Assembly: GCF_000685275.1 (NCBI RefSeq)
Contig: NZ_ARYK01000001.1
Location: 434,001-498,000, forward strand
Reading direction: 5' to 3'
Origin: Hyphomonas johnsonii MHS-2
GTDB taxonomy: Bacteria > Pseudomonadota > Alphaproteobacteria > Caulobacterales > Hyphomonadaceae
Length of the DNA stretch: 64,000 nt
In this document: in pieces, positions 1 through 64,000 of the stretch
How positions within the stretch are numbered: the first letter of the stretch is position 1
How the letters are laid out: each line of letters opens with the position of its first letter
Made by a program: the position numbers and the translations under genes
The notes under the pieces: model-generated
The model's database searches: none
What the model was told of the DNA's origin: nothing
Seen by the model: only the letters and a program-made list of their open reading frames with translations

Positions 1-1464
1 GGGTATGCCGGGCTACGCGAACGGGCCAAGCGGGTGACTGCCGTGCTCCGTGATCTGGACGTCAAGAGGGGCAATCGTATCGCCACGCTGTGCTGGAACA
101 GCCAGGCTCACATGGAGTGCTGGTATGCGGTGATGGGATTGGGGGCTGTGTGCCATACGCTCAACCCGCGCCTCACGAGCGAGCAACTGGCATGGATGCT
201 CGGACAGTCTGAAGCGTCGATCCTGATCGTGAGCAGCGACCTGCAGTCCCTGGCTGCCAGGATTGCGGATCAGGCGCCCGGCGTCACAACGGTGCTGGTC
301 ATCGACCTGACCGAAGACGACGTGCTGGATGTCGCTGGCCTACCGTGCGCGCAAGCCCTCGAAGAAATCACCCCGAACGACTGCGACGACATCCTCTGGG
401 GAGACTTCCCGGAAACAACGCCGTGCGGTCTCTGCTTTACCTCCGGCACCACCGGTGCTCCCAAGGGCGTGACCTATACGCACCGTGGAAATTACCTCCA
501 CACTTTGCGCCAGCTTCAGGCGGATGTTTCTGGCATCACGTCACGTGATGTTGTCCTTCCGGTGGTGCCGATGTTTCATGCCAACGCATGGGGCCTCCCG
601 TTCTCTGCGCCGGCCACGGGGGCGAAACTCGTGTTGCCTGGACGTCATTCCGATGGTGAAAGCCTCGCGCATCTCATCGCCGATGAAGGCGTGACGATTG
701 CGGTGGGAGTGCCGACGATCTGGACGGGCTTGATGGACTATCTTGACGCGAGTGATTTGCGGCTGCCATCGCTGAAGCGGATCATGGTCGGCGGCGCGCC
801 GATGCATCCCGCCCTGATGACACGGATAGAAGACCGAGGGATCTGCGTTCAGACGACATGGGGCATGACTGAGTTGTCCCCTCTCGGAACGGCAGCATCT
901 CCGAATGACGATCGGTCACCTGACACCGCCGGGCGACCCGCGGTTGGCCTGGACCTGATGGTAACCGATCATGCCGGCCAGCCGCTGGAGCCGCAGCGCG
1001 GACAGGAAGGTCATCTCTGGGTTCGTGGAAGCTCGGTCGTATCGCGCTATTTCGGTCAGACTGACGATGCGACAAAGGACGGCTGGTTCGGGACGGGCGA
1101 TCTCGCTGTCCTGAGTGAGGCCGGCCAAGTCTTTATTACTGGCCGCTCGAAGGATCTTATCAAGTCCGGTGGGGAATGGATCAATCCAGCGGAGATCGAG
1201 ACACTGGTGTCCCGCATGCCTGAAGTTGCCCTCGCAGCGGTGGTTGGGCGGGCTCATTCGAAATGGGGAGAGCGGCCTGTGCTCATGGTGGAAATGCGCG
1301 AAGGGTGCCACCTCAGCGACGAAGCGTTGCTGGAAGGTTTAAACGGGCGGATTCCGAATTGGTGGATGCCAGATGAAGTCATCCGTATCGGCTCGATGCC
1401 ACTCGCGGGCACCGGGAAGATTGATAAAATGAGCCTGCGCGACCTATGCTCCACCATGGCTTGA
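1..1464 (+). CDS. Acyl-CoA synthetase (AMP-forming), 5' truncated by window edge
   Basis: This is an adenylate-forming ligase that activates a fatty or aromatic acid to its CoA thioester. The frame is open from base 1, and the residues before the first GTG (position 34) already match the family, so the true start lies outside the window. The phosphate-binding motif TSGTTGAPKG is encoded near 440-470, the TGDLA motif near 1095, and the catalytic-lysine region GTGKIDK near 1410. The segment around CHTLNPRL resembles medium/long-chain synthetases of the AlkK type. It lies 11 bases before a secreted esterase, suggesting that acids released by ester cleavage are activated here. The substrate cannot be read from sequence. 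Confidence 0.93.
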   Translation, partial: GYAGLRERAKRVTAVLRDLDVKRGNRIATLCWNSQAHMECWYAVMGLGAVCHTLNPRLTSEQLAWMLGQSEASILIVSSDLQSLAARIADQAPGVTTVLVIDLTEDDVLDVAGLPCAQALEEITPNDCDDILWGDFPETTPCGLCFTSGTTGAPKGVTYTHRGNYLHTLRQLQADVSGITSRDVVLPVVPMFHANAWGLPFSAPATGAKLVLPGRHSDGESLAHLIADEGVTIAVGVPTIWTGLMDYLDASDLRLPSLKRIMVGGAPMHPALMTRIEDRGICVQTTWGMTELSPLGTAASPNDDRSPDTAGRPAVGLDLMVTDHAGQPLEPQRGQEGHLWVRGSSVVSRYFGQTDDATKDGWFGTGDLAVLSEAGQVFITGRSKDLIKSGGEWINPAEIETLVSRMPEVALAAVVGRAHSKWGERPVLMVEMREGCHLSDEALLEGLNGRIPNWWMPDEVIRIGSMPLAGTGKIDKMSLRDLCSTMA

Positions 1465-1475
1465 GAGGATGAAGG

Positions 1476-3104
1476 ATGCCCATGAGGACGCAACCGCGAT
1501 CATTCCTGACGACTGTGCTGGTTGCTGCGCTCTCTGGGTGTCTGATGGCATGCGCCCAGTCTGCAGACCGTTCCCCTCTTCCGACCGTCGAAGTACAACA
1601 GGGCAGGCTCGTTGGCGTGCGGGAGGGAGACGTCAATGTTTTCAGGGGCATTCCCTATGCGGCCGCGCCGACCGGGGAAGGGCGATGGAAACCGCCGTCT
1701 CCTCCGCCAGATTGGAGCGGCGTGCGCGATGCCACCGCGTTTGGCCCAAGTTGCATCCAGCCCGATGTGCCGGCGCGTAGCCTCTATTACGACCCGCCTC
1801 TGCAAACGTCGGAAGACTGCCTGACCCTCAACATCTGGGCGGGGCCGGAAGGCGTGAAAGCCCCGGTCATCGTCTGGATTCATGGCGGGTCCCTTCGGGT
1901 AGGCGGCAGCGCCCAGGCGATGTATGACGGGTCCGAATTCGCACGCCGAGGCGTGGTGTTCGTTTCCCTGAATTACCGTTTGGGTGTGCTTGGCTGGTTG
2001 GCGCACCCGAGCCTGAGCGCCGAATCGCCTGACGGAATATCCGGGAATTACGGTCTTCTCGATCAGATTTCCGCTCTTGAATGGGTGCGCGAAAATATAT
2101 CAGCTTTCGGGGGTGACCCTGCCAATGTCACGGTGATGGGCGAGTCCGCCGGAGCACTCAGTGTATCCTATCTTTTGGCCAGCCCGAACGCTGCAGGTCT
2201 TTTTCAGAAGGCGATCATCCAGAGCGCGAACAGCCGGAACTTCCCCGAGCTTGATAGTCCGGCGTACGGGCTGCCGCCTGCAGAGGGAAGGGGCGCATCG
2301 GTGTTGAGCGCACTTGGTCTCGATAGCATCGATGCGGCGCGGGGCGCCACCGCGCAGGACCTTGCCGACAAGGCGAGCTTCGTGCCGCAGGGCACGATCG
2401 ACGGTAAAGTACTTCCATTGCAGATCATTGATTCGTTCGACCACGGCATGTTTTCCAGGGTACCCATACTTGCGGGGCTCAATAGCGGTGAAGTACGTTC
2501 CCAACGCCTGTTCCTGCCGCGCATGCCGGATGACTATGAAGCGTCCATTGCCGCGCGCTATGGGGGGCTTGCTGACGATTTTCTTGCGCTCTACCCGGCG
2601 GAGGATGTGGGTGCCTCCATGCTCGCAACGCTGCGCGACGCGATTTATGGTTGGGCAACCGAGCGGATCGTGCGGAAGGAGAGGGAGGCGGGTCAGCCAG
2701 CCTTCATGTACGTATTCGACTATTGTTACCCGAACGCGCGCGAGGCTGGTTTATGCGCCTTCCATGCAAGCGAACTGCCCTTCGTGTTCGGCGCGCTTGA
2801 TGCCGAACGCCTGTCTGGCAACTGGCCGTACCCAGACGGCCAGAATGATCGGGCGATTTCGAACGCACTGCTGGACTACTGGACCTCGTTTGCTGCGACC
2901 GGACAACCAACAAGCGATCATGGGCCGGCATGGCCTGCCTATGGGAGTGACGAGGCCTACCTGGAAATCGGGCAGGAATTGGAAGTTCGTCACGATCCGT
3001 TTCCGGGTATGTTCGAACTGCATGAAGAGCTCGTTCGTCAGCGCAGGGCAGCCGGCGAGCCGTGGTTCCTGAATGTCGGGCTCGGGGCCCGGCCGCACGA
3101 ATAG
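1476..3104 (+). CDS. Type-B carboxylesterase / p-nitrobenzyl esterase family, secreted lipoprotein
   Basis: A 542-residue alpha/beta hydrolase expected to cleave carboxylic esters outside the cytoplasm. The N-terminus is a lipoprotein signal ending in the lipobox LMAC (Cys about residue 26). The nucleophile lies in GESAGA (Ser about 224), the oxyanion segment is HGGS instead of the usual HGGG, the acidic residue probably sits in GLNSGEVR, and the catalytic His in FHASELPFVFG. An ATG six bases downstream (MRTQ) is an equally possible start; GAAGG precedes both. The gene follows the acyl-CoA synthetase closely, consistent with one transcript for taking up an ester substrate. The natural ester is unknown. 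Confidence 0.93.
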   Translation: MPMRTQPRSFLTTVLVAALSGCLMACAQSADRSPLPTVEVQQGRLVGVREGDVNVFRGIPYAAAPTGEGRWKPPSPPPDWSGVRDATAFGPSCIQPDVPARSLYYDPPLQTSEDCLTLNIWAGPEGVKAPVIVWIHGGSLRVGGSAQAMYDGSEFARRGVVFVSLNYRLGVLGWLAHPSLSAESPDGISGNYGLLDQISALEWVRENISAFGGDPANVTVMGESAGALSVSYLLASPNAAGLFQKAIIQSANSRNFPELDSPAYGLPPAEGRGASVLSALGLDSIDAARGATAQDLADKASFVPQGTIDGKVLPLQIIDSFDHGMFSRVPILAGLNSGEVRSQRLFLPRMPDDYEASIAARYGGLADDFLALYPAEDVGASMLATLRDAIYGWATERIVRKEREAGQPAFMYVFDYCYPNAREAGLCAFHASELPFVFGALDAERLSGNWPYPDGQNDRAISNALLDYWTSFAATGQPTSDHGPAWPAYGSDEAYLEIGQELEVRHDPFPGMFELHEELVRQRRAAGEPWFLNVGLGARPHE

Positions 3105-3117
3105 GTGTCCCGCCGGA

Positions 3118-4728
3118 CTAGTCCTGGCCAGCCTTGTTCGGTGGGATGAACGTCATTTCCGTTTCGTAGGTGTCGATCCAGTTTTCGGGCGGAAGCGGCA
3201 GTGATCGGCTATCGTTTGACCGGCCGGCAGTGAAGGCAGGTTGCGGTTCCGCGGTGCGGACCTGTTCCAACCAGAAAACGCCATCATAAACGCCGCTATT
3301 CCCACGGGTCGCGACCCAGTCGATATCGCCATCATCATCTATGTCCACAGGGATAAAGGCGTCATACATCCCGCGCACGCGCCGCGATATGTCATGGCGC
3401 CGCCAGGTTGCGCGGGCATCTCCCGGGTTCTCGAACCATGCAATCCGGCCAACGGTAGAGGCCGCAGTCACGCGCGCATCATCTTCATCGCGCGACGCAC
3501 CGGAATAGGCACCGAGCAGAATGTTGAGTCCGGAATAACCTCCCGTGATCACATCAAGGTCGCCGTCACTATCGATGTCTGCCAGCGCGATACCGGCCAC
3601 GATGTCCGGCAGCGTGTCGCCGATGCGGAAAAAGGTCCAGGGTTCGTCGAGCCGTTCAGGTTGTTTCAGCCAGCCCAGCCCTGCCATCAGTGCGCTGCCC
3701 GCGATCGGTTGTGGGGTTTCGTGGACGGCCAGTACAAGATCCTTGCGTTCGTCGCCGTCCAGATCCGCAAAGACCGACTGGAAGGCGCTGGAGGCCCCGT
3801 GCCAGCCTTCAGGGATGGCAATGCCGGGCGCGATGATGATGGGGTGCGCGTTTACGCTGATGCCGTGTTCAGCCCTCGTATCGACTGTTTCGAGGATCGC
3901 CATTTCAAAGCGCAGGCGCGCTGCGACCAGGACATCCATGTCGCCGTCATCGTCAATGTCGACCGGCATCGCCGTATTCGGCACGACTTCCTGCGATAGT
4001 ATCTGTTCCTGCCAACTCGACTGCAGGAGCGGGTCTCCCGTGAGCCGGAACAGCGACGTCGGGCGGGCTGCGCTGGGTAGAAGTGGATCGATGATGTCAG
4101 CTGTGCCCTTGTTGGCAGCGAGGATATCCATGCGCCCATCCTGATCCATATCGGCCATGAACACGCGGAGCCAGGAGCCACGCTTCTGCGTAATGGCCGG
4201 GATGATCCGTGGCCAGGGGGCGGTGCGGGGACGCTGGCCCGGGTTCTGGACGTAAAGGAGGTGAGCCTCCTCGCAGGCCGCCATGAGATCGAGCCATCCG
4301 TCACCGTTTATGTCGCCAATCGCGACATCTTCAATCGCAGCAACATCGTCGCCTTCCGCGATGGTGATGTTTTCCCAAATGTCGGGGTCGTGCGTACCAA
4401 AAGCGATGCGCAGATGGTTGGAATCCTCATGCACCGATACGACATCCAGATACCCGTCCCCGTCAATATCCGCTACTGCGAGACCGTCACCGCCCCGGAT
4501 GGCGGTTCCACCATTCGTCTGCTGATCATCGATCAGGTGTTCTCGCCATGAAATGTAAAGTCCGTCCTCCGTCCGCGCTTTGGTGGGCGTGTCACTGACT
4601 GTGAGATGCGGCAAGCCGGTGATGTCCGGGCCGGCAGCCTCCGGTGCCTGGCAAGCCGCGACCGCTAGCAGGGCCGACCCGATCAACCCGGTTCCGTAAT
4701 ATCCTGTTCGCTTCGTTTCGGGTTTCAT
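3118..4728 (-). CDS. FG-GAP/VCBS-repeat beta-propeller lipoprotein
   Basis: A 536-residue predicted lipoprotein: the signal sequence ends LLAVAAC. The body carries seven calcium-loop motifs of the form D-x-D-x-D-G (for example ADIDGDGYLD, GDINGDGWLD, ADMDQDGRMD, VDIDDDGDMD), the number expected for a seven-bladed FG-GAP propeller. Such domains bind Ca2+ and mediate surface binding or hold substrates; a precise role is not known. The start ATG overlaps the stop of the MFS gene by four bases (ATGA), so translation is coupled and the start is well fixed. The pairing suggests a surface or periplasmic partner of the transporter. Confidence 0.88.
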   Translation of the reverse strand: MKPETKRTGYYGTGLIGSALLAVAACQAPEAAGPDITGLPHLTVSDTPTKARTEDGLYISWREHLIDDQQTNGGTAIRGGDGLAVADIDGDGYLDVVSVHEDSNHLRIAFGTHDPDIWENITIAEGDDVAAIEDVAIGDINGDGWLDLMAACEEAHLLYVQNPGQRPRTAPWPRIIPAITQKRGSWLRVFMADMDQDGRMDILAANKGTADIIDPLLPSAARPTSLFRLTGDPLLQSSWQEQILSQEVVPNTAMPVDIDDDGDMDVLVAARLRFEMAILETVDTRAEHGISVNAHPIIIAPGIAIPEGWHGASSAFQSVFADLDGDERKDLVLAVHETPQPIAGSALMAGLGWLKQPERLDEPWTFFRIGDTLPDIVAGIALADIDSDGDLDVITGGYSGLNILLGAYSGASRDEDDARVTAASTVGRIAWFENPGDARATWRRHDISRRVRGMYDAFIPVDIDDDGDIDWVATRGNSGVYDGVFWLEQVRTAEPQPAFTAGRSNDSRSLPLPPENWIDTYETEMTFIPPNKAGQD

Positions 4729-6068
4729 CGTTCCAGCCTCGCAATATCCTCGCGAATAGTTCTCGCGGCGAGCACGTAGTGGAGGCAAGCCCAGAGCGCC
4801 CCGATGACTCCGCAAATCAGCATGGCGGTTCCCAGCGGGGTCTTGAATCCTGCGCTCAGGAACTGGTCGCTGAGCGCGCCGACGATGAGCGGGCCAAGGC
4901 CCAGTCCGATCAGGTTCAGGATGAAGAAGAGGACAGCGGAAGTAAGCGCTCTCATGCGAATATTGACCAGGCTGTGGGATACGGCAATCACCGATCCCAG
5001 ATAGGCTGCGGTCAGGAAGTTGAAGGGCGCAGTCAGAAGCAGGGCGGTCTGTGCCGACCCAGACGTCAGTGCAATGATCAGAACGGGCACGATCATGAAT
5101 GTCAGTATCGCGGGTATCCAGAGATACCAGCGAATGTCCCGCGCGCCGAACCGGTCGGCCATCCAGCCACCAAAAAATGAGCCGAAAGCACCTCCAAACC
5201 CGCTTGTCAGGGCCATCCATGCGCCAACAGTGCCAAGGCTCAGGTCAAAATTTCGAAGAAAGTAGGATGGGAACCAGTTGCCAATGCCATAGATCAGAAA
5301 TGCCTGCAGACTGGCAGCCAGGGCGATGTGTCGAAACGAGACACGGCTCCATAGCAATTTGATCACATCTGTGATGGGCGGTGTGGATAGGTCTTTTTTC
5401 TCGGCACCTTCCGCCCAACCACGTACGGGTTCGCGGACAGTCAGTCTCATGACGATGGCGAGAAGGATTCCTGGCGCACCGACAATGAAGAATGCCATGC
5501 GCCAGCCAAAGGCCTCGGCGATGCGGCTGCCCAGTGCGAATCCGAACAGGATGCCGATATAGATGCCGATTGAATAGACGGACAAGGCAAGAGCGCGGTT
5601 CTTGGGTTTGAATATGTCAGAGAGCATCGAGTGCGCTGGCGGACTGCCGCCGGCTTCGCCCACGCCGACGCCAACGCGCGCCAGCAGCAGGTAGGTGAAA
5701 TTCGTGGCAAGTCCGGATATGGCGGTCATGACGCTCCATACCGTCAGGGCCCATGCAATGATGTTTCGACGCACACCCCGGTCTGCCCACCGCGCGATCG
5801 GAATACCGCAAATCACGTAGAAAAGGGCGAAGGCAAATCCGGTCAACAGGCCGAGCTGCGTGTCCGAAAGATCAAGTTCGGCCTTGATCGGTTCCTGGAG
5901 TATGACCAGTAGCTGTCGGTCTATGAAGTTGAAAGCGTAGACGATCGTGAGCACGAGCAGGACGTAGATGCGGTACCTTTTGCTTGTGTAAGGTGTATTT
6001 ACCGTCGTGCTGGTAGAGATCGGCTCATTCTGGACAGATTCTGCCTGTTGAGTTGCCTCTGGTTTCAC
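4725..6068 (-). CDS. MFS transporter, Spinster-like subfamily
   Basis: A 447-residue inner-membrane protein with about twelve hydrophobic segments. The first helix motif FNFIDRQLL and the loop ARWADRGVRRN are typical of Spinster-type major facilitators, and VGVGVGEAGGSPPAHSMLSD is their conserved TM4-5 region. In proteobacteria these are often linked to uptake of sterols, aromatic acids or other hydrophobic carboxylates. It heads a two-gene minus-strand operon with the FG-GAP lipoprotein and is divergent from a TetR gene; a palindrome lies between its probable -35 and -10 elements. Substrate is unknown; the esterase and acyl-CoA ligase nearby suggest an organic acid or ester. Confidence 0.92.
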   Translation of the reverse strand: MKPEATQQAESVQNEPISTSTTVNTPYTSKRYRIYVLLVLTIVYAFNFIDRQLLVILQEPIKAELDLSDTQLGLLTGFAFALFYVICGIPIARWADRGVRRNIIAWALTVWSVMTAISGLATNFTYLLLARVGVGVGEAGGSPPAHSMLSDIFKPKNRALALSVYSIGIYIGILFGFALGSRIAEAFGWRMAFFIVGAPGILLAIVMRLTVREPVRGWAEGAEKKDLSTPPITDVIKLLWSRVSFRHIALAASLQAFLIYGIGNWFPSYFLRNFDLSLGTVGAWMALTSGFGGAFGSFFGGWMADRFGARDIRWYLWIPAILTFMIVPVLIIALTSGSAQTALLLTAPFNFLTAAYLGSVIAVSHSLVNIRMRALTSAVLFFILNLIGLGLGPLIVGALSDQFLSAGFKTPLGTAMLICGVIGALWACLHYVLAARTIREDIARLER

Positions 6069-6277
6069 ATTTCCCTCCCGAAAGCCCTGAATTTTATCTG
6101 TTTGATGGATGCTGGACGGAACAGGCCGACCACTCGTGGGCGCCTGCTTTTTCCGCTCGGTGTTTCGTTGTTTTCGCGTTGTCTGCCCGGCGGCGCCTGG
6201 CGGAAGAGCCTACGCTAAGCAACGTGTTCAAAGTGGCGGTCGTCTTGACCGTCGACTGGAAACCTCCCTCCGGAAAA

Positions 6278-6306
6278 GATATTCACTCATGTGAGAGTGA
6301 AGTCAA
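6278..6306 (-). promoter_or_regulatory. Probable promoter of the MFS/FG-GAP operon
   Basis: On the minus strand a TTGACT box (6301-6306) is followed after 17 bases by AATATC (6278-6283); a TATCTT alternative lies two bases further. The spacer is filled by a 20-base palindrome, so a bound repressor would cover RNA polymerase contacts. The leader to the start codon would be about 200 bases. Confidence 0.5.
6282..6301. promoter_or_regulatory. Palindromic operator, probable TetR site
   Basis: A perfect inverted repeat, TTCACTC-6 bases-GAGTGAA. It lies between a TetR-family gene and the divergent transporter gene and within the transporter's promoter spacer. TetR proteins usually bind such 15-20 base palindromes near their own gene, so autoregulation or control of the transporter is the simplest reading. 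Confidence 0.65.
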
Positions 6307-6488
6307 TTGAATGGTCGTGATTTGCATTGTATGGGAGGCGGGAAGGAAAGACGTCTGGGCGGCTACGGGTGTGCCGTGTATAGGGTTCAGGCTCGTGCAA
6401 TGCCGTCAAATACGACGGAAAAGATCGAAGGAAACCGGTAGAGAGTTGCCCAAAGACGATGTGTAGTCGCCTGCATGTGGGCCAGTGG

Positions 6489-6518
6489 TTGACGGATGTG
6501 AATCGCCCAATCTATCCT
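6489..6518 (+). promoter_or_regulatory. Probable promoter of the tetR gene at 6537
   Basis: TTGACG (6489-6494), 18-base spacer, TATCCT (6513-6518). A start near 6525 would give a leader of about a dozen bases containing the AAAGGA ribosome binding site. Confidence 0.4.
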
Positions 6519-6536
6519 GAAAGAAAGGACGACACG

Positions 6537-7205
6537 ATGTCGAATACGAAAGCCAAGCGGCCAAGTCGCAGCAAGGCAGAGCAACGTGCGGAAAGCATGG
6601 AGCAAATTCTGGACGCAGCGGAATACCTGTTTTCCAGGAATGGCTTGCATGGTGTTACGCTGCGAGACGTTGCAAAGCAGGTGGGTATCCATACTACCCT
6701 CGTTCACTATTATTTCGAGGACAAGCAGCACCTTTTCGAGGCCGTGTTCGCGCGGCGGGCCGGTGTGACGAGTGAAGGCCGCATGAAGGCTCTCAGTGAG
6801 TATGAAAAGGCTGCGGGAGATCATCCAACTGTTGAAGGGGCGCTTCACGCTTTCCTGGATACCGATCTCGACCTTTACTATGAGGGAGGCGAGCATTGGA
6901 TGCACTATGCCGCTTTCTGTGCACGTGTCAGCAACACGCCTGAGGGGGCGGAGTTGATGGACAAGCACTTCGACCCGGTCGTGTTGAAGCTGGTCAGCAT
7001 CCTGAAACGCGCACTGCCTGATTATTCTGACGAAGACATCTTCTGGGGATATCACTTCGTCACGGGTGCGTTGATGAATACGTTGGCCTGCACGGGGCGG
7101 ATCGATCGCTTGTCGGGTGGCGTGTGTCGATCCGAAGACTTCCCCGCCGTGAAGAAACGCATGGCACGTTTCATGGCGGCAGGCATTCTGGCGCTGGGAA
7201 CATAG
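6537..7205 (+). CDS. TetR/AcrR family transcriptional regulator
   Basis: A 222-residue one-component repressor. The N-terminal helix-turn-helix spans about residues 15-65, with the typical segments ILDAAEYLFSRNG, TLRDVAKQVG and the recognition-helix region TTLVHYYFEDKQHLFEAV. The remainder is a variable ligand-binding domain. A longer in-frame start exists at 6459, but MSNTKAK at 6537 has AAAGGA eight bases upstream and fits family length. It is divergent from the MFS gene and faces a strong palindrome, so it probably controls the catabolic island; the ligand may be an acyl-CoA or free acid, which is inference. Confidence 0.92.
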   Translation: MSNTKAKRPSRSKAEQRAESMEQILDAAEYLFSRNGLHGVTLRDVAKQVGIHTTLVHYYFEDKQHLFEAVFARRAGVTSEGRMKALSEYEKAAGDHPTVEGALHAFLDTDLDLYYEGGEHWMHYAAFCARVSNTPEGAELMDKHFDPVVLKLVSILKRALPDYSDEDIFWGYHFVTGALMNTLACTGRIDRLSGGVCRSEDFPAVKKRMARFMAAGILALGT

Positions 7206-7579
7206 CACCGAAACATTCCTGCTGAATTGTCGGCGGAATGCAGGCTCGTCTTTGACAGTGCCATCTTCAGGCGAGGGACGCTTTTAAGCAAAGCGCGCTG
7301 AACGGGCTGTGGTGCCGAAACACGTCACCGACCCATACGCAATTTGTGACCCCTGCGCATTGCGCCTGCGCTTTTCCCCGACCGCGCCTCTGCGCGTCGG
7401 GGGAAAGCGGTCGGTGGCCGGGCGCATTGTGTGACGTCTGTGTCATGTGGCTGATTCGTAACTGGAGAACCGGCTTGTGCAGTCATAGTTTGAGCGCTTC
7501 GGGTGGGGCAGAGGTGAGAGCCTTGGAGGTAAATGTGTTCTATCCCCAGATTCCAATCCGTTCGGTCCGGGAGCCTCAG
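7206..7579. other. Intergenic region with a long hairpin
   Basis: There is no convincing gene in this 374-base gap. An in-frame upstream extension of the next gene exists but shows no family similarity. The main structure is the GC-rich hairpin at 7370-7408. Confidence 0.5.
7370..7408. other. Strong GC-rich stem-loop
   Basis: GCTTTTCCCCGA and TCGGGGGAAAGC pair over 12 bases with one G-U wobble. They are extended by CGCGC/GCGCG around a CTCT loop, with a single bulged C. No T-run follows on the plus strand. It could end the tetR transcript, or be a leader structure or part of a small RNA. Confidence 0.45.
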
Positions 7580-7972
7580 ATGGTGCAACCCGGCTTGTCA
7601 GTCGACCAGATGCGTATCGTGCGCTTCCTGAGGGATCCGGCGACGTTTGGCGGGCGTCGGCCTGCCTATTTCAACACGGCGGTGTCTCATCTGTTCGTCG
7701 ATGGTCCACACCTCTATGTTCTGCACAAGCCGGTCAGGTGTGACGGGTATAGCTGCCAGACGCCAGAAGAGCGCTGGCACTGGTGCGAGGCGCAGTGCAT
7801 GCGCGCCGTGCCCCGTACCGGCAGGGGCCCCGCGCGCCCGCTGCCGATTGTACGGCGCGCCAACAGGTTCTTCCTGGGTGGCCCGGGAAGTATTCAGGAC
7901 TGGGTCCTGAAGATTTCGTGCGCCTCAGTCGCCGTGGATTCTGGCCTGATTACCCTCAATCAAGCGGCTTAA
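7580..7972 (+). CDS. Small protein resembling the N-terminal lobe of COG2187 (APH-like) enzymes; possibly a gene remnant
   Basis: 130 residues from ATG 7580, with GGGAG six bases upstream. By eye it follows the start of the aminoglycoside-phosphotransferase-like COG2187 family: VRFLRDPATFG, then VSHLFVDGPHLYVLHKPV (where the family has VFLAGD-AYKLKK-V), TPEERWHWCEAQ and GGPGSIQDWVLKI. The rest of the kinase, including the catalytic HxD and DFG-like motifs, is absent, and the usual N-lobe lysine pattern is altered. Four cysteines cluster in RCDGYSCQ...WCEAQC. It may be a decayed fragment or a repurposed stand-alone domain; I found no continuation in other frames. Confidence 0.5.
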   Translation: MVQPGLSVDQMRIVRFLRDPATFGGRRPAYFNTAVSHLFVDGPHLYVLHKPVRCDGYSCQTPEERWHWCEAQCMRAVPRTGRGPARPLPIVRRANRFFLGGPGSIQDWVLKISCASVAVDSGLITLNQAA

Positions 7973-8079
7973 CTCCTGAATTCCAGTATAGTCATGGCAT
8001 TCGCGCGACATTCAGGTAATGACGCCTTTGCCTTGGCAGCCTATGTGTACGGGCGGTGCCAGCTATCGGGAACCTTGTT

Positions 8080-9075
8080 ATGACGTCAGAGCGCATGGAC
8101 TGGGACAATCTGCGCGTATTCCGTATCGTCGCGGAACTCGGCAGCATGAGCGCGGCGTCCGTGCGGCTCGGTGAATCCCCACCGACTATTGGACGCAAGA
8201 TCGACGACCTTGAAAAAAAGCTGAACACACAGCTATTCGTCCGGTCGACACGCGGCGTCGAACTGACTGATGCCGGTAAAGTTGCACTCAGCCATGCCCA
8301 TTCCATGGCCGAGGCGGCGAAGATGATCGACCAGCAGGCGTCCAACAAGGACCAACCGGTCGAAGGGTCGATCACGCTGGCGACCGGCGACGGCCTCGGG
8401 CCATACTGGGTTGCGCCTCGCCTGCCACAATTCCAGGCGGCGAACCCGCGCATACAGCTGAAAATGATCGTCAGCGAGGAGGCGCCGGATGTCGGGACCG
8501 GAGAGGCTGATATCTCGATCCGGTTCTCGGAGCCCAAGCAGCACGATGTCATTTCTCGGAAGCTGGGCACGCTTCACTATATCAGTTTCGCATCGGCTGA
8601 CTATCTGGCCGAGAATGGCGAACCGCGCAGCATTTTCGAATATTTCAAGCACCGCTGCATCCTGCACCAGGGGTATGTGAACCAGATCGAGCGGTGGGCG
8701 CCGAAGATGTCCGAGCTCAAGAAGATGGTGAACTTCGCCTTCGTGAGCAATTCGGGCAGCGCGATGATCGAGGTCTGCAAGAACGGTGGCGGCATCGCCC
8801 TGCTGCCATCCTATATCGGCACGGTTGCGCCGTCCCTCGTGCCCCTGGAATTGCCGGAAGTTGCACCGATCCAATTCTGGCTGACCTATACCGAGCGGGT
8901 ATGGCGCATGCCGCGCGGACGGGTGGTGCTCAACTGGTTGCAGGAGATATTCGAGGCCGAGGATGCATTCTGGTTCGAAGCACAGTTCATCCACCCGAAC
9001 AGGGCTGCGGACCGGCACGCGGCATTGAAATCGATCGCTGAGGCCCAGGCCCTATCCGGTGGCGAGGGCCTTTAG
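8080..9075 (+). CDS. LysR-family transcriptional regulator
   Basis: A LysR-type regulator of about 331 residues. The N-terminal winged helix-turn-helix begins MDWDNLRVFRIVAELGSMS and continues SPPTIGRKIDDLEKKLNTQLFVRSTRG; the rest is a periplasmic-binding-protein-like effector domain. The start could be ATG 8080 or ATG 8095 (MDWDNL, the usual family start); neither has a strong Shine-Dalgarno. It is not divergent from an obvious target, so its regulon is unknown. The last 24 bases overlap the 3' end of the opposing Xre gene. Confidence 0.9.
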   Translation: MTSERMDWDNLRVFRIVAELGSMSAASVRLGESPPTIGRKIDDLEKKLNTQLFVRSTRGVELTDAGKVALSHAHSMAEAAKMIDQQASNKDQPVEGSITLATGDGLGPYWVAPRLPQFQAANPRIQLKMIVSEEAPDVGTGEADISIRFSEPKQHDVISRKLGTLHYISFASADYLAENGEPRSIFEYFKHRCILHQGYVNQIERWAPKMSELKKMVNFAFVSNSGSAMIEVCKNGGGIALLPSYIGTVAPSLVPLELPEVAPIQFWLTYTERVWRMPRGRVVLNWLQEIFEAEDAFWFEAQFIHPNRAADRHAALKSIAEAQALSGGEGL

Positions 9076-9447
9076 CACGCGCGCCATCGAATCCAGTTTT
9101 TCCAGCGACCGCGTCCGGTTGATCCAGTCGTGACATTCGGCGCGAATGCGCGCTGCCGGGTCGTTGACCGACGCATCGTCTTCTGAATCATCCTCGAAAA
9201 GATCGGCAATCGGCACCCGCAAGGCTTCGGCGACCAGCGACAGCATCCCGGCGCTGAGACGGTTGGTGCCTGTCTCGTACTTCTGCAACTGTTGATGGCT
9301 GATTCCGAGTTCGGCGCCAAGCTCGGCCAAGGTACGGTTCTGGCTGATCCGGAGTGCGCGAATCTTGCTTCCAACCATCTGATCGACCCGGGTCGGGGCG
9401 CGGGAACTCGACTGTCTCTGTTCGTTTTGCACTACAATTACCTTCAA
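9052..9447 (-). CDS. Xre (Cro/CI-type) helix-turn-helix regulator
   Basis: 131 residues from a TTG start preceded by GAGGGC. The HTH_3 domain covers roughly residues 25-85 (GSKIRALRISQNRTLAELGAE, then ISHQQLQKYETGTNRLSAG, then LVAEALRVPIADLFED). A short acidic linker and a C-terminal helix pair follow. An ATG at 9378 (MVGSKIRAL) is an alternative start but lacks a ribosome binding site. It converges on the LysR gene with a 24-base overlap of coding ends. Target genes cannot be told from context. Confidence 0.85.
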   Translation of the reverse strand: MKVIVVQNEQRQSSSRAPTRVDQMVGSKIRALRISQNRTLAELGAELGISHQQLQKYETGTNRLSAGMLSLVAEALRVPIADLFEDDSEDDASVNDPAARIRAECHDWINRTRSLEKLDSMARVLKALATG

Positions 9448-9623
9448 TTTCAGCCCTCATGGTTTCTCGCTCTGGATGTTTAAGCAAGACGACCAGTACC
9501 TAAAAAAATGAAGGATGAAATCGGTTAGTCAGAGAAAGCGTGGCAAAGCTGCCATCCATAGGCGAAATTCGCCTCGATCCAGACACCTCTGGTTTCATCG
9601 CCCAAAAATCCACCACATGCAAG

Positions 9624-12600
9624 TCAGTAGTCTTTTTTCCATCTTATGGCGACTTTGTTCTCCCCGGTCGATGTCGTCTCGGATGTGACGGACACCTGAG
9701 GCGCGGGCTCCCATTCCACCTCCACCGAACTGCCGCCACCAGCGGCGTCCAACTGTAGTTGCAGATACACATCGTCGGCCAGGTACTGCCCCACTCCAAC
9801 CTCTGCGTTGCCTGCATCATTCGAGCCCACCGATAGCCGGTCGAGGCCGAGTGCGGCCTGCAGGCGGGCGGTCGGGTCAAAACTGTCGCCGCCACTGAGG
9901 CGGTTGATCGAAGATGCCAGCTGGGCCGCTTCCACCGGCGACAGGTCCATCGATGAGCGGCCAAACAGAAGCCGGGAAAGTATTTCATCCTGGGGAAGAT
10001 CTGGTGTGCTCGACAGCTCGAAAGTGGGGCGAGTGGGCTTTCCGGTGACCTGAACCCGCGCGACAAACCCATTTGCGGTGCGTTCGGCGTCGACGGCGAT
10101 TCGTGCCGAATCGAGCGGGCCATCAAACGTGACCTTGCCGCTGTCGAATATGAACGGGCGGCCAGCGAGGTCCAGGTTGCCGCGCACGAGCGTTGCCTGC
10201 CCGTTGAGCTGGACAGCCGACACGGCCCCCGTCGCCCTGAGGTCGAGCGCCCACTCGCTGTCCAGGCCGCGGCCGGTGACGACCACGCGGCGTGTGGCGC
10301 TGACCCCGAGATCCAGCTTCACGCTCTGGCGCAGGCGGCTCGGCGTATCTTGCGATACATCGCCGTCCTTCCAGCGAACGTCGATCGCTTTCGGACCGGC
10401 TGAGGGCAGGTTGTCGAGCGAGAAGCGTGCTTCATCGATCGTCAGGTCGCCGCTCACAAGCCGGCCGGCATCATTATCCGAAAAGGCGATCTTGCCCGAT
10501 AGTCGTACGCTGTCCCCGTTGCGCTGGTAGGCGAGCAGCCGGGATAGATCGGCATCGATCCGGCCTTTGCCGGCGCCGAGCGAGCCGGCAAGCTTGACGC
10601 TGCCGTCGCCGTTGCTGTTGCCCGCACCGGTCATGGAGAGGACGTTGTCGGCATAGGCGGCGTCCAGGGTCACCCCGGTCAGCCGAAGGCCAGACGCGCC
10701 GAATTCATAGACTCCGTTCGCGACATTCGCCTTCGCCTTGTAGACCGGATCCGACAGGGAGCCCGACATGGTCGCCAGCGCATCAACATCTCCGCCGATA
10801 TCATGCCCGTAGGCGAGCGCTGCGGAATGAAGCGCGCTGAGGTCGCCCTTGAGCGTGGCTCGACCGGTGAGAGGCGCCGTGCGATCGATCTGGACCAGCG
10901 CATCGGCTGATGTCTTGACCGGCAGCGCAGCGTCGGCGTTCAGCACGAGCCCTTTGCCATAATTGCTCCGCGCGTTCACGGATAGCGTGCTGGCGTTGAG
11001 CCGCCCTGTCACATCCAGCGACAGCGATGTCTCGAGTCCCGGTACCGGGCTGATCGCATTGAATGCGAACGTGCCGGACGGCGACAGCCCAACGGGATGA
11101 AATTCGCCCCGTCCGTTCAGGCGGGCATCGACCTTGCCAGCCCCCGCCAGTGCGAACAGTGCGCCGAAATCCACGTTCTCGATATCCAGTGCCAGAAGGG
11201 CGGCTGCGCCGGTGCCGGACAGGTCGGCGCTGATCTGCCCGCCAAGCACCGCGAGGCGCATGTCGAGATCGGGCGCATCACCGAGGCTCCAGCGGGCCGG
11301 CTGGGCGGTTGCGAACGGCTCAGCGAACGCAGAGCCGGACAGCTGGAACGTGCCATGCGGCGCGGTGCCGGAGAGGTCGGCTGTCCCGGAGAAATCGAAA
11401 TCGAACGGCCGTGCGGGGTCGGCATTCGCAAGCGAGACCTTGAAATCGTATCCAGACGTATTGTTCGAAATGTCGGCTGAGAAAGTGTCGACTGCAATGC
11501 CGGTGCGGACCTGCGCACGCGTGCCGTCCACGTGAATCACGATTGCCATGGGTGACCCGTCCACGGACGTCACCGTGGCATGGGCCTGCACGGACGCGAC
11601 GCTGAATGTATCCGTTTTCAGGCCTTCGCCAGCGATGTCGGCGACCACGCTCAGGCCGCCACCGACCGGCACGATGGCATTACCGGACAGGACAAGCGGC
11701 CCGTAGGTTCCTGACATCTCCTGGACGCGCACGCCGTCGTCGTTTCGCAGGAACCGCGCAGCCACGTCGAGTGTTTCGCCGGACACGCTGGCATTCAACG
11801 AAACCGGTCCGGAAACCTCGCCGTCTGCCAGCGAGAGTGTTGCGTGGGTTACCAGTTGTTCGACATTGCGGGAGGCAACCTGTGCCGCGCCGTTCTGGCT
11901 GGCCACAGTCAGAACCAGGGCATCCATCGGCCCTTTCAGGTCCAGTGTTCCTTCATGCAGGTCGAACGTGTTGTCGCCGATTGGCAACGGCTCAGTCTGG
12001 GAGAAGCGGAATGCGACCGCACTGTCGCCGTCAAAGCTGTACGTTCCGCCGCCATCCAGCGACAGGCCTGCCCCCGTGATGGTTGCCGTCTGTATCTGCA
12101 CGGCATTGTCGCCAACCTGGACGGACAGTTTTGCATTCGGGGCCGGACCGATCAGCGGCTGCGCAATGTCCGGCAAACCACCGAAGCCGGTACCCTTGAG
12201 ACTGGTCTCGATTTGCGGCGTCTTGAGTTTACCGGAGATACGGAAAGGCCCGGCTGCCCGCCCGGTCAACCCGCCGGGCAGCAGCAGGAGTGACTGGTCA
12301 GCCGTGCCGCGGATATCGAGTGTGCCTGCGCGGGTCGCAAGATTTCCGGAGACGGCAATCCTGCCGTCGGCAAGCGCGATTGCCGACGGGGCGAACGTCA
12401 GCATGCCGGTTATTCGGTCATATGCGCCACTGGCAACAATTGTGGGCGCGGTACCGGTGAGCTTCGACAGGGTCTGGTTGTCGCCAAACAGGCCATCGGC
12501 GATCAGGGTCCCTTTGAAGGGGATGCGTTCCGATCTCAGCGTGGCTTCCAGCGGGCCCGCCAGCTGGCGGAAGAACAGATCGGCGCCCTTGTTGGCAACC

Positions 12601-13733
12601 AGTGCTGCTTGCCCGGCATATGATGGAACACCATCATCAACCGTCAAGTTGCCGTCGAGAACGAGGCGTGCCGCCAGGCCGGCGACCGCATCAAGACCGG
12701 TAAAGTCCAGCTTCAGCGCCGCCGGGCCCTTGAGGGTCTTCTTGTCAATATCCGCCTGTCCGGCCAGGGTCAGGTCGCCTGACGCAAACTTTCCGGAGAG
12801 GTCGAAGTCGGCCAGGTGTTTCTTGATATCCGCGCCGAGTATGACCCGCGCGTTGGCGCCGGCGAGGGTCCGAATTGTATCCGGCAGGGGCAGGGTCAGC
12901 GCGTTGACGTCGGCATTGGCCGTCAGGCGACCGTCCACGATCTTGGCCGTCACCGCGGCGGCGTCCTCGTCGGAGATCCGCAGCAGGAAGTAGCCGTCTC
13001 CCTCTTTCAATGTGCCATCCGCTGACGCAGTCAGCGTCGCGTCCTGTCCGTCTTCCAGGCGCAGCAGCGTCGCGAACGTTCCGCCGGCCGGAGCGGTGCC
13101 CTGCGCATTCATCATGAACTGCCCGGCTGCATTGCGCTTGGCGTCCAGCTTGAAGCGATCACCCATGCCTTCCAGCGGGGAGATGTCGAGCTGGGCGTCC
13201 AGGGTGCCGTCTGTCACGCTGGCGAACCTGCCGGCAACACTGAAGGCGGCCGCCGGACCGGCGACACCCTCGGCAAGGTCCAGCTTGCCAATCGCAAGGT
13301 CATCGAGTTCGACGCTCCACTGGCCGGAACCGGCGCCGCTATCAGAGCTCGCTGTCACCGGTCGGCGCGCGATCGAGAGTTCGCCGGCGCTCAGGAGGTT
13401 CAGGTCGACGTGGCGGGACACCAACGCGCGGGGGGTCCATTTCAGGCGGATATCGCTGGCGACGAGCCAGACGCCCTGATCATCCGCGATCGACAAATGG
13501 GCGAGATGAACCTCGGTCAGCGGGTCCCCGGTCAGCCCTCTGGCTGACAGCGTGCCGAGGCTGCCGACCGTGCGTCCGTCGATTTGCGACAGGGCATACG
13601 CGCGACCGCCATCGCTGTTGATCCACATCCTGGCACCAATGGCAGCGATGATGAAGATGCCGACGGTAATCGCAGCCCCCGAGAGGAAGGGGTGCCGACG
13701 AATGACCGACCAGAAGGATCGCAGCCAGATCAT
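9624..13733 (-). CDS. tamB: Translocation and assembly module inner-membrane protein TamB
   Basis: 1369 residues, typical of TamB (DUF490). An uncleaved N-terminal helix (about residues 15-35) anchors it in the inner membrane. A very long beta-rich, low-complexity periplasmic region rich in L-x-G and D-x-G repeats is expected to form a lipid-conducting groove. The conserved C-terminus includes LPQDEILSRLLFGRS and ends VAIRWKKDY. TamB with TamA links the two membranes and helps insert outer-membrane proteins or move phospholipids. The start overlaps the tamA stop (TGATG), so the two are translationally coupled. Confidence 0.96.
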   Translation of the reverse strand: MIWLRSFWSVIRRHPFLSGAAITVGIFIIAAIGARMWINSDGGRAYALSQIDGRTVGSLGTLSARGLTGDPLTEVHLAHLSIADDQGVWLVASDIRLKWTPRALVSRHVDLNLLSAGELSIARRPVTASSDSGAGSGQWSVELDDLAIGKLDLAEGVAGPAAAFSVAGRFASVTDGTLDAQLDISPLEGMGDRFKLDAKRNAAGQFMMNAQGTAPAGGTFATLLRLEDGQDATLTASADGTLKEGDGYFLLRISDEDAAAVTAKIVDGRLTANADVNALTLPLPDTIRTLAGANARVILGADIKKHLADFDLSGKFASGDLTLAGQADIDKKTLKGPAALKLDFTGLDAVAGLAARLVLDGNLTVDDGVPSYAGQAALVANKGADLFFRQLAGPLEATLRSERIPFKGTLIADGLFGDNQTLSKLTGTAPTIVASGAYDRITGMLTFAPSAIALADGRIAVSGNLATRAGTLDIRGTADQSLLLLPGGLTGRAAGPFRISGKLKTPQIETSLKGTGFGGLPDIAQPLIGPAPNAKLSVQVGDNAVQIQTATITGAGLSLDGGGTYSFDGDSAVAFRFSQTEPLPIGDNTFDLHEGTLDLKGPMDALVLTVASQNGAAQVASRNVEQLVTHATLSLADGEVSGPVSLNASVSGETLDVAARFLRNDDGVRVQEMSGTYGPLVLSGNAIVPVGGGLSVVADIAGEGLKTDTFSVASVQAHATVTSVDGSPMAIVIHVDGTRAQVRTGIAVDTFSADISNNTSGYDFKVSLANADPARPFDFDFSGTADLSGTAPHGTFQLSGSAFAEPFATAQPARWSLGDAPDLDMRLAVLGGQISADLSGTGAAALLALDIENVDFGALFALAGAGKVDARLNGRGEFHPVGLSPSGTFAFNAISPVPGLETSLSLDVTGRLNASTLSVNARSNYGKGLVLNADAALPVKTSADALVQIDRTAPLTGRATLKGDLSALHSAALAYGHDIGGDVDALATMSGSLSDPVYKAKANVANGVYEFGASGLRLTGVTLDAAYADNVLSMTGAGNSNGDGSVKLAGSLGAGKGRIDADLSRLLAYQRNGDSVRLSGKIAFSDNDAGRLVSGDLTIDEARFSLDNLPSAGPKAIDVRWKDGDVSQDTPSRLRQSVKLDLGVSATRRVVVTGRGLDSEWALDLRATGAVSAVQLNGQATLVRGNLDLAGRPFIFDSGKVTFDGPLDSARIAVDAERTANGFVARVQVTGKPTRPTFELSSTPDLPQDEILSRLLFGRSSMDLSPVEAAQLASSINRLSGGDSFDPTARLQAALGLDRLSVGSNDAGNAEVGVGQYLADDVYLQLQLDAAGGGSSVEVEWEPAPQVSVTSETTSTGENKVAIRWKKDY

Positions 13734-15589
13734 CAGAAAGACTGGCCGATGGAGATATAGAAGTGTACCGGATCTTCGCCGTCACGCCGGTCCAGGGGCG
13801 TTGCAATGTCAATGCGTATGGGGCCGAAACCCGGGTAGTAGCGAAAGCCGACCCCAATCGACGATCGCAGGTCACTGAACGTTTCGTCAACGCTGTCGGC
13901 CGCTGCACCGGTGTCGACGAACAGGACATAGCCGTGTTTGGCCGAACGGCGCCAGCGCAGTTCCGTTGACAGATCGAACAGGCTGCGGCCGCCGATAAGG
14001 TCGCCATTCAGGTCACGCGGCGAAAGACTCTGATACTCGAAGCCCCGTACAGAGCCGCCGCCACCAGCAAAGAACAACCGGTCCGCCGGAACAGAGTTTG
14101 AGCCCACGAAGGCGCCCAGTTCGGCGCGCACCGCGGCGACAAACGGCCCGTCGGCGATCTTGTGATAGGTCGACCCCGTGAGGAGTATGCGTGTGTATCC
14201 GACAGTATTGTCGCCGACAGACACGCCAGGTTCCACGCCCACGAATGCCCGGTTTCCGGCTTGGGGATCGAGCGGTTGCTTGACCGTTGAATAGATCGCG
14301 GTGAGCGGGAAGGACAAGGTCAGTTGGTCACGTGCGTCGATCCCGGAGCGAAGACTGAGTTCGTCGATCCGGGTCGCGTCGAGCGTGGCGCCAGCGGACA
14401 CGGTCAGGTTCTTGTTGAGCGGCTGCGAGAGTGACGCGCCGACTTTTACGCCCTGGAGGTCGTATGCGTCCGTCTCTTCGTCACGAACGCCCGCTTCGGC
14501 CGTGAATGTGCGTCCGAAGCGGCCGATATTCGGCCGTGTGTATCTCGCTGTCAGGTTACGGGCTATCGTTGCCACTTCGCTCTGGATACGGATCGTATCG
14601 CCTGCGCCCGTCACGTTCCGGCGCTCCCAGAAGGCGTCCGCGCCGACGCCATCGGTCGTGGACGCGGTCACGCCAGCCCCCACCGAACGCAGCTTGCCCT
14701 GAGCCAGGGTCAGGGTGACCGGATAAAAGCCGTCAGCATCCGGCGTCCTGGATATCTCGACGCCGATGGCGTTGTAGAGGCCGGTACTGCGCAGGCGGGT
14801 CCGCAGCTGGTCGATCTTCTCCGGCGAATAGGTGTCGCCGCGCTTCCATGTCTGGAGCGCGTTGATCGCCTTCTGGTCCAGGAAGGCCGGGTCCGCCCCG
14901 ACCATGTCGCCAAGGCGCACGAACGCGCCGGGCTGAAGTGCGTAGGTGAGTTCGACCGTCTTGTCCTGGCGGGACGCGAGCACGTCGATTGCAGGACTTT
15001 CCGCAAAGGCGTAGCCGCCCGCCTTCAGTTTCGAGATCAGGTTGTCGCCAAGCGCCTCGATGTCGGAGGTGCGGGCAGGAGCGCCGGGCGCGATTGTCTT
15101 GAGGGCGGTTTCCAGGTCGGCCCGGACGGTGTCGTCAAGGTCACCCGTCACGGTCATCTGGACGGTGGTGACGCGGAACATCTCGCCGGCCGACACGTCG
15201 AGGCGTGGGCGCATGTCGACCGATTCAATCATTTCGGGCGCAACGGTTGCGGCGAGGTAGCCTTCTGACGCAAGCAGCTCCTCAAGCGTGTCTGCCGCCG
15301 AACCGGCCCTCTGGCGGGCTTCCAGCACGCTGCGCGGCGGCGCATCGTCGGTCGCCAGCGCGGAATTTGCCTTGCCGGACAGCCCCTGGGGCAAACCATC
15401 GAATACGACAGGAACCTGCCGTCCATTGGTTCCGGCACTGATCGACTTGCCGCCCGGGATGATCGAACAGGCACTCAACGCACCTAACAGGCACACCCCG
15501 GCAACCGGCCGCAAAAGGGTTGCGCCAGCGGATGCTGAGAGGCGGGCATACCGTTGAGACATCGACGAAACTACCATGCTGGCTGCCAT
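13733..15589 (-). CDS. tamA: Omp85-family outer-membrane assembly protein TamA
   Basis: 618 residues; a second in-frame ATG at 15562 (MSQRYARL) is possible. The signal region ends LLGALSACS, which reads as a lipobox, unusual for a TamA. POTRA-like repeats fill about residues 100-290, followed by a 16-strand Omp85 barrel with the conserved lid-lock segment GGGGSVRGFEYQSLSPRD and a C-terminal Phe (ISIGQSF), the standard BAM recognition signal. It works with TamB, encoded immediately downstream. It is divergent from the exchanger gene at 15844. Confidence 0.95.
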   Translation of the reverse strand: MAASMVVSSMSQRYARLSASAGATLLRPVAGVCLLGALSACSIIPGGKSISAGTNGRQVPVVFDGLPQGLSGKANSALATDDAPPRSVLEARQRAGSAADTLEELLASEGYLAATVAPEMIESVDMRPRLDVSAGEMFRVTTVQMTVTGDLDDTVRADLETALKTIAPGAPARTSDIEALGDNLISKLKAGGYAFAESPAIDVLASRQDKTVELTYALQPGAFVRLGDMVGADPAFLDQKAINALQTWKRGDTYSPEKIDQLRTRLRSTGLYNAIGVEISRTPDADGFYPVTLTLAQGKLRSVGAGVTASTTDGVGADAFWERRNVTGAGDTIRIQSEVATIARNLTARYTRPNIGRFGRTFTAEAGVRDEETDAYDLQGVKVGASLSQPLNKNLTVSAGATLDATRIDELSLRSGIDARDQLTLSFPLTAIYSTVKQPLDPQAGNRAFVGVEPGVSVGDNTVGYTRILLTGSTYHKIADGPFVAAVRAELGAFVGSNSVPADRLFFAGGGGSVRGFEYQSLSPRDLNGDLIGGRSLFDLSTELRWRRSAKHGYVLFVDTGAAADSVDETFSDLRSSIGVGFRYYPGFGPIRIDIATPLDRRDGEDPVHFYISIGQSF

Positions 15590-15843
15590 GCGAGGATTGC
15601 GCCAGTTTTCCTAAATGAAGGCTGAACAGGCCTGCGCGTCTGCAAGATAAGGCGCAGTATCGGTTATTTCGCCCCTCAAACTGTATTCCGGGCCGGGATA
15701 TTTCCATTAATGCTCTGTATTATATGGGCTTGTTCGTGGCTGGGGATGGCCCGCGACGCCTGACCGTCAGCCGAAGTCTCCGATTGCAAGCGCAACCCGA
15801 CACCTCCTATGATGGCGGCCTTCCGGGTATTGCGAGGCAATTG

Positions 15844-16863
15844 ATGACCTATCTCATGGTTCTGGGCGGGCTGGTACTCCTGTTCGTCGGCGGCGAAGCT
15901 CTGGTTCGCGGTTCGGTCAGCATCGCGCGAAAGCTCAATATTTCCGAACTCGTCATTGGCCTGACTCTGGTCGGTTTCGGCACGTCGGTTCCGGAACTCG
16001 TCACCAGCCTGCAGGCGATCGACAAGGGGGCTGTCGGCATCTCGGTGGGCAATGTCGTCGGGTCGAACATTGCCAACATATTGCTGGTCCTGGGCGTTGC
16101 AGCGATGATCCGGCCAATCATGACCAATCCGCGGGCGCTTTCCCGGGACGGCATGATCATGCTGGGCGTGACGGCGCTCCTGTGCGTGCTGATCTGGTTC
16201 GACGGTTTCAGCCGCGTGGCCGGGATCGCGCTGCTCGTCCTTCTGGCAACCTACCTCATCTATTCGCTGGTCGCAGACCAGAGCCGGGACAGCGACCCGG
16301 CCAGCTTGCATGCAGCAGAGGGCGGGACGGTCGAGGCGAGTTATGGCCTCCTGCTCGGCCTGGTCATTGCGGTTGCCGGCCTGGCCGGTGTCGTGCTCGG
16401 TGCGAACCTGCTGGTCGATGGTGCGGTGACCATCGCCCGTGATCTGGGGGTCAGCGAGACGATTATTGGCCTCACGATTGTCGCCGTCGGCACAAGCCTG
16501 CCGGAACTCTCGACATCGGTCATTGCTGCTTTCCGGGGCAAGTCGGATGTCGCGCTGGGCAACGTGATCGGTTCCAACATTTTCAACGTGCTCGGAATCC
16601 TCGGCATGACTGCGCTCGTCCACCCCTTCACCCTGCGCGGCGGAATGGCGGTCGAGGCGATGTCCCAGCAGCATGTGTCCAGCATCATTTCGTCCAAGGA
16701 TGTCGGCGCGCTGATCCTGTCGGTATTCCTGCTGATGCTGTTCGTGATGACCGGACGGCGGATCGCCCGCTGGGAAGGTGCAGTCCTGCTTCTGGCCTAT
16801 GCCCTGTATTTCGGCCTATTGTTCAACCTCATCCCCGTTCCAGGAATTCTTCCCCATGGCTGA
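15844..16863 (+). CDS. Calcium/sodium antiporter, CaCA family (YrbG-like)
   Basis: A 339-residue inner-membrane cation exchanger with two inverted repeats. The alpha-1 motif is [13 protein letters not shown] near residue 45 followed by [17 protein letters not shown]; the alpha-2 repeat is [23 protein letters not shown] (read in two parts) followed by [17 protein letters not shown]. These acidic and polar residues coordinate the exchanged ion. ATG 15844 has GAGG about eight bases upstream; a longer reading frame from 15724 has no membrane-protein character. The stop overlaps the start of queF by eight bases, suggesting co-transcription without an obvious functional link. Confidence 0.93.
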
Positions 16864-17323
16864 CAATCCGATCTATGAGGGCCTCGGCCAGCTTGGCCAG
16901 CACGTGCCCGCACCGCAAAGCCCGGACGAGGCGCAGCTTGAGCGCGTGCCAAACCCGCATGCCGGCACACTTTTTCTCACGCGCTTCGTCGCACCTGAGT
17001 TCACATCGCTGTGCCCGGTGACCGGCCAGCCGGACTTCGCGCACCTCGTGATCGACTATGCGCCCGGCGACTGGCTGGTCGAGAGCAAGAGCCTCAAGCT
17101 TTACCTCACCAGTTTCCGCAATCACGGCGCATTCCACGAGGACTGCACCGTCTCTATCGGCAAGCGCATCTTCGATTTCACCGAAGCCAGCTGGCTAAGG
17201 ATATCGGGGTACTGGTACCCGAGGGGCGGCATTCCGATCGATGTGTTCTGGCAATCCGGCGCCGTGCCGGAAGGGCTCCACGTCCCGGATACCGGCGTCG
17301 CACCCTATCGCGGGCGCGGCTGA
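16856..17323 (+). CDS. queF: NADPH-dependent 7-cyano-7-deazaguanine (preQ0) reductase
   Basis: 155 residues, the unimodular QueF type. It reduces preQ0 to preQ1 for queuosine in tRNA. The nucleophile Cys53 is in [14 protein letters not shown], with the partner Asp60, and the NADPH-binding QueF motif is [15 protein letters not shown] (from about residue 77). The tunnelling fold and length are standard. The start [10 protein letters not shown] lies inside the end of the exchanger gene. The stop directly abuts the stop of the opposing nitroreductase gene. Confidence 0.95.
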
Positions 17324-17959
17324 TCAGGCTGGTGCGGACCAGCGCGTTACTTTTCCTGTCATGTCGGCCCGTGCGCGTTCAGGCGAGGGCAGTGTCGCCG
17401 TCCCGAGATAGATGAAGCCTGCAACGCGTTCGGTGTCTGCCAGGCCCAGCAAGGTGGCGACGTCCGCGTCGAACGCGATCCACTCGGTCAGCCAGGCGCC
17501 GGCCCATCCGCTGGCATTGGCCGCAAGGAGCAGGTTGTAGCAGACTGCACCGGCCGAAAGCTCCTGTTCCCAGACGGGTGTCTTGTGGGTGGCGTCTGGC
17601 GAGGAAATCACCGCCACCACGACCGGCGCGCGCAGCAACAGGCCAGCCGCTTCCAGCACGTCGCGGGATTCCGCATCAGGCGTGTTCGCGTCGTGGATGT
17701 GGGCAAGCGCCTTGCCGAACGCCACGCGGGCGTCGCCCTCGAAGACGATGAACCGCCAGGGCGAGAGCCGCCGGTGGTCGGGAACACGCGCCGCGATCTG
17801 CAGCAATTCATCCAGGTCGCCGGGCGACGGGCCGGGCGCGGCGATGTGGTGCTTGCTGGCGGACCGGCGCAGGGCGAGCAGGGCGCGGGCGTCGGCGCTG
17901 GGGCGTGTGGCCAGCATCGGCGTGCCGATTGGCGGGGCAGGCGGAAAGCGTTTTGTCAT
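17324..17959 (-). CDS. Nitroreductase-family flavoprotein
   Basis: About 211 residues from ATG 17957-17959 (MTKRFPPAPP). FMN-dependent oxidoreductase of the nitroreductase fold. The N-terminal RRSASKH segment and PDHRRLSPWRFIVFEG are the flavin-binding region of the YdjA-like branch; the middle segment GAVCYNLLLAANASGWAGAWLTEW is also characteristic. Physiological substrates of this branch are poorly known. A longer frame to 18109 overlaps the tetR promoter and is unlikely. It is divergent from the tetR-RND operon. Confidence 0.88.
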   Translation of the reverse strand: MTKRFPPAPPIGTPMLATRPSADARALLALRRSASKHHIAAPGPSPGDLDELLQIAARVPDHRRLSPWRFIVFEGDARVAFGKALAHIHDANTPDAESRDVLEAAGLLLRAPVVVAVISSPDATHKTPVWEQELSAGAVCYNLLLAANASGWAGAWLTEWIAFDADVATLLGLADTERVAGFIYLGTATLPSPERARADMTGKVTRWSAPA

Positions 17960-18017
17960 GGCCGCTACATAACGGTCCCGGGGCCCTATCGGAAGGGGCG
18001 GGCAGGAATGATTCTGC

Positions 18018-18046
18018 TTGCCTCGCAACGGTGCCTGATGTATCGA
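18018..18046 (+). promoter_or_regulatory. Probable promoter of the tetR-MFP-RND operon
   Basis: TTGCCT (18018-18023), 17-base spacer, TATCGA (18041-18046). Its -10 runs straight into a perfect palindrome starting at 18046, as expected for a repressed promoter. Confidence 0.4.
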
Positions 18047-18062
18047 GTGAACGCTGTTCACT
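18046..18062. promoter_or_regulatory. Palindromic operator of the efflux operon
   Basis: AGTGAAC-GCT-GTTCACT is a perfect 7+7 inverted repeat. A second overlapping palindrome, GTTCA-CTTTA-TGAAC, runs on to 18070. TGAAC/GTTCA half-sites are common among TetR repressors of efflux pumps. It lies 62 bases before the tetR start, so autoregulation of the operon is likely. Confidence 0.65.
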
Positions 18063-18123
18063 TTATGAACGCCTTGCGAATTCGCGCCGCTTCCATTCCG
18101 CCTGCACACCCCATTGAGGTTCC

Positions 18124-18828
18124 ATGCCGTCCGACATGTCCCTTGAGCAGACTCCCGCCGAGCGCCGGCGGTCCAAGGTTCGCGGTGCCATCATTGATGC
18201 TGCCGAACGCGTCTTCGCTTCCGAAGGCGAGAACGGCCTCTCGATCCGGCGCCTTGCCGAAGAAATCGATTATTCGCCCTCTGCCATCTACAAGTATTTC
18301 GGGTCCAAGGAAGAGCTGATCGACGAGTTGAAAGAGGCCTTCTTCAAGCGCCTTCTGTCGCGGGTCGACATGATTTCCGGCACCGACCGGCCATTCCACC
18401 TGCGCGCCCGGGCCTGTGTGTCCACCTATATCGAGACGGCAGTCGAGCGCCCGCACCATTACGCGGCAGCGTTCTCGAATGCGTATGGCAGCAATACCGG
18501 CAATGTCTGGCCCGACATGGACTGGGAAACCTTCATGCAGACCAACAAGGGGCGCGCATTCGGTTTGCTGGTCGACATGGTCCGTGAAGGCCAGTCCCTC
18601 GGTGTGTTCGACCCGTCGCTCGATCCCTACCTCTCGGCCAAGTCAGTGTGGGCAGCATCTCACGGACTGGCCCAGCTGATGACCCACCTGCCGCAATTCC
18701 CGGACCTGCGGCCAACCAACACGTGCCTGTCCGCCAGCGAATTCGTCGCCTTCCATGCAGACCTCGTCTTCCGCGGCTTGCAACACCCCGCCGTTCTGCC
18801 CCACACTGACCCCACCGCTCAGGACTGA
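18124..18828 (+). CDS. TetR/AcrR family regulator of RND efflux operon
   Basis: 234 residues. The N-terminal HTH reads AIIDAAERVFASEGENG, SIRRLAEEIDYSPSAIYKYFGSKEELIDEL. The C-terminal ligand-binding domain is of the broad TetR_C type. It is the first gene of an apparent operon: only four bases separate its stop from the MFP start. A palindromic operator lies just upstream. The usual logic is derepression by a toxic substrate of the pump; the ligand is unknown. Confidence 0.93.
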   Translation: MPSDMSLEQTPAERRRSKVRGAIIDAAERVFASEGENGLSIRRLAEEIDYSPSAIYKYFGSKEELIDELKEAFFKRLLSRVDMISGTDRPFHLRARACVSTYIETAVERPHHYAAAFSNAYGSNTGNVWPDMDWETFMQTNKGRAFGLLVDMVREGQSLGVFDPSLDPYLSAKSVWAASHGLAQLMTHLPQFPDLRPTNTCLSASEFVAFHADLVFRGLQHPAVLPHTDPTAQD

Positions 18829-18832
18829 AACC

Positions 18833-20017
18833 ATGCCGGCTTCTGACTATTATCAGGGTGACGAGACGCGAGAGAAGCGGCCGACAGTCTTGAAGGGTAT
18901 TTTCTTTCTCTTCATTCTGATTCTCGTTGTAGCCGGCCTCTTGTATGGGGCGCTGCAGTTGCGTAGCGCCGAGGGGCCGAAAGTTGCCTTTGCCGCCCCC
19001 GAACCGCTGACCGTCTCCGTCATGCCGGTTCGGTTGGCATCTGAATTCCGCATCGACGAATCGTTTACCGGGCTCGCCGAGGCACGCCGCAAGAGCCAGC
19101 TCGGCTTTTCCAGCGGCGGCCGCATCGAGGCGATTTCGGCGGATGTTGGCGACCGCGTGAAGGCCGGCGAAACGCTGGCGCGCCTCGACACGCGCAGCCT
19201 GACTGCCCAGCTTGCCTCCGCACGGGCCATGGTCGAGGAGGCACGGGCCGGCCATGCCCTCGCGCTGAACACGGTCGAGCGCCAGCGGACCCTGAAATTG
19301 CAGGGCCATGTATCACAACAGCACGTCGACGAGGCTGAAGCACAGGCCAACACGTCGCTCGCCCGGATCGACGCGGCCAAGGCCCAGGCAGATACGCTGC
19401 GGGTACAGATCGACCTGGCCCGCATCACGGCGCCGTTTGACGGTGTCGTTACCGCGCGCATGGCAGACGAAGGCGCGATCTCTGCCCCTGGCCAGCCGCT
19501 GCTGGAACTTGTCGAAACCGGTCATCTCGAAGCGCGGATCGGCCTGCCCGCCGTCAGCGCCGCGCGCCTCGTGCCGGGCAATTTCTATTCGTTGGTGGCC
19601 GATACCGGAACGGTTGACGCGAAGCTGCGCACGGTGACCGGCGTCATCGATCCCGACCAGCGCACGGTGGCGGCGATGTTCGATATCGAGAACCCGGGAA
19701 TCCTCGCGGTCGGTGCTGTCGTCCGCCTCAGCATGGAGCGCGAGATCGACGAGCCCGGCTTCTGGGTGCCGGTGAAAGCCATGTCGACCGCTTCGCGCGG
19801 CCTGTGGATGGTCTATGTCGCGGCGCCGTACAATGGCGGCTGGCGTGCAGAGCCACGGCCCGTGGAAATGGTCCATTCGGAAGGTGACCGCGGTTTCGTG
19901 CGTGGCCCGGTCCAGGAAGGCGACCGTGTCATCGTCGACGGGCTGCAGCGCCTCGCGCCGAACATGCCGGTCATTCCGCGTGAAAGCCCGCGCGCAGACA
20001 CACCCACCGACGGCTGA
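18833..20017 (+). CDS. RND efflux periplasmic adaptor subunit (HlyD/AcrA family)
   Basis: 394 residues from MPASDYYQGD. A single N-terminal membrane helix (about residues 20-42) anchors it. Then come a barrel-sandwich lipoyl half-motif (GRIEAISADVGDRVKAGETLARLD), an alpha-hairpin coiled coil (about 120-190) and the second lipoyl half (RITAPFDGVVTARMADEGA), followed by beta-barrel and membrane-proximal domains. It joins the inner-membrane pump to an outer-membrane channel. No TolC-like gene is in this operon, so the channel is probably shared and encoded elsewhere. Confidence 0.94.
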   Translation: MPASDYYQGDETREKRPTVLKGIFFLFILILVVAGLLYGALQLRSAEGPKVAFAAPEPLTVSVMPVRLASEFRIDESFTGLAEARRKSQLGFSSGGRIEAISADVGDRVKAGETLARLDTRSLTAQLASARAMVEEARAGHALALNTVERQRTLKLQGHVSQQHVDEAEAQANTSLARIDAAKAQADTLRVQIDLARITAPFDGVVTARMADEGAISAPGQPLLELVETGHLEARIGLPAVSAARLVPGNFYSLVADTGTVDAKLRTVTGVIDPDQRTVAAMFDIENPGILAVGAVVRLSMEREIDEPGFWVPVKAMSTASRGLWMVYVAAPYNGGWRAEPRPVEMVHSEGDRGFVRGPVQEGDRVIVDGLQRLAPNMPVIPRESPRADTPTDG

Positions 20018-20032
20018 CGGGCAGGGGGGCGC

Positions 20033-23000
20033 ATGTTCACGATCTTCTACCGCCTGCCGCGACTGGCCGTCCTGGTGATGATGGTCGTTGTGATCGGTGG
20101 TCTTGGCGCGATGTTCACGCTCGGCCGCCAGGAAGACCCCACCCTGATCGAACGATACGGATTCGTCCTGACCACGCTGCCAGGCGCGGATGCCGAACGC
20201 ATGGAGGCGCTGGTTACCGAACCCGTCGAGGCGTCTCTCATGGAGTTGCCGGAGATCGACAAGGTAACGTCCTTCTCCCGTCCGGGCGTGTCGCAGGTCA
20301 GCGTCCAGCTCAGTGAGGATCTGACCGAATCCGAAGTGGACGATGCCTGGACCCTGATCCGCCAGAAGGTCGAATTCGCAAAGTCGCAATTCCCCGCTGG
20401 TACCAGTCCGCCCGACATCCAGCGCCTGTATGTCGGGGCCACGACCCTGGTCGTCGGCCTGGTCTGGGAAGGCGAGGGCGATCCGCCGCTCGCCGTGATG
20501 CGGCGCATGGCGCTTGAACTCGAAGACAGGTTCCAGCGCCTGCCCGGCACGGAGCTGACCGACACTTACGGCCTCCCGAAGGAGGAGGTGCGCGTTGTGG
20601 TCGATCCAGAAGCCCTGTCTGCAGCGGGACTCTCCGTTACCCAGGCCGCTGGCCTCATCGGCGCATCAGACAGCAAGACACCCGCCGGACGCCTGCGCGC
20701 CGAAGGCGGCAATATCGGCCTGGAGGTTGGTGGCGAGTTCGACAATATTTCCCGCATCCGCAGCGTACCCCTGCTCCAGCGGGCAGACGGGTCAGCCGTT
20801 CGCGTCAGTGACGTCGCCAAGGTGCAGAAGGGGTTTGAAGACCCGCCAACGCGAATGGCGATCGAGAACGACCATCGGGCGATCCTGGTCGGCGCTTTCA
20901 TTTCAGACGATCAGCGGGTCGATGTCTGGGCGGCGTCAGCGCACAAGCTGGTTGATGATTTCGCTGCGGACGCGCCGCCGGGCCTTCGCATCGAAACTGT
21001 CTTCGACCAGAGCACCTACACCAATGCCCGCCTGACCGGCCTCGCGAAGAACCTGGTGTTTTCGGCCGGCATCGTGTTCGTCGTCCTGTTCTTCACGATG
21101 GGGTGGCGTTCGGCGCTGGTCGTCGGGTCGGCCATTCCCCTGACGGTTTGCCTCGTGCTGATCCTGTTCAAGGTCTTCGGCAATCCGCTGCACCAGATGT
21201 CGGTTACCGGACTCGTCATTTCGCTCGGCCTGCTGATCGACAATGCCATCGTGGTCGTGGATGATTTTGACCAGATGCGGGCACGTGGACATTCACGCGT
21301 CGATGCCATCAACAAGAGCCTGCGGCATCTGTTTGCGCCGCTTGCCGCCTCCACGCTCACGACAGCGCTCGCCTTCGCACCGATCGCCATGCTGCCCGGT
21401 GGCGCGGGTGAATTCATCGGCATGATTGGCCTGTCGGTGGTCTATTCGATCACGGCATCCTTTGTGATTTCCATTACGGTCATTCCGGCCATGGCGGGCT
21501 GGTTCGACCGCACACGCGGTTGGGAAACCGGTGCCCCCAAGCGCCCTCGCCGCTGGTGGCGGGATGGCGTGTCGGTCAATTTCATCTCCGACGGCTATCG
21601 CGCGACGATCGAGGCCGTGCTGAGGTTTCCCCCGCTCGGCATAGCGTTCGGCATCCTTCCGGCCATTGTGGGCTTCATCCTTGTCGGCCAGCTGCCATCG
21701 CAATTCTTCCCGCAGACGGAACGCGACCAGTTCCAGATCTCGATGCAGCTGCCACCGGAGGCAAACCTTTCAAACACGATTGAGGCCACCAGCCGGGCCA
21801 GCGAGATGATCAGGGCGATGGACGGCGTGCGGTCCGTCACCTGGGTGCTCGGCGAGCCGTCGCCGCGCGTCTATTACAACATGATCAACAATACCGAGGG
21901 CGTTGAAGGCTTTGCATCGGGCTGGGTGCAACTCGACGATAACCGGCGCACGCGTGCCATCGTTGCCAATGTCCAGCGCGAGATGCGGGAGGCGTTCCCG
22001 GGGGCACGCTTCCTTGCATTGCCGTTCGAGCAGGGGCCGCCGGCGGACGCACCGATCGAGTTCCTGATCCGGGGCGATGACTTCGAAACGCTGGGCCAGC
22101 TCGGTGACCAGGTGCGCACCATTCTCGCGCAGACGCCCGGCGTCACCTACACCGTGGCCTCGCTTCAACTCGGTGCGCCAACCGTCAGCCTCAATGCAGA
22201 CGAAGCCGCCACCGCGCTTGCCGGTGAACGCCTGACGCACCTTGCCGCTGCGATGAACGCGGAACTCGAAGGCGTACGCGCCGGGTCTGTGGTTGAAGGC
22301 ACCGAGGAATTGCCGGTGATCGTGATCGCGCCAAACGCTCGGCGCGGCACGCTGTCAGACCTGAGGGCCATGACCGTGGGCGCTGGTCCGAACGGTGCCG
22401 GCACACCGCTGTCTGCGCTGGGGGAAATGTCGCTTGATCCGAAAACGGCCGTGATTTCCCGCCGGGATGGCCAGCGCATGAACCAGATCCTTGCCTTCCT
22501 TGACCCCTATACCCTGCCGGCGCCGGTGTTCGAGGATTATCAGGCACGGCTCGCCGCCAGCGATTTCCAGCTTCCGGCCGGGTACGACATCCGCATTGGT
22601 GGCGAAGCCGAGAATTCGGGTGAAGCCCTTACCAACCTGGCCAGCGTGGGAATCCCGCTGATCCTGGTGATGGCCGGAGCGATCATGCTCGTGTTCAATT
22701 CCTTCCGGATGATGCTGCTAATCCTGACGACGGGCTTCCTGTCGCTGGGGCTCGCCTTCTTCGGTGTCTGGCTGTTCAACCTGCCATTCGGGTTCAACGC
22801 GATCATCGGCGGGCTCGGCCTGCTGGGGATCGCGATCAACAGTTCGATCGTTGTCCTGTCGCTCTTGCGCGCCAGTCCGGCTGCGATGGCAGATGATGTG
22901 ATTGCGCAGCGCGAGATCGTCGTCGATGCCACCCGCCATATCGTTGCCACCACGCTGACCACCATGGGCGGGTTCGTCCCGATCCTGCTGACGGGCGATG

Positions 23001-23161
23001 CGTTCTGGATGCCGCTCGCCGCTGGAATCTCCGGTGGTGTGGCCGGGTCGGCCCTCCTGGCACTCTATTTCGTGCCGGCCGTTTTCCGTATCACAACGCT
23101 GAAACCCATAAGGAAAAGCCTGTCCTACCTGTTCGGGCGGCGGCAAATGCCGGCCGAATAG
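20033..23161 (+). CDS. RND efflux transporter permease (AcrB/HAE family)
   Basis: 1042 residues, the standard RND length, with two homologous halves of six membrane helices and two large periplasmic loops. TM4 carries GLLIDNAIVVVDDFDQ, where the second Asp of the classical DD pair is Asn, as in several HAE-like subfamilies. The matching second-half helix contains GIAINSSIVVLS. It exports hydrophobic compounds using the proton gradient; substrates are not predictable. It follows the adaptor gene by 15 bases, with a strong AGGGGGG ribosome binding site. Confidence 0.95.
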   Translation: MFTIFYRLPRLAVLVMMVVVIGGLGAMFTLGRQEDPTLIERYGFVLTTLPGADAERMEALVTEPVEASLMELPEIDKVTSFSRPGVSQVSVQLSEDLTESEVDDAWTLIRQKVEFAKSQFPAGTSPPDIQRLYVGATTLVVGLVWEGEGDPPLAVMRRMALELEDRFQRLPGTELTDTYGLPKEEVRVVVDPEALSAAGLSVTQAAGLIGASDSKTPAGRLRAEGGNIGLEVGGEFDNISRIRSVPLLQRADGSAVRVSDVAKVQKGFEDPPTRMAIENDHRAILVGAFISDDQRVDVWAASAHKLVDDFAADAPPGLRIETVFDQSTYTNARLTGLAKNLVFSAGIVFVVLFFTMGWRSALVVGSAIPLTVCLVLILFKVFGNPLHQMSVTGLVISLGLLIDNAIVVVDDFDQMRARGHSRVDAINKSLRHLFAPLAASTLTTALAFAPIAMLPGGAGEFIGMIGLSVVYSITASFVISITVIPAMAGWFDRTRGWETGAPKRPRRWWRDGVSVNFISDGYRATIEAVLRFPPLGIAFGILPAIVGFILVGQLPSQFFPQTERDQFQISMQLPPEANLSNTIEATSRASEMIRAMDGVRSVTWVLGEPSPRVYYNMINNTEGVEGFASGWVQLDDNRRTRAIVANVQREMREAFPGARFLALPFEQGPPADAPIEFLIRGDDFETLGQLGDQVRTILAQTPGVTYTVASLQLGAPTVSLNADEAATALAGERLTHLAAAMNAELEGVRAGSVVEGTEELPVIVIAPNARRGTLSDLRAMTVGAGPNGAGTPLSALGEMSLDPKTAVISRRDGQRMNQILAFLDPYTLPAPVFEDYQARLAASDFQLPAGYDIRIGGEAENSGEALTNLASVGIPLILVMAGAIMLVFNSFRMMLLILTTGFLSLGLAFFGVWLFNLPFGFNAIIGGLGLLGIAINSSIVVLSLLRASPAAMADDVIAQREIVVDATRHIVATTLTTMGGFVPILLTGDAFWMPLAAGISGGVAGSALLALYFVPAVFRITTLKPIRKSLSYLFGRRQMPAE

Positions 23162-23244
23162 CTCAATTGTGAACAATCCTTGTCTTGATCGTGGGCGATC
23201 TTCCGCCCATCTCAGCGCACAAGACAATTTCGAGGGAGGCCGAA

Positions 23245-24057
23245 ATGGTCGAGAATCCTGACATCGGCGCGCCAGCGCCCGCGTGGCGCAGGCTGCGATT
23301 CGAAGCTGCGGCTGCAGCGGCAGAAGAACCGACACTGGCATCATACGTCAATGCGGCCATTCTCTCGCACAACACGCTGTGCCAGGCATTGTCCTATCAT
23401 CTGGCCGAGAAGCTGGGTGGACCGGTCATGGGCACGCTCCAGGTTCGCCATATCCTTTCGACGGCCTACGATTCAGATCCGTCCCTGATGAGCCTGGCGG
23501 AAGCCGATATGCAGGCCGTGCTCGAACGCGACCCCGCCTGCCGGGGCATGTTGCAGCCCTTCCTGTTCTTCAAGGGCTTCCTCGCCCTGCAGACGCACCG
23601 GGTCGCGCACGTCCTCTGGCAGCAGGGCCGGGAATCTCTCGCTTTCCACTTCCAGGGCGTCGCCTCCGAGCTCTTCGGCGTCGATATCCACCCGGCGGCC
23701 CGCATTGGCGCCGGCGTGATGCTCGATCATGCCACGGGGATCACCATCGGCGAGACAGCGATTGTCGGTGATGGCTGCTCGCTCCTGCATGGCGTGACGC
23801 TTGGCGGTACCGGCAAGGAAGTCGGCGATCGTCACCCGAAGATCGGTCGCGGCGTGCTCCTGTCGGTCGGCGCGAAAGTGCTTGGCAACATCACGATCGG
23901 CGACGAAGCCAAGGTGGCAGCCGGCAGCGTGGTCCTGAAGGACGTCCCGGCCCATTGCACCGTGGCGGGCGTTCCGGCCAAGATTGTCGGCGAGCCGCTT
24001 TGCTGCCAGCCGGCAAAGACAATGGATCAGAACATTCCCGACGAAATCGAGAAATAG
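23245..24057 (+). CDS. cysE: Serine O-acetyltransferase
   Basis: 270 residues. It acetylates serine with acetyl-CoA, the first committed step of cysteine synthesis. The N-terminal helical SATase domain (about residues 20-120) is followed by a left-handed beta-helix with hexapeptide repeats. The catalytic pair lies in VDIHPAARIGAGVMLDHATG, and the C-terminal region includes LHGVTLGGTGK. ATG 23245 is preceded by a textbook GAGGGAGG, so a longer TTG-initiated frame is unlikely. It is followed by the DUF3126 gene, an arrangement seen in other alphaproteobacteria. Confidence 0.95.
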   Translation: MVENPDIGAPAPAWRRLRFEAAAAAAEEPTLASYVNAAILSHNTLCQALSYHLAEKLGGPVMGTLQVRHILSTAYDSDPSLMSLAEADMQAVLERDPACRGMLQPFLFFKGFLALQTHRVAHVLWQQGRESLAFHFQGVASELFGVDIHPAARIGAGVMLDHATGITIGETAIVGDGCSLLHGVTLGGTGKEVGDRHPKIGRGVLLSVGAKVLGNITIGDEAKVAAGSVVLKDVPAHCTVAGVPAKIVGEPLCCQPAKTMDQNIPDEIEK

Positions 24058-24153
24058 GCCCTGAGCCCACAGGCAACCCGGATTGCAGGCGCCCCTGTTG
24101 CGCCGCAGCAGAAAATGACTAGTTTGCGCCGCTTGGACACGAAGGAGCACGCC

Positions 24154-24366
24154 ATGGAACGCGAAGAAACGCTGAGACTCGAGGCGTACCTGAAAGAGAA
24201 ACTGCATCCCGGCCTGCGCCTGCTGGCGCGCGACAAGACCGATGATTCCGTTGAGGTCTATCTCGGCGCTGAGTTCATTGCGCTCGTCTACAAGGACGTT
24301 GACGAGGGCGAAACGTCCTACCAGTTCCAGATGACGGTCCTGCAGGAAGACATCCAGGGCGCCTGA
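24154..24366 (+). CDS. DUF3126 family protein
   Basis: A 70-residue acidic protein (MEREETLRLEAYLKEKL... and ...DDSVEVYLGAEFIALVYKD) matching the DUF3126 family, which is largely restricted to Alphaproteobacteria and often located beside cysE. Its function is unknown. GAAGGAG precedes the start. It shares a transcript end with cysE at the hairpin terminator downstream. Confidence 0.85.
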   Translation: MEREETLRLEAYLKEKLHPGLRLLARDKTDDSVEVYLGAEFIALVYKDVDEGETSYQFQMTVLQEDIQGA

Positions 24367-24379
24367 GCCTTCGTCGATT

Positions 24380-25789
24380 TCAGAACAGAGAGCCCTGGCC
24401 GCCTTTGGCCGGGGCTTTTTTTGCCTTGCGTTCAGGCGCGGGCGTAGCCGTGGCAGTGGTGCCATCGACCGGCGACGCCGCGACGTCCCCGTCGGCGAAG
24501 CTGACCGTGAAACGCGCCTGCGCGGCGGCGACGCCTGCAGACCTGACCAGCTTGCCGTCAGGTGCGCGGATGATCGTATAGCCGCGCTGCAAAGTCGCCT
24601 GGTATGAGAGTGTTTCCAGAAGTTTCGCCTGTGACGAGAGCGCCACTTTCCGCCTGTCGATCAGGCGCAGCAGGGCAGGGCGCGCACGCACTGCCGTTTC
24701 GCGCAGGCTCTGGCGTGCCCGGCGGATATCGGCCCTGAGGCCGCTCGGGCTGACCTGGGCCACGGCCAGCCGCGCCTTTGCCCGTTCGATCAGCGTGCGC
24801 GTGGCGCGGGGCAGGCTGGCTCCGGCATAGTCAAGCCGCTGGCGTTTTGACTGCAGCAGCGTTTCCGCTCTCGGCAGGCGGGCCGCCCTCAGCGCGTCGC
24901 GTGCCCGTCCGGCACGGCGCGCCAGCGCGCGCTTCAATCGGGCGCCATTCTCCTCGACACTGAGCAGAAGCTCGTTGCGTACAGGCACGGCAATCTCTGC
25001 GGCCCCGGTCGGTGTCGGTGCGCGCGCATCGGATACATAGTCGATCAGGGTCGTATCGGTTTCGTGGCCCACGGCCGAGATCAGCGGGATCTCGCTTTCA
25101 AACGCCGCGCGCACAACGATTTCCTCGTTGAATGGCCAGAGATCCTCGATCGAGCCGCCGCCGCGCGCCACGATCAGCACGTCCGGCCGGTCTGCACCGG
25201 TCATCGCGTTGAAGCCCTTGATGCCCGCCGTCACCTGTGCCGCCGCTGCATCGCCCTGCACCAGCGCCGGCCACACGATGACCCGGACAGGGAAGCGGTC
25301 CTGGATACGGTGCAGGATATCCCGGATCACGGCCCCGGTCGGGCTGGTGATCACGCCGATGGTACGCGGCAGGTAGGGCAGTTTCTTCTTGTGGCTGGCT
25401 TCGAACAGGCCCTCTGCGGCCAGCTTCTTCTTGCGCTCTTCCAGCAGGGCCATCAGCGCGCCAGCGCCCGCAGGCCGCATGGAACTCGCAATCAGCTGGT
25501 AGTTGGACCGCCCCTCATAGATCGACAGGCGCCCGGTCGCGATCACTTCAAGGCCTTCTTCCGGCCGGAAGGGCAGCTTGTCGACCTGCCCCTTCCACAT
25601 GATCGTGTTGAGGACGGCCTTCTCGTCCTTGATGTCGGCATACATGTGCCCTGACCGCGCAATCGTCACGCGCCCCAGCTCGCCGCGCACGACGACATGA
25701 TCGAAATTGCTCTCGATCGTCCGCTTCAGGCTGGCGGCGAGTTCCGAAACGGAAACGGCATGATCATTGGAGACAGGTGAGTCAGACAT
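24380..25789 (-). CDS. xseA: Exodeoxyribonuclease VII large subunit
   Basis: 469 residues from MSDSPVSNDH. It degrades single-stranded DNA with XseB. An N-terminal OB fold (about residues 12-110, with VRGELGRVTIARSGHMYADIKD) is followed by the catalytic domain (IGVITSPTGAVIRDIL, VLIVARGGGSIEDLWPFNEE, SAVGHETDTTLIDYVSD), then a long coiled coil of Arg-rich helices that binds XseB. The small subunit gene is not in the window. A longer frame to 25936 would overlap the OmpA-like gene in antisense fashion and is rejected. Confidence 0.96.
   Translation of the reverse strand: MSDSPVSNDHAVSVSELAASLKRTIESNFDHVVVRGELGRVTIARSGHMYADIKDEKAVLNTIMWKGQVDKLPFRPEEGLEVIATGRLSIYEGRSNYQLIASSMRPAGAGALMALLEERKKKLAAEGLFEASHKKKLPYLPRTIGVITSPTGAVIRDILHRIQDRFPVRVIVWPALVQGDAAAAQVTAGIKGFNAMTGADRPDVLIVARGGGSIEDLWPFNEEIVVRAAFESEIPLISAVGHETDTTLIDYVSDARAPTPTGAAEIAVPVRNELLLSVEENGARLKRALARRAGRARDALRAARLPRAETLLQSKRQRLDYAGASLPRATRTLIERAKARLAVAQVSPSGLRADIRRARQSLRETAVRARPALLRLIDRRKVALSSQAKLLETLSYQATLQRGYTIIRAPDGKLVRSAGVAAAQARFTVSFADGDVAASPVDGTTATATPAPERKAKKAPAKGGQGSLF
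24392..24422 (+). terminator. Rho-independent terminator of the cysE-DUF3126 operon
   Basis: The stem GCCCTGGCC/GGCCGGGGC (one G-U pair) with a six-base loop is followed by seven Ts. It lies 25 bases after the DUF3126 stop and inside the 3' coding end of the opposing xseA, so the terminator and the XseA C-terminus share sequence. Confidence 0.8.
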
Positions 25790-25838
25790 GCCGCCTTTGT
25801 GTCGTGTCCCTTCGGCGAGGGCAAGTGGCCGCGCAGTG

Positions 25839-26840
25839 CTATTGCGTCGCCTGGCGCTCGACCAGCTCAACCCGCCGGTTCTTGTCCTTGCCTGCATCCG
25901 ACTCGTTCGAGAACACCGGCACCAGTGGCCCGACACCGTGCGCTTCGAGGCGGGACGGGGTCACATCATAGTCGGTGACCAGCGCTTCCCTCACCGCCGT
26001 GGCCCGGTCGGCGGACAGACGCTGGTTGTAGGTGAAGGTGCCGACAGAGTCCGTATGCCCGACGACGTAGAACTGCTTGTCCGGATGCGCGGTAAGGAAT
26101 TCCGAGATGGCATCCAGTGCGGGTTTGGATTCCGGCTTCAGTGTCGCCTTGTCGAAGTCGAACACGATACCGTCCAGCACGACGCGCCCATATTCGTCGA
26201 TATCGGCGCCCATCGCGTCAGCGTTGACAACCACCAGGCCGGTTTCGGCGGGTTTTGTCTCGATGATGTCGATCAGGCTGCCGACATAATTGGCCGAATG
26301 CTGCTCGACCGAAATAACGACATAGGCGGTTCCCTCGGCCCGCTCCTTCTTTGCCACGATCGATCCGGCACCGCCCGAAGATGACGTGCCACTGAACATG
26401 GTGCCCACTTCACCCGGCTTCGAGGCGGCGTTTGCCCTGTACACGACCTCCATCCACTGGCGACTACCCACGCCGACGCCCTTGCGGTCGCCGGAATAGC
26501 CTTCACCCAGGATTTCGAAGTCTGCCGCTTTCAGCGCCTCAAGGTAATTCAGGTAGAATTCCGAGAATGCCCGGTCAGTGCCCTCGTACCGGTAGAAGGT
26601 CCGCGTGATCCGGCCTTCCGTATCGATCCAGTCATCAATCGCCCGGTAGCCCGTCACCGGCCCGACCGGCACGCGATAAGGCAGGTGGTTTTCGATATGC
26701 TGCCAGCGGATCTCCTGACCGGGATATCGTTCGACCATAGGGTGTTCCTGAACGCCGTCGATATCGTCCGCGAACGCGGGCGCGACAAGGCACGCCAGGG
26801 CCAGTCCTGTAATGATTGCAATTATCCTGATCGGGCGCAT
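25839..26840 (-). CDS. OmpA-family protein with N-terminal DUF4892-like domain
   Basis: 333 residues. A Sec signal peptide ends at APAFA-DD (about residue 23). The N-terminal part (HPMVERYPGQEI... to the FYRYEGTDRAFSEFYLNYLEAL region) resembles DUF4892. The C-terminal OmpA domain (about residues 215-330) has VLDGIVFDFDKATLKPES and the peptidoglycan-binding region VGHTDSVGTFTYNQRLSADRA. It is expected in the periplasm attached to peptidoglycan; its role is unknown. AAGGAAAC lies upstream of ATG 26838-26840. It is divergent from purD. Confidence 0.87.
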   Translation of the reverse strand: MRPIRIIAIITGLALACLVAPAFADDIDGVQEHPMVERYPGQEIRWQHIENHLPYRVPVGPVTGYRAIDDWIDTEGRITRTFYRYEGTDRAFSEFYLNYLEALKAADFEILGEGYSGDRKGVGVGSRQWMEVVYRANAASKPGEVGTMFSGTSSSGGAGSIVAKKERAEGTAYVVISVEQHSANYVGSLIDIIETKPAETGLVVVNADAMGADIDEYGRVVLDGIVFDFDKATLKPESKPALDAISEFLTAHPDKQFYVVGHTDSVGTFTYNQRLSADRATAVREALVTDYDVTPSRLEAHGVGPLVPVFSNESDAGKDKNRRVELVERQATQ

Positions 26841-26992
26841 GGCCGGTTTCCTTTTCCCCTCACCTTTGTATGCCTGAACCCTAACCTGAAAGGCGCCATT
26901 TTCAAACTTGAGGGCGCCAATGCCGGTCTTTTTCGGTCCGCGTCGCATCGGGGCCTTGATCTGCAGCCCGGACCCGCGCAACAAGCGACGCC

Positions 26993-28306
26993 ATGAACAT
27001 CCTCCTCATCGGATCAGGCGGGCGCGAACATGCCCTGGCCTGGAAAATCAGCCAGTCGTCGCTGGTCGACGTCGTGCATGCCACACCGGGCAATCCCGGC
27101 ATGGATGTGATCGGGCCCTGTTTTGACGTCGCCGCCGACGACATCGACAATCTCGTGAAGCTGACGCTGCAGGTCGAGCCGGACCTTGTCGTCATCGGCC
27201 CCGAAGCCCCGCTCGCCCTCGGCCTCGCCGATATCCTGCGCGCACGCGGTTTCGATGTGTTCGGCCCCAGCAAGGCGGCCGCCCAGCTCGAATCTTCCAA
27301 GGCCTTCTCCAAGGCCTGCATGAAAGCCTACGGCGTGCCGACGGCGGCCTATGGCACGTTCACCGCCCCGGCGCCTGCGAAAGCCTTCCTGCGCACGCTC
27401 GAAGCCCCTTACGTTCTGAAGGCGGACGGTTTGGCCGGGGGCAAGGGCGTTGTCATCGCCGACACGCTCGAGGACGCCGATGCCGGGGTCGACGACATGC
27501 TGTCCGGCCAGTTCGGCGCGGCGTCTGCGACACTGGTCATCGAGGAGTTCATGCATGGCGAGGAAGCCAGCATCTTTGTGCTGACCGATGGCGTGGGCGC
27601 GGTTTATCTGCCGGCCGCGCAGGATCACAAGCGCGTCGGCGACGGTGACACGGGTCCGAATACCGGCGGCATGGGCGCTTATGCGCCGGCCCCGGTGGTC
27701 AGCGAGGCTGTGATGGACCGCATCAAGCGCGAGATCGTGCAGCCGATGCTGAAGGGCATGGCGGCCGACGGCATGCCCTATCAGGGCGTGCTCTATGTCG
27801 GTGTCATGGTCACTGAAGCCGGCCCGAAAGTCGTCGAGTTCAATGCCCGCTTCGGTGACCCGGAATGCCAGGTCCTGATGAAAGGGCTCACCGGGGATAT
27901 CGTCCCGGCCATCCTTGGCGCGGCGACCGGCGCGCTGGAAGGGAATGAGACGGCGTTCGAGGCCCTGTTGGAACTGGACACTTTCCAGCCGTCCGCGACG
28001 GTCGTGCTTGCGTCGAAGGGCTATCCCGGCAGCTATGCCATGGGCTCGGTCATCAATGGCATGGCCGAAGCAAACCACCTGCCCGGTGTCACCGTCTTCC
28101 AGGCCGGCACGGACCGTGATTCCGAGGGCGCGCTGGTCGCGATCGGCGGCCGCGTCCTGAACGTCACAGCCTCCGGCGCGACCCTCGAAGAGGCCATCTC
28201 CCGCGCCTATGCGGGCGTGGACCGTATCGACTGGCCGGAAGGCTTCTGCCGCCGCGACATTGGCTGGCGCGCTTTGGGCGGCAGTTCATCCGTGAAGGCG
28301 ACCTGA
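26993..28306 (+). CDS. purD: Phosphoribosylamine-glycine ligase (GAR synthetase)
   Basis: 437 residues. The second step of purine synthesis, joining phosphoribosylamine and glycine with ATP. The N-terminal domain opens MNILLIGSGGREHALAWK; the central ATP-grasp domain has LKADGLAGGKGVVIADT and GPNTGGMGAYAPAP; FNARFGDPECQ is the metal-binding site. Length and order are standard, and there is no sign of fusion to other pur genes. Confidence 0.98.
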   Translation: MNILLIGSGGREHALAWKISQSSLVDVVHATPGNPGMDVIGPCFDVAADDIDNLVKLTLQVEPDLVVIGPEAPLALGLADILRARGFDVFGPSKAAAQLESSKAFSKACMKAYGVPTAAYGTFTAPAPAKAFLRTLEAPYVLKADGLAGGKGVVIADTLEDADAGVDDMLSGQFGAASATLVIEEFMHGEEASIFVLTDGVGAVYLPAAQDHKRVGDGDTGPNTGGMGAYAPAPVVSEAVMDRIKREIVQPMLKGMAADGMPYQGVLYVGVMVTEAGPKVVEFNARFGDPECQVLMKGLTGDIVPAILGAATGALEGNETAFEALLELDTFQPSATVVLASKGYPGSYAMGSVINGMAEANHLPGVTVFQAGTDRDSEGALVAIGGRVLNVTASGATLEEAISRAYAGVDRIDWPEGFCRRDIGWRALGGSSSVKAT

Positions 28307-28309
28307 CGG

Positions 28310-29053
28310 TCAGAACACCCGCCAAAGCGTGTTGATCGCGCTGTGCATGAATATTGGCGCTACAACGCTGCCAGTGTTGAGGCGCAGCCATGCCAGCACA
28401 AACCCGCAGAAGCTCGTGAACAGGAATGCCTCCATCGAAAATCCGATGCTGTCACCAGTCCAGAAAAGGCTGTGGACCATAGTGAACATCAGGGTCGAGA
28501 TCAGTGCGGCGATACCAAAGTTTGCCCAGAGAGCGCGTGGCCCTTCGCCGAAGGCGCGGACCAGACAGTACAGCATGACCCCGCGATAGAGCAGTTCCTC
28601 GTCCAGGCTGGGAATGGTGAGCTGGAACGCGAACGTTTCCACCGTTTGCGGCTCGTCCGGGATATTGAGGGCGAGACCAATTTCGATCAGGCACAGAACG
28701 GCAATCACGGTCCAGCCGATCCAGGCCTTGCGGGCCTGCCGGAGCGTGACGCCGGCCTCTGCAAGGGGGAGTCGTCCGCTGGCGAGCACAGCGCAGGTGA
28801 CGAGGATGGCCAGACCCTTGCCCGCCCAGTTGTAGGTGACGTCCGGGTCTCCGACGAGGTGATAGATCAGGGAATTCTGCCCGAAAATGTTGAGTACGAT
28901 GACAATGTTCAGGTTGAACAGGACGAGGGCGGCCAGCAACCATCTCGGACGAAAGTGCTGCTTCGCAACCAAGGCACCTGTGACGCCAAGCAGCAGGAAG
29001 ACACCATTCCAGATGGCAAGGTTGACCAGGTTCGTTGCGAGGTCCGGGCTCAT
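28310..29053 (-). CDS. CPBP-family intramembrane glutamic endopeptidase
   Basis: 247 residues from MSPDLATN (GGAGA seven bases upstream; a longer start at 29092 is possible). About seven hydrophobic segments. The CPBP/Rce1 motifs are SLDEELLYRG (catalytic Glu pair), a middle motif FTMVHSLF and a C-terminal MHSAINTL. Bacterial members cleave membrane peptides, modify bacteriocins or serve as anti-sigma proteases; the substrate here is unknown. It is a clear paralogue of the gene at 58065. It is divergent from the DUF2975/Xre pair. Confidence 0.88.
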   Translation of the reverse strand: MSPDLATNLVNLAIWNGVFLLLGVTGALVAKQHFRPRWLLAALVLFNLNIVIVLNIFGQNSLIYHLVGDPDVTYNWAGKGLAILVTCAVLASGRLPLAEAGVTLRQARKAWIGWTVIAVLCLIEIGLALNIPDEPQTVETFAFQLTIPSLDEELLYRGVMLYCLVRAFGEGPRALWANFGIAALISTLMFTMVHSLFWTGDSIGFSMEAFLFTSFCGFVLAWLRLNTGSVVAPIFMHSAINTLWRVF

Positions 29054-29110
29054 CAGTGTCTCCAGTACGCACAGCCAGGCAATGCTTGCCAATATGGGCA
29101 GGCATGGGTA

Positions 29111-29138
29111 TTGTCTTAAAAAGGCAAAAAATTATCAT
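29111..29138 (+). promoter_or_regulatory. Probable promoter of the DUF2975-Xre pair
   Basis: TTGTCT (29111-29116), 16-base spacer, TATCAT (29133-29138, five of six consensus bases). The -10 box overlaps the left arm of the palindrome at 29130-29150, and the region is locally AT-rich. Confidence 0.55.
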
Positions 29139-29150
29139 TTTTAGATAATT
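29130..29150. promoter_or_regulatory. Palindromic operator before DUF2975 gene
   Basis: AATTATC-7 bases-GATAATT is a perfect inverted repeat covering the probable -10. The Xre protein of this two-gene unit is the obvious candidate binder, giving autorepression. Confidence 0.55.
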
Positions 29151-29175
29151 AATCAATTTCTGGAGAAAGAATCGG

Positions 29176-29703
29176 ATGGAGTCAAGCCGCAAATCCTGGC
29201 TGCGTATCGCGAGCGCTGCCTTCCTCGTCACGATCCCGATTCTGGCCGCCGCGATCTTGGCCGGGACCGTCACCTATTGGGGCCTCGGCATTCACGAGAT
29301 CGGCGACAACACGATTGTCCTGTACGACGCCCCACCGGTGGCAGAACGACGGGTCTATGGTCTGCTGGCGACCCTGGTGCCGGCGGCCTTGCTGATCTAT
29401 GCGCTGTGGCAGCTGTTCCGGATGTTTCTCGGGTTCAATACGATCGACCATGTGGATACCCGCACCATTGTCCGCCTGAAGGCGTTTTCCCTGTTCACCT
29501 TTCTCGGCGTCCTTGCGGCCTTCCTGCTGAGCGGCGTGATGCGCTGGGCCATTGGCGAGTTCGATAATGCGCCATTGTGGACGCATCTCGGTTTCTCGGC
29601 GGCGCATGCGGCGGTGATGTTCTGCACGGCCGTTATCTACGTCGCGGCCAGCATTATCGACGAGGGCTATGCCTACAAGCGGGAAACGGAAGAGTACGTC
29701 TGA
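29176..29703 (+). CDS. DUF2975 membrane protein
   Basis: 175 residues with four predicted membrane helices (about 12-34, 60-82, 100-124, 138-160). DUF2975 proteins are paired with a small YozG-like Xre regulator in many bacteria. This gene is followed two bases later by exactly such a regulator. The pair is thought to sense a membrane or small-molecule signal and sequester or release the regulator, but the mechanism is not established. TGGAGAAAG precedes the start. Confidence 0.85.
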   Translation: MESSRKSWLRIASAAFLVTIPILAAAILAGTVTYWGLGIHEIGDNTIVLYDAPPVAERRVYGLLATLVPAALLIYALWQLFRMFLGFNTIDHVDTRTIVRLKAFSLFTFLGVLAAFLLSGVMRWAIGEFDNAPLWTHLGFSAAHAAVMFCTAVIYVAASIIDEGYAYKRETEEYV

Positions 29704-29705
29704 TC

Positions 29706-29912
29706 ATGGCCATTATCATTACGCTGGACGTCATGCTGGCCCGCCGGAAGATGCGCTCCAAGGAACTGGCGGCGGCAATCGGCGTGACCGAGGCAAACCT
29801 GTCGAAGTTGAAGTCGGGGTCTGTGAAGGGCGTGAAGCTGGAAACGCTGAACCGTATTTGCGATGTGTTGGACTGCAAGCCGGGTGATCTGATGGATTTT
29901 GAGCCGGATTGA
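29706..29912 (+). CDS. Small Xre (YozG-like) helix-turn-helix regulator
   Basis: 68 residues consisting almost only of an HTH_26-type domain: DVMLARRKMRSKELAAAIGV, TEANLSKLKSGSVKGVKLET, LNRICDVLDCKPGDLM. It lies two bases after the DUF2975 stop and is co-translated with it. It probably binds the palindrome at 29130-29150. Confidence 0.9.
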   Translation: MAIIITLDVMLARRKMRSKELAAAIGVTEANLSKLKSGSVKGVKLETLNRICDVLDCKPGDLMDFEPD

Positions 29913-29934
29913 CGGGCGCCTGCCGCCCAGTCGC

Positions 29935-30522
29935 CTACTTGCTCACAAACATGAGCGTGCCCTTTGGCACGTCCGCGAGGAAGCGTTTCAGGTCGGCTTT
30001 CGAGAACACGATGCAGCCGTTCGACCGGCCGAGCTTGCCATAGCGCGCCAGGAAGTCCGGCTCGGCATAGGCGGCGGCATGGATGACGATCGCCCGGGCG
30101 CGTGACGACCGATTGCCGGCGTCCAGCCCGTCGAGGCGCAGGCTGCGACCGTGCTGCCCGACATATTCCTCTGCCAGCGCAAACGCGCCTTCGGGACTGG
30201 CGCTGGAGCCGGAGACATCGGAAAACGTGTCGAGATAGCCGTCATGGTCGCGGTCGGAGCCCCGTCCATGCGCGGCGCGATAGGCCGTGACGTTGCCGGT
30301 CTCCAGGTTGACCACGTACAGCCGTTCGGACGCCGAGTGTTGCGCATAGTCGACAATGACCAGCCGCCCGGTATCGCGCAGTTCGGCTGCGTGATCCTGC
30401 TGTGCCGCCAGCGCCCGGGCCAGCAGGTCGGCTCGAATTTCCCCTTCCGGGTCGATTTCAACTGCCCCGGCCGGCAGCGACAGCACGACAAGCAGGAACA
30501 GGGCGGTCAGGATTCGTATCAT
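29935..30522 (-). CDS. YkuD_2 (L,D-transpeptidase catalytic-like) secreted protein
   Basis: 195 residues from MIRILTALF, with a signal peptide ending at PAGA-VE. The domain follows the YkuD_2 pattern: LYVVNLETGNV, HGRGSDRDHDGYLDTFSDV, RSLRLDGLD, RAIVIHAAAYAE and the catalytic-cysteine site GRSNGC. Classical YkuD enzymes form 3-3 crosslinks in peptidoglycan or attach lipoproteins; for the YkuD_2 branch this is inferred. The longer frame to 30576 adds a non-signal N-terminus and is less likely. Confidence 0.85.
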   Translation of the reverse strand: MIRILTALFLLVVLSLPAGAVEIDPEGEIRADLLARALAAQQDHAAELRDTGRLVIVDYAQHSASERLYVVNLETGNVTAYRAAHGRGSDRDHDGYLDTFSDVSGSSASPEGAFALAEEYVGQHGRSLRLDGLDAGNRSSRARAIVIHAAAYAEPDFLARYGKLGRSNGCIVFSKADLKRFLADVPKGTLMFVSK

Positions 30523-30628
30523 GGCGTCGAACTTCCCGGCAAAATGCGGCGACGTTACGGCAGGTCTTGGCACCACGCCGTGCCCCGCTATGGTGTCGCT
30601 AAGGAAACATCAGGATTGAGAACACGCG

Positions 30629-31717
30629 ATGGAAGAGACAGAAACTGCGCAGGACCTGTTCACAGGCACCAAGCCGGTAGCGGAATCCCACATGTTCAAC
30701 GAGGCCAATTTGGCGGCCTGGATGGAAGCCAATGTTGAGGGCTATGAAGGCCCGCTGACCGTCCGCCAGTTCAAGGGTGGCCAGTCCAACCCGACCTACC
30801 AGCTGGTCACGCCGACGAAGAAATACGTGATGCGCCGCAAGCCGCCGGGTAACCTCCTGCCCAGCGCGCATGCCGTCGACCGCGAATTCCGGGTGATCAA
30901 TGCCCTGTATCCGCTCGGCTACCCTGTTGCGCGCCCCTACGGCCTGTGCATGGACGAAAGCGTCGTCGGCACGATCTTCTATGTCATGGACAATGTCGAA
31001 GGCCGCATCCTGTGGGACGGCACCTTGCCGGACTACGAACCGGCGATGCGCCGCAAGATCTACGAGGCCAAGGTCAAGACGTTCGCAGACCTGCACAATG
31101 TCGACTGGCGCAAGGCCGGCCTTGAGGGCTTTGGCAAGGAGGGAGACTATGTCGCCCGCCAGGTCCACCGCTGGACCAAGCAGTACAAGGCATCCGAGAC
31201 GATGCACATTCCCGAGATGGAAAAGCTGATCGAGTGGCTGCCAAAGAACATCCCGCCCGGCGACAAGACCACGATCGTCCACGGCGACTATCGCCTCGAC
31301 AACATGGTGCTCCACCCGACCGAGCCGAAAGTGATTGCCGTCCTCGACTGGGAATTGTCCACCCTCGGTGATCCGCTGGCCGATTTCTCCTATCACCTGA
31401 TGAACTGGGTCATGCCGCAGGGCGATTCCTCCCGCGGCGCACTGTCGGCCATCCCGGACCTCAAGGCCTGGGGCATTCCGACCATGGAAGAATACGTCGA
31501 CATGTATTGCGCCCACACAGGTCGCGATGGCCTGCCAGAGCTCGACTATTACTTCGCCTACAATGCCTTCCGGCTCGCCGGGATTCTTCAGGGCATTGTC
31601 GGCCGGGTGCGTGACGGCACGGCCAACAGCGCCAATGCCGAATCGAACGCCGCCCGCGTCGTGCCCCTTGCCCAATTGGCAGCCAAATATGCCCGCAGGG
31701 CGGGAATGGAAGGGTAG
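30629..31717 (+). CDS. APH-family kinase-like protein (ACAD10/11-type), acyl-CoA metabolism
   Basis: 362 residues. Kinase-like fold with the catalytic loop VHGDYRLDNMVLHPTE and metal site VLDWELSTLGDPLADFSY, and an N-lobe KKYVMRRKPPG. This subfamily is common next to acyl-CoA dehydrogenases in proteobacteria and resembles the kinase part of human ACAD10/11, which phosphorylates 4-hydroxyacyl-CoAs. By analogy it may act on hydroxylated fatty acids, which is inference. It is followed after five bases by the hot-dog protein, likely one operon. Confidence 0.88.
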   Translation: MEETETAQDLFTGTKPVAESHMFNEANLAAWMEANVEGYEGPLTVRQFKGGQSNPTYQLVTPTKKYVMRRKPPGNLLPSAHAVDREFRVINALYPLGYPVARPYGLCMDESVVGTIFYVMDNVEGRILWDGTLPDYEPAMRRKIYEAKVKTFADLHNVDWRKAGLEGFGKEGDYVARQVHRWTKQYKASETMHIPEMEKLIEWLPKNIPPGDKTTIVHGDYRLDNMVLHPTEPKVIAVLDWELSTLGDPLADFSYHLMNWVMPQGDSSRGALSAIPDLKAWGIPTMEEYVDMYCAHTGRDGLPELDYYFAYNAFRLAGILQGIVGRVRDGTANSANAESNAARVVPLAQLAAKYARRAGMEG

Positions 31718-31722
31718 ACGCC

Positions 31723-32637
31723 ATGGCAGCGGACATTCTCGAAGGCCCGCTTCGCGCACCGGCCCAGATGCTGCAGGAGCAATCCTATGGCGGCCACAAG
31801 TCGCTGCATGATGATGAAGAGGCCGAACGCCTCGGCATCAAGGCCGGCCCGATCGAGGGGCCGACGCATTTCCAGCAGTTCGTGCCACTGCTGTTCCAGA
31901 TCTGGGGCAAGGACTGGTTCGAACGCGGCTGCCTGTCGACACATTTCCTCAACATGGTCTTCGAGGGCGAGAAGGTGCGCGCCTTCGTTGAACGCCCGGC
32001 GCCCGGCGCCACCCGCGCCCGCTGCTGGGCCGAAAAGGAAGATGGCACGCCTGTGCTGGAGGCGAGCGCCACGCTGGGCCCCGATCACGGCACAACGCTC
32101 CTTGAAGAACGGATGGCCAAGCTGCGCCCCGCCGACGACCTTGTCATACTGGAAGACATGAAGGTCGGCCTGAAGACCAGCAAGGACGAACCTGTCCGGA
32201 TGGGCCCCGACCAGCACATGGGCAACCTGTACCCCTTCAGCCTTGCGCAGAAACTGGCTGTCATCACTGAGCCGAACGACTGGTATTCCGACGCCCAGGC
32301 ATCGCCCTGGGGGCGCCCGGTCATCCCCCTCGAAATGGTCAGCGTGCTCGCCAACTATACGGGCGGCATGGCCAACTGGCCGGTCAAGCATCCTTCCATC
32401 GGTCTCTTTGCCGATCTGGAAATGCGCATGATCGACGGTCCGCTCTTCGTCGACGAAGATTATATCCTCCGCCGCGAAGTCGTCGCCCTGTCGGCCAGCC
32501 GCCGAGCGGAAAACTACTGGATCCGCACCCGTATCTTCGATTCGACGGGCACGAAACAAGTCGCGGAAACGCTGCTCAACCACGGTGTTCTCAAGGCCAG
32601 CTATCCGCACTATCCCGCCGACAAATTGCCGGCCTGA
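31723..32637 (+). CDS. Hot-dog fold (MaoC-like) conserved protein
   Basis: 304 residues, with no signal peptide. The segment GPIEGPTHFQQFVPLLFQIWG then WFERGCLSTHFLNMVFEGEKVRAFV has the pattern of a MaoC-type hot-dog domain (helix over sheet, then a G-E-x-V turn). The length allows a double hot-dog. A second conserved block lies around PWGRPVIPLEMVSVLANYTGG. I do not recognise a named family. Context (kinase-like ACAD10 protein, enoyl-CoA hydratase and P450 genes nearby) suggests acyl-CoA handling. Confidence 0.65.
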   Translation: MAADILEGPLRAPAQMLQEQSYGGHKSLHDDEEAERLGIKAGPIEGPTHFQQFVPLLFQIWGKDWFERGCLSTHFLNMVFEGEKVRAFVERPAPGATRARCWAEKEDGTPVLEASATLGPDHGTTLLEERMAKLRPADDLVILEDMKVGLKTSKDEPVRMGPDQHMGNLYPFSLAQKLAVITEPNDWYSDAQASPWGRPVIPLEMVSVLANYTGGMANWPVKHPSIGLFADLEMRMIDGPLFVDEDYILRREVVALSASRRAENYWIRTRIFDSTGTKQVAETLLNHGVLKASYPHYPADKLPA

Positions 32638-32672
32638 CCCGGTCCCGTCTCCCACACGAAAGGATGTTTCTC

Positions 32673-33965
32673 ATGGGCTCAAGACTCCTGAATATCGCCG
32701 CGCTCGCGCTGGTAACTGCGGTCGCTCCGGCTATCGCCTCGGCGCAGGATGCCGTGGTCCATGCCGGCCACGTCCTTGCCGTGCCGGGTGAAGGCTATCT
32801 CACGAAGCAGACCATCACGGTCAAGGACGGGCGCATCGTGTCCGTTGTGCCGGGCTACAAGTCCGGTCCGAAGGGTGTGCCGGTCATCGACCTCAAGAAC
32901 GCCTATGTCGTCCCCGGCCTGATCGACAGCCATGTCCATATCACGGGTGAAAATGGCCCCAACGAGCGCCTCAAGACCTTCACGGACTCGTCGGTCGATA
33001 CCGCGTTTGACGGCGCCGCCTTCGCGAAGGTCACGCTCGAAGCCGGTTTCACCACCGTGCAGGATGTCGGGGGCATCAACGAGGCCGTCTTCGGCCTGCG
33101 CGATGCCATCGCCCGCGGTGCCGTGCCGGGCCCGCGCATGCGCGCTGCCGGGCAGGCGATCTCGGTCACTGGTGGCCATGGCGACGTGAATGGTTACTCC
33201 TCGCCAGTCATGCAGCTGTTTACCGGCACCAATATCTGCAACGGTGCCGATGATTGCCGCCGGGCCGTGCGCCAGCAGGTCAAGGACGGCGCTGACGTCA
33301 TCAAGATCACGGCGACGGGGGGCGTGCTCTCCAACACGTCCGCCGGCCTCGAACAGCAATTCAGCAATGACGAACTCAGCGCCATCGTCGAGGCCGCCCA
33401 TGCCATGGGCCGGCAGGTCACCGCGCATGCCCACGGCAAAGGCGGTGTCGACGCAGCCCTTCGCGCGGGCATCGATTCCATCGAGCACGGCACCTACCTG
33501 GACGATGAAACGATTGCCCTCTTCAAGGAGCACAATGCGACATTGGTCCCGACCGTTCTCGCGGGCGTCACGGTCTCCGGCTGGACCAACGAGCCGTGGT
33601 TGCCTGAAGCGTCGCGGAAGAAAGCGGCCATTATCGGCCCGCTCATGCTCGACATGTTACGCCGGGCCCACGAAGGGGGCGTCAACGTCGCTTTCGGCAC
33701 CGATACCGGCGTCTCCCATCATGGCGACAATGCCAAGGAATTCGCGCTGATGGTGGAAGCAGGCTTCACACCCGAACAGGCGATCAAGGCAGCCACCGTG
33801 ACCGCGTCGCGCCACATCGAGATGGACAGTGACATCGGTACCCTGGAGACAGGAAAATACGGTGACCTCGTCGCGACCAATGGCGACCCGCTGAAAGACA
33901 TTTCCGAACTGGAATCGGTCGATTTCGTCATGAAGGGCGGCATCGTCTACAAGTCCGGCAAGTAG
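32673..33965 (+). CDS. Secreted amidohydrolase-superfamily metal hydrolase
   Basis: 430 residues. The signal peptide ends at IASA-QD. The TIM-barrel metal site is visible: DSHVH (HxH) near residue 90, the bridging lysine in VIKITATGG, AHAHG, SIEHGT and FGTDTGV. This branch (imidazolonepropionase-like, related to bacterial Xaa-Pro dipeptidases/organophosphate acid hydrolases) usually hydrolyses dipeptides or amides in the periplasm. AAAGGA is well spaced from ATG 32673; ATG 32664 is too close to it. Confidence 0.88.
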   Translation: MGSRLLNIAALALVTAVAPAIASAQDAVVHAGHVLAVPGEGYLTKQTITVKDGRIVSVVPGYKSGPKGVPVIDLKNAYVVPGLIDSHVHITGENGPNERLKTFTDSSVDTAFDGAAFAKVTLEAGFTTVQDVGGINEAVFGLRDAIARGAVPGPRMRAAGQAISVTGGHGDVNGYSSPVMQLFTGTNICNGADDCRRAVRQQVKDGADVIKITATGGVLSNTSAGLEQQFSNDELSAIVEAAHAMGRQVTAHAHGKGGVDAALRAGIDSIEHGTYLDDETIALFKEHNATLVPTVLAGVTVSGWTNEPWLPEASRKKAAIIGPLMLDMLRRAHEGGVNVAFGTDTGVSHHGDNAKEFALMVEAGFTPEQAIKAATVTASRHIEMDSDIGTLETGKYGDLVATNGDPLKDISELESVDFVMKGGIVYKSGK

Positions 33966-34009
33966 GCGGGGCAGCGCAGACGCCGTCTTCGCCTAACCCG
34001 CGAAGCATT

Positions 34010-34038
34010 TTGACATTTCGCGGCAAAGGCCAGAATGT
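34010..34038 (+). promoter_or_regulatory. Probable promoter of the OmpA-like lipoprotein gene
   Basis: A consensus TTGACA (34010-34015) with a weak -10 (GAATGT, 34033-34038) at 17 bases. A start near 34046 would put the hairpin at 34055-34076 at the very 5' end of the mRNA. Confidence 0.35.
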
Positions 34039-34054
34039 TGGCAGATCGGAGGAA

Positions 34055-34076
34055 GGGCGCCTGATTTCAGGCGCCC
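34055..34076 (+). other. Perfect leader stem-loop before OmpA-like gene
   Basis: GGGCGCCTGA and TCAGGCGCCC form ten base pairs around TT (practically nine with an ATTT tetraloop). It ends about ten bases before the AGAGGG ribosome binding site at 34085-34090. There is no T-run, so it is not an obvious terminator; a stability or translation-control element is likely. Confidence 0.55.
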
Positions 34077-34096
34077 TGACAGAAGAGGGATTGCCC

Positions 34097-34963
34097 ATGC
34101 CTGCACCTGACAGCGTTCTTTTCGCAGGCGCCGCCATGCTGGCCCTGGCAGGCCTTGCCGCCTGTGGAAGCGAGACTGCCGGCACCGGCAGCGCGCCTGA
34201 AATCGCGCCGGTTGAGTGCGTCACGATTCCCGAAGGGGTCTACATTTTCGAGAACGGTCGGTTCACCGCCACCGCCGCCGCGCTCAAGACGCCCGCGCCG
34301 GATCGCGTCATACCGGCACCAACCGGCTGGGCCGGGGAATTGCAGACAGCGCTCGGTGGTGCCGGCTTCCCGTGGATCGGGGTCAGCATTCGCCAGAACG
34401 TCGCTGCCCTGACCGGCACGGCGCCAAGCCAGTACGCCAGGGAGCAGGGCTTTGCGACGGGCAAGACGGCGATTGAGAGCGACCCGATTGGCGGAGAGGA
34501 AGTCACCCTGATCGCCGACGCCATTGGCACCGAGACGGGCCCGCGGGCGCCGGGCGAGGCGCTTGTCACGCTCATGAACGGCGCGATTTCGCTCACGGCC
34601 TGCCAGCAGGCGCTGACCGACACGATGCAGGGCCAGAAGATCCAGTTTCCAACCAATGTCGGCGATATCTCGCCGGCCAGTTACGCCCTCGTCGATGCCG
34701 TGGCCGGCATCGCGATGCTGTGCGACGAATATCCCATCGAGGTCGGCGCCCACACCGACCTGCGCGGGTCGGACGAATTCAATCTCGTCCTGTCCCAGAA
34801 GCGGGCTGACGCCGTACGCCAGTACCTGCTGGAACGCGGTGTCGACACCGACCAGATATCAGCCGTGGGCTATGGCGAGAGCCGGCCGCTGGATACGGCC
34901 GACACGCTCGCGGCGTTCGACCGCAATGCCCGCATCGAATTCAAGGCGCGTCGGCGGCCCTAG
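34097..34963 (+). CDS. OmpA-family lipoprotein
   Basis: 288 residues. A lipoprotein signal ends LAGLAAC. A BON-like or unrecognised central region (about 60-190) is followed by a C-terminal OmpA domain (about 195-285) with IQFPTNVGDISPAS, VGAHTDLRGSDEFNLVLSQKRA and AVGYGESRPL. It is expected at the outer membrane and bound to peptidoglycan. ATG 34097 has AGAGGG upstream; the longer frame from 34010 runs through the leader hairpin. It overlaps the end of the DUF2855 gene by four bases, convergently. Confidence 0.88.
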   Translation: MPAPDSVLFAGAAMLALAGLAACGSETAGTGSAPEIAPVECVTIPEGVYIFENGRFTATAAALKTPAPDRVIPAPTGWAGELQTALGGAGFPWIGVSIRQNVAALTGTAPSQYAREQGFATGKTAIESDPIGGEEVTLIADAIGTETGPRAPGEALVTLMNGAISLTACQQALTDTMQGQKIQFPTNVGDISPASYALVDAVAGIAMLCDEYPIEVGAHTDLRGSDEFNLVLSQKRADAVRQYLLERGVDTDQISAVGYGESRPLDTADTLAAFDRNARIEFKARRRP

Positions 34964-36027
34964 AAGCTGAGGATCAATCCGGTTGCCGGACTGACCTGTC
35001 CTTCCAGCGTCTTGTGCCAGGCGGAATCGATCGCCTCCGGCCCGGATGCGTGCTGCGGCGTCACGAAAGCCGACGATGCACGGTAGAACGCCATCAACGA
35101 CGCGCCGAGCCGCTGGTTCAGCGCATCCGCCCCCAGCACCTTGGCGCGTTCAGCCGCATAGGTTGGCACGAAGAAGAATTCCGGTTGCGGGTCAGGCAGG
35201 TCGATCGGCGCCCGGTTGCCTTCCCAGTCGGTCACGCCGATCACCAGGCTGCGCACCAGCCGGTCGCGCAGCGCATTGTGAATGTCCGCCGTCAATGTCG
35301 GGCGCCCCAGGAAATCGACAAAAGCCGTCAGGCCGCGTGCGTGCATCGTGTCGACTTCGTCATAGGTCTGCACCCGTGCATACAGGCCCGTGCCTTCGAC
35401 GAATGCCACGTTGCCCTTCGACGTCAGCCCCACTGCGTCGACCCCACCGCGCGCCTTCAGGCAATGCGCAAGCGCCAGCGCGGTCTTGCTCGATGCGCTT
35501 GAGATCACAACCGTTTCGGGCACCGGGTCGCCGGTCTCCATCAGGCAGTCGTCAATCATCCAGCCGGTCGTGAAAAGCGGCCGGAACAGCATCTGCTGTG
35601 CGTCGAATGTCGCGTCATAGGTCGGGTCCGCCGCGGTGAACACATAGGTATTGTAGATCGCTGCGAGGCCCTGGCGGTGTGCGACACCGTCGATGAAGCT
35701 CTCGGTCCCGACCCGTACGGGCTGCACGTCGAACTGGTCGGAAATCGGCAGGTAGCCATAAACCCGCGCGCCGGGCGCAACGCCTTCGGCCTTCGATTCA
35801 ACGACCGTGGCAAAGCCCCAGACCGGCACCCGTCCGAATTCCGGTGCCGTGGCCGGGAAAAAGTTCCAGTAATTCATCGCCTCGCCGAACGTGGCATAGG
35901 TCACGTTATTGGCTGTCAGTGCGAAGGCCTCGACCTTCAGCCGTGCGGCGCCGTCTGCCAGTTCGGGCAGGGCGGAATCATCCCAGGTGCAATCGCGCAG
36001 GTCGTTGCGCTTGATAAGATAGTCCAT
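34960..36027 (-). CDS. DUF2855 family protein
   Basis: 355 residues. Conserved DUF2855 features include ALTANNVTYATFGEAMNYW near residue 40, VPVWGFATVVES and a Rossmann-like VVISSASSKTALALAHCL, reminiscent of a medium-chain dehydrogenase/reductase lacking the usual Zn ligands. No biochemical role is established. It is the last gene of the P450-P450-hydratase operon (13 bases after the enoyl-CoA hydratase stop), pointing to a role in fatty-acid or isoprenoid oxidation. Confidence 0.85.
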   Translation of the reverse strand: MDYLIKRNDLRDCTWDDSALPELADGAARLKVEAFALTANNVTYATFGEAMNYWNFFPATAPEFGRVPVWGFATVVESKAEGVAPGARVYGYLPISDQFDVQPVRVGTESFIDGVAHRQGLAAIYNTYVFTAADPTYDATFDAQQMLFRPLFTTGWMIDDCLMETGDPVPETVVISSASSKTALALAHCLKARGGVDAVGLTSKGNVAFVEGTGLYARVQTYDEVDTMHARGLTAFVDFLGRPTLTADIHNALRDRLVRSLVIGVTDWEGNRAPIDLPDPQPEFFFVPTYAAERAKVLGADALNQRLGASLMAFYRASSAFVTPQHASGPEAIDSAWHKTLEGQVSPATGLILSF

Positions 36028-36040
36028 GTGGTGCGTCCCC

Positions 36041-36781
36041 TTATTCCTTGCGCATGAAAGCCGCGATTCGCGCCTTCATGTCAGGTCCGACGCCCTCGTT
36101 CCTGAGAATTTCCCACTGCAAGCCTGAATCCATGTCGCGGGAGTCCGTCGCTTCCAGCAGGCGCTTGTTCGCCGCATGGGAGAAGGCCGAGTTGGCCAGG
36201 ACCTGCTGGGCCATCGCATCAATGGCCGCGTCAAACCCGGCATCAGGCACAACCTGCTCTGCCAGGCCGATCCGAAAGGCCTCTGCGGCGCCGATCAATT
36301 CGGCGGTGAACATCAGGCGTTTGGCCGTCGCGATGCCGACGCGCCGGGGCAGGCGCTGGCTCATGCCCCAGATGGGAGTCAGGGCCCATTTGGCGTGGGT
36401 GTCGCCAAATTTGGCGCTCTCCGCCGCAATGATGAAATCTGCCGCCAGCGCCACTTCCAGCGCGCCGGTATAGCAGTGCCCGTGGACAGCCGCGATCACG
36501 GGCTTCGGCAGTGTCTCCAGCAGGCGCAGCGTTTCCGAATGCCAGCCGGGTGACGGCACCGCCTCACCCTCTGCGATATCGCCAAGGTCATGACCGGCCG
36601 AAAAGCACCGCCCCGCGCCCCGCAGGACGACGCAGCCGATCGAATCGTCCTTTTTCAGCGCGATGGCGTGTGCGCGCAGCTCACGAAACATGCCCACGGT
36701 CAGCGCGTTCAGCTTGTCCGGACGGTTCAGCGTCAGGATGGCAAGACCGTTACGGTCGTCGCGGGTGACCAGCGTGCTCAT
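36041..36781 (-). CDS. Enoyl-CoA hydratase/isomerase family protein
   Basis: 246 residues (crotonase fold). The oxyanion-hole regions are CFSAGHDLGDI and AAVHGHCYTGALEVALAAD; LNRPDKLNAL is the usual start. The residue positions of the two catalytic glutamates of classical hydratases are not clearly kept (HGHCYTGALEVALA and GDTHAKWALTP), so isomerase or another crotonase activity is possible. The start ATG overlaps the stop of the P450 gene (ATGA). Confidence 0.9.
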   Translation of the reverse strand: MSTLVTRDDRNGLAILTLNRPDKLNALTVGMFRELRAHAIALKKDDSIGCVVLRGAGRCFSAGHDLGDIAEGEAVPSPGWHSETLRLLETLPKPVIAAVHGHCYTGALEVALAADFIIAAESAKFGDTHAKWALTPIWGMSQRLPRRVGIATAKRLMFTAELIGAAEAFRIGLAEQVVPDAGFDAAIDAMAQQVLANSAFSHAANKRLLEATDSRDMDSGLQWEILRNEGVGPDMKARIAAFMRKE

Positions 36782-38115
36782 GCAGGTGCGCCGAGATCGA
36801 CCTTGAGCGAGGAAATCGCATGCACGAAATTGTTCGGCGCGATGGTCTGCTCGCCTGTCCACTTGATGTCCGGGAAGCGTGACAGGATCTGCCGGTAGGC
36901 CGCCTCAAGCTGCATGTTCGCCACCCGCTGGCCGAGACAGACATGCGGTCCGTTGCCAAAGGCAAGGTGTTCCTTGGCATTGGCGCGGGTGATGTCGAAC
37001 GCGTCGGGATTGTCGAACTTGTCCGGGTCGCGGTTGGCGGCGGGATAGTACATGACCAGTTTCTCGCCCTCGGCGATGGGCTGTCCGCCAAGTTCGGTAT
37101 CCGCCGTCGCAGTTCGGCGCATATAGGTCACCGGGCTGACCGCGCGGATCGCTTCATGCACGAAGTTCGGGAACAGGTCGCCATCGGCGATCAGTTTTGC
37201 CTTCTGGTCCGGGTTCTGCGTCAGCAGTTTCATCGTGCCTGACAGCGAGTTGCGCGTCGTGTCATTGCCCGCGAACACGATCAGCAGCCACGAACCATCA
37301 AGGAATTCCGGCGATAGTGGCTTGCCATCAATCTCGACGTTGGCGATGGCGCTCAGCAGGTCGGGCTGCGGGTTCTTGCGCCGCTCGGCCAGCAGGTGGC
37401 GGCCATATTCGAACATCGCCTGGATCTCGTTCATGAAGGCGGTGATCTGCTCCATGGTCACGTTGCCAAGGCCTTCCTGCTGGGCCTGGTATTGCGAAGT
37501 CTCGAGGAAGTGCATCCAGTGCACCAGCTTCGGTCGGTCGGCGGCCGGCACGCCGAGAATCTCGCTCAGTGTGAACAGCGGCAGCTCGGCAGAGAATGTC
37601 TCGACCATGTCGACGACCGGGCCCTGTTTCATCATGCCATCCAGCAATTCGTTCACATAGGTCACGACGCGCTTGCGCAGTTCGGCGACAAAGTCCGCAC
37701 GGAAATAGGCCATGTGCTCCATGCGCAGCGGCGTATGGTAGGGCCGGTCGAGATTGATCAGCGAGTTCAGCGACGAGGCGTGCAGCAGGGGATGGCGGGG
37801 CACGCCCTCCATGCCGTAATTCATCAGTATGCCGCCCTTTTGCGACGAAAAGGTGGCCGGGTCCAGTTCCACCTTCTTGACCAGTTCATAGGATGTGACC
37901 GCCCAGAATCCGGCGCCTGCCTGCTCGGGATGCCACATCACGGGCGCCTTGCGCCGCATCTCGGCGAATGCCTCGAACGTGTAGCCGCCATGGTCTGAAA
38001 ACACCGTGGCCGATGTCAGGTCGACGGGGGGGACGAGGTCGAACACCGGCTTGTGGCGCGGTGCCTGCGGTGCGCGTTCGACCTGGTAAGTGTCGCTGAC
38101 GTTCTGGAATCCCAT
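36778..38115 (-). CDS. Cytochrome P450 monooxygenase (first of pair)
   Basis: 445 residues, soluble bacterial class I type. The I-helix oxygen-activation motif is AGNDTTRN (about 282-289), the E-x-x-R helix EAIR (321-324), and the heme-thiolate loop FGNGPHVCLG with Cys393. Such enzymes hydroxylate terpenoids, steroids, alkanes or fatty acids. No ferredoxin or reductase gene is adjacent, so electrons must come from elsewhere. It is separated from the upstream P450 gene by nine bases and overlaps the hydratase gene downstream. Confidence 0.96.
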   Translation of the reverse strand: MGFQNVSDTYQVERAPQAPRHKPVFDLVPPVDLTSATVFSDHGGYTFEAFAEMRRKAPVMWHPEQAGAGFWAVTSYELVKKVELDPATFSSQKGGILMNYGMEGVPRHPLLHASSLNSLINLDRPYHTPLRMEHMAYFRADFVAELRKRVVTYVNELLDGMMKQGPVVDMVETFSAELPLFTLSEILGVPAADRPKLVHWMHFLETSQYQAQQEGLGNVTMEQITAFMNEIQAMFEYGRHLLAERRKNPQPDLLSAIANVEIDGKPLSPEFLDGSWLLIVFAGNDTTRNSLSGTMKLLTQNPDQKAKLIADGDLFPNFVHEAIRAVSPVTYMRRTATADTELGGQPIAEGEKLVMYYPAANRDPDKFDNPDAFDITRANAKEHLAFGNGPHVCLGQRVANMQLEAAYRQILSRFPDIKWTGEQTIAPNNFVHAISSLKVDLGAPA

Positions 38116-38124
38116 CGATATCTC

Positions 38125-39459
38125 CTAGAATTTGTAGCGGACGGGAATCGATTTCGGTCCGCCCACGAAATTGGCCTTGATGAATGTCGGGTCGCCGTTC
38201 AGTTCGATCGACTTCACGCGGCTGAACAATTCCTCGTAGATGATCTGCATCTCCAGGCGCGCGAGGTGCATGCCAAGGCACATGTGCCCGCCATACCCGA
38301 AAGAGATGATCTTGTTCGGGCTGCGGTCGACCCTGAACTTGAACGGGTCCTCGAAAATCTCTTCGTCGCGATTGCCGGACGGGTAACACAGGAGCAGGCT
38401 CTCACCCGCCTTTACCGATTTTCCCCGCATCTCGTAATCGGCCTGTGCCGTGCGCATGAAATGCTTCACCGGCGTGGTCCAGCGGATGGCCTCGTCGACG
38501 GCCGTTCGGGCCATGCCCTTCGGGTCGTCCATCATCTTCTTCAGTTGCGCAGGGTCCTGCAGCATGGCCAGCACGCCGCCACCTGTCGAGGCGCTGGTCG
38601 TGTCATGTCCGGCCGCGGCGACAATGATGTAATAGCTCATCGCCTCCAGCTGGCCGATCGGCTCGCCATCGACCGTGCCGTTTGCAATCACGGTCGACAC
38701 GTCATCGCGTGGATTGGCGCGCCGGTCGGCGGTGATCGCCGTGAAGTACATGAAGAACTCGGCCAGGGTCTGCTGGATCGACGCGAGGCCCTCTCCGACA
38801 TCGCGATCTTCCAACGCGCCCTTGTTGCGGCTCAGGTCCTCGTCCTGCGCGCCGAAAATCTCCTGCGTCAGCTTCAGCATCATGGGCTCGTCGGATTCCG
38901 GCACACCCAGGATCTGCATGATCACGCGCAGCGGATAGTGCAGGGCGATATCGTTCTGGAAATCGCATTCGCCGCCCAGGTCTTCCATCCGGTCGACGAA
39001 CTGTTTCGCAATCGCGCGCACGCCGGCTTCGCGCTGTTTCACGTTCTGCGGCATGAACCATTCCTGGGTCAGGTGGCGCAGCTTGAAGTGCATCGGATCG
39101 TCCAGCTGCACCAGCGTCTTCAGCAAGTGTGGCTGGCCGAACTGGGCGTAGACGCCTTTTTCGACTTCCTCGTATGACAGCATTTCCCGCTCGCCATTCG
39201 TGAACAGCTTGTTCTGGCGGCTGACTTCCATGATGTCGGCATGCTTGGTCACCGCCCAGAAGGGCCGGAAGCCCTCCGGCTCGCACCAGGCCAGCGGGTC
39301 TTCTGCGCGCAGCCGGATGAAGGCGGCGTCCAGCACCGGCTGGTTGGCATAGACCGCCGGATCAACAATCTGGTTGCACGTCGCGGCCGCTGCCGCGCTC
39401 ATTGCCCGGCCCGGTTCCATCTTGGTCTCGGGCGGGGTGGCAAGCGCGGTATCGGCCAT
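38125..39459 (-). CDS. Cytochrome P450 monooxygenase (second of pair)
   Basis: 444 residues. I-helix AGHDTTSA (283-290), EAIR (323-326), heme loop FGYGGHMCLG with Cys394. It is only distantly similar to its downstream neighbour, so the pair probably act on different positions or substrates rather than being a recent duplication. GGAGAG lies six bases before the start. With the hydratase and DUF2855 genes it forms a tight operon; the upstream pseudouridine synthase gene ends only 14 bases away and may be co-transcribed. Confidence 0.96.
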   Translation of the reverse strand: MADTALATPPETKMEPGRAMSAAAAATCNQIVDPAVYANQPVLDAAFIRLRAEDPLAWCEPEGFRPFWAVTKHADIMEVSRQNKLFTNGEREMLSYEEVEKGVYAQFGQPHLLKTLVQLDDPMHFKLRHLTQEWFMPQNVKQREAGVRAIAKQFVDRMEDLGGECDFQNDIALHYPLRVIMQILGVPESDEPMMLKLTQEIFGAQDEDLSRNKGALEDRDVGEGLASIQQTLAEFFMYFTAITADRRANPRDDVSTVIANGTVDGEPIGQLEAMSYYIIVAAAGHDTTSASTGGGVLAMLQDPAQLKKMMDDPKGMARTAVDEAIRWTTPVKHFMRTAQADYEMRGKSVKAGESLLLCYPSGNRDEEIFEDPFKFRVDRSPNKIISFGYGGHMCLGMHLARLEMQIIYEELFSRVKSIELNGDPTFIKANFVGGPKSIPVRYKF

Positions 39460-39473
39460 GATGCTCTCCGGTA

Positions 39474-40463
39474 TTATTTTTGGGGTCTGCGTTTCCTGTC
39501 GCCAAGTCTACTTGAACCCGGCCGCGTGCCAAGACGTGACTTGGCGGCAGGTGCGGGGCGTTTCGGTGCGTCCAGGAGCGGCTTGTTGGCGTCCGAGATC
39601 ATCGTGCCGACCGTTTCCAGCATCAGCTCGGCGGGCACTTCCTCGACCGCGCCGGGGCGCAGGTCGCCAAGCTCGAATGGCCCGTAATTGATGCGGATCA
39701 GGCGGTTGACCATCAAATTCACCGCTTCAAGCGCCCGGCGTACCTCCCGCTTCTTGCCCTCGGTCAATGTCACGGTCAGCCACGAGTTTGCGCCGTTCTC
39801 GCGGTCGAACACCGCCGTGATCGGGGCATAATCGACCCCCTCCACGGTAATCCCCGCGGCAAGGTCGGCAATCTTGAAGTCTGTCACCGTGCCCTGCGCG
39901 CGTACGCGATAGGTCCGCTCCAGCGCATTCTTGGGCAGTTCCAGTGCCCGCGCCAGCTCGCCATCATTGGTCAGCAGCAGCAGGCCTTCTGTTGTCAGGT
40001 CGAGACGCCCCACCGTCACGACGCGGGGCAGGGATTTCGGCAATTCGTCGAAGATCGTCCGGCGCCCTTCCGGGTCGCTATTGGTGGCGATCAGGCCGGC
40101 CGGCTTGTGATAGCGCCACAGCCGCGTCGGTTCCGGCGCGCTCACTGTCTTGCGGCCCACCTTGATGGTCTCGCGCCCGGTAACCTTGAACGCCGGCGAG
40201 GTCAGCTTCACGCCGTTGACCCACACGTCGCCCGCCTCGATCATCCGCTCGACTTCGCGGCGCGAGGCAACACCGGCGCGCGCCAGGTACTTGGCGATGC
40301 GCTCGCCTTCGCTCCAGTCGGGCTCGGCCAGCGTATTCGGATTCGGTCCGGGCTTCTTCCGGGCCTTTTCCGGGCTGGTGTTCGTGTTCCTGTTCGGGCT
40401 GTTCCGGGGGCGCGAACCAGGTTTTCCCTGGCGCGTGCGGCCCGTCTCTCGACGCTCCGTCAT
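39474..40463 (-). CDS. Pseudouridine synthase, RsuA/RluB/E/F family
   Basis: 329 residues from MTERRETG. A basic, disordered N-terminal tail (about 1-50) precedes an S4 RNA-binding domain ([22 protein letters not shown]...), then the catalytic domain with [18 protein letters not shown] containing the catalytic Asp, and [18 protein letters not shown] basic C-terminal tail ends RKRRPQK. It most resembles RluB (23S rRNA U2605), although substrate assignment within this family needs phylogeny. The longer frame to 40676 is not supported. Confidence 0.92.
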
Positions 40464-40715
40464 GATCTGTTCGCTTTCTGTATCAGGTAAAATGAAGGGG
40501 TGGCGTATGGGCCGTCCTTTGGCAAGAGGGCAGGTGCTGCACCTCTCGGCGGCGCACCCGCGCAAATAGAGCGAGTACCATCTAGGCAGATCCGGTTGAA
40601 ATAGAGTAGAAATCCCCGGATTGGCGCGCGGGATCCGGGCGTCATGCCTGGCATCTGACAATTCCCATTTCAACAATCAACGGGGGCGCGCATGCGGCCC
40701 GGATATGGTGCGTGA

Positions 40716-41450
40716 ATGAAATATCGCGGTATCAGAGTGTATTCAGTCATCGTTGCAGCCCTTTTCGGGCTGACGGCTTGCGAGTCCATCCAGCCGGCCC
40801 GGATGGTCGCGCCGCCAGCCCTGGCGGGGCAAACCGTCGAAACACCGATCGAGGGTATCGGTGGCGGCACCAGGGGCACCTTCCGGTTCGGCGACCATTC
40901 CGGGACGTTCAGCCGGTCAGAGTCTCGCCTGGCATTCTTCAATATCCTCGAGAACCGCTCGGGCTATACGAACTTCACCCTGCGCGGACCGAACATTTCC
41001 GATCAGATCGAAGTGAAGTGCACCATGCGCGAGCGCAATATCACGATCAGTGTCGTCAGCTTCACGCCCAAGAAAATGGCCTATGGCTGTGACTTCACGG
41101 CCAACGGGTATCCTTTCCCGGCCCGCTTCGAGCTTCAGGAAGTGCGCGAAGGTCTGGGCGGTGCATTGAGCAAGAAGGAACGCCGCGGCGAAATCGCCCT
41201 CGATCGCGTCATCCTGACGATCCGGTCGGTGCATTCCGTGGAAGGATCGCCGATCCAGGTGGCGAGCCCGATCGGCTATGTTTTCGAGCTTGATGGGCGG
41301 CCCGTCGGGGCGGTCGAAGTCAACGGCACGCCTCGCGCCATGTTGCCCGTCTCGGGCGATCCGGCCCTCAAGCGCGCCGTGATCGCGGCATCGCTGGCGC
41401 TCGGCCTGTTCTGGGACCCTGCCAACAGCCAGCTCGGCGAACTCGACTGA
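40716..41450 (+). CDS. Unknown lipoprotein
   Basis: 244 residues with a clear lipoprotein signal (lipobox GLTAC). The mature protein has no family I recognise: a beta-rich region with FRFGDHSGTFSRSESRLAFF, two cysteines (KCTM and YGCDF) that could form a disulfide, and a C-terminal hydrophobic stretch AVIAASLALGLFWDP. It is flanked by unrelated genes and probably transcribed alone. A periplasmic or outer-membrane location is expected. Confidence 0.75.
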   Translation: MKYRGIRVYSVIVAALFGLTACESIQPARMVAPPALAGQTVETPIEGIGGGTRGTFRFGDHSGTFSRSESRLAFFNILENRSGYTNFTLRGPNISDQIEVKCTMRERNITISVVSFTPKKMAYGCDFTANGYPFPARFELQEVREGLGGALSKKERRGEIALDRVILTIRSVHSVEGSPIQVASPIGYVFELDGRPVGAVEVNGTPRAMLPVSGDPALKRAVIAASLALGLFWDPANSQLGELD

Positions 41451-41467
41451 CGCCTGGCACCGATGCC

Positions 41468-41884
41468 TTAGATAACCTGCAGGACCGGCGCTGCGATCGC
41501 CAGCCCGGTGAGGAACTCCATCGGGATCCACACCGGAATCATCCCGCGGTCCCGGTTCTTCTTGCCGTCGAGCAGGAGGGAAACCGTCCGCCCGAAGGCG
41601 GCGCCGATCCATGCTGCGGCCAGCGGCAGGACAACAAGGATGCTCAGCAAGGTCACTTCACTGGCGGAAACGGTCAGCAACAGGGCCGCCGTCATCATGT
41701 GCACGAGCATGAAGAACCCGCCGAACGTGGCGCGAAATTCCGAATAGCCGCCCGGCTTGTCCGGATCCGGGTCTTCGACAAGGCGAACGACTCCGGCCGC
41801 CCAGCTTGGCGAAATCAGCGACGTCACGCCCAAAACGGCGCCGAAACCCAGCGCCACAAGCGAAATGATTTCCCCATAGTGCAT
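41468..41884 (-). CDS. Small four-helix membrane protein, unknown
   Basis: 138 residues with four predicted membrane helices (about 5-30, 50-73, 78-98, 115-137). The loop between helices 1 and 2 (PDPDKPGGYSEFRATFGGFF) resembles DUF4345-like proteins, but this is a weak impression. It is convergent with the lipoprotein gene; nothing in context suggests its role. Confidence 0.7.
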   Translation of the reverse strand: MHYGEIISLVALGFGAVLGVTSLISPSWAAGVVRLVEDPDPDKPGGYSEFRATFGGFFMLVHMMTAALLLTVSASEVTLLSILVVLPLAAAWIGAAFGRTVSLLLDGKKNRDRGMIPVWIPMEFLTGLAIAAPVLQVI

Positions 41885-42105
41885 TCAGCCGTCCTCCTTG
41901 TTGCTTTCAACCTAGATCATCTGTTGTGAAAGCGTAGTGGCTTCATATATCTACAGCTTACACGCTGGCGCTGTGTGACCGAACACCATTAAGCTGCACG
42001 AAACCGTTTACGAACCGGTCGGGTCCGAGAACGGGCGACGACTGCTTTTATGCGGGGGGCATCACGCTGGCACAATCGGCCCTGGCCTGTCCTTGAAGGG
42101 ATAAA

Positions 42106-43326
42106 ATGGAACTGGTGATCTTTCTCTCGAGCATGGTCGTGTTTGCCACGTTTGCACTCATGCCACTCGCCCGAAGATCCGGTGCTCCCATCCTTCTCAT
42201 CGTGCTTGTGATCGGCATGCTCCTCGGTGTCGACGGCCCCGGCGGCATACGCTTCTACAGCTACCAGACCGGCTTTGACCTTGGCAGCCTGGCCCTGGCC
42301 ATCATCCTGTTCGCGGGCGGCCTGGAAACAGAGCGGGGCATGTTCCGCACGGCGCGCAACTCCTCCATCATGATGGCGACGCTTGGCGTCGTCGTGACGG
42401 CGCTGATTGTCGGCCTGTTTGCCAGCTTCGTCCTTGGCATGTCTCCGGTTGTCGGTCTCCTGCTCGGCGCGACAGTGGCGTCGACCGACGCGGCCGCCAC
42501 TTTCCTGCTTATCCAGCAAAGCAAGACGCGTATCGGCGAGCGCGTGAAGAACACCCTTGTGCTCGAATCCGGACTCAACGATCCGATGGCCATCTTCCTT
42601 GTTGTGTCGCTGACGGCTGTGGTGAATGGCGGGCCGCCTGAATCCCTGCAGGAAGTCGGCGGATTTCTGCTATTCCTGGTCACCCAGATCGGCGTCGGCC
42701 TCGCCGGTGGCATCGGCGGCGGGCGCGTCCTGACCTTCATCATTGACCGGATGACCCTGCCCAACGGCACTTACCCGGCCGTCGCCTTGTCTGGCGCCCT
42801 TGGCATCTATGCGGCTGTCGCAATGTTCGGCGGCAGCGGCTTCCTTGCCGTCTACATCGTCGGCATCGTTATCCGTAACAGGCTGCGCCGCTCGCTCGAC
42901 AACATCCTGAATTTCAACGAAGCGCTGCAATGGATCAGCCAGATGGCCCTGTTCCTGATGCTCGGTCTGATGGTCGCGCCCAGCCACCTGCTCAAGGACA
43001 TATGGTCCGCGCTCGCCATTGCCGGCGTCCTGATGTTCGTGGCGCGTCCGCTGGCGGTCATGGTCAGCATTGGATGGATGGGCTTCACCACGCGCCAGAA
43101 TATCTTCCTCAGCTGGGTGGGCCTGCGCGGCGCGGTGCCCGTCCTGCTCGCCATCTATCCCGTGATCACGCCAGGCCCGGTGACGATCGAGTTCTTCAAT
43201 ATCGTCTTTGTCATCGTCGTCACGTCCCTTGTCGCACAGGGGTGGACCATCGTGCCCTTGGCCAAGCTTCTGCAGCTTGAACAATATTCAACCGAGCCCG
43301 CCGAGCCAGCGTTCGAGGACGCCTGA
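42106..43326 (+). CDS. Cation/proton antiporter, NhaP-type (CPA1), short form
   Basis: 406 residues with about twelve membrane helices. Core CPA1 motifs are LFAGGLE, TVASTDAAATFLL and LESGLNDPMAIFLV, which carries the conserved ND pair of NhaP antiporters; WVGLRGAVPVLLA is the typical C-terminal core motif. It resembles K+/H+ antiporters of the NhaP2/CvrA group but stops soon after the last helix, lacking their cytosolic TrkA_C and CorC-like regulatory domains. That suggests unregulated or differently regulated exchange. Confidence 0.9.
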   Translation: MELVIFLSSMVVFATFALMPLARRSGAPILLIVLVIGMLLGVDGPGGIRFYSYQTGFDLGSLALAIILFAGGLETERGMFRTARNSSIMMATLGVVVTALIVGLFASFVLGMSPVVGLLLGATVASTDAAATFLLIQQSKTRIGERVKNTLVLESGLNDPMAIFLVVSLTAVVNGGPPESLQEVGGFLLFLVTQIGVGLAGGIGGGRVLTFIIDRMTLPNGTYPAVALSGALGIYAAVAMFGGSGFLAVYIVGIVIRNRLRRSLDNILNFNEALQWISQMALFLMLGLMVAPSHLLKDIWSALAIAGVLMFVARPLAVMVSIGWMGFTTRQNIFLSWVGLRGAVPVLLAIYPVITPGPVTIEFFNIVFVIVVTSLVAQGWTIVPLAKLLQLEQYSTEPAEPAFEDA

Positions 43327-43399
43327 ACGCCAGCACCGATCTCCCGGCCTGCCATCTTGCTCTGGAGCGCCTGCGGGGCAGCCCGATATCTGCGGAAAC

Positions 43400-44782
43400 C
43401 TAGCCTGCCAATTCGGTCAGCAGCGTGTGCCAGTGGTGCAGCGCGCCGGGGATGGAGTCGACGGGAACGCGCTCGTTCAGGCCGTGTGCATAGTCATCCG
43501 ACGGCTTCATGAAGATGCCTGACACGCCATAGCTCGGAATGCCTTCGGCGCGGAAGAAGAGGCTGTCTGTCGCCCCGGCAGACATGTTCGGGACGATCGG
43601 AATGCCGGGCGCCTGCACGTCGACAGCCTTGCGGACGGCGGCCATCAGGATCGGATCAAGCGGCGAGGAGTCGCTGGAATGGGCGGCGACCGGCAGGCTC
43701 ACGGTTGCCCCGGCGCCGGCGAGTTCCTGCAGCGTCTGCATGATCTCATCCGGCGAGACGCCGGGAAAGATGCGGCAATTGACGTTGGCCGAAACGCGCT
43801 GGGGCAGGGCGTTCAGTGCGTGGCCGCCATTGACCATCGTGGCAACGCAGGTCGTGCGGATCTGGCCGATATATTCAGGCTCGGCCGAGAGACGGGCGGC
43901 CGCCGCCGGATCGGACGGGTCTTCCACGAACCGGGCCATGGCCTGCCCGAGGTCGCCCGGCGTCTGCTTCGCTGTCTCGCTGAAATAGCCGAGTGTCACG
44001 TCACTGGTCTGCACCGGGAATTCGTAGGCGCTGATGCGGTCCAGTACATTGGCCATGTCAACGATGGCGTTTGTGCCGGTCGGGCGGCTGGAATGGCCGC
44101 CGGGATTGGTGATGACGATCTGGTAGTCGGCATAGGTCTTCTCGCCGGCCTGGATGCTGTAATAGCGCGGGATGCCGTCATCGCCGAGCGTGCCACCGCC
44201 GGCATCGGCGTTCAGCACCATGCGGGCACCCTTGAGGCGCGGAGCAATCTCGGCGGCGGTGGCTTGTGACGTTTCCTCATCTCCCGTCAGTACCAGCGTG
44301 ATGTCGTGCGCCGGCACAAAGCCTTCGCGCTTCAGGCGGATCAGCGTGGTCACCAGCATGGTCAGGCCATACTTGTTGTCCAGCACGCCGCGCCCATAGA
44401 AATAGGTGCCATCGGATTCCATCTTGAACGGGTCGCGCACCCAGTCGGCCGGGTCGGCCTCGACCACGTCCATGTGCGCATTGAGGATGATCTGCCCGTC
44501 AGCGCTGCGGCCCGGATAGCGTGCCATCAATATTGCGGTGTCGCCGAACGGTTCGATCACCACGTCCTCTTCCGCAAAGCCGCCCGCGACCAGTTCCTGG
44601 GCCAGGTAGGCGGCATAGGCCGGCACCTTGCCGTGTCCTTCCACCGTGTCGAACGCCACTGACGCGCCCAGTATCTCGACCGCCTTGTCGACGTCCACCT
44701 GCTCGGCCTGGGCTTCCACAGGCGCGGACACACAGCCCGCCAGAATCAGAACGGCAAGGCTGGTCAGGAGGCGGTTTTTCAT
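43400..44782 (-). CDS. M20 family metallopeptidase, lipoprotein
   Basis: 460 residues, with lipobox LILAGC. Di-zinc peptidase with the metal-binding LNAHMDVV, GRGVLDNKYGL and GDEETS motifs and a dimerisation domain starting near NPGGHSSRPTG. The C-terminal metal His is in DDYAHGLNERVP. It belongs to the dipeptidase/carboxypeptidase branch (PM20D1-like). Being a lipoprotein, it should act in the periplasm on peptides or N-acyl amino acids. It is transcribed alone. Confidence 0.92.
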   Translation of the reverse strand: MKNRLLTSLAVLILAGCVSAPVEAQAEQVDVDKAVEILGASVAFDTVEGHGKVPAYAAYLAQELVAGGFAEEDVVIEPFGDTAILMARYPGRSADGQIILNAHMDVVEADPADWVRDPFKMESDGTYFYGRGVLDNKYGLTMLVTTLIRLKREGFVPAHDITLVLTGDEETSQATAAEIAPRLKGARMVLNADAGGGTLGDDGIPRYYSIQAGEKTYADYQIVITNPGGHSSRPTGTNAIVDMANVLDRISAYEFPVQTSDVTLGYFSETAKQTPGDLGQAMARFVEDPSDPAAAARLSAEPEYIGQIRTTCVATMVNGGHALNALPQRVSANVNCRIFPGVSPDEIMQTLQELAGAGATVSLPVAAHSSDSSPLDPILMAAVRKAVDVQAPGIPIVPNMSAGATDSLFFRAEGIPSYGVSGIFMKPSDDYAHGLNERVPVDSIPGALHHWHTLLTELAG

Positions 44783-44889
44783 GGGGATTCCCTTTATGGC
44801 GACCCTTGAGGCTTATCCGCCAGAGGCGGGCAGGGCAATTCGTTTTGCGACTGCCGGCCCGCCATCCGGTCAGCGTGCTCCGGCGCCGG

Positions 44890-45921
44890 TCACCCGGTCT
44901 CGACGTCATGCCCGCGTTCGCGCCATCCCAGGAAGCCGCCATCAAGGGCGGCGGCACGCTGGAAGCCCATCTGGCGCAGCGTCGCCGCGGCGAGCGTGGA
45001 GACCTTGCCGAATTCGCAATAGGTGATGATCCGGAGAGTCGGGTCCGGGAACTCCTCGTTGACCCGCAGTTCAAGCTGGCCGCGCGGAACGTGCCGGGCA
45101 CCCGGTATGTGACCGCGCTCAAAGGCGTCACGCTCCCTGACGTCGAGAATGACGAGGTCATTCGACCGGGACCGGGTCCGCTTCAGCAATTCGTCCATCG
45201 AAACGAACGGCACCTGCGCGGCGGCCTGGGTCAGGATTTCCGAAACACTGGTTCCGCCGCTCATGTTGACGCGCAGCGCCTCCGTCAGGTGAGTCGGCAT
45301 GGACAAGTTCAATGATTCCATCATGGCGACGAATTCGGCACGATCGCGCTTTTGCAGCCTCGGGTTCCCGGCCATTTCGGCCCCGATCGTCGTCGCGTCC
45401 CGTCCCTTGTATTCGTGGGCCGGGTACACTTCCGTAGCCGGATCAATCAGCAGCAGCTTGTTGAACAGGCTGTCATACAACTGCTCAGGGTCGCCCGTGG
45501 GCAAGTCGGTCCGTCCTGTCCCGCCAATCAGCAGGGCGTCGCCCGTAAACACCTTGTTGCCGACGATCAGTGACATGGAGTCACTCGTGTGCCCGGGTGT
45601 GTGCATCGCGGTCAGCAGCAGTTTGCCAATGCGCAGCGAGTCGCCGTCGTCTAGCCGCAGGCTGGCATACGGTGCCGGCGCGTCCCGGTGCACGACAACC
45701 GGCGCCCCCAGCGACGCGCCGAGGCGTCTGGCCCCGCTGAAGTGATCGGCATGGGTGTGGGTGTCTATGATGTAGGCGATGCGCAGGCCGTGCCGCAGGG
45801 CCGCCGCGCGGTACTGGTCTTCCAGGCTGGTTTCAGGATCGATCAGTGCGCCAATGCACCCCTCGTCACATCCGATCAGGTACGAGCGGCAGCCGCCCAC
45901 GGCAAACGTCTCAAAGATCAC
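44890..45921 (-). CDS. Persulfide dioxygenase-rhodanese fusion (ETHE1/BlhA-type)
   Basis: 343 residues. The N-terminal metallo-beta-lactamase fold has THTHADH (54-60) and the HTPGHTSDS and GDALLIGGTGRTD motifs of ETHE1-like persulfide dioxygenases, which oxidise glutathione persulfide to sulfite. The C-terminal rhodanese domain (about 240-340) keeps its active-site cysteine, Cys302, in ITYCEFGK. Fusion lets sulfite be combined with a further sulfane sulfur to thiosulfate. No sulfide:quinone reductase or regulator is adjacent. Glutathione reductase is encoded 8 kb away. Confidence 0.93.
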   Translation of the reverse strand: MIFETFAVGGCRSYLIGCDEGCIGALIDPETSLEDQYRAAALRHGLRIAYIIDTHTHADHFSGARRLGASLGAPVVVHRDAPAPYASLRLDDGDSLRIGKLLLTAMHTPGHTSDSMSLIVGNKVFTGDALLIGGTGRTDLPTGDPEQLYDSLFNKLLLIDPATEVYPAHEYKGRDATTIGAEMAGNPRLQKRDRAEFVAMMESLNLSMPTHLTEALRVNMSGGTSVSEILTQAAAQVPFVSMDELLKRTRSRSNDLVILDVRERDAFERGHIPGARHVPRGQLELRVNEEFPDPTLRIITYCEFGKVSTLAAATLRQMGFQRAAALDGGFLGWRERGHDVETG

Positions 45922-45996
45922 GGTTTACGGTCTCCCAACAGGTTGCGATGGGATAACACAGGGCGTTCAGGTTGTGGAGGCTCCGGCAGGGCCGGA

Positions 45997-46956
45997 TCAG
46001 GTCACGCCGGCTTCGCGCCAGGCCTCTTTCGGCCAGCGACGATGCTGCCAGAACCACTGGCCGGGTTCGGCGCGGATGCAGGATTCGAGGAACTCGTTGA
46101 TCCGTGTCACGGACGCGAGAATGTCGGCCTCCGTGTCGCCGGTATCGTCCGGCACGAACGGTTCGTGGATTTCGACGCGGAACCGGGCCGGGCCCGTCCG
46201 CACGGTCGACACCGGCACGATCGGCACGCCGTATTTCAGCGCCAGCCGCGTTGGTCCCTGCGCCGTCATGGCCGCATGCCCGAACAGGGGCACGGACACG
46301 CCCTCGCGGAACTTCTGGTCGTTCATCAGCGCAATCGGTGCGCCGCGCGCCAGCGCCCGCATCAGTTCGCGCGTGCCGATGCCCTTGGGCGCGGTCGTGC
46401 CGGTGCCGTAGGCGTGGCGCAGCCTGTTGATGCGCCGGTCGATGTGCGGGTTGTTCAGCGCCCGGTAGGTCATCACGGCCTCCGGGATACGCTTGCAGAT
46501 CGCGGCCGGCATGATTTCCCAATTGGCAAAGTGCCCGGAGATGAACACGGCGCCCTTGCCGCTCTCCCGGATCGCATCAAGGCGCTCGACGCCTACGACA
46601 TCCACGCGCCCGCTCGTATAGGGGTCGATCGCGGGCAGGTGCGGCAGCTCGCCGGCCGTCCGTCCGGCGCTTTCCCATGTGGCAAGGGCCGTGCGGGCGA
46701 TCTCGTCTTCGCTCCAGTCGGGGAAGGCAAGCTTCAGGTTGCGCCGGGTCGTCTTGTGCTGCGACAGCATCGGGCCGATCTTCTTCAGCAGCCAGCCGCC
46801 GAAATTCGAGGCGCGGTCCGGCCCCAGCAATGTCATCGGCCACCAGTAGATCACGTCCCAGGCCACCGTCTCCAGCCGCCACTGGATCCGCTGCCATAGG
46901 GAGGCGCGGTTATCGATGTCCTTCGGACGGACATAGGCGGGGGGCGTTTCGGTCAT
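45997..46956 (-). CDS. Lipid A biosynthesis acyltransferase (LpxL/HtrB-like)
   Basis: 319 residues. It transfers an acyl chain from acyl-ACP to a lipid A precursor. The catalytic motif is GHFANWE (H142-x4-E147). No clear N-terminal membrane helix, only an amphipathic start. Last gene of a coupled operon: its start overlaps the lpxK stop (ATGA). Acyl-chain specificity cannot be read from sequence. Confidence 0.92.
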   Translation of the reverse strand: MTETPPAYVRPKDIDNRASLWQRIQWRLETVAWDVIYWWPMTLLGPDRASNFGGWLLKKIGPMLSQHKTTRRNLKLAFPDWSEDEIARTALATWESAGRTAGELPHLPAIDPYTSGRVDVVGVERLDAIRESGKGAVFISGHFANWEIMPAAICKRIPEAVMTYRALNNPHIDRRINRLRHAYGTGTTAPKGIGTRELMRALARGAPIALMNDQKFREGVSVPLFGHAAMTAQGPTRLALKYGVPIVPVSTVRTGPARFRVEIHEPFVPDDTGDTEADILASVTRINEFLESCIRAEPGQWFWQHRRWPKEAWREAGVT

Positions 46957-47948
46957 GCGTTTGCAGATTTGACGATCGGGTCCAGCAGCGCGTCAAGCGC
47001 GCCGGGGTCTTCAAAGCGGGCAGCGACCGGAAAGGCAAGCACGCGCTGCTGTTCGCGCTGCGGAAGCCGCACATGGTCCTTGGTCGTGGTGACCAGGCGC
47101 GCGCCATGGCGCTCGGCCAGGCTGTGCAGGAATTTCAGCTCGCCGTCGGAATAGGCGTGATGGTCGCCATAGCCGACTGCTTCGCGCAGGTCGGCGCCTG
47201 CTGCCTTCAGCGCATCGAAGAACTTGATTGGCCGGCCGATGCCGGCAAACGCCACGAGCGGCCCATCTGGAATGGCGCTGGTCGGCTCGACGGTCGCGCG
47301 CAGCACCGGCAGGCCGGACTTCGCCGCCGCGGTCGGCACATCCCCAGCCCCCATCAACACCACGCCGCCCGCCCGTGACAGGCCGTCGGCGACCGGCTCG
47401 CGCAGTGGTCCCTTTGGCAGCAGGTGACCGTTCCCGAACGGCGCGGCGGCATCAATCACGACGAGGGACAGGTCCTTGTGCAGAGACGGGTTCTGGTGGC
47501 CGTCATCCATCACGATCACCTGCACGCCGTCTGCCTGCATTGCGCGTGCGGCGGCCACCCGGTCGCGGCCGATCCAGCTCTCGCCGCTGGCCGCCAGCAT
47601 CAGGGGCTCGTCGCCGACGTCTGCCGCCGTGTGCGTGCCCGTCTGTACCCTCACCACCCCCTTGGCGCCCCCTCCGTACCCCCGCGACAGCGTCGCGGTA
47701 CGCACACCTCGCGCGGTCAGCAGCGCCCGTATCGCCGCCACAACTGGCGTCTTGCCAACGCCGCCAACGGTCAGGTTCCCGATGCAGATGACCGGGATAT
47801 CCACCCGCACAGGCACGGCCTTCTTCAGCTTGTTCTGCACGCCCAGGCGATAGGCAAAGGCCAGCGGTGACAGCAGGAGGCGCGTCATCGGCGCGGCCTC
47901 CCGCGATCGCGGGTCCAGGCCCGCCGACCAGAAATACGGGGCCTTCAT
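46953..47948 (-). CDS. lpxK: Tetraacyldisaccharide 4'-kinase
   Basis: 331 residues. It phosphorylates the 4' position of the lipid A precursor at the inner membrane. The P-loop is IGNLTVGGVGKTP (about 58-70), with the catalytic region VIVMDDGHQNPSLHKD and LPKGPLREP. It starts overlapping the waaA stop by four bases and ends overlapping the lpxL-like start, so translation is coupled on both sides. Confidence 0.97.
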   Translation of the reverse strand: MKAPYFWSAGLDPRSREAAPMTRLLLSPLAFAYRLGVQNKLKKAVPVRVDIPVICIGNLTVGGVGKTPVVAAIRALLTARGVRTATLSRGYGGGAKGVVRVQTGTHTAADVGDEPLMLAASGESWIGRDRVAAARAMQADGVQVIVMDDGHQNPSLHKDLSLVVIDAAAPFGNGHLLPKGPLREPVADGLSRAGGVVLMGAGDVPTAAAKSGLPVLRATVEPTSAIPDGPLVAFAGIGRPIKFFDALKAAGADLREAVGYGDHHAYSDGELKFLHSLAERHGARLVTTTKDHVRLPQREQQRVLAFPVAARFEDPGALDALLDPIVKSANA

Positions 47949-49204
47949 CGCAACAGTCCCGGTTCGGGGATCAGCGGCATGAGGGCCGCCAGAGTCTCCA
48001 CCATGGGCGCATCGGCATGTTCCGCCAGGGCTGCAACGGCCTTCGCCGGCGGCGGCGCGGAATTCTGCAAAGCGTCAGCAACGCCGGCAGAGTCCGAGGC
48101 CACCTTGACCAGGCCGCGGGCTTCAAGATCGGCCATCATCCCGGCGAAATTGAACACGTCCGGCCCCGTGACGACCGGCTTGCCGAAACGCACCGGCTCC
48201 AGTGGATTGTGCCCGCCGACACCCGCTGCATGGCCGCCGCCGAGGTAGACGGCGTCGGCCAGGCGCAGCCAGAGGCCCATTTCGCCCATTGTGTCGGCCA
48301 GCAGGACCCGCGTGCGGGTGTTGGGCACTTGCCCCTTCGAGCGGCGCGCGAAATGAAGCCCGCGCTCACGGACCAGCGCTTCGACCGCGTCGCCCCGTTC
48401 GGGATGCCGCGGTGCGATAATGATGGCAGAATCAGGGATCTCGGCGGCCGCGTCCAGGAACAGCGCTTCTTCGCCCTCATGCGTGGACGCCGCGACCAGG
48501 CAGCGCCGGCCACCGACAAATCCTTCGCGAATGCGGCGCAGTTCGAATTCGCTCGCCTCCGGTCCCGGCAGGGCCGACTTGAGGTTGCCCGACGACCTGA
48601 CATTGCGGCCCAGCAGGCTGCCCAGCCGCTGGGCTGTATCCGTGTCGGCCGCCAGCACCACGTCGAAGCGGCCAACCAGCTTGCGGAAGAGTCCCTGCAC
48701 GCGGCGCCACCCATCGGCCGAGCCTTGCGTCATGCGGGCATTGACGAGGGCGCGTTTCGCGCCGCTGCGGCCGGCCTCGTAGATAAGGTTCGGCCAGATC
48801 TCGCCCTCGCCGAAGACACAGACATCAGGCTGCCAGTGCTGGATGAACCGGCGCGCGGCGCCCGGCGTATCCATCGGCGCCATCAGGTGGATCGCATTGT
48901 CGGGCAGGGCCGGGCCCAGCAGGCGCGCGGACGTCAGCGTCTGGCTGGTGAACAGCAGCATCAGGTCGGGCCGCTCGGCCAGAAGGCGATGTCCGAGTTC
49001 CAGAAGCAGCCGGCTTTCCCCGACACTCGCCCCGTGCAGCCAGACCAGGCGTCCGGGCTTCCGGTTCGGCATCGCCCGCGCCAGCCGCTCGTTGATCCGT
49101 CCGATATCTTCCTTGCCCGCCCGCGCCCGGCGTTTCAGCAGGCCGGGAAGGAGCGGAGAAATCATGCCTGTCAGTGTGCGATAGGCGTGGAAGCCAGGTG
49201 TCAT
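47945..49204 (-). CDS. waaA: 3-deoxy-D-manno-octulosonic acid (Kdo) transferase
   Basis: 419 residues, GT30 glycosyltransferase with two Rossmann domains. The N-terminal part has GRLVWLHGASVGE with the catalytic-Glu segment, and FGEGEIWPNLI and the C-terminal VYLGGGHAAGVGGHNPLEP are diagnostic for Kdo transferases. It adds Kdo to lipid IVA before late acylation. It is the second gene of the operon, starting within the stop of the DUF374 gene and overlapping lpxK by four bases. Confidence 0.96.
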   Translation of the reverse strand: MTPGFHAYRTLTGMISPLLPGLLKRRARAGKEDIGRINERLARAMPNRKPGRLVWLHGASVGESRLLLELGHRLLAERPDLMLLFTSQTLTSARLLGPALPDNAIHLMAPMDTPGAARRFIQHWQPDVCVFGEGEIWPNLIYEAGRSGAKRALVNARMTQGSADGWRRVQGLFRKLVGRFDVVLAADTDTAQRLGSLLGRNVRSSGNLKSALPGPEASEFELRRIREGFVGGRRCLVAASTHEGEEALFLDAAAEIPDSAIIIAPRHPERGDAVEALVRERGLHFARRSKGQVPNTRTRVLLADTMGEMGLWLRLADAVYLGGGHAAGVGGHNPLEPVRFGKPVVTGPDVFNFAGMMADLEARGLVKVASDSAGVADALQNSAPPPAKAVAALAEHADAPMVETLAALMPLIPEPGLLR

Positions 49205-49977
49205 GTGGCGCTGTGCCCCGGATTAGCGGCCTGTACAGTGTAGCCTGCCAGTTTGTCCGCCCTGCGGGTCGCCGTATCAAGCCTGCGCTGCAATTCTGCG
49301 CGCAGCATTTCCGGGTCGGCAGATCGGGGTGTCTCCAGCACGGGGCCGAACACGATGGCACCGGTGGTGAACGGAAACGGAATGATGAACCTGTCCCAGC
49401 TCGACAGGCGCTTTGCCGGCCGGCTGGAGAGCGCATAAGGCAGGATCGGTGCGCCGGCGCGCTGCGCGATCAGGATGGCGCCCAGGCTGACTGTCTCGCG
49501 AGGACCGCGCGGGCCGTCCGGCGTAATGCACAGGCCGCCGCCATCGCGCAGCAGGCGTGCCGCCGCAACAATCGCCCGCGTGCCGCCCTTGTCCTTGCCG
49601 GCCTTCTTCTTGTTGCCGGCAGAGCCACGAATTGCCGAAAGGCCGAGATAACCGATCGCCCGGGCCACGGGCTCACCATCGCCGGACAGGGAAATCAGCA
49701 TGGCCACGGGCGCGGTGCGCCCTGGCCAGTGGCGTATCATGCGCGTCCAGCCCGTCGGCAAGAGCAGGATTCGTGAGTGCCATGCTGCCACAACGATGCC
49801 TTGTGATGCCTGCCAGGCCTGCCGTGCCTCGCCCTCACCCTCCACATGCCACCGCACCGTGCGGGCGACGAGCGCCATCCACGACCAGATCAGGAAGCCG
49901 ATCAGAATGACAACAGGCTTGGAGCGAAACAGGAACTTCATCGGGTTGCTTATACTTCGCTTTGCATTCTGTGCCAT
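49201..49977 (-). CDS. DUF374 lysophospholipid acyltransferase-like protein
   Basis: About 258 residues from MAQNAKRS, or 246 from MKFLF (49941). One N-terminal membrane helix. The acyltransferase-like site is VVAAWHSRILLLP, with GGTRAIVAAARLLRDGG and ITPDGPRGPRETVS. DUF374 proteins are conserved beside waaA in alphaproteobacteria; they are thought to act in lipid A acylation, though direct evidence is limited. The much longer frame to 50226 passes through the tRNA gene and is not real. It is the first gene of the lipid A operon. Confidence 0.88.
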   Translation of the reverse strand: MAQNAKRSISNPMKFLFRSKPVVILIGFLIWSWMALVARTVRWHVEGEGEARQAWQASQGIVVAAWHSRILLLPTGWTRMIRHWPGRTAPVAMLISLSGDGEPVARAIGYLGLSAIRGSAGNKKKAGKDKGGTRAIVAAARLLRDGGGLCITPDGPRGPRETVSLGAILIAQRAGAPILPYALSSRPAKRLSSWDRFIIPFPFTTGAIVFGPVLETPRSADPEMLRAELQRRLDTATRRADKLAGYTVQAANPGHSAT

Positions 49978-50009
49978 GGCCGCTGAATGCAACATCCTGG
50001 AAGGCTCGA

Positions 50010-50084
50010 TGGTGGGCGATGCAAGGTTCGAACTTGCGACCCCTGCCGTGTGAAGGCAGTGCTCTACCACTGAGCTAATCGCCC
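50010..50084 (-). tRNA. tRNA-Val (anticodon CAC)
   Basis: A 75-base cloverleaf read on the minus strand: acceptor GGGCGAT/ATCGCCC, D-arm GCTCAGTGGTAGAGC, anticodon stem CTGCC/GGCAG with loop TTCACAC giving CAC, T-arm GCAAG-TTCGAAC-CTTGC. The discriminator A and CCA end are encoded. It decodes GUG. Confidence 0.96.
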
Positions 50085-50101
50085 CTGTTTCGGGAACCGG
50101 G

Positions 50102-50130
50102 TCCGTAATCTGACAGTGTGCCAAGGTCAA
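50102..50130 (-). promoter_or_regulatory. Probable promoter of tRNA-Val
   Basis: On the minus strand TTGACC (50125-50130) is followed after 17 bases by TACGGA (50102-50107), placing the start about ten bases before the mature tRNA. Confidence 0.5.
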
Positions 50131-50356
50131 GCGCGTAACGCTTTTCGGGCTGCGAAGAGGCATTGAAGGCGAAATAAGACGCCGCAAAAGTGCATGGCTG
50201 TGTCCCATAGAGTGCTGTTGCTGCATGCAGAAACATAATTGCCAATTCGCGCTTGGCGTTCCATCTTATGTCCTCAGAAAGTCGCATTCCCCGCAGTGTT
50301 TGCTGTTCATTCTGATCTTCATCGGGTTTTTTGTGCCCAATGACGCTCTCCAGGGC

Positions 50357-50380
50357 CAGTATGAACATCTGTTCATACTG
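50357..50380. promoter_or_regulatory. Perfect 24-base palindrome, probable operator
   Basis: CAGTATGAACA and its exact complement TGTTCATACTG flank a TC centre. The right half is immediately reused: GAAC-4 bases-GTTC occurs at 50363-50374 and again at 50380-50391, 17 bases apart. It lies about 190 bases before the small gene at 50568, with no T-run that would suggest a terminator. Confidence 0.6.
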
Positions 50381-50567
50381 AACAATCGTTCATGTTTTAT
50401 CATTACGTTTCTTTCATCCGGTTTCTCCCTTGAGAAATGGGTAGAACATAGTCATCTTGATGCCATACAAGACGGGTCGAAGAGCGGCCCGCGATTTTGA
50501 CTTAAGAAGGACAGGCAACAGCGAAGTAAATTCGCGTGTACAACAAGAAAAGCCTGAGAGAGAGACA

Positions 50568-50810
50568 ATGAAAGACTGGTGTGACGAAGAAGGTGCAAAG
50601 CGCCTTTGTGAAAAGATCAATGCGTATTGGGCCGAGCGCGGCTATGAAGTGGATGTCGACCTTGTCGACGCCGGCTTCGTGCCGGCCATGCGCAGCGCAC
50701 GAACCGATGTGCGCAGCAATATGGTGAACGGCATGCCGCGTCGCCGTGCTGCTGGCGAAGCTGGTGCTGCACGCCCCAGCTACCGTCCAAGAGCTGAAGC
50801 CACGGCTTAG
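50568..50810 (+). CDS. Small protein of unknown function
   Basis: 80 residues from MKDWCDEEGA with GAGAGAGAGAC upstream. Composition suggests a compact acidic N-terminal half (two helices, RLCEKINAYWAERGYEVDV) and a basic C-terminal tail with RSARTDVRSNMVNGMPRRR. I recall similar short proteins in Caulobacterales, but no function. It overlaps the 3' end of gph by four bases, convergently. Codon use matches its neighbours, supporting a real gene. Confidence 0.75.
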   Translation: MKDWCDEEGAKRLCEKINAYWAERGYEVDVDLVDAGFVPAMRSARTDVRSNMVNGMPRRRAAGEAGAARPSYRPRAEATA

Positions 50811-51487
50811 CTCAACAGACCGAGCAATACTGAAACCAGGTCCGAATAATCGCTGACCGTCCGGTCTGCGGCGATCTGTTCCGCTGTTTCAGTCTCGTAT
50901 CCAAACGGAACGAAAATGAAGGGCAGCCCGGCATTCCGGGCTGCCCTTTCGTCTGTCCGGCTGTCACCCACCATGATTGCGCGCGAACGGTCACCGCCAG
51001 CGCGGTCTACCGTGAGCAGGATGTGGTCTCCGTGCGGTTTGCGCTCCGGAACGCTGTCGGCGCCAACAATCGCCGCGAACTTGTCGGCCAGGTGAAGCGT
51101 GGTCAGCAGCCTGTCGGATGAACTCTGGCGCTTGTTGGTGCACACCGCGAGCAGCGCACCCTGTGCCGTCAGGTCATCGAGCGCCTCGACCGCATGGCTG
51201 AAAGGGCGTGAGCCCACCGCGATATTGGCCTCGTAATAGGCGAGGAACTGGTCGAACAGCGCGTCCATCCGCGCCGGTTCCGCCGTCACGCCCTGCGCCG
51301 CCATGCCCATCGTGATCATCGCCCTGGCGCCATGGCCGATCATCCCGGCAATGGTATCCAGCGTGACAGGCTCGAGTCCTGCGCCGCTCAGCACGTGGTT
51401 CAGCGCGCCCAGCAGGTCCGGTGCGGTATCCACCAATGTGCCATCAAGATCGAAAACGATCGTCCATCCGTCAAACTTCCCTGCCAT
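50807..51487 (-). CDS. gph: Phosphoglycolate phosphatase, HAD family
   Basis: 226 residues. HAD motif I is FDLDGTLVDTA (about 12-22), motif II CTNK, motif III lysine in PERKPHGD, motif IV MVGDSRTDERAA. It has the cap-type C1 insertion typical of Gph. It dephosphorylates 2-phosphoglycolate from DNA repair; related HADs with other substrates cannot be excluded. It is divergent from glmU. Confidence 0.9.
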   Translation of the reverse strand: MAGKFDGWTIVFDLDGTLVDTAPDLLGALNHVLSGAGLEPVTLDTIAGMIGHGARAMITMGMAAQGVTAEPARMDALFDQFLAYYEANIAVGSRPFSHAVEALDDLTAQGALLAVCTNKRQSSSDRLLTTLHLADKFAAIVGADSVPERKPHGDHILLTVDRAGGDRSRAIMVGDSRTDERAARNAGLPFIFVPFGYETETAEQIAADRTVSDYSDLVSVLLGLLS

Positions 51488-51573
51488 GCCCGTAAAGATT
51501 TCCCTATCGCCACTCGCCTTGAATCGGCCTTTGGTCTAGGCGAAAGGTCTTGGGAAAGCGAGAGGGCCCGCCC

Positions 51574-52947
51574 GTGACAGACACGACCAGAGACCGCGCC
51601 GCGATCATCCTTGCCGCTGGCAAGGGCACGCGGATGAAGTCGGACCTGCCAAAGGTGATGCACCCGGTTGGTGGACGCCCGATGGTGGACTGGTCGATCG
51701 ACCTGGCGCGTGAGGTCGGTTGCTCGCGCATCATCGTCGTTGTGCATCCGTCGCAGAGTGTCCTGATCGACCATGTCAAAGCCCTGCTTGGCGAGGGCTG
51801 TATCGCGTTCCAGGACCCGCCACAGGGCACCGGTCATGCCGTGCGCTGTGGCGAAGCGGCGCTGAAGGGATTTGCCGGCGATCTCGTCGTACTCTACGGC
51901 GACAGCCCGCTTGTGCCCGCCAGCGCGATTGAAGACCTGTTTGCAGCGCTGGGCACAGGCGCAGCGCTGGGCGTGCTGGGATTTGAAGCCGAAACACCCG
52001 GCCTCTACGGCCGCCTGATCCTGTCGGATGATGGTGATCTCGACGCGATCGTCGAAGCGCGTGAAGCGACACCGGACCAGCTGGCCGTGACGCTGTGCAA
52101 TTCCGGTGTGATGGCAGGCGACGCGGACACCATGTTCCGGCTGCTCGGCAAGGTGACCAACACGAACGCCAAGGGCGAGTATTACCTCACCGACCTGGTC
52201 GGCCTCGCGCGGGCCGAGGGGGCGACATGCAAGGCCGTCCAGTGCGGCGAGGAAGACCTGATTGGATGCGACAGCAAGGCCGATCTCGCCGAGGCCGAAG
52301 CCATCTTCCAGGCCCGCCGGCGAACCGCCGCCATGGATTCCGGCGTCACGCTGGTCGCCCCGGAAACGGTTTACTTCGCCCATGACACGGTGCTCGAGGC
52401 GGACGTGGTGGTTGAGCCGAATGTCGTGTTCGGCCCCGGCGTCCATGTGCATGGCGGCGCGCGCATCCGGGCCTTCAGCCATATCGAAGGCGCCGAGATC
52501 GCATCGGGGTGCATGGTTGGCCCCTATGCCCGCCTGCGTCCGGGCACAGTGCTGGAAACTGACGTCCACATCGGCAATTTTGTCGAGACCAAGAACACAC
52601 GGATGGGAAAGGGCGCCAAGGCCAGCCATCTGGCCTATCTCGGAGACGGGCAGATCGGCGCCAGCGTGAACATCGGCGCCGGCACGATCTTCTGCAACTA
52701 TGACGGCTTCCTGAAATACGAGACGAAGATCGGCGAGGGGGCCTTCATCGGCTCCAACTCAGCGCTGGTCGCGCCGGTCCAGATCGGCAAAGGGGCGATT
52801 GTCGGGTCCGGCAGCGTCGTCACCAAGGACGTGCCAGCCAACGCCTTGGCGGTCGCTCGCGGCCAACTCGTCCAGCGCGAGGGCTGGGCGATCAGCTTCC
52901 GCACCCGCAAGAGCGCCGAAAAAGCCGGCAGCACCCAGAAGGACTAA
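51574..52947 (+). CDS. glmU: Bifunctional UDP-GlcNAc pyrophosphorylase / GlcN-1-P acetyltransferase
   Basis: 457 residues from a GTG start with GAGAGGG upstream (a TTG at 51550 lacks spacing). The N-terminal pyrophosphorylase domain has ILAAGKGTRMKSDLPKVMH and GDSPLV; the C-terminal left-handed beta-helix carries hexapeptide repeats and the conserved NFVETKNTRMGKGAKASHL and GAGTIFCNYDGFLK. It supplies UDP-GlcNAc for peptidoglycan and lipid A. It is followed after five bases by rpiA. Confidence 0.97.
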   Translation: MTDTTRDRAAIILAAGKGTRMKSDLPKVMHPVGGRPMVDWSIDLAREVGCSRIIVVVHPSQSVLIDHVKALLGEGCIAFQDPPQGTGHAVRCGEAALKGFAGDLVVLYGDSPLVPASAIEDLFAALGTGAALGVLGFEAETPGLYGRLILSDDGDLDAIVEAREATPDQLAVTLCNSGVMAGDADTMFRLLGKVTNTNAKGEYYLTDLVGLARAEGATCKAVQCGEEDLIGCDSKADLAEAEAIFQARRRTAAMDSGVTLVAPETVYFAHDTVLEADVVVEPNVVFGPGVHVHGGARIRAFSHIEGAEIASGCMVGPYARLRPGTVLETDVHIGNFVETKNTRMGKGAKASHLAYLGDGQIGASVNIGAGTIFCNYDGFLKYETKIGEGAFIGSNSALVAPVQIGKGAIVGSGSVVTKDVPANALAVARGQLVQREGWAISFRTRKSAEKAGSTQKD

Positions 52948-52952
52948 TCGCC

Positions 52953-53654
52953 ATGGCGAACGAATTGGAAAAAGAGAACGCCGCCGCGGCCGCGATGGAA
53001 TATGTCGAGGACGGCATGACCATCGGCCTCGGCACCGGGTCGACCGCCAAGTATTTCGTCGAGATGCTGGCGGACGAGATTGCCGATGGCCTGATCGTGC
53101 GGTGCATCGAGACAAGCGAACAGACCCGTCGCCTGGCCAGCAGCCTGGCCATCCCGCTCGTTCCGTTCGAGCAGATCGACCGGATCCATCTCACGGTAGA
53201 CGGTGCTGACGAGGTTGATGGCAATGGCTATCTCATCAAGGGCGGGGGCGCGGCGCTGCTGCGCGAGAAGATCATCGCCAATGCCAGCGATCACATGGTC
53301 GTTATCGCCGACCCGTCCAAGCAGGTCGAACGGCTGGGTGCGTTCCCGCTGCCGGTGGAGGTGACGCCGTTCGGCTACACGATCACCGCGAAGAAGGTTT
53401 TCGATGCACTCTGCGCTGCTGGCGTCGACCGGCCGCGCGTTGAACTTCGCAAGGAACACGGCAGTGTCGAGCTGCTTGTCACGGATGGCGGAAACCACAT
53501 CCTGGACTGCCATTGCGGCCGCATTCCGGACGCTGAAGCCCTCGCCGCGCGCCTCTCCAATGTACCCGGCGTTGTCGAGCATGGCCTGTTCATCGGCATC
53601 GCGCGGACCGTGATCATCGGCAGCGAGAACGGGGCCACCGTATTTGAATTCTAG
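52953..53654 (+). CDS. rpiA: Ribose-5-phosphate isomerase A
   Basis: 233 residues. It interconverts ribose-5-phosphate and ribulose-5-phosphate. Motifs are GLGTGSTAKYFVEML, TVDGADEVDGNGYLIKGGGAALLREK with the catalytic Asp/Lys, and DGGNHILDCHCG. It is co-transcribed with glmU. Confidence 0.97.
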   Translation: MANELEKENAAAAAMEYVEDGMTIGLGTGSTAKYFVEMLADEIADGLIVRCIETSEQTRRLASSLAIPLVPFEQIDRIHLTVDGADEVDGNGYLIKGGGAALLREKIIANASDHMVVIADPSKQVERLGAFPLPVEVTPFGYTITAKKVFDALCAAGVDRPRVELRKEHGSVELLVTDGGNHILDCHCGRIPDAEALAARLSNVPGVVEHGLFIGIARTVIIGSENGATVFEF

Positions 53655-53752
53655 GGCCAAGGCCCTACATCAGCTGACCATCCAGGGGATTGCCAGGGCA
53701 GGGCGCGCGATATGCGTACAGGCCGGCCCGGGCACCGAACAAGGAATTTTCC

Positions 53753-55150
53753 ATGCCAGACAAGAACTTTGACTACGACCTCTTCGTGATCGGAGGCGGT
53801 TCCGGCGGCGTGCGTGCCGCACGCCTGGCGGCGCTGACGGGGGCGAAGGTCGCTGTCGCCGAGGAATACCGCATGGGCGGCACCTGCGTGATCCGGGGCT
53901 GCGTGCCGAAAAAGTTCATGGTCTATGCCAGCGGCTACGGGAAACATATCAGCAAGGCGAAGGGGTACGGCTGGACGGTCGGCGACGTGTCCTACGATCA
54001 CGAGGTGTTTTCCTCCGCCATGCATGCGGAGGTCGATCGCCTTTCGGGGATATATCATCGCAACCTCGTCAATGCCGGCGTCGAAGTGTTCGAAGAGCGC
54101 GCCGAGTTTGTCGATGCAACCACGCTGCGCCTGAAGACCAGCGGCAAGAAGGTGACGGCCGCCAAGATCCTGATCGCAGTCGGCGGCCACCCCTGGGTTC
54201 CTTCGCCAGAAGAATTGCCGGGCGTCGAGCATACGATCACGTCAAACGAGGTCTTTCATCTCGAAACGCTTCCCAAGCATCTTGTCATTGCCGGCGGCGG
54301 CTATATCGCCGTCGAGTTTGCGCACATCTTTGCCGGCCTCGGCGTCAAGACCTGCCTGGTCTATCGCGGTGATACGGTGCTGCGCGGCTTCGATGAAGAT
54401 GTCCGCGTCGTCGTGCATGAAGGCCTGAAAGAGGCCGGCGTGCGGGTCATCACACAGACCGTGTTCGACAAGATCGAAGACACGGGTGAAGGCGACTGCA
54501 ACCTGCGGGTCCACCTTCGCAACGGGCAGCACGTGGACGCCGACGTTATCATGATGGCCGTCGGCCGCAGACCGAACACGTCCGGCCTCGGATGCGATGC
54601 CGCCGGCGTCGCGCTCGACAAGAACGGCGCGGTGATCGTGGATGAATGGTCGAAGACGAACGCCGCGAATATCTGGGCCGTCGGTGACGTCACCGACCGG
54701 GTCGCGCTGACACCGGTCGCGATCCGTGAGGGCCACGCATTCGCCGAAACGGAATTCTACGACAAGCCCTGGCATTTCGACCATACGGACATCCCGACAG
54801 CCGTGTTCTCACAGCCCGAAGTCGGAACGGTCGGCCTGACCGAAGCACTGGCCCGCAAGCAGTTCTCCGAGGTCGATATCTACAAGACGCGGTTCCGACC
54901 GATGAAGAACATGCTGAACGGCGATACGAACCGGGTCTTCATGAAGCTCGTGGTGAAGGCAGACGACCAGCGTGTGGTCGGTGTTCACATTGTCGGAGAA
55001 GACGCGGGCGAGATGATCCAGGCGATCGGCATTGCCATCAAGATGGGCGTGACCAAGCCGGATTTCGATCGCACGTGCGCCGTCCACCCGAGCGTCGCTG
55101 AAGAGCTGGTCACAATGCGCCAGAAATGGGTGCCGGAAGTGGCGGGCTGA
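53753..55150 (+). CDS. gor: Glutathione-disulfide reductase
   Basis: 465 residues. FAD-binding GGGSGGVRAARLAA, the redox disulfide in GGTCVIRGCVPKK (two Cys five apart), the NAD(P)-binding GGGYIAVEFAHIFAGLG followed by an Arg-type segment, and the C-terminal catalytic His in CAVHPSVAEELVT. The VIRGCVPKK pattern is the glutathione-reductase form rather than lipoamide dehydrogenase. AAGGA precedes the start. It is convergent with the TIR-ParA gene, 18 bases away. Confidence 0.96.
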   Translation: MPDKNFDYDLFVIGGGSGGVRAARLAALTGAKVAVAEEYRMGGTCVIRGCVPKKFMVYASGYGKHISKAKGYGWTVGDVSYDHEVFSSAMHAEVDRLSGIYHRNLVNAGVEVFEERAEFVDATTLRLKTSGKKVTAAKILIAVGGHPWVPSPEELPGVEHTITSNEVFHLETLPKHLVIAGGGYIAVEFAHIFAGLGVKTCLVYRGDTVLRGFDEDVRVVVHEGLKEAGVRVITQTVFDKIEDTGEGDCNLRVHLRNGQHVDADVIMMAVGRRPNTSGLGCDAAGVALDKNGAVIVDEWSKTNAANIWAVGDVTDRVALTPVAIREGHAFAETEFYDKPWHFDHTDIPTAVFSQPEVGTVGLTEALARKQFSEVDIYKTRFRPMKNMLNGDTNRVFMKLVVKADDQRVVGVHIVGEDAGEMIQAIGIAIKMGVTKPDFDRTCAVHPSVAEELVTMRQKWVPEVAG

Positions 55151-55168
55151 CCGCCTGTCCTCCGGTGA

Positions 55169-56467
55169 TCAGGCCTCGACGAGGGCCTTCAGCTCCATGC
55201 CGATGGTCTTGAGGCTTTCGCGGATGGCCTTGAGCCCGCCGCCCCGGCCGGAATGGATCAACAGCTGCTTCCAGGGCGGCTCGCCCTCTTTCGGGGCCTT
55301 CACCACAAGGTGGCCGGACCGCGGCAGGGCGGACTTCAACAGCGCCTTGGACAGGGCGAAGCCCGCCTTGGCGTCATACGCGCCATTGCGGGCATCCGCT
55401 TCGAAAGTCGACTGCTCGCTACGCCCGACAGCGTTGAAGAGAACGGACAGGGCAGGCCGCTTGCCGGCCTCGACCTGTTCCTCGATCACATGGTTCAGCA
55501 GGCGCACGCCGCGCAGGGAATAGATGTCCGGATGCATCGGTGCCAGCACGCGGTCGGCGGCCTCCAGCGCGCACCGGGTCAGGAAGGTGGCGTTGGGATT
55601 GGTGTCGAACACGATCAGGTCATAGTCGCTGCGGTAGTGATCGATCATGCGCAGGAATTGCGACTTCACCTTGTCCAGTGCCGCAGCGTCCGAGGCGAAG
55701 GCGTATTTCGAGATCTCGAACTGCCCTGAAATGAGGTCAAGCCGCCCGCCGGGGCTGTCTTCGCCCATCAGGTCGTGGACGAGTTCCGCGCGCGGCACGG
55801 CCGCAAACGGTTCGGTCGACAGGCTCAGCCAGCGTTCGCCAGGGCTGACCACGTCGCGGGCATGCAGGCGCGAGCGCTCGAACAGCGAGATGACCGACCG
55901 GTCCGCCGCCGCGCTGGCATCGGCATACTCCATGTCGAAGAAGGCCTGGGTGAGATTATATTGCGGATCGAGGTCGACCAGCAGGACACGCCCGCCGAGC
56001 GCGCTTTGCCACGCGCCGAACACCTGGCTGGAGATGGTCGTCTTGCCGACCCCGCCCTTGAGGTTCATCACCGCAAGCACGGGGCATTTGCGCTTGTAGG
56101 CGGCCTGGACTTCCGCCACGAGCTGGCGGGTACCGTCCGGCATGGTCGACGAGAGCCGGAGGTGGGGCTGGACCTCGTGCTTGAAAAAGCCGTTCAGGCG
56201 GGCCTTGTCGATCTGGAAGGGGATCAGGCGCAGGTTGCGCGCCTTGGCCCGGGTCACGTCGGCGCGGACCGTCTTCGAGCGCACCGAACTTGCCGAAACC
56301 AGCACGATCATCGCGAAGGCATCGTCGATCGCTTGGTCGGCGGCCGCGCGATCGTCCTTGTCATTCGGGGCATACCAGTCGGGTATTGCCGCCATCCGCA
56401 GGGATTCATGAATTTCCAGCAGCGCATCAAGATCGTCTGACGAGTGGCTGATATAGACATGCGACAT
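55169..56467 (-). CDS. TIR domain-ParA/Soj ATPase fusion protein
   Basis: 432 residues from MSHVYISHSS. Residues 1-105 have a bacterial TIR pattern: VYISHSSDDLDALLEIHESL, then IPDWYAPNDKDD, then AIDDAFAMIVLVSASSV and LRLIPFQID. Where NADase-type TIRs have a catalytic Glu, Asp70 (VRADVTRAKA) seems to stand. Residues 128-400 are a full ParA ATPase: deviant Walker A KGGVGKTT (137-144) with signature Lys137, DLDPQYNLT (165-173), Walker B LIVFDTNPN (284-292). The C-terminus is a likely amphipathic helix. There is no parB, plasmid or phage gene nearby. Weak AAGGA upstream. It probably uses an ATP-driven ParA cycle to place or switch a TIR module; function is unknown. Confidence 0.88.
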   Translation of the reverse strand: MSHVYISHSSDDLDALLEIHESLRMAAIPDWYAPNDKDDRAAADQAIDDAFAMIVLVSASSVRSKTVRADVTRAKARNLRLIPFQIDKARLNGFFKHEVQPHLRLSSTMPDGTRQLVAEVQAAYKRKCPVLAVMNLKGGVGKTTISSQVFGAWQSALGGRVLLVDLDPQYNLTQAFFDMEYADASAAADRSVISLFERSRLHARDVVSPGERWLSLSTEPFAAVPRAELVHDLMGEDSPGGRLDLISGQFEISKYAFASDAAALDKVKSQFLRMIDHYRSDYDLIVFDTNPNATFLTRCALEAADRVLAPMHPDIYSLRGVRLLNHVIEEQVEAGKRPALSVLFNAVGRSEQSTFEADARNGAYDAKAGFALSKALLKSALPRSGHLVVKAPKEGEPPWKQLLIHSGRGGGLKAIRESLKTIGMELKALVEA

Positions 56468-56563
56468 TAGGTTATCAGTCCTTCGGGCGGGCGGCCGTAT
56501 TGCCGTTACTAAAGGGCTTGAGCCCGATTCCACCAGCTTTGTGCTGTGAAAATGTGGTGAAAC

Positions 56564-56592
56564 TTGAGCAAGCGCGGTCCATGTGATTTATG
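56564..56592 (+). promoter_or_regulatory. Probable promoter of the class II DAHP synthase gene
   Basis: TTGAGC (56564-56569), 17-base spacer, TTTATG (56587-56592); the start codon would follow about 20 bases after initiation. Confidence 0.4.
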
Positions 56593-56617
56593 CTGCACTG
56601 CCACGGAGCGATTGAAC

Positions 56618-57994
56618 ATGACCTGGACCCCTTCAGACTGGCGGAAACTGCCTGCCAAACACATCCCGTCGGATTACCCCGACGCTGCAGCACTCGCTGC
56701 TGTTGAAACGCGCCTGAAGGGATACCCGCCGCTGGTGTTTGCCGGCGAGGCCCGGCGCCTGAAACAGCGCCTCGCAGAGGTCGCTGCCGGCAAGGCATTC
56801 CTGCTGCAGGGCGGCGATTGCGCCGAGAGCTTCAAGGAATTCCATCCGGACAATATCCGCGACACATTCCGCGTCATCCTCCAGATGGCGGTTGTGCTCA
56901 CGTTTGCGGCGGCCAAGCCGGTCGTGAAAGTCGGCCGGATTGCCGGGCAGTTCGCCAAGCCGCGGTCCGAGCCGATCGAGACCATCGACGGCGTCACGCT
57001 GCCATCCTATCGCGGTGACAATATCAACGGCATGGATTTCACGCCCGAAGCGCGCAACCCTGACCCGGAACGCCTGATCCAGGCCTATTCGCAATCGGCT
57101 GCCACGCTCAACCTGCTGCGCGCGTTCAGCAATGGCGGCTATGCCAGCCTTGCCAACGTGCATAGCTGGATGCTGGGCTTTGTCGATCGCAGCCCGCAGG
57201 GCGAGCGCTACGAACTGCTGGCCGACCAGATTTCCAAGTCACTCGACTTCATGCAGGCCGTCGGTCTCAACGCCGAGACCGTGCCGCAAATGGCGCAGGT
57301 TGAATTCTACACCAGCCACGAAGCGCTGCTCCTCGGCTATGAGGAAGCGATGACCCGAGTCGATTCCACCTCGGGCGAATGGTACGACACCTCCGCCCAC
57401 ATGCTGTGGATCGGGCACCGCACCCGGCATGTCGACGAGGCGCATGTCAATTTCTGCAAGGGGATCAAGAACCCGATCGGCATCAAGTGCGGGCCAGGCA
57501 TGGAGCCGGACGAGCTTGTGCGCCTGATCGAGACGATCAACCCGCAGGACGAAGCTGGCCGGATCACACTGATCTCGCGCTTCGGGTCCGACGGTGTCGC
57601 CAAGGGCCTGCCGCCGCTGGCACGCGCCGTCAAGAAGAGTGGCCGCACGGTTGTCTGGTCCTGTGACCCGATGCACGGCAACACGCTGAAGACCGAGAGC
57701 GGGTTCAAGACGCGCCCGGTCGACCGTATCCTCTCCGAGGTGCGCCAGTTCATCGACGTGATGAATGCCGAAGGCTGCTATCCGGGCGGCGTGCACTTCG
57801 AGATGACCGGCCAGAACGTCACCGAATGTCTCGGCGGCGCGCAGGCGATCTCCGAGGCGGACCTCTCCAGCCGGTACCACACGCATTGCGACCCGCGTCT
57901 GAACGGTGAGCAGGCGCTGGAGCTGGCCTTCCTGGTGGCGGAGAAGCTGCAGGCACTCGGCAACGGCAAGGACGCTGCACGCAAGGCCGGCTGA
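56618..57994 (+). CDS. 3-deoxy-7-phosphoheptulonate synthase, class II
   Basis: 458 residues. It joins PEP and erythrose-4-phosphate, the first step of the shikimate pathway. Plant/Mycobacterium-type (class II) motifs are [12 protein letters not shown] near residue 66, [29 protein letters not shown] and [11 protein letters not shown] with metal-ligand residues. [12 protein letters not shown] is the usual start of the alphaproteobacterial form. It is divergent from the TIR-ParA gene across 150 bases. Confidence 0.97.
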
Positions 57995-58064
57995 TACAAT
58001 TCAATAGCGATGCATCCAACGGGCCCCCTGATGGCATCGCCATTTCTTCCGGGAGGGCGGCTGC

Positions 58065-58778
58065 ATGGACGAGGTGATTGGCGTGTTCCTGGAAACGGGA
58101 GCGCTGGCCGTGTTGGGACTGGCAGGCGCGGTGTTCATGCGGCGGCAGTTCCGGTTCAAATGGTTCCTGGTCGCGCTGGCGCTGAACCTGTTTTACCAGG
58201 TGTTGCTGACCCGCGGGTTCTGGTTGGTGCCCAGTCCGGTGCACGGGCTGAGCTGGAACTGGGTCGGCAAGCTGGCGGCGATCGCCGGGACGATTGTGGT
58301 GATGTCATTGCCCGCGTTCGGTTGGCGGCGTTGCGGCGCGACCCTGCATCAGGGACGCCAGTGGCGCGGGGCGCTGGTCGTGCTCGCCATGCTGGGGGGC
58401 CTGTTCTTCTATCTCGCCCTGAGCGCAGCGGACGGACGGGATGACCTGGAAACGATCCTCTTCCAGTGGACGATGCCGGGGCTGGACGAGGAGCTTTTCT
58501 ATCGTGGAACCCTGCTGCTTGCGTTGAATGAAGCGTTCAGGTCCAGGACGCGTGTCCTGGGCGCCCCGATCGGTTTTGGCGGCGTCCTTTCCACAATCCT
58601 GTTCGGACTGACACATGCCTTGTCCTATGAGCACGGCCTGATCGAATTCGATACGTTCAGTTTCGCCATTACCGGTGTGCCGGCCATCCTTCTCCTGTGG
58701 TTGCGTGAGCGCACCGGCAGTCTGGTCATGCCTGTCATCGGGCACAATATGGCGAATGGCGCAGCCACCTTGTTCTGA
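58065..58778 (+). CDS. CPBP-family intramembrane glutamic endopeptidase (second copy)
   Basis: 237 residues with about seven hydrophobic segments. Motif 1 is GLDEELFYRG, motif 2 FGLTHALS, motif 3 GHNMANG. It aligns by eye over its whole length with the protein at 28310 (shared W-N-W/A-GK and FQ-T-P-LDEEL-YRG), so they are paralogues. Such proteases cut membrane proteins or peptides; the target is unknown. No regulator is adjacent. Confidence 0.87.
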   Translation: MDEVIGVFLETGALAVLGLAGAVFMRRQFRFKWFLVALALNLFYQVLLTRGFWLVPSPVHGLSWNWVGKLAAIAGTIVVMSLPAFGWRRCGATLHQGRQWRGALVVLAMLGGLFFYLALSAADGRDDLETILFQWTMPGLDEELFYRGTLLLALNEAFRSRTRVLGAPIGFGGVLSTILFGLTHALSYEHGLIEFDTFSFAITGVPAILLLWLRERTGSLVMPVIGHNMANGAATLF

Positions 58779-58862
58779 TCGCGCGGTTGTGGGTTGCGAC
58801 GCCGGGTGATTTCAGGCATTCGGGCCGGCTGCGCGTTGCAAGGACCATCAGGAAAGGCCGCC

Positions 58863-60275
58863 ATGAAAACGCTTCGCCGGCCCGCCTGGGCGCGGGCCTC
58901 CGACATCTCGGACCTGCTTCGGCTGTCCGTACCGATCGCGATTACGCGCATGTCGATGATGCTGATGGGCATCACCGACGCGATCGTGCTTGGCCAGTAT
59001 GCGCCCGGCGAACTGCCCTACATCCTGAACTCGTGGCTGCCGATGGGGGTTTCCATCGGCTTCGGGATGGGCCTGCTGCTGGGGACTCAGGTGCTGACGT
59101 CGGAACTGCTCGGGGTCGGGCAAAAGGCTGAAACCGGCCGGATATTCCGGCGCGGCTTATGGGCGGCGCTCGGGCTGGGGATTGCCCTGACCGGCCTCGT
59201 CTTTTTCTCTGCCGAGCCGCTCTTCCACTGGATATTCGTCACGATCGCACCTGTGTCGGAAGCCGCCGACAAGATGGATCCGGGCACCATTGCCGCGGAG
59301 ACCGCAAAGGTCACGCGGATCCTGTCCAGCGGGCTGCTGGCCTTCATGGTGTCGCAGGTTTGCAGCTTCTACCTGGAAGCCCTGCGCCGGCCGCTGCTCG
59401 TCACCGTGGTCATGTATTTCGGTGTCGTGATCAATCTCGTGCTCGACCTTGCGCTGGTCGGGGGTGTCTGGGGCGGCACGCCGATGGGGGCCGAGGGCGT
59501 GGCGTGGGCGACAACCTTTTCGCGCTGGGCGCTGACCATCGTGATGTTCATCCTCGTCGTGACGCTGACCCCTGCCTTCCGCAAGTCGGTCGTCGGCCCC
59601 CTGGACGAAGTACGGCGCCAGTTCAGCGTCGGGATCGGCACGGCGATCAGCAATGTCGCCGAGTGGGGCGGCTTCAACATGACCTACATCATCGCCACCT
59701 GGATCAGCCTCGCGGCGAATTCCGTCTACGGGTATGCGGTCCAGATCATGGGGCTCTGCTTCATGTTCTACCTGGGTATTGGTACGGCAACCAGCGTCCG
59801 CGTGGCAGAAGCCTTCGGACGGGGCAATCCCGAGGAAATCCGGGATGCGGGCCGCCTCGGCGTCGCGGCCACGATCCTCATGGGTGTGATCCTCGGCGTC
59901 ATACTCATCGTGTTCAATGGGCCGATCTCACGCATACTGGTGCGGCCGGATGCGGTGCTGAATGGCATCGCGCTGGCGCCTGCCATCGCCGGCCTGCTGT
60001 TCTTTGCGGCGGCGGCAACGATCTTTGACGGTCTTCAGGCGACCGCGTCGATGGCGCTGCGTGCACAGGAGATCGTCTGGTCGCCGAGCGTGATCCATAT
60101 CGGCTCGTTCTTCCTGGTGATGATCCCGGCCTGTTACTGGCTTGGCCTGGTCGAAGGGCGGGGCGCACGGGGCATGATGGAAGGCGCGCTGATCGGTATC
60201 GGCATGGCAGGCATTCTCCAGACCATGCTTCTGGAATTGAAAACGGCGCGTCTGCCAAGCAAACGCGCCGCCTGA
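58863..60275 (+). CDS. MATE family efflux transporter
   Basis: 470 residues, twelve membrane helices in two bundles. Conserved stretches are LLRLSVPIAITRMS, a D in TM1 (GITDAIVLGQY), and the second-half repeat AISNVAEWGGFNMTY. It exports cationic drugs or metabolites with H+ or Na+. AGGAAAGG precedes the start. It is probably monocistronic; the next gene (HU) is convergent. Confidence 0.93.
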   Translation: MKTLRRPAWARASDISDLLRLSVPIAITRMSMMLMGITDAIVLGQYAPGELPYILNSWLPMGVSIGFGMGLLLGTQVLTSELLGVGQKAETGRIFRRGLWAALGLGIALTGLVFFSAEPLFHWIFVTIAPVSEAADKMDPGTIAAETAKVTRILSSGLLAFMVSQVCSFYLEALRRPLLVTVVMYFGVVINLVLDLALVGGVWGGTPMGAEGVAWATTFSRWALTIVMFILVVTLTPAFRKSVVGPLDEVRRQFSVGIGTAISNVAEWGGFNMTYIIATWISLAANSVYGYAVQIMGLCFMFYLGIGTATSVRVAEAFGRGNPEEIRDAGRLGVAATILMGVILGVILIVFNGPISRILVRPDAVLNGIALAPAIAGLLFFAAAATIFDGLQATASMALRAQEIVWSPSVIHIGSFFLVMIPACYWLGLVEGRGARGMMEGALIGIGMAGILQTMLLELKTARLPSKRAA

Positions 60276-60286
60276 AATTCAGGGCC

Positions 60287-60306
60287 GGCCTCCGAAGACG
60301 GAGGCC
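60287..60306. terminator. Weak hairpin between convergent MATE and HU genes
   Basis: GGCCTCC-6 bases-GGAGGCC is a perfect stem between the two convergent stops. No T-run follows on either strand, so if it terminates transcription it is not a classical Rho-independent site. Confidence 0.4.
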
Positions 60307-60313
60307 AGGAACC

Positions 60314-60580
60314 CTAGAGGTCTTTCAGTGCCGTGGCCGGTTTGAAGGCCAGGGATGTTTTTTCTGGGATCTTGATTTTGTCGCCAGTGGCCGGATTGCG
60401 GCCTTCGCGTGCATTGCGGGTCTTCGCCGCGAACGTACCGAAGCCGGCAATTGCGACTTGCTGACGCGACTTCGCTGCACCAGCGATTGTGTCGAAGACA
60501 GCGTCGACAGCCTTGCCAGCTTCGCTTTGCGAGAGGCCGGATTCGGCAGCAACTGCCTTTGTAAGTTCACCCTTGTTCAT
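60314..60580 (-). CDS. DNA-binding protein HU
   Basis: 88 residues. Histone-like dimer that bends DNA. It has the diagnostic arm motif GFGTFAAKTRNAREGRNPATG and C-terminal FKPATALKD. MNKGELTKAVA is a typical start, with AGAGGAG upstream. The family resemblance is to HupB-type HU rather than IHF. Confidence 0.97.
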   Translation of the reverse strand: MNKGELTKAVAAESGLSQSEAGKAVDAVFDTIAGAAKSRQQVAIAGFGTFAAKTRNAREGRNPATGDKIKIPEKTSLAFKPATALKDL

Positions 60581-60600
60581 AGGGGTTCTCCTCTAAGTTA

Positions 60601-60620
60601 AACGGCGATCCCCCGCCGTT
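60601..60620 (-). other. Stem-loop in the HU 5' region
   Basis: AACGGCG-6 bases-CGCCGTT, a perfect stem just upstream of the HU ribosome binding site and 60 bases after the stop of the upstream gene. It may end that gene's transcript (only a short T stretch follows) or lie in the HU leader. Confidence 0.45.
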
Positions 60621-60679
60621 GCGCCGACATGCCCACGATTCGTTTTGCGTGAATATGCCGAAAGGCCAGTAAACACAGG

Positions 60680-61591
60680 CTATATGCCTAGAATCCAGCC
60701 CTCTTCGGCCTGAATCTGCTCGTTTTTTCCCTCGTCAAGCGATTTGCCTGTGGAAAACGCCTCTCCGAGACGCCCTTTTTCATCGAGTTCCGAATAATGA
60801 CGGGCGATTTCGCGAACCTGCACTTCGTCGAGAATCTCGCCTTTGGGGGCACTCGAGGCAATCTGGGACGGGTAAATTTCCGCTATTACCACGTCGATAC
60901 CGTCCAGCGTTTCGGCCGTCATCGGCTCAACGCCCGTCTCGAACGGCCAGATGCGGGCATTTGGCCAGGCGGCCCGCAGCGCGTGCACATGCGGGATGCC
61001 GGTCAGCGACTGGCTGCCGACGCTGCCGGTATAGGCCAGCTGCCAGACCGACTTTGGCTGGCCGATCTTTTTCTCGCGCAGGTAGGATTCAACGATCCGG
61101 AATTCCGGCAGCGGCCGGCCGGCAAAATCAGGCTTGGTCGAGGCGAGGGTCGAGACCACGTCCCGGGCTGGCGCGCCCCAGAATGGATACGGACCCTTGG
61201 AGATGGCGTAATTCATGCCCGCCGCGATCGCGAAACGGGCATTGGAATTGTCAGCCTTGTCTTTCAGCTTGCTTGCAAGGTGCGCATGCATCGCGGCCCA
61301 AGGCGCCTGAGTCGTCGTGTCGAGGCCAAGTGCTGCGGCGGTGCCCGCCGGGTAGCCCAGTGAAAAATCGAAGCCGAGCAAAACCCGGTCGCCGCGCCGC
61401 GTCAGCCGCGCCACCATGTCTTCCAGGAACGCACGGGCCTTGAGCCGCGTGTCGACGTTGACCGCCTTGAACTGCAGCTTCAGGCGCGCGTCCTTGGCCA
61501 GGATCCCGATCCAGATTGAATTGGGTCCGGTCGCGGGCTTTGACGCCGCGCTCCAGTCCACCATGATATAGGCATCGAAAAGACGTGCCAT
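60680..61591 (-). CDS. Conserved protein, RNase H-fold/DUF429-like, unknown role
   Basis: 303 residues, no signal or membrane segment. It begins ARLFDAYIMVDWSAAS, with Asp near residue 12, and has RVLLGFDFSLGYPAG near 70, a pattern like the paired acidic strands of RNase H-fold DUF429 proteins. Further conserved-looking blocks are WGAPARDVVS, FRIVESYLREKK and IAEIYPSQIA. I do not know its function. Its ribosome binding site lies inside a possible regulatory hairpin (61598-61628). Confidence 0.7.
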   Translation of the reverse strand: MARLFDAYIMVDWSAASKPATGPNSIWIGILAKDARLKLQFKAVNVDTRLKARAFLEDMVARLTRRGDRVLLGFDFSLGYPAGTAAALGLDTTTQAPWAAMHAHLASKLKDKADNSNARFAIAAGMNYAISKGPYPFWGAPARDVVSTLASTKPDFAGRPLPEFRIVESYLREKKIGQPKSVWQLAYTGSVGSQSLTGIPHVHALRAAWPNARIWPFETGVEPMTAETLDGIDVVIAEIYPSQIASSAPKGEILDEVQVREIARHYSELDEKGRLGEAFSTGKSLDEGKNEQIQAEEGWILGI

Positions 61592-61597
61592 CTTGTC

Positions 61598-61637
61598 GTC
61601 TCCGTGACCGCTCCGCGGTCTTGGAGACGCGGAGCGG
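61598..61637 (-). promoter_or_regulatory. Mutually exclusive leader hairpins, possible translational switch
   Basis: On the minus-strand RNA, structure A pairs GTCTCC with GGAGAC and GACCGC with GCGGTC (12 pairs, AA/AC internal loop, GGA loop) and buries the GGAG ribosome binding site, which sits eight bases before the start at 61591. Structure B pairs CCGCTCCGCG with CGCGGAGCGG (ten pairs) and would free it. Both cannot form together. It sits in the 57-base gap after the CurA-like gene. Confidence 0.55.
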
Positions 61638-61648
61638 AGAGGTTGTTG

Positions 61649-62671
61649 TCAGGTGAGTTTCACCAGCATCTTGCCGATATTGGCGCCGGTGAAGAGGCCC
61701 ATAAAGGCTTCCGGTGCCTTGTCGATCCCTTCCATCACCGTTTGCTCGAACTTCATCTTGCCAGCCGGGATCCACGCGGCCATGTCGGCAAAGAAGGCGG
61801 GCTGCATGTCGGCGTGCGTCGACACGATGAAGCCCTGCAGCTTCAGCTGCTTGCCCACGAGCATGATGATGTTGTGCGGACCAACAGGCGTGCCGGTCTC
61901 GTTGTATTGAGCAATCATGCCGCACAGGGCCATGCGTGCCATTGGCCGGGCAACCTCGATTGCAGCCGTCAGGTGGTCGCCGCCGACATTGTCGAAATAG
62001 ACGTCGATGCCTTTCGGCGAAGCGGCCTTGAGCGCGCTGACCAGGCCGGCAAATCCGCCAGCTTCCTTGTAGTCAATGACATGGTCGGCGCCGAGCGACT
62101 TCACGAACGCACACTTTTCCGGGCCGCCTGCAGATCCGATCACGGTGCAGCCCTTGTTCTTGGCAATCTGCACGACGGTCGATCCGACGGCACCGGCTGA
62201 GCCGGACACGAACACGGTGTCGCCTTCCTTCAGTTCGGCAATCCGCAGGAGACCGACATAGGCCGTCAGGCCGGGCATGCCGGCGACACCCAGAAATGCG
62301 CTTTCGGGCAGGCCGACATCCGGCAGTTTCTGGACCATCGCCGCTGCGGGTGCTGCCACCCAGGCCGTGCGCCAGCCAAGCATGGACGATACGAGATCAC
62401 CCACCTTGTAGTCAGGATGGGCTGATGCCGTGACGCGGCCGACAGCGCCGCCCTGCATGGTTTCACCGATCTGGAACGGCGGCACATAGCTCTCGCGGTC
62501 GTGCATCCGGCCGCGCATGTAGGGATCAACCGACATCCATTCGTTCTGTACCTGGATTTCGCCATCCTTGGGTTCGGCGATCTCGATGGTCGTTTTGGCA
62601 AAGTTCTGTGGTTTCGGCATGCCTTCGGGGCGTGAGGCGAGGGCCCATTCAGTCGACTTCAGAGTGGCCAT
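61649..62671 (-). CDS. NADP-dependent oxidoreductase, CurA/PTGR-like MDR family
   Basis: 340 residues. Zinc-independent medium-chain reductase with WMSVDPYMRGRM near residue 50, the nucleotide fold FVSGSAGAVGSTVVQIAKNKG, and YFDNVGGDHL typical of leukotriene B4 12-hydroxydehydrogenase/curcumin reductase proteins. It probably reduces alpha,beta-unsaturated ketones or aldehydes. The RNase H-like gene follows across the hairpin region, probably in the same transcript. Confidence 0.93.
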   Translation of the reverse strand: MATLKSTEWALASRPEGMPKPQNFAKTTIEIAEPKDGEIQVQNEWMSVDPYMRGRMHDRESYVPPFQIGETMQGGAVGRVTASAHPDYKVGDLVSSMLGWRTAWVAAPAAAMVQKLPDVGLPESAFLGVAGMPGLTAYVGLLRIAELKEGDTVFVSGSAGAVGSTVVQIAKNKGCTVIGSAGGPEKCAFVKSLGADHVIDYKEAGGFAGLVSALKAASPKGIDVYFDNVGGDHLTAAIEVARPMARMALCGMIAQYNETGTPVGPHNIIMLVGKQLKLQGFIVSTHADMQPAFFADMAAWIPAGKMKFEQTVMEGIDKAPEAFMGLFTGANIGKMLVKLT

Positions 62672-62841
62672 TGCTTTGTCCTTCCTGTGTTTTCGTTGCC
62701 GCTTAAGTGGACCGGGAGACAGCGCATGTGAAGGGGCAATGCAAGAATAAGCTGTTCGGACGGGGCCCGCCTTGCCCAATTCCGGAGCGACGCCTAGGTT
62801 TCGCCGGTCAGGCAGGAACGCGCGAACGGGCAGGAAACAAC

Positions 62842-63798
62842 ATGACCACCAGACACCTTGTGGATCCGGAACTTCTGGAACTTGCGGAAACCTTCCCGTC
62901 ACTGGACCTCAGGCCCGACACGCTCCCCGCGATCAGGGACATGTCGGCCGGGATGGTCGTGTTGGGAGAGCCGTCAGCCTTCGGCGTCACGCGGCGCGAA
63001 GTGATGGTCCCCGGCCTCGGTGGCGCACCGGACGTGCGCTGCCTCGTCTACGAACCGGCAGCGAAGGGCAAGGACCGGCCTGCCTTCCTGCACATCCATG
63101 GCGGCGGCTACATGCTTGGCGCGCCGGAAGGATCGGACGTACGCAATATCCGTGTCGCAGCCCGGCTCGGCGCGGTTGTCGTGTCGCCGGCCTACCGGCT
63201 GGCCCCTGAGACGCGATATCCCGGCCCACTGGATGATTGCGCCGCCACGCTGGCCTGGATCGTTGCCAATGCAGTGCCGCTGGGCATCGACGTGTCGCGC
63301 ATCGCAGTTGGCGGCGACAGTGCGGGTGGCGGCCTCGCGGCGGGACTGGCCCTGCGTGCGCGCGACGAAGGCCTGGTCCGCATCGCGTTCCAGCACCTCG
63401 TCTACCCCATGCTGGATGACCGCACGACGGCAGATGATGCAACCCTGGACCCGGTGCTCGGCGAATTCATCTGGACTCCGGCGGCCAACCGGGCGGGCTG
63501 GGCCGCCTATCTGGGCGGGCACACGCCCCAGGCGCCCGCGGTGCCGGCCCGGGCCAGCGACCTGTCCGGCCTGCCGCCCACCTGGATCGGCATTGGCGGG
63601 CTGGACCTGTTTCTCGACGAGAACATCAGCTACGCCCGCCGCCTGATCGCGGCGGGGGTCACGACGGAATTCATCATCTATCCTGCTGCTTATCACGGCT
63701 TCCAGTTCGAGTTGCGCGCAGCCGTCACGCAGCGGTTCGAGAAGGATTACCTGGCCTCGCTGGCGCGCGGGCTCGGCTGTGACCTTGCTGCAACCTGA
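62842..63798 (+). CDS. Alpha/beta hydrolase, hormone-sensitive-lipase (HSL) family
   Basis: 318 residues, no signal peptide. HSL features: oxyanion HGGGYMLG, a conserved YRLAPE, nucleophile GGDSAGGGLAAG (Ser about 157), acid in GGLDLFLDEN and His in YHGFQFE. It hydrolyses short- to medium-chain esters. AGGAAA lies upstream of ATG 62842. It is divergent from the CurA-like gene. Confidence 0.94.
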   Translation: MTTRHLVDPELLELAETFPSLDLRPDTLPAIRDMSAGMVVLGEPSAFGVTRREVMVPGLGGAPDVRCLVYEPAAKGKDRPAFLHIHGGGYMLGAPEGSDVRNIRVAARLGAVVVSPAYRLAPETRYPGPLDDCAATLAWIVANAVPLGIDVSRIAVGGDSAGGGLAAGLALRARDEGLVRIAFQHLVYPMLDDRTTADDATLDPVLGEFIWTPAANRAGWAAYLGGHTPQAPAVPARASDLSGLPPTWIGIGGLDLFLDENISYARRLIAAGVTTEFIIYPAAYHGFQFELRAAVTQRFEKDYLASLARGLGCDLAAT

Positions 63799-63884
63799 CG
63801 CGAACGGTCGCAGTCATTGCTGACCGCGGCTCTTGCGGCACGGGGCGATGCGGTGTCATGTCGGCGCAGGAGAGGGCCGAAATC

Positions 63885-64000
63885 ATGACCAGATTGAAAG
63901 TGGGCGTTGCGGGCGCCGGCGTGTTCGGGAACTATCACGCGCAGAAAGCGGCCGCCTCGGCGCGCACGGATTTCATGGGCGTCTATGACCTGGACCAGGC
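63885..64000 (+). CDS. Gfo/Idh/MocA-family oxidoreductase, 3' truncated by window edge
   Basis: The 38 residues present start MTRLKVGVAGAGVFGNYHAQ, the Rossmann GxGxxG-like fingerprint of Gfo/Idh/MocA NAD(P)-dependent sugar dehydrogenases, and continue to the VYDLDQA acidic strand end. GGAGAGGG precedes the start. The substrate is not predictable from this piece. Confidence 0.8.
   Translation, partial: MTRLKVGVAGAGVFGNYHAQKAAASARTDFMGVYDLDQ

Follow-up and report, generated by a model that had tools for sequence, protein, structure and literature searches.

A TIR domain fused to a ParA-type ATPase is conserved beside a DAHP synthase gene in Hyphomonadaceae and may act as a non-enzymatic switch

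Introduction

Studies of TIR domains deal with immune enzymes, and those of ParA proteins with the movement of cargo. ParB and McdB bind their ATPases and turn them over, and certain ParA proteins act as repressors at their own promoters. In CpaE/TadZ proteins, a flavodoxin-like N-terminal domain precedes a ParA-like ATPase.

For the TIR protein SpbK, NADase activity is reported to depend on TIR self-association (PMC12847820). Among the literature matches listed, the nearest published text to the protein described here is Kaur et al. 2020 (PMC7159879), which describes, in actinobacterial peptide-processing systems, an AP-ATPase that resembles a TIR-bearing one and has an additional MinD/ParA-like domain. 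In their titles and abstract openings, the matches listed, mostly open-access, do not describe any protein that joins a TIR domain to an intact ParA, nor do the retrieved parts of PMC10669575, PMC6963756, PMC11271474, and PMC7075850 (a TIR survey) describe the fusion. A first annotation of the locus from the DNA letters alone (the sequence-only reading) could not name this combination.

Results

The window, i.e., the whole stretch of DNA that was analysed, comprises 64,000 nucleotides of the Hyphomonas johnsonii MHS-2 chromosome. The gene of interest and its neighbors are as follows.

55169..56467, minus strand: TIR-ParA fusion gene, 432 aa, ATG start at 56467, stop included
53690..55150, plus strand: glutathione reductase gene (gor), convergent neighbor, NCBIfam match over cut-off
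56618..57994, plus strand: class II DAHP synthase (DAHPS) gene, divergent neighbor, NCBIfam match over cut-off

The plus-strand reading of 55169..56467 is interrupted by stops and the open frame is found on the minus strand, at the coordinates given by the sequence-only reading; the strand that it left unstated is supplied by the frame analysis. The start ATG falls at the same aligned position in 63/63 listed loci (own included, some genomes twice). NCBIfam equivalog models over cut-off identify neighboring genes for glutathione-disulfide reductase, class II DAHP synthase, RpiA, and GlmU. Together with synteny, these neighbors agree with the earlier placement of the gene between gor and the class II DAHP synthase gene, in a housekeeping chromosomal setting. 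A mobile origin in the window was considered and is rejected by synteny.

The protein divides into two domains, with the following features.

56153..56467, minus strand: TIR domain, residues 1-105, Pfam match residues 4-88
56258..56260, minus strand: Asp70, in the slot of the catalytic TIR glutamate according to TIR-profile/PDB alignments
55172..56089, minus strand: ParA/Soj-type ATPase domain, residues 127-432
56036..56059, minus strand: deviant Walker A motif KGGVGKTT with signature lysine K137, residues 137-144

The N-terminal match is to Pfam TIR_2 (PF13676), at 35.8 bits against a cut-off of 28. TIR_2 exceeded its cut-off in 11 of 12 scanned fusion proteins, L100 barely (28.4), and L048 fell below (25.9 versus 28). 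A TIR profile built from the window protein and ten relatives matched 58 distinct PDB sequences at E≤0.001, headed by the bacterial TIR proteins 7uxr (1.2e-10) and 3h16 (3e-10). SARM1, AbTIR, and plant TIRs rank below these two, and the Cat1 and SPARTA TIRs are also among the matches. Most of the 58 are named TIR, SARM1, Toll-like, or plant resistance, a few are named otherwise (9m0n, 4lzp), and none carries a receiver name. When the window protein was searched alone against the PDB, the best 60 of 63 matches were only ParA, MinD, and ArsA/Get3-like ATPase chains, so the TIR assignment draws on the Pfam match, the profile of relatives, and the fold search. For the latter, a model of the TIR domain by itself (mean pLDDT 70.4) was used; four other models reached 41-54, and the full-length model, at pLDDT 48, was too poor for use. 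The fold search placed the SpbK TIR (9phb) first, with a probability of 1.00, a TM of 0.68, and an E of 9.4e-3, followed by the SPARTA TIR and MAL. Nucleoside 2'-deoxyribosyltransferases, which have a related fold, are interleaved from rank 4, and no match reached E 0.001. The structural comparison proposed for residues 1-110 is thus led by a TIR, but at an E of only 9.4e-3 and with a model of pLDDT 70.

These data bear on whether the protein could be CpaE/TadZ-like, with a receiver-type pseudo-domain mistaken for a TIR. Receiver domains do occur lower down in the fold search, which is what such a reading would draw on. It is opposed by the TIR_2 matches in 11/12 fusions, by the lack of a receiver name among the 58 PDB matches, and by six of the seven scattered copies (L064, L092, L094, L095, L097, and L104), which were scanned and carry classic TIR domains at 60-73 bits. 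The N-terminal domain is by profile a TIR and not a receiver, and we regard this alternative as highly improbable.

The ATPase half matches Pfam AAA_31 over residues 130-333 (E 6.9e-26), and the nearest solved ATPases to the window protein are Soj and ParA. K137, K142, T143, D165, D167, and D288 are conserved in 100/100 aligned fusion copies, every one of which therefore displays the deviant Walker A, signature Lys, and Walker A' and B Asp of the ParA/Soj group. No HTH was matched by Pfam in the window protein. The proposal that a TIR module is joined to a complete ParA/Soj ATPase with intact Walker motifs is in this way upheld by Pfam, the TIR profile, and motif conservation.

To describe the distribution of the fusion, genomes of the same family (Hyphomonadaceae) and of other Caulobacterales were surveyed. 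The full-length fusion was found at this place in 64 Hyphomonadaceae genomes, in a single frame. A frameshift or mis-assembly, which would have split the protein into two separate genes, is ruled out by these 64 copies. In one of them, L031, a TAG removes the last few residues. At E 1e-12, 69 of 105 Hyphomonadaceae genomes were matched: the 64 full-length copies, two that are truncated at contig ends and were left out of the 64 (G077 and G083), one scattered fusion (G093, L064), and two matches to ParA only (G103 and G110). In G113, a fusion fragment lies beside DAHPS at a contig end (L138). The gene is present in 41/42 listed Hyphomonas genomes; the one that lacks it (G098) is 83% complete and also lacks a DAHP synthase match. 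In genus g15 it is present in 19/29 listed genomes. Among gene-less genomes of g15 and g19, gor directly abuts DAHPS in 15/16, and G073 has another gene there.

Beyond Hyphomonadaceae, 398 sampled Caulobacterales genomes yielded fusions in 30 genomes of family f3 and one of family f4, so that the survey called for by the sequence-only reading finds the architecture in three families of the order, plus scattered copies with classic TIR domains. Seven aligned f3 proteins share 24-29% identity with the window protein. The gene stands beside DAHPS on the opposite strand in 63/63 assessable Hyphomonadaceae loci, 28/29 f3 loci, and 1/1 f4 locus. Seven loci lie away from DAHPS, namely the six named above, of which L064 belongs to Hyphomonadaceae, and L190, the f3 exception. 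Outside Caulobacterales, no full-length fusion was found among E 1e-20 matches in 385 class and 398 phylum genomes sampled, a search in which a few Caulobacterales were included and only four candidates were scored in most genomes, so that uncommon or diverged fusions could have escaped it.

A tree was built from 46 of the 100 fusion copies, and the program flagged long branches in it. There, the Hyphomonadaceae copies form one clade (99/97) that is sister to f4 (100/99), with L048 as its first branch. The scattered copies do not form one clade. Because the Hyphomonadaceae copies are one clade, we read the absences in g15 and g19 as losses, and the gene is dispensable in some relatives. Median pairwise dN/dS is 0.21 for ParA (888 pairs) and 0.26 for TIR (878 pairs), by a crude method and from non-independent pairs; the TIR value indicates that this domain is still under selection. 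We conclude that purifying selection acts on this chromosomal gene, which has been inherited vertically. Its conserved place beside DAHPS may simply reflect slow rearrangement.

No full-length match of the window protein was found in plasmids (0/1717 matching records cover 80%) or phages (0/9 matching records), and with L094, L104, and L092 as queries the counts were 1/596 and 0/1139 for plasmids and 0/16 for phages. The single plasmid match has 24% identity over residues 81-424, so its TIR is not whole; one plasmid record of that search at 60-80% identity was left outside the assessment. In viral contigs, the best 80 of 337 matches start at residue 105 or later.

The gene could alternatively be a neutral relic with a decaying TIR, important for its ParA part alone or not at all. 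Its clean absence from several relatives and a TIR more variable than ParA would fit this, yet TIR and ParA share one open frame in 64/64 Hyphomonadaceae copies and the median dN/dS of the TIR is well below 1. We therefore consider decay improbable.

The intergenic region was analysed for regulatory sites.

56468..56617: divergent intergenic region, 150 bp, shared by TIR-ParA and the DAHP synthase gene (ATG 56618)
56526..56530: GANTC site (GATTC) in this region

In Hyphomonadaceae, the region is conserved at about 100-165 bp. At least one GANTC occurs in 41 of 49 distinct intergenic sequences (own included), many at the same aligned place, a count that is no statistical test given that the sequences are mutually related. 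We take the site at 56526-56530 to be a possible CcrM/GcrA cell-cycle site. No CtrA box was found in the 49 sequences.

This arrangement raises the question of whether TIR-ParA controls its divergent neighbor DAHPS, or the supply of aromatic amino acids, via the shared region. Such a role would account for a divergent DAHPS neighbor in three families and for the conserved intergenic region in Hyphomonadaceae. However, the median distance to DAHPS in f3 is 1462 bp and the pair is still kept, and a shared gene occurs in 9/20 loci examined, among them L093, where it is MgtC/DUF4010 and lies between TIR-ParA and DAHPS. In addition, the conserved block resembles DAHPS promoter elements by eye, no HTH was matched, and DAHPS remains where TIR-ParA is absent. 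Taken together, regulation of DAHPS seems quite unlikely. The L093 gene, at 8182-9501 of that locus, encodes a membrane protein.

To assess catalytic potential, the slot of the TIR glutamate was compared across copies. In the printed profile alignments, Asp70 aligns with the Glu of known TIRs, in line with the earlier suggestion that Asp70 takes the place of the catalytic residue. Among the 64 Hyphomonadaceae copies beside DAHPS, the slot holds D in 44, Q in 19, and E in one (L048, which also has no partner gene). The 29 f3 loci hold E in 24, D in three, A in one, and H in one, and E is found in 6/6 scattered copies (L064 included) and 1/1 f4. Thus, E occupies the slot in 31/36 copies other than the Hyphomonadaceae copies beside DAHPS. 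The Hyphomonas protein, with Asp70, lacks the catalytic Glu of TIR NADases, and the counts of D44, Q19, and E1 make NADase activity unlikely, as judged from sequence. The first annotation had raised the possibility of binding or signaling instead of NADase activity, and D or Q in 63/64 copies at the DAHPS locus supports a non-NADase reading.

A second gene distinguishes the families. In f3, a homologous small gene of 128-141 codons directly follows TIR-ParA in 27/28 assessable loci, overlapping the TIR-ParA stop by 4 bp in 24 loci; L191 has no small gene and L202 ends at a contig edge. A partner profile built from 14 f3 loci matched 13/14 assessable f3 loci outside its training set at E 1e-20 or better. 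The f4 locus and six scattered loci have a small gene at the same downstream place. The f3-only profile supports its homology in L104 (8.6e-8), L091 (5e-5), L092 (8e-4), and, weakly, L095 (0.0075), and leaves the small genes of L094, L064, and L097 unsupported; homology outside f3 would accordingly appear secure only in part. None of seven scanned partner proteins reached a Pfam cut-off. We predict that the small downstream gene likely encodes a ParA partner.

In Hyphomonadaceae, no partner gene, nor the adjacent ParB or partner of a ParAB partition system, was found at the DAHPS-side locus (0/62 assessable, best E 0.63; two of the 64 were left out for too little downstream sequence). In the window, only 18 bp separate gor from the TIR-ParA stop, too little for a partner gene to follow. 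When six Hyphomonadaceae genomes were searched with a partner profile, nothing significant came up (best E 0.087), which is a weak test for a short divergent protein, and the partner may have moved elsewhere in these genomes. The description "without ParB" therefore applies to the Hyphomonadaceae locus but not to f3 and the scattered relatives. Since L048 kept its Glu, has no partner, and is the first Hyphomonadaceae branch, partner loss may precede Glu loss, an order drawn thinly from one lineage.

Several other small genes and ParA genes were noted. L064 encodes a second small protein (2948-3349, 133 aa) 4.4 kb before the fusion, which resembles the partner by eye and has no Pfam match. In g16 (L166, 4691-5907) and in L102 (8663-10132), a stand-alone ParA and a small gene lie inside the gor-DAHPS interval. 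The small proteins, of 122 and 151 aa, both end in LFDY. These genes are a second ParA/partner pair at this spot. Elsewhere on the chromosome of the window's genome, a stand-alone ParA (L164, 5061-6454) has a 174-aa downstream reading frame.

Links to defense come mainly from the scattered copies. L104 has AbiTii, another TIR protein, and an integrase as neighbors, and a predicted pPIWI-associating nuclease is encoded 3.4 kb from the L092 fusion. In the other four scattered loci (L190 excluded), neighbors were judged mainly by eye, and those of L094 include one TIR_2 match below cut-off (23 versus 28 bits). The L104 and L092 neighbors and the classic TIRs fit a conflict-system origin. The window's own genome (G000) encodes three other TIR_2 proteins over cut-off (L160, L161, and L162, on contigs C14, C13, and C2). 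PADLOC gave one weak match (PDC-M28B, E 0.0014), to the ATPase part, and identified no known anti-phage system.

The fusion could accordingly be a live anti-phage or anti-plasmid system, in which ParA would sense something on DNA and gather TIRs that signal or kill; the non-NADase Hyphomonas TIR would then recruit another effector, e.g., the organism's own other TIR proteins. TIR domains do function in bacterial immunity, and the scattered relatives (Glu in 6/6, strong TIR matches, the L104 and L092 neighbors) as well as the three additional TIR_2 proteins are in keeping with this. Nonetheless, the D in the Hyphomonas Glu slot, vertical descent, housekeeping neighbors, presence in 41/42 listed genus genomes, and the single weak PADLOC match, to the ATPase part, stand against it. 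On balance, we find present-day defense rather unlikely.

Discussion

Our current hypothesis, held with about even confidence, is that a former, perhaps defensive, TIR-ParA/partner module is now a partnerless, non-enzymatic chromosomal ATPase switch of regulatory or positioning use. Based on the deviant Walker A motif, ATP-driven ParA dimerization would pair two TIR domains, perhaps at the nucleoid. Elsewhere in the group, the small partner encoded by the next gene would attach to the ATPase and drive its turnover. With no partner gene at the locus and the catalytic Glu lost, the TIR of Hyphomonas and its family would most likely be a surface that docks on a target or cargo or that self-assembles, and not an NADase.

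A broader proposal is offered more tentatively, as a possibility clearly less likely than not. TIR-ParA and its partner could constitute a Caulobacterales system of two genes, so far undescribed, with a positioning ATPase that gates TIR assembly. An NADase-type conflict module would have been domesticated beside DAHPS in Hyphomonadaceae, where it would have lost the partner before the Glu and ended up as a spatial switch without enzymatic activity. If true, an immune domain would here have been co-opted, in bacteria, for the housekeeping organization of the cell. The fusion is kept by descent, and its natural forms with and without the Glu and the partner offer a comparison for asking whether ATP-driven dimerization can control TIR assembly and how an immune-type domain enters ordinary cell biology. 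The small downstream genes are, in turn, a candidate new family of ParA partners.

With ParA-ParB and McdA-McdB, the fusion shares the deviant Walker A, the Walker A' and B Asp, and, in relatives, an operon-like small gene. It differs in its added N-terminal TIR, in partners of which the seven scanned reach no Pfam cut-off, and, in Hyphomonas, in having no adjacent partner. The TIR NADase defense proteins SpbK, SPARTA, Cat1, and Thoeris ThsB also carry a TIR domain, and SpbK is the top fold match, whereas in the Hyphomonas protein the Glu is replaced, the TIR is fused to ParA, and no defense neighborhood is present. CpaE/TadZ proteins are alike in joining a flavodoxin-like N-terminus to a ParA-like ATPase, but the N-terminus of the fusion is by sequence profile a TIR and not a receiver. 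Lastly, in the AP-ATPase effectors, the MinD/ParA-like domain is described as inactive (PMC7159879) and an AP-ATPase is present, whereas in the fusion the ParA motifs are intact and ParA is the sole ATPase.
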